Assembly: GCA_030740335.1 (NCBI GenBank)
Contig: JASLXL010000263.1
Location: 1 to 7,836, forward strand
Reading direction: 5' to 3'
Source: SAR202 cluster bacterium
GTDB lineage: Bacteria; Chloroflexota; Dehalococcoidia; SAR202; CAJWER01
Length of the DNA: 7,836 nucleotides
This document shows, piece by piece, positions 1-7,836 of this stretch. The notes beneath the pieces were generated by a model, which was not told where the DNA came from, searched no databases, and worked only from the letters and a program-made list of their open reading frames with translations. The position numbers and the translations under genes are program-made. Positions within the stretch are counted from its first letter, which is position 1; the number at the start of each line of letters is the position of its first letter.

Positions 1-751
1 GGGCAAGCCACTCTGCGTCTCTAAGGGCAAGATAGTCGTTGGCGGTGATGATATGCACGCGCCTGCCCTGCGTCGCGTGAAGAATGGCGGGGAAAGCAGC
101 GGCTATGGTCTTGCCCTCGCCCGCCTCCATCTCGACGACGCACCCTCGATAAAGTAGTTCGCCAGCTATCAGTTGCTCGTCCGTGGTCCTCAGCCGTAAT
201 GTCCCATCGGTATCGTGTGCCTCCAGCGCCTCGTAGAACCGCGCGGGTAGATGGATGTTCGTGCCGTAATCGGCAGCGCCTCGCTCTGCCACATAGACCA
301 TGCCCCACACGATCTCGGCGTCCACACTGCTTAACTTCATCTCTGCGACTGCGTCCCCGATGTGACGCCTGAATGCCAGAGAATCGATGAGCGATTCATC
401 TGAGTGGAAGTCGGGTACTGATCGGTAAGAGCCCCGAGTGAAGATTGATTTCGAAATGTTGTGTAGTGGATGTGGCGGGTCCTGTGCGAAGACACGCCAC
501 GCCCCGAGGCGACGTGAGACCGTCTCGACTACGATACCGAATACCCAGGGCAGCGCGTCGCCCTGGATATCGGAGAGGGCGTCTTTCAACTCAGTGTCGG
601 AGTATCGCGAGAACCCGAGACTACGCGCCTCGGCAGGAAGGCGGGAGACGCCTTCAGAAGGTCGCAGATCTGCTAGGGTCGCAAGTCTGGAAGCTAGCCT
701 GCTTGGCCAGCCACCGGGTTTGGAGTCCGGGAATGGTACGACTCTCTCCAA
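1..751 (-). CDS. SecA-like preprotein translocase ATPase, N-terminal part (cut by window edge)
   Basis: This is the first 250 residues of a SecA-family motor, the ATPase that drives proteins through SecYEG. The Walker A region reads EMEAGEGKT (residues about 207-215), followed by VHIITANDYLALRDAEWLA (232-250), which is diagnostic of SecA NBD1. An upstream stretch matches the usual SecA N-terminal helices: SDTELK near 51-56 (compare LSDEELK) and a LPWVFGIVVETVSRRLG helix at 67-83 (compare LPEAFAVVREAAKRVLG). Canonical SecA has Walker A near residue 102-108; here it is near 210, because about 105 residues are inserted between that helix and TDEQLIAGELL. No ATG is available after the upstream in-frame stop. 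The start chosen is TTG at 751-749, preceded by AGGAG (760-764) with 8-nt spacing. The divergence suggests an accessory SecA or SecA2-like protein rather than the housekeeping copy, but only the N-terminus is visible. It lies 38 nt downstream of the broken stress-protein gene and may be cotranscribed with the genes above it. Confidence 0.9.
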   Translation of the reverse strand, partial: MERVVPFPDSKPGGWPSRLASRLATLADLRPSEGVSRLPAEARSLGFSRYSDTELKDALSDIQGDALPWVFGIVVETVSRRLGAWRVFAQDPPHPLHNISKSIFTRGSYRSVPDFHSDESLIDSLAFRRHIGDAVAEMKLSSVDAEIVWGMVYVAERGAADYGTNIHLPARFYEALEAHDTDGTLRLRTTDEQLIAGELLYRGCVVEMEAGEGKTIAAAFPAILHATQGRRVHIITANDYLALRDAEWLA

Positions 752-759
752 GCAAAATA

Positions 760-764
760 CTCCT
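760..764 (-). promoter_or_regulatory. Ribosome binding site of the SecA-like gene
   Basis: The minus strand reads AGGAG here, 8 nt before TTG at 751-749. No ATG or GTG precedes the homologous region in frame, so this site decides in favour of the TTG start. Confidence 0.7.
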
Positions 765-789
765 GTGCTGGCCAGACCCAGATCCTAGA

Positions 790-1076
790 CTACACTTTAT
801 GCGGCGCTCGAATTTCCGGGGGACTCACAACCAGGACTGGATCCCCAGTGCCTCGTATGACGGCTTCGGACACACTACCCATAGTCAGTCGAGCAATGCC
901 GGAACGCCCGTGAGTCGCGAGTGCCACGATGTCATGTGGCAACTCTCGCGCCAGTTCCACGATCTCCTTAGCTGGATGGCCGGCTAGCAATCGCCACTGG
1001 ACACTTTTGACACATAGGGAAGAATCGCCTCGGACTGATCAGATCCATCCAACGGAACCAATATTTTCCCGATCAC
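790..1076 (-). pseudogene. Universal stress protein (UspA family), internally deleted and frameshifted
   Basis: Two pieces of one UspA-type domain lie next to each other in different frames. From GTG at 1076-1074, one frame reads MIGKILVPLDGSDQSEAILP and continues for 30 residues to a TAG at 984-986; this is the first beta strand, the nucleotide-binding Asp region and the first helix. The next piece, in another frame, reads LLAGHPAKEIVELARELPHD and then ATHGRSGIARLTMGS, ending PVLVVSPPEIRAPHKV with its stop at 790. ATHG-x9-GS is the ATP-binding loop of the family, here with Ala at the first Gly position. A normal domain has about 140 residues; here the two parts total about 95, so some 50-60 middle residues (strands 2 and 3 and helix 2) are missing. 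The C-terminal piece alone could be translated from TTG at 990 as 66 residues, but it would lack the adenine-binding N-terminus. The gene follows the GNAT stop by about 11 nt, so it probably belonged to the same transcript. It is most likely dead; an assembly or sequencing error is possible. Confidence 0.8.
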
Positions 1077-1087
1077 CGTACTGTGTC

Positions 1088-1735
1088 TCACGCTCCTGGT
1101 TCGGTTCCGTCGTTTCGGATAGATTGTACTATGGACAGATACTCGTCGCTGCTGTCTGCAGGGACGAGTCGGTACACTCCTTCGTACACCTCACGGACGA
1201 TCTCGACGATTTCCTCTGGTCCTGGTCTTTTCGTAACCGGCACTATGACCAGGTCGAGGCTCCTGGGCGTGAGTCCCTGCGTATCCGGCACGCGGTATTC
1301 GCACGGTACGATCCAGGCATCCCAGTGTTGACGGTAGTAACGCCACAAAATACCTTCAGGCTCAAGTTCCGATATGATGTAGTCCAAGGGTCGCCCATGC
1401 TCGCCCCGGAGAGCGTCCAACACCTTTGACCGCAGCGCGGAATACACGCCCCTGCGCCGCATGTCCTTGCGGACCGCAGAGTAGAGTAGCATTGCGGCGT
1501 TCAGCTTCCCGAGCCGGGCTCCTGCCACCACTGCCAACATCCCACTATCGCCAAAAGCGCACAACATTCTGGTCATAGCTCGATCGTCGTGCGATGGATC
1601 TATTGTTTCTATAAACGTCGCCAGGTCTTCCACCTTAGCTGGACCGAGGTTTTCCTGCAGCAGGCTGTGGGCTTCGACGGCCGCCCCGCCGCCCGTCACC
1701 CATTTGACAACTAGATCGGCGGCCTCCATGACCAT
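1088..1735 (-). CDS. GNAT-like N-acyltransferase
   Basis: This 215-residue soluble protein has features of the GCN5-related acetyltransferase fold, which transfers an acyl group from acyl-CoA to an amine. The best evidence is a strand (AAMLLYSAVRKD, about 80-91) leading into RRRGVYSALRSKVLDAL (93-109). This fits motif A, the R-x-x-G-x-G/A pyrophosphate-binding loop plus helix, although the last loop position is Tyr98 instead of Gly/Ala. A later strand, LDYIISELEPEG (117-128), and an aromatic stretch with WRYYRQHWDAW (131-141) fit the second half of the fold. About 60 C-terminal residues extend beyond a minimal 150-residue GNAT. The ATG overlaps the stop of the adenylating-enzyme gene by one base (TGATG), and GAGGAGG lies 5 nt upstream, so translation is probably coupled. 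The neighbouring enzyme may supply an activated acyl group or the amine substrate; the substrate is unknown. Family assignment is moderate. Confidence 0.65.
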   Translation of the reverse strand: MVMEAADLVVKWVTGGGAAVEAHSLLQENLGPAKVEDLATFIETIDPSHDDRAMTRMLCAFGDSGMLAVVAGARLGKLNAAMLLYSAVRKDMRRRGVYSALRSKVLDALRGEHGRPLDYIISELEPEGILWRYYRQHWDAWIVPCEYRVPDTQGLTPRSLDLVIVPVTKRPGPEEIVEIVREVYEGVYRLVPADSSDEYLSIVQSIRNDGTEPGA

Positions 1736-3015
1736 CAGCCCCTCCTCAAATCGATGACACGTTTTTCCTTCCGTGCATCCCGGAAATGGGCATCGTCGAC
1801 AAAGGCCAATTCCAACTCCACGAATTTCCCAGCGAACAGATAGGCCAGATCGGGTTCCTTGCCAGTTAGTGAGCGTCTTATAATCTGCTCATCATCAGCC
1901 AGGTTATTCGGAAGCACGATGGTCATCTTGTCTCCGCCATCGTCGGTGAGTACTACCTCTATCGGCCCCAGCGTTCTCATCTCGCGGTATGCTGCCTTCA
2001 GGATACCGTCGTAGGACACCTTGACGCCGAGCAGCGACACACTGTCGTCCGTTCTCCCGATCACATCCACTCTGGGGTCTGGTAGGCCACAAGTACAGGG
2101 TCCTGGCCGCAACTTCACCAAATCGCCCAGGGCATACCTGAGCAACGGAAGCCCTTCTTGATGCAGGGTGGTTACCAATAATCTTCCGTGGGTGTCGTCC
2201 GGTTCCGCAGTCGAAATCTCGAGGAAATTCTGTTCATTGAACAGATGTATGCCGTCGTGGGCCCGGCACTCCATTCCCAGGGCTGATGTCTCGGATGCAC
2301 CGTAATAGGCGAAAACCTCGAGCCCTAGGTTGTCGACAAGGCGCGCGTGAGCTGCACTTCGAAGTGGCTCGCCAACGTAAACCAGTGAACGTAATTTCGC
2401 ATTCCTATGCTCCGCGAGTCCGTGAACCAGGATATCTAGACATCGTTCTAATACCGAAGGCACCGTGATGATGGCAGTGGGGTCCAGCACAAGTAGATCA
2501 TTGATTGTCGCTGCCGGGTCGGGACCTGCTGAAAGGGCGTAGGCCTCTGCAACCCCCATCTCTTCGAGAGCGCGGGTGAATGAGACCATCAGCGTAAGCG
2601 GCCCAGTATCCAGGCACGCAACACGGTCATTGTCGCCAAGACCGCAAACACGGAACAGGCGCGCTAGGTACTTGGACTCCGCGATCTCATCGCGATAGGT
2701 GATCACCCGCCTCTTGCGATGTCCTGTGGTTCCTGAAGACGCCTCAAGGTCCACTACCTCGTCTGCCGTGGCAAAGGCCTCGTCGGCGAGTTGGTAGAAG
2801 GCGTCTCCTTCAAGGGGGGCCAGCGCTTCCAATAGCCTCAACGGGTCACATGTCTGCAGGTCGCGTATAGAGATTCCAGCCTTGGCCATGGACTCGCGAT
2901 ATATGCTGAATTGAGAGTGGGCATGGATCAGGATGGGGCGCAGTGCGGCTCGGGCGCCTACGAAGGGCTCCCCGAGCGTCTTCACAAGCGTATTCGTGAT
3001 CGCGTGCCCTTCCAT
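1735..3015 (-). CDS. PaaK/LuxE-like adenylate-forming enzyme (acyl-CoA ligase or acyl-protein synthetase family)
   Basis: This 426-residue member of the ANL superfamily activates a carboxylic acid as acyl-AMP, usually then passing it to CoA or another thiol. The ordered motifs are all present: P-loop ASSGTTG with a following Lys (92-101); SLVYVGEPL (210-218); YYGASETSALGME (237-249), the A5 motif; LVTTLHQEGLPLLRYALGD (280-298), the A7 region with Asp298; a CTCG pair of cysteines (307-310) as in PaaK; IGRTDDSVSLLGVKVS (319-334), the A8 hinge; and a C-terminal KEKRV (416-420) supplying the likely catalytic Lys. Length and motif spacing match phenylacetate-CoA ligase-type enzymes (about 430). 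Nothing in the sequence shows that phenylacetate is the substrate. It starts 46 nt after the K+ channel gene. The ribosome binding site is weak (GGA, 4 nt before ATG), so expression may depend on readthrough. It should be catalytically competent, unlike the shortened relative at 4151-4966. Confidence 0.88.
   Translation of the reverse strand: MEGHAITNTLVKTLGEPFVGARAALRPILIHAHSQFSIYRESMAKAGISIRDLQTCDPLRLLEALAPLEGDAFYQLADEAFATADEVVDLEASSGTTGHRKRRVITYRDEIAESKYLARLFRVCGLGDNDRVACLDTGPLTLMVSFTRALEEMGVAEAYALSAGPDPAATINDLLVLDPTAIITVPSVLERCLDILVHGLAEHRNAKLRSLVYVGEPLRSAAHARLVDNLGLEVFAYYGASETSALGMECRAHDGIHLFNEQNFLEISTAEPDDTHGRLLVTTLHQEGLPLLRYALGDLVKLRPGPCTCGLPDPRVDVIGRTDDSVSLLGVKVSYDGILKAAYREMRTLGPIEVVLTDDGGDKMTIVLPNNLADDEQIIRRSLTGKEPDLAYLFAGKFVELELAFVDDAHFRDARKEKRVIDLRRG
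1741..1747 (-). promoter_or_regulatory. Strong ribosome binding site of the GNAT-like gene
   Basis: The minus strand reads GAGGAGG inside the last codons of the adenylating-enzyme gene, 5 nt before ATG at 1735. It favours this ATG over the second ATG two codons later (11-nt spacing) and supports coupled translation across the TGATG overlap. Confidence 0.65.
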
Positions 3016-3061
3016 GTATCCGTACTATGGCAGCCGAACTTCGACGCGACACGGCCACCTC

Positions 3062-4126
3062 TCACGACAATAGGCCTTGCAAGGCTTTCCAGGAGAGCCG
3101 AGTCTTGGCGACATACACCAAACCATCCCCCTCAGCGAGATTGATCCCGTCAAAGCTCACCTTCGCAGTGCGGTTCCTTACGACCCCGACCAGGTTAATT
3201 CCGTTGTCAAGCAGTTGCTTGGCTACGCCGACATAGGGCTTGGCCTCAGTCGGAGTGGATTCCACGAAGGTGGTAGAGATTGTCCCTTCGATCTGATTGC
3301 TTGTGATCGCCTGAGTCACCATGCTCACGCCAGGATCCTGAGCCTCCTGAACCAGCAGATTGTTGGCTATCTGCTGGGTATAGACCAGACTGACGCGGTC
3401 CGACACGTTGAAAAGTGCAGTATGCTTAAGGTCAAGACACTCCACAACGATGTCTATTTCCGGGTTCATGTTGTTCATCACGAACGCAATCGAGGCCACA
3501 AGGCTGTCACTCCTCGAATCCTCGTGGCTGGGGCTAAGGATGATCGCCTGTCCTGCACGCGCGATGTTGGCCCGTTTGTGGGTTTCCTCATCAAGAGGGT
3601 CTCCGCGAATGAACGATACGCCGTCGATTTGGAACGGCAACTCCATGAGATTGTCGGACATGATGACTACTTCCGCAGACCCGTGATGCACGTCGTCACG
3701 ATACTCTTTGATGACCGACCGAACCCGGGACTCGCCCGGGAAATTGATGATCATCAAATGGCCTCTGAGGCCCGATTTACCCATACCCGTGCGCTCCTTT
3801 TGCCGGGAATCCGCGATCCAATCCACCGCCATCCCGATCGTGGTCGTGAATGTCGCCAGGCCCACCAAGACAATGAAAAACGCCGTTCCGATCCGTCCGC
3901 CCAGGGTGGTAGACGAGATATCGCCGTATCCAATTGTAGTGATTGACACCACGCTAAACCATAGACCGTCCCAGATCGTGATTTCGGGGCGTTCCACACG
4001 ATCGAAAAAATAGAATGTTAGCGTGTTCCCTACAATGCTAATTGTGATGACTCCGAGCAGGACCGCAACGCCAACCTCCTTGCGGCGTCGCATTTGCCGG
4101 ATCATTCGTGTCAGTGAGTAGAACAT
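3062..4126 (-). CDS. Two-helix K+ channel with RCK (TrkA-N/TrkA-C) ligand-sensing domain
   Basis: This 354-residue protein has the layout of MthK-type channels. A basic N-terminus (RMIRQMRRRK, 7-16) is followed by transmembrane helix 1 (about 17-41), a pore helix (about 52-62), the selectivity filter TTIGYGD (63-69), and transmembrane helix 2 (about 80-103). A cytoplasmic Rossmann-like RCK domain starts at HLMIINFPGES (123-133) and runs to about 255. A TrkA-C-like domain covers about 270-340 and ends in GDGLVYVAKT. Tetramers pass K+ through the inner membrane and open or close on binding a ligand such as Ca2+, nucleotide or a dinucleotide; the ligand here is unknown. The dinucleotide-binding glycine pattern is replaced by NFPGES, resembling MthK more than NAD-binding TrkA. 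The ATG at 4126 has only a distant GAGG about 12 nt upstream. It lies 24 nt after the shortened PaaK-like gene and 46 nt before the intact one, so it is embedded in an operon of acyl-activating enzymes, which is unusual for a housekeeping channel. Confidence 0.93.
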   Translation of the reverse strand: MFYSLTRMIRQMRRRKEVGVAVLLGVITISIVGNTLTFYFFDRVERPEITIWDGLWFSVVSITTIGYGDISSTTLGGRIGTAFFIVLVGLATFTTTIGMAVDWIADSRQKERTGMGKSGLRGHLMIINFPGESRVRSVIKEYRDDVHHGSAEVVIMSDNLMELPFQIDGVSFIRGDPLDEETHKRANIARAGQAIILSPSHEDSRSDSLVASIAFVMNNMNPEIDIVVECLDLKHTALFNVSDRVSLVYTQQIANNLLVQEAQDPGVSMVTQAITSNQIEGTISTTFVESTPTEAKPYVGVAKQLLDNGINLVGVVRNRTAKVSFDGINLAEGDGLVYVAKTRLSWKALQGLLS

Positions 4127-4150
4127 CGTAGGTGTAGTCCTCGCCCGTAA

Positions 4151-4966
4151 TTATTCAACTCGTTTGGCCAGGGGGAGCCCGAAGTCCTCTGCCGTATCCT
4201 CGGTTTCTATGCGTAGTAGCGGCTGAACCAGGTTATGCAGCGCCGTCACTACCAGACACCCAGCAGCCGACCTTTCGTACAAGTAGAGGTCATTATAGAG
4301 TATCCATTGCCGCCCATCGGTCGAGTGCCCCAGGAACCCAAGTTCGTCGACGTGGAACACGTCGAGCTGGCCTCGTTCCATGAACCGTACACCCCTATCA
4401 AAAGTGACACAGACCTGCGTTTCCGTCGGAATATCTGGACTAGTCAGCCAGTTGCTTAGCACAACCACAAGATCTGAAGACATCTCCTGTAGAATCTCTC
4501 GTGTATGCAGCCGGTTCCTGTCCGAGAACACGTGGGCCTGAATACCCACGTATCCCAGGATTGTGCTGATCTCAGCCGCAAAGTATCGCTGTTCCGGCGA
4601 TGAAATCACCGCGCAACTCCGTAGCTGCGACTCGGGATCAACCTCACGAAGGGCGTCGCGAAACACGTCGTATCGTGCGCCCGTCTGCTCCACCCCTTCC
4701 GCAACGGCCAGTGTTTTTCGCACACGTGCCGTCCGCGGTCCTACGATCCATTCAACTTCATCGGGCCGAGCCAAAGTGTCGGTCAGTCGCTGCTGTCTTA
4801 GTTCCGCAAGAGGTGTGATCGGAAGTGACCCAAATTCCGACAGGCTATCGACGCTGCGGCGTCCGCCCAACTTGGAGTCGTAGAACGTCGTGCCCGCCGC
4901 TGCACCCACGACGCGGTCCAGCAGCTCGACCACGTTCGCTGGGGTGTGGTAAGTCTTGTGCGCCAT
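4151..4966 (-). CDS. Truncated, motif-poor PaaK-like protein (possible pseudo-adenylating partner)
   Basis: This 271-residue protein is not an obvious family member, but its ends align by eye with PaaK-type enzymes. Residues 28-59 (FYDSKLGGRRSVDSLSEFGS, then LPITPLAELRQQ) match the N-terminal helix pair and the 'LPiT/lr' signature preceding the P-loop. Residues 208-257 (LGFLGHSTDGRQWILYNDL, then LVVTALHNLVQPLLRIETED) match the A5-A7 region of the neighbour, where the corresponding text ends LVTTLHQEGLPLLRYALGD. The SSGTTG P-loop is absent; the equivalent spot reads VGPRTARVRKTL (75-86). YGxSE is missing, and the protein stops just after A7, so the hinge and catalytic-Lys C-terminal domain are gone. 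The ORF is intact with a good GAGG site 6 nt before ATG, which argues for a working non-catalytic or differently catalytic protein rather than decay. It starts 9 nt after the transglutaminase-like gene. It may partner with or regulate the intact ligase. Confidence 0.6.
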   Translation of the reverse strand: MAHKTYHTPANVVELLDRVVGAAAGTTFYDSKLGGRRSVDSLSEFGSLPITPLAELRQQRLTDTLARPDEVEWIVGPRTARVRKTLAVAEGVEQTGARYDVFRDALREVDPESQLRSCAVISSPEQRYFAAEISTILGYVGIQAHVFSDRNRLHTREILQEMSSDLVVVLSNWLTSPDIPTETQVCVTFDRGVRFMERGQLDVFHVDELGFLGHSTDGRQWILYNDLYLYERSAAGCLVVTALHNLVQPLLRIETEDTAEDFGLPLAKRVE

Positions 4967-4975
4967 GGGTCGCCT

Positions 4976-6379
4976 CTAGTCCGTGCCAGTCCCAGGTTCG
5001 CGAAGCTGGATTACAACCAGGCCAGCCTCATGTCCAGGACCGTGGCAGTCGTCGTAGCGCGTCAATAGGTGTTCCTTTGCGGCCATCACCTTTGCTGCGG
5101 CCACCGGGTGCGCCTCAACAAAGGCCGATCCCAGGCCTGTCTCCATCTCCCACGTGGGAGATACCTCGCATTCAAGACCTGCTCTGTCGCATACCTGAGT
5201 GTACTCGCGCGTCAGCCGCTCCAGAGTCTTTTCTGCTCGGTACACCAGGGGAGTTACCATGTAGTCATCGGTGATACACAGGCCAAGCTCGTTGTCGAAG
5301 ACCTGCACTAGGTCAACGTGGGTAATCCAGCCTTCCAGGGCGAAGAACACCTTCTCAGGGATGTCCTGAGCTACGCGATGGTAGTAGAACTCCTCCTCGT
5401 AAACAGCCATCTTGACAGGTACAAAGGTCCTTGATTCATAATTCAGTAACCGCTCGGCTGAATCACCCACTTCGAACAGGAAGGGCACATTGCCATTTGT
5501 GGCGTCTACCAGCACTGGAACCCCTTCGATGTGATAGAGCAGGGCAGTGTGTTGCCAGTAACGCATGTGACGGTGCGCAAACCGGAAGTCGATCGTGCTC
5601 AGCAGCTCCCTCAGCCGGTCTTCAGGAACTGGGCCGGGTACATTCGCTCCCGCCAGTACATACTCCGACTCGATGCCAAAGTGATCAGTCAGGAACTTGA
5701 GGGCCTGGACCTTCTCTGAGCAGATTCCTCCCCCGCCGTCCATGATGCTCCGTACCGTTTCGTCACCCGACTTGTATACGAGCTTGTGGCCGACAAACCT
5801 CGAGTAGTTCTCAAAGGGGCTCTCCCAGATCCGGCTCGCCAAAGCCCTGACCAGATCTACTTTCCACTCGGGGGAATTGTGCTGCTCGATTTCAGCGGCC
5901 CGCTCATCTCCATAGGCCGACTCAAGGGTTTCGGCTACAAATGCGCGGTATTCCGCCGAATGCCTTTCCCATCTACGTCTGGCGAAGCCAGTCCAATTGC
6001 GTTCGTACCCGACGCCCAAACGGTTGATCTCCACTCTAGCCAGCAGGACCTCCTTGTCTCCGAATATTAGAGGTCGGAACACCGGCTGTTCTTCTAATTC
6101 TATGGGGGTCTCGCCCTGCCTGAAGCTTACGCCGTTGAACATCACACCCAGATAGCCGTCATCGCTGCTCAGATATACCAGGTCCTGCATCGAGAGGAGC
6201 GTCTCGGACGACTCTGGCGCAATTCGTGAATCCTCCATGAGCCTGTTGATATCTGGCTTTTTAAGATAGCTGTCCAAAAGAGAGCAAAGCGGCAACTCTT
6301 CGTCGCCAGGGAATATTCTGACTTGGAAGGACCGGACTGTGACCGTGTCGGTAACTTGCAATATGTGTTTGAGCGCCAT
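4976..6379 (-). CDS. Transglutaminase/arylamine N-acetyltransferase-like Cys-His-Asp protein
   Basis: This 467-residue first gene of the operon has a central papain-like core. MDGGGGICSEKVQALKFLTD (213-232) places Cys220 at the start of a helix, as in transglutaminase-like (GvCreka) and arylamine N-acetyltransferase (GGyCfEqn) proteins. WQHTALLYHIEGVPVLVD (275-292), followed by ATNGNVPFLF, supplies His277 and Asp292 on adjacent strands, completing a Cys-His-Asp triad. Such proteins cleave or form amide bonds or transfer acyl groups through a Cys thioester. No signal peptide or membrane helix is seen, so it is probably cytoplasmic. About 160 residues before and 165 after the core are unrecognised. 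ATG at 6379 has AAGG 8 nt upstream and lies about 22 nt below the likely transcription start. Neighbouring adenylating genes suggest it could accept or transfer an activated acyl group, as NAT-like amide synthases do in antibiotic pathways; this is inference. A peptidase role is equally possible. Confidence 0.7.
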   Translation of the reverse strand: MALKHILQVTDTVTVRSFQVRIFPGDEELPLCSLLDSYLKKPDINRLMEDSRIAPESSETLLSMQDLVYLSSDDGYLGVMFNGVSFRQGETPIELEEQPVFRPLIFGDKEVLLARVEINRLGVGYERNWTGFARRRWERHSAEYRAFVAETLESAYGDERAAEIEQHNSPEWKVDLVRALASRIWESPFENYSRFVGHKLVYKSGDETVRSIMDGGGGICSEKVQALKFLTDHFGIESEYVLAGANVPGPVPEDRLRELLSTIDFRFAHRHMRYWQHTALLYHIEGVPVLVDATNGNVPFLFEVGDSAERLLNYESRTFVPVKMAVYEEEFYYHRVAQDIPEKVFFALEGWITHVDLVQVFDNELGLCITDDYMVTPLVYRAEKTLERLTREYTQVCDRAGLECEVSPTWEMETGLGSAFVEAHPVAAAKVMAAKEHLLTRYDDCHGPGHEAGLVVIQLREPGTGTD

Positions 6380-6408
6380 TTCAATGACCTTCGCCGAGGG
6401 CTCAGAAC

Positions 6409-6414
6409 ATTATA
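6409..6414 (-). promoter_or_regulatory. -10 promoter box of the five-gene operon
   Basis: The minus strand reads a perfect TATAAT at this site, about 30 nt before ATG at 6379, which would give a leader of roughly 20-25 nt. The -35 position is poor (TTCGGG-like at 16-17 nt spacing), so an activator or an extra sigma contact may be needed. No clear operator repeat is seen around it. Confidence 0.6.
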
Positions 6415-6543
6415 GAGAATCCTCAGATAGCCCGAACCGACTAGCGAGCGGACAGAATACTGTTGCTAAAAATCAAGTAATGCTGCAGGAAAATTACGTG
6501 TAATGCATATAGGAATGGTCACCCGGACCCTAGTAGGTGCAAG

Positions 6544-6548
6544 AGGAG
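6544..6548 (+). promoter_or_regulatory. Ribosome binding site of the small membrane protein
   Basis: AGGAG lies 8 nt before ATG at 6557. It decides between this start and earlier in-frame starts at 6503 and 6515, and it is the main support for the gene being real. Confidence 0.55.
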
Positions 6549-6556
6549 CAAGAGCG

Positions 6557-6709
6557 ATGCTAGCGGGAAGAAACAGCATAGTTCTGATGGCCGTCACACT
6601 AATAACAGCCGGGCTGCTGTTGCGTTGGGACCTGGTGGACTGGATCATAGATTCGGTGGGAGCGATCCTTGTTCTGGGAGGTGCGCAGCAAGCGTACTCG
6701 CGATCGTAA
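6557..6709 (+). CDS. Small two-helix membrane protein (hypothetical)
   Basis: The only plausible plus-strand gene in the window encodes 50 residues. Two hydrophobic segments, IVLMAVTLITAGLLL (8-22) and WIIDSVGAILVLGGA (29-43), are separated by a short charged turn, RWDLVD, giving a helical hairpin with a short Ser/Arg C-terminus. The frame is open from further upstream, but ATG at 6557 is chosen because AGGAG (6544-6548) sits 8 nt before it, and upstream candidates would add an unlikely basic leader. Tiny membrane proteins of this shape are common and mostly uncharacterised. It is transcribed away from the five-gene operon across a 177-nt gap; I do not see a convincing promoter for it. No function can be assigned. 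Confidence 0.55.
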   Translation: MLAGRNSIVLMAVTLITAGLLLRWDLVDWIIDSVGAILVLGGAQQAYSRS

Positions 6710-6831
6710 AGCCCTTGAGCGCCAGAAGCCACCAGACCAGCCCGTAGGTAGCGGAGGATTCCAGCCGTCTCTCATGTTGGAGAGGCCTCGAAGTATCCGG
6801 GGCGGGGGACCCGCATCTATCTAGCGGTGGA

Positions 6832-6902
6832 GACGGTCTCTCTCCCCCGGACCTTTCTCACCCGCTTGGGGTGACATGGAAAAGGGAGATATTGACGGTC
6901 TC
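6832..6902. repeat. Imperfect palindrome flanked by a perfect 9-bp direct repeat (MITE-like)
   Basis: GACGGTCTC occurs at 6832-6840 and again at 6894-6902. Between the copies are 53 bases with nested inverted repeats: TCTCCC (6841-6846) with GGGAGA (6884-6889), TTTC (6854-6857) with GAAA (6879-6882), and TCACCC (6858-6863) with GGGTGA (6869-6874) around a GCTTG loop. A palindromic core bracketed by a short direct repeat is what insertion of a miniature element with target duplication would leave. It is also reminiscent of the pyrimidine-rich CTCTCCCCC...GGGGAG intergenic repeats seen in many bacterial genomes. It is too small to encode anything. Confidence 0.45.
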
Positions 6903-7213
6903 CACACCCCATAATCTAATGACGCCACTTCACAATTGCATATGGCTGTGCCGTGTGTTGCCGTGCTCGAGCACGAAATCCCGCCATGGCCATCAGCGTT
7001 AGCAGTGATACCGATTAATGGCCAACACCACCAAATAGAATGGTTTCCCCCGTGTCCTTTATGTGGGTCGGCTGATACTCTTTTATTGTACCAGTTCCAA
7101 TACTTCTCCGAAAAACGGAGGGGTAACATCGAGCGAAAGCCTGCTACTGAGATAACGGTTGCAATAGCCTGAGATGAAAAGGGTTGGCGACGAAGGAACT
7201 GGCCAGCCGACCC

Positions 7214-7250
7214 AAATAATGACGTGCATGCTCCGGATCGAGCCCACGTC
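7214..7250 (-). terminator. Possible rho-independent terminator downstream of degV
   Basis: Read on the minus strand, GACGTG (7250-7245) pairs with CACGTC (7226-7221), and inside it GCTC (7243-7240) pairs with GAGC (7233-7230). ATTATTT follows directly (7220-7214). The stem has internal mismatches and the T tract is interrupted. It lies about 170 nt after the degV stop, so it is a moderate candidate. Confidence 0.35.
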
Positions 7251-7422
7251 CGCGATCGTCTCTTTTAATTAATCGGCGACGCAGAACTCTGTCAGGCCTG
7301 GTCGCGAACGCGAATTCAGGGCGACATCTCCCTCACGGCTCGGGGGCGGTCTTGGGGATGCCTGCAAAGCTGGCTCCGGGACCGGCCCCGGACTTCGGGA
7401 GAGTGAGTATGGAGGCCACGCT

Positions 7423-7836
7423 CTATCCCTGCGCCCAAAAGGCGAGGCCGAGGAGGCCTGTGCCGGTGTGGGCTCCCATGACCGGCGTGAATTCGCTCAC
7501 GAAGAGCCCGCGGCAGTCAAACTTAAGCTCCACAGCTTGACGAAGCTCCTGGGCGTCTTCAGGGCAGTCGCCGTGCATGACCCCGACGTGAACCGGTCGG
7601 TCGCCGACGCGCTTTCGCATTGCATCCATGAGCCTGCGCATCGCTCGGGCCCTTGTGCGCGGACGGCCAATGGCGCGGACCTCGCCACTCGCAAGCTCAA
7701 ACATGGGTTTGAGACCAAGTAAAGACGCGCTCGCATATGCGAGTCTAGGCACGCGCCCTCCCTTCCACACGTAGTACAACGTGTCCAGGAACGCGACAAG
7801 CGACACTTTATCCGCAACCTCTCGGGCCGCCTTTAC
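7423..7836 (-). CDS. DegV-family fatty-acid-binding protein, C-terminal half (cut by window edge)
   Basis: The visible 137 residues are the second half of a DegV protein, which binds one fatty acid between its two domains; in Gram-positive bacteria FakB proteins of this family present the fatty acid to FakA kinase. Evidence is the run LDTLYYVWKGGRVPRLAYAS (compare the family's LeyLkkGGRi), then LLGLKPMFELASGEVRAIGR (compare LLniKPil.l.dGev.p..r), PVHVGVMHGDCPEDAQEL, and the C-terminal VSEFTPVMGAHTGTGLLGLA, whose HTGxG loop lines the ligand carboxylate in the family. A full-length protein is about 280 residues. The frame is open to the window edge, so the true start lies outside; the GTG at 7806 is internal. 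It is well separated from the operon, so a shared function is not indicated. Confidence 0.92.
   Translation of the reverse strand, partial: VKAAREVADKVSLVAFLDTLYYVWKGGRVPRLAYASASLLGLKPMFELASGEVRAIGRPRTRARAMRRLMDAMRKRVGDRPVHVGVMHGDCPEDAQELRQAVELKFDCRGLFVSEFTPVMGAHTGTGLLGLAFWAQG

Follow-up and report, generated by a model that had tools for sequence, protein, structure and literature searches.

A thiol acyltransferase-like enzyme and a divergent second SecA share a conserved gene neighbourhood in SAR202-type Chloroflexota

Introduction

Some of the accessory SecA2 systems of Gram-positive bacteria come with serine-rich surface proteins, and accessory Sec systems glycosylate serine-rich proteins before exporting them. 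Other described neighbourhoods combine PspA, CesT/Tir, YjfL (DUF350), DUF4178, K+ channels and polyamine enzymes (PMC11237479, section 19, groups 2 and 3). DUF350, DUF4178 and PspA are named parts of these PSP/polyamine neighbourhoods, of which variants without the PspA-CesT/Tir dyad are described, and the words SecA and transglutaminase have 0 occurrences each in the main text (PMC11237479).

Here we analyse a stretch of 7,836 nucleotides from a SAR202 cluster bacterium (GCA_030740335.1, contig JASLXL010000263.1), henceforth the window. A preliminary description had read positions 1088 to 6414 of it as an undescribed five-gene operon behind one consensus -10 box. We found no description of this set in openly licensed PubMed Central papers, and acyl activation, thiol chemistry and a ligand-sensing K+ channel indeed lie in one real, conserved neighbourhood of Dehalococcoidia/SAR202-type Chloroflexota.

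Results

The window contains the following features:

4976..6379, minus strand: TGL, the thiol-triad enzyme, 467 aa, cytosolic-looking, with C220, H277 and D292
4151..4966, minus strand: pPaaK, a PaaK-fold pseudoenzyme, 271 aa
3062..4126, minus strand: RCK K+ channel, 354 aa, with a TIGYGD filter and a cytosolic RCK domain
1735..3015, minus strand: LIG, a complete PaaK-like AMP-forming ligase, 426 aa
1088..1735, minus strand: GNAT-like protein of 215 aa, its gene overlapping LIG by 1 nt
795..1091, minus strand: remnant of a tandem universal-stress-protein (USP) gene, with a Usp domain match in 790-990
2..751, minus strand: SecA2-like, the N-terminal portion of a second, divergent SecA, cut by the window end
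6409..6414, minus strand: TATAAT, a weak possible -10 box, 29 nt upstream of the TGL start
7423..7836, minus strand: C-terminal part of a DegV/FakB-type gene, upstream of TGL

The five ORFs from TGL to the GNAT-like gene are all present and packed as first described, with spacings of 9, 24 and 46 nt plus the 1-nt overlap, but the limits drawn around them were too short: the unit continues through the USP remnant, which lacks ~615 bp internally when compared with the intact 308-aa gene of the closest relative (L001), into the SecA paralogue (2-751). On the other side, a DegV ORF overlaps the TGL ORF start in five loci (L003, L005, L006, L007 and L023), so that the DegV gene can belong to the operon. 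Although the TATAAT at 6414-6409 is perfect, the hexamer occurs three times in the window against 1.6 expected and within 150 nt upstream in only 4 of 42 related loci, and a two-hexamer scan returned no promoter at 6414-6409, where TATAAT has no paired -35; a single promoter is therefore unsupported. Synonymous codon differences from L001 outnumber nonsynonymous ones in all five genes (raw counts, no dN/dS: TGL 56/40, channel 28/10, LIG 69/52, GNAT 38/34, and pPaaK 31/25 over 269 codons).

Homologues of the five genes are not scattered. Their order is kept far beyond chance, and all five families stand in this order in 6 of the 42 Chloroflexota loci. The most constant partner of TGL is the SecA paralogue outside the five-gene limits, followed by LPX, a gene for a lipoprotein-like protein. 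This SecA follows TGL on the downstream side in 37 of 42 loci. Of the 33 loci with at least 9.5 kb of downstream sequence (long loci), 30 show it there, and the three exceptions (L016, L039 and L040) carry this second SecA elsewhere in the genome. LPX and a gene termed GB are each found in 29/33 long loci. None of pPaaK, RCK, LIG or GNAT sits beside TGL in 15/33 long loci, and the constant partners are thus SecA and LPX rather than the ligases. The RCK channel is present in 20/42 loci and GNAT-like homologues in 10/42, while any ORF family around the locus other than these named parts or DUF4178 or PspA recurs in at most 8/42. We conclude that TGL, the second SecA, LPX and GB are the most constant elements, joined in most cases by a convergent DUF350 gene and frequently by DUF4178, and that pPaaK with LIG, the RCK channel, the GNAT, and an NspC-like gene with DUF3326 are optional modules within or beside this run. 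The genome G078, whose very divergent TGL scores only 303 bits, retains a contiguous TGL-pPaaK-LIG-GNAT-SecA-LPX-GB order.

The same linkage is seen across genomes. TGL is carried by 40 of 197 genomes of one order, and by 3/294 and 2/400 genomes in broader samples of the class and the phylum. The carrier Chloroflexota are known here from metagenome-assembled genomes alone. Among the 197 genomes, pPaaK was found in 18 (18 TGL-positive), the SecA2 N-terminus (E<1e-12) in 39 (37), LPX in 38 (36), DUF3326 in 33 (32) and the NspC-like gene in 34 (33), with Fisher p values for co-occurrence with TGL of 8e-15 to 5e-34, kinship being ignored. Co-occurrence of TGL, the SecA N-terminal domain and LPX is almost perfect, and in both genomes with SecA2 and no TGL the contigs break off at SecA or GNAT. 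Family profiles, seeded from the window and the loci, were applied at E<=1e-5, and matches had to reach 45 bits to enter the locus counts. The SecA N-terminal profile reaches 98/197 genomes at E<=1e-4; the cut-off of E<1e-12 behind the 39 counted (weakest 1.4e-13) was set after the gap to the next matches (4e-8 and weaker) was seen, and these weaker matches, mostly in frames of ~860-1010 aa, were taken as canonical SecA. One genome scan for homologues used two exact peptide patterns and hence missed divergent relatives such as G078.

TGL is the Cys-His-Asp protein recognised earlier from its sequence, and the triad C220, H277 and D292 is invariant in 44/44 aligned homologues and sits on a predicted NAT/transglutaminase-type core. 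The folds closest to the predicted one are those of arylamine N-acyltransferases and of the amide synthase GdmF, at 6-16% identity to the listed structures, from which TGL differs by additional N- and C-terminal parts: the N-terminal ~120 aa are possibly a beta-grasp, and the C-terminal part is MEDS-like in some members. No Pfam family matched the window TGL at E<=1, and one of the 36 TGL members matched Acetyltransf_2 at E 0.094. These 36 sequences are the window protein and 35 of the 120 listed among 828 homologues. TGL is single-copy in 40/40 carriers, and its tree, on which states were counted for 40/42 loci, has terminal branches of up to 0.7 changes per site.

The two PaaK-type proteins share, respectively, the motifs (LIG) and the modelled fold (pPaaK) of the phenylacetate-CoA ligase family. 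LIG, complete as first described, is an AMP-binding enzyme at 43.9 bits (cut-off 29.9), with BT_0428 and PaaK as closest PDB relatives, and scores far below the PaaK equivalog TIGR02155 (79.6 bits, cut-off 646.3). Its SSGTT loop with Lys, YYGxxET, CxC pair and C-terminal RK are invariant in 11/11 sequences (S93-S94-G95-T96-T97-K101, Y238-G239-E242 and K416), and K416 would be the catalytic lysine. pPaaK is short, as noted, yet it is no broken gene: it belongs to a conserved, intact pseudoenzyme family that lacks the ATP-binding Ser/Thr/Gly loop throughout an alignment of 30 sequences (the window and 29 of 103), and whose members stop where the mobile C-terminal domain of PaaK would start. LIG and pPaaK also match AjiA1, NatL2 and ClxA, which are PaaK-type ligases from natural-product pathways.

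The RCK K+ channel scores over cut-off for both Ion_trans_2 (47.8 bits against 22.5) and Slo-like_RCK (30.5 bits against 24); TIGYG is invariant in 18/18 aligned sequences, and the PDB relatives are BK/Slo and MthK. The GNAT label is weak. The window protein has no GNAT match, and of three homologues scanned with Acetyltransf_1 (PF00583) one came near (L019, 17.5 bits against a cut-off of 20.7) and two gave no match (L003 and L092).

Beyond the five genes, relatives carry the second SecA, the Ser/Arg/Gly-rich lipoprotein-like LPX, the ~360-aa GB, and convergent DUF350 and DUF4178 genes. The second SecA of L001 has 1088 aa and an N-terminal region of its own, which is short or missing in L014, L022, L030 and G078. 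Its SecA DEAD motor, PP-binding, P-loop and wing/scaffold Pfam domains are all over cut-off, and motor residues are invariant in 12 aligned sequences; the window holds only the first part of the gene. Each of 22 genomes examined has one canonical-type and one divergent SecA. The divergent protein scores 390-549.5 bits on TIGR00963 (cut-off 800) in 22/22, and the canonical one exceeds the cut-off in 21/22, being split across two contigs in G013. The L001 protein reached none of the SecA2 NCBIfam equivalog or exception cut-offs (428.7/725, 397.6/930, 452.3/1085 and 370.1/1100 bits). One LPX member matched DUF1190, which with Ctha_1186 represents the lipoproteins of the PSP/polyamine neighbourhoods, below cut-off (E 0.12); LPX composition was taken from 29/31 members, two containing X being omitted. 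DUF350, DUF4178 and PspA were identified among the locus proteins. DUF350 (PF03994, E 4e-50 in L008), a membrane protein whose two DUF350 stretches would fit the 8-TM form, occurs in 26/42 loci and 25/33 long loci, not within the window but in L073, which extends the locus of the window's closest relative for 12 kb; the PspA profile matches in 12/42 loci and was not detected in L073.

Some relatives carry a carboxynorspermidine-decarboxylase (NspC)-like gene and DUF3326 between the two PaaK-type genes. In L083 a single run reads TGL-pPaaK-NspC-DUF3326-LIG-SecA-LPX, with DUF350 and DUF4178 convergent, and in L079 pPaaK, NspC-like, DUF3326 and LIG form a separate run. Among solved structures, the NspC-like protein of L083 comes closest to the NspC type (239 bits, versus 65.5 for the top diaminopimelate decarboxylase), and no match in the 197 genomes passed the NspC cut-off. 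Six carriers with draft genomes (G001, G002, G009, G011, G320 and G355) yielded neither NspC nor DUF3326, so this amine source is not universal. Both kinds nearest the window are among the six. PF03435, presumably the family of the carboxynorspermidine dehydrogenase partner and used here as a proxy, is over cut-off in 17 of the 22 genomes; a convincing match (E 3e-14 or better) was obtained only in G005 and G007, two of 18 NspC-like genomes tested, making a normal spermidine route doubtful.

Discussion

We give about even weight to the view that the five genes belong, as its opening part, to a larger envelope-maintenance locus that is inherited together and in which cytosolic acyl/amide chemistry is coupled to a dedicated SecA. 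The genes are linked in fact; their chemistry, cargo and channel coupling we infer. LIG would activate a carboxylic acid to an acyl-AMP (and thioester), steered or stabilised by the catalytically dead pPaaK, and the TGL cysteine would transfer the acyl group to an amine, supplied in many lineages by the NspC-like decarboxylase, to give an amide. The product, or a modified protein, would belong to the cell envelope, the extra SecA may be the motor for an envelope cargo (most simply the adjoining-gene product LPX), and the RCK channel may let the K+ permeability of the membrane follow the state of the pathway, an idea drawn from the related PSP/polyamine neighbourhoods. A narrower version, which we put forward tentatively and think rather unlikely in its details, is that acyl or amine groups produced by LIG/pPaaK (in many lineages also by NspC-like/DUF3326) are placed by TGL on the Ser/Arg/Gly-rich tail of LPX, which is then exported by a dedicated SecA apart from SecA1 and the named SecA2 families, with the RCK channel reporting pathway state.

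Small-molecule biosynthesis is possible, if on balance unlikely: LIG and TGL would produce an acyl-amine such as an N-acyl polyamine-like lipid or signal, the GNAT would modify or detoxify it, and the channel and SecA would merely be co-regulated neighbours. The arylamine N-acyltransferase and GdmF fold matches of TGL, the AjiA1, NatL2 and ClxA matches of the ligases and the separate pPaaK, NspC-like, DUF3326 and LIG run of L079 all fit, but the long loci with neither ligases, channel nor GNAT beside TGL do not, and no carrier protein, PKS or NRPS domain was found among 20 proteins scanned. Still less probable is vertical inheritance only, with a catabolic acyl-ligase operon lying by chance beside a secA duplicate in a stable region. 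Restriction of TGL to a minority of genomes in the order, class and phylum samples would suit it. Conservation ends sharply, however, modules swap along the run and leave SecA and LPX in place, TGL terminal branches reach 0.7 changes per site, and order persists in the very divergent G078.

Defence had been among the earlier guesses; an anti-phage defence or conflict system combining acyl chemistry with a channel effector we regard as very improbable. Channels and thiol enzymes are effectors in some defence systems, and presence is patchy (40/197). The sole PADLOC match of the five window proteins at E<=0.1 is DpdC on the GNAT protein (E 0.027, with no stretch passing by itself), which is at chance level, and TGL has one copy per carrier genome and constant SecA and lipoprotein-like partners. 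Of the functions first suggested (signalling, stress response, defence, or biosynthesis with self-protection), stress response comes nearest.

If the envelope-maintenance reading is right, a Chloroflexota group including SAR202 has a dedicated second export motor genetically tied to a thiol acyltransferase-like enzyme. The locus would then offer a testable entry into what second SecAs export outside Gram-positives, into the chemistry of DUF350/DUF4178/K+-channel/polyamine stress loci, and into the purpose of split PaaK pairs of an active enzyme and a dead partner.

Like Gram-positive accessory SecA2 systems, the locus encodes a second SecA next to cytosolic enzymes and an envelope-type protein rich in Ser, and modification of LPX before export would be an analogue, with other chemistry, of the accessory Sec glycosylation of serine-rich proteins. 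It differs in that SecA2 cut-offs are not reached, the neighbour is lipoprotein-like and the L001 SecA has its own N-terminal region; neither SecY2 nor a glycosyltransferase was found among the 20 neighbour proteins scanned. With the PSP/polyamine neighbourhoods it has in common DUF350, DUF4178, a lipoprotein-like protein and a K+ channel with an intracellular ligand-sensing domain, and in part PspA (near 12/42 loci) and a polyamine-type enzyme (in many relatives), whereas its SecA and transglutaminase-type enzyme do not figure in the main text describing them (PMC11237479). An ATP-grasp glutathionylspermidine-synthetase-like ligase or spermidine synthase was likewise not found among the 20 proteins. 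Since PspA is limited to these 12 loci and not detected in L073, we do not assign the locus to the PSP/DUF350/polyamine neighbourhoods; it appears related to them or to work like them. TGL and the PaaK-type ligases may stand for their ATP-grasp ligase, and the NspC-like PLP decarboxylase for their AdoMet decarboxylase or spermidine synthase.

Gene content of the window

The preliminary description had presented a five-gene operon as an undescribed set joining acyl activation, a thiol enzyme, a GNAT and a K+ channel, and the genes are indeed all present as it stated them:

4976-6379, minus strand: TGL, thiol-triad (Cys-His-Asp) protein
4151-4966, minus strand: pPaaK, PaaK-fold pseudoenzyme
3062-4126, minus strand: RCK, K+ channel
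1735-3015, minus strand: LIG, PaaK-like ligase
1088-1735, minus strand: GNAT, GNAT-like protein

Pfam matches lie above cut-off for LIG and RCK of the window, TGL and pPaaK of the window have no Pfam match above cut-off, and the Pfam-based GNAT label is weak. Between GNAT and a downstream SecA gene (window 795-1091) lies a universal-stress-protein remnant in two pieces, which correspond to nucleotides 1-98 and 714-922 of the gene that is intact (308 aa) in L001, the closest relative among the related loci (L numbers) and a near twin of the window (TGL identity 91%). An internal deletion has cut the window's copy down to these pieces. Locus L007 has a 295-aa homologue of this gene. After the remnant, a gene truncated by the window end encodes the start of a SecA DEAD domain (Pfam). 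Its start is uncertain (window 751; L001:15914): SecA of L001 starts at a GTG, three codons before the position that corresponds to the TTG at window 751, and the window has GTA in place of this GTG.

The five genes are one version of a larger locus

A collection of species genomes was scanned with the TGL alignment, using two exact peptide patterns and then tblastn, which yielded 42 loci, all from MAGs with Chloroflexi/Chloroflexota, Dehalococcoidia or SAR202 in their titles. Counting with per-gene profiles revealed as neighbours SecA (37 loci), the Ser/Arg/Gly-rich lipoprotein-like LPX (31), the ~360-aa partner GB (30), DUF350 (26), DUF3326 (25), the carboxynorspermidine-decarboxylase-like NspC-like gene (22), RCK (20), DUF4178 (18), pPaaK and PspA (12 each), LIG and GNAT (10 each) and DegV (6), while any other ORF family occurs in at most eight of the 42. 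Among the 33 long loci, whose downstream sequence extends for 9.5 kb or more, the counts are 30 for SecA, 29 each for LPX and GB, 25 for DUF350, 14 for RCK, nine for pPaaK and eight each for LIG and GNAT; 15 of them have none of pPaaK, RCK, LIG and GNAT beside TGL. The five window families occur with their order kept in six of the 42 loci (L001, L002, L007, L017, L019 and L026) and in four of the 33 long ones. On these counts, the five-gene set is one version of a larger locus, in which TGL-SecA-LPX-GB recurs most constantly.

Locus L092 of genome G078, one of the three TGL-positive genomes in a class sample of 294, is the most informative. Here TGL, pPaaK, LIG, GNAT, SecA (886 aa), LPX and GB form a same-strand series in which neighbours overlap slightly or are separated by short spacers, and this run is kept although TGL scores just 303 bits. 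The relatives of this TGL form a second homologue group, with 49 at E<=0.001.

The components are inherited together

Across 197 genomes, all from one order, TGL is present in 40, as a single copy in each. Every one of the 18 genomes with pPaaK also has TGL, on a different contig in G021, G022, G358 and G369. The N-terminal domain of the second SecA (E below 1e-12) occurs in 39 genomes (37 with TGL), LPX in 38 (36 with TGL), the NspC-like gene in 34 (33 with TGL) and DUF3326 in 33 (32 with TGL); Fisher p values for co-occurrence with TGL range from 8e-15 to 5e-34, kinship being ignored. In G339 and G397, which carry SecA and LPX without TGL, the contigs stop at SecA or GNAT. Three TGL genomes lack a strong match to the SecA N-terminal domain: G011 and G320 carry the second SecA, recognised by its motor part, and the G451 contig stops shortly after RCK (L004). 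In a phylum-wide sample, TGL is found in two of 400 genomes. Since all but one of the 34 genomes with an NspC-like gene also have DUF3326, the two look like a functional couple; G387 (L089) has this pair without TGL.

The SecA of the locus is a second, divergent paralogue

All 22 genomes tested encode a SecA of the canonical kind, above the 800-bit cut-off in 21 and split over two contigs in G013, together with one divergent SecA scoring 390-549.5 bits. The divergent SecA of L001 is full length (1088 aa) with all four SecA domains and stays below every SecA and SecA2 cut-off. PDB profile scores fail to separate SecA1 from SecA2 (632 versus 624 bits at the top), and mycobacterial SecA2 reaches 510 bits. 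Motor residues are kept among the aligned second SecAs, most of which have their own N-terminal region, with a few residues invariant among 25 aligned; this region is short or missing in L014, L022, L030 and G078. In G018, the canonical secA is immediately preceded by an extra SecA-like fragment (G018:C1:344871-346133; 571-aa frame, 600 bits).

Variants of the locus

In a TGL tree built by a quick method and drawn with a midpoint root, the five-gene form is spread over several long branches in a part of the tree that lacks resolution, and it may have had one origin or several. On the opposite side of the root, L036 and L042 have TGL-NspC-DUF3326-SecA, and L032 and L038 have TGL-pPaaK-NspC-DUF3326-LIG-SecA, with other genes between LIG and SecA in L038. 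L083 has a single same-strand run of TGL-pPaaK-NspC-DUF3326-LIG-SecA-LPX, with DUF350 and DUF4178 on the opposite strand; L090 and L091 have NspC-DUF3326-LIG-SecA-LPX with convergent DUF350-DUF4178, and L079 has a pPaaK-NspC-DUF3326-LIG run on a contig other than that of its TGL. The genomes nearest the window (G001, G002, G009, G011, G320 and G355) gave no match to NspC or DUF3326 at any site, and wherever the locus was read in these genomes, RCK takes the place of the pair. In G320 (L016 and L075), TGL is separated by ~120 kb (record coordinates) from the other genes of the locus, which are still contiguous as pPaaK-RCK-LIG-GNAT-USP-SecA-LPX.

Proposed function and comparison with known systems

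Gene content, order, co-inheritance and catalytic residues were observed directly, and the folds are predicted. The locus probably serves the cell envelope. LIG and TGL may together form an amide, a tentative reading; export of LPX by the second SecA is rather doubtful, and modification of LPX by TGL prior to export is speculative and unlikely. The role proposed for the RCK channel is drawn purely by analogy. A DegV/FakB-type ORF, of a fatty-acid-binding family, shares 4 nt with the beginning of the TGL ORF in L003, L005, L006 and L007, which hints at fatty acyl groups as the substrate. The DegV ORF of L007 is short (170 aa).

PspA-CesT/Tir operons have been described with DUF350, DUF4178, a lipoprotein and a ligand-sensing K+ channel, as well as an ATP-grasp ligase, an AdoMet decarboxylase or a spermidine-synthase-like protein, and a role in membrane dynamics was proposed for them (PMC11237479); the main text of that paper mentions neither SecA nor transglutaminase. 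DUF350, DUF4178 and PspA were identified near our locus, which looks like a Chloroflexota relative of the operons described there. Because no PspA was found in L073, which continues the locus of the window's closest relative, we do not class the locus as a member of that operon kind. Compared with those operons, the thiol enzyme, the PaaK-type ligases and the NspC-like decarboxylase appear to replace the amide- and amine-forming enzymes, and the Chloroflexota locus appears to have added a second SecA.
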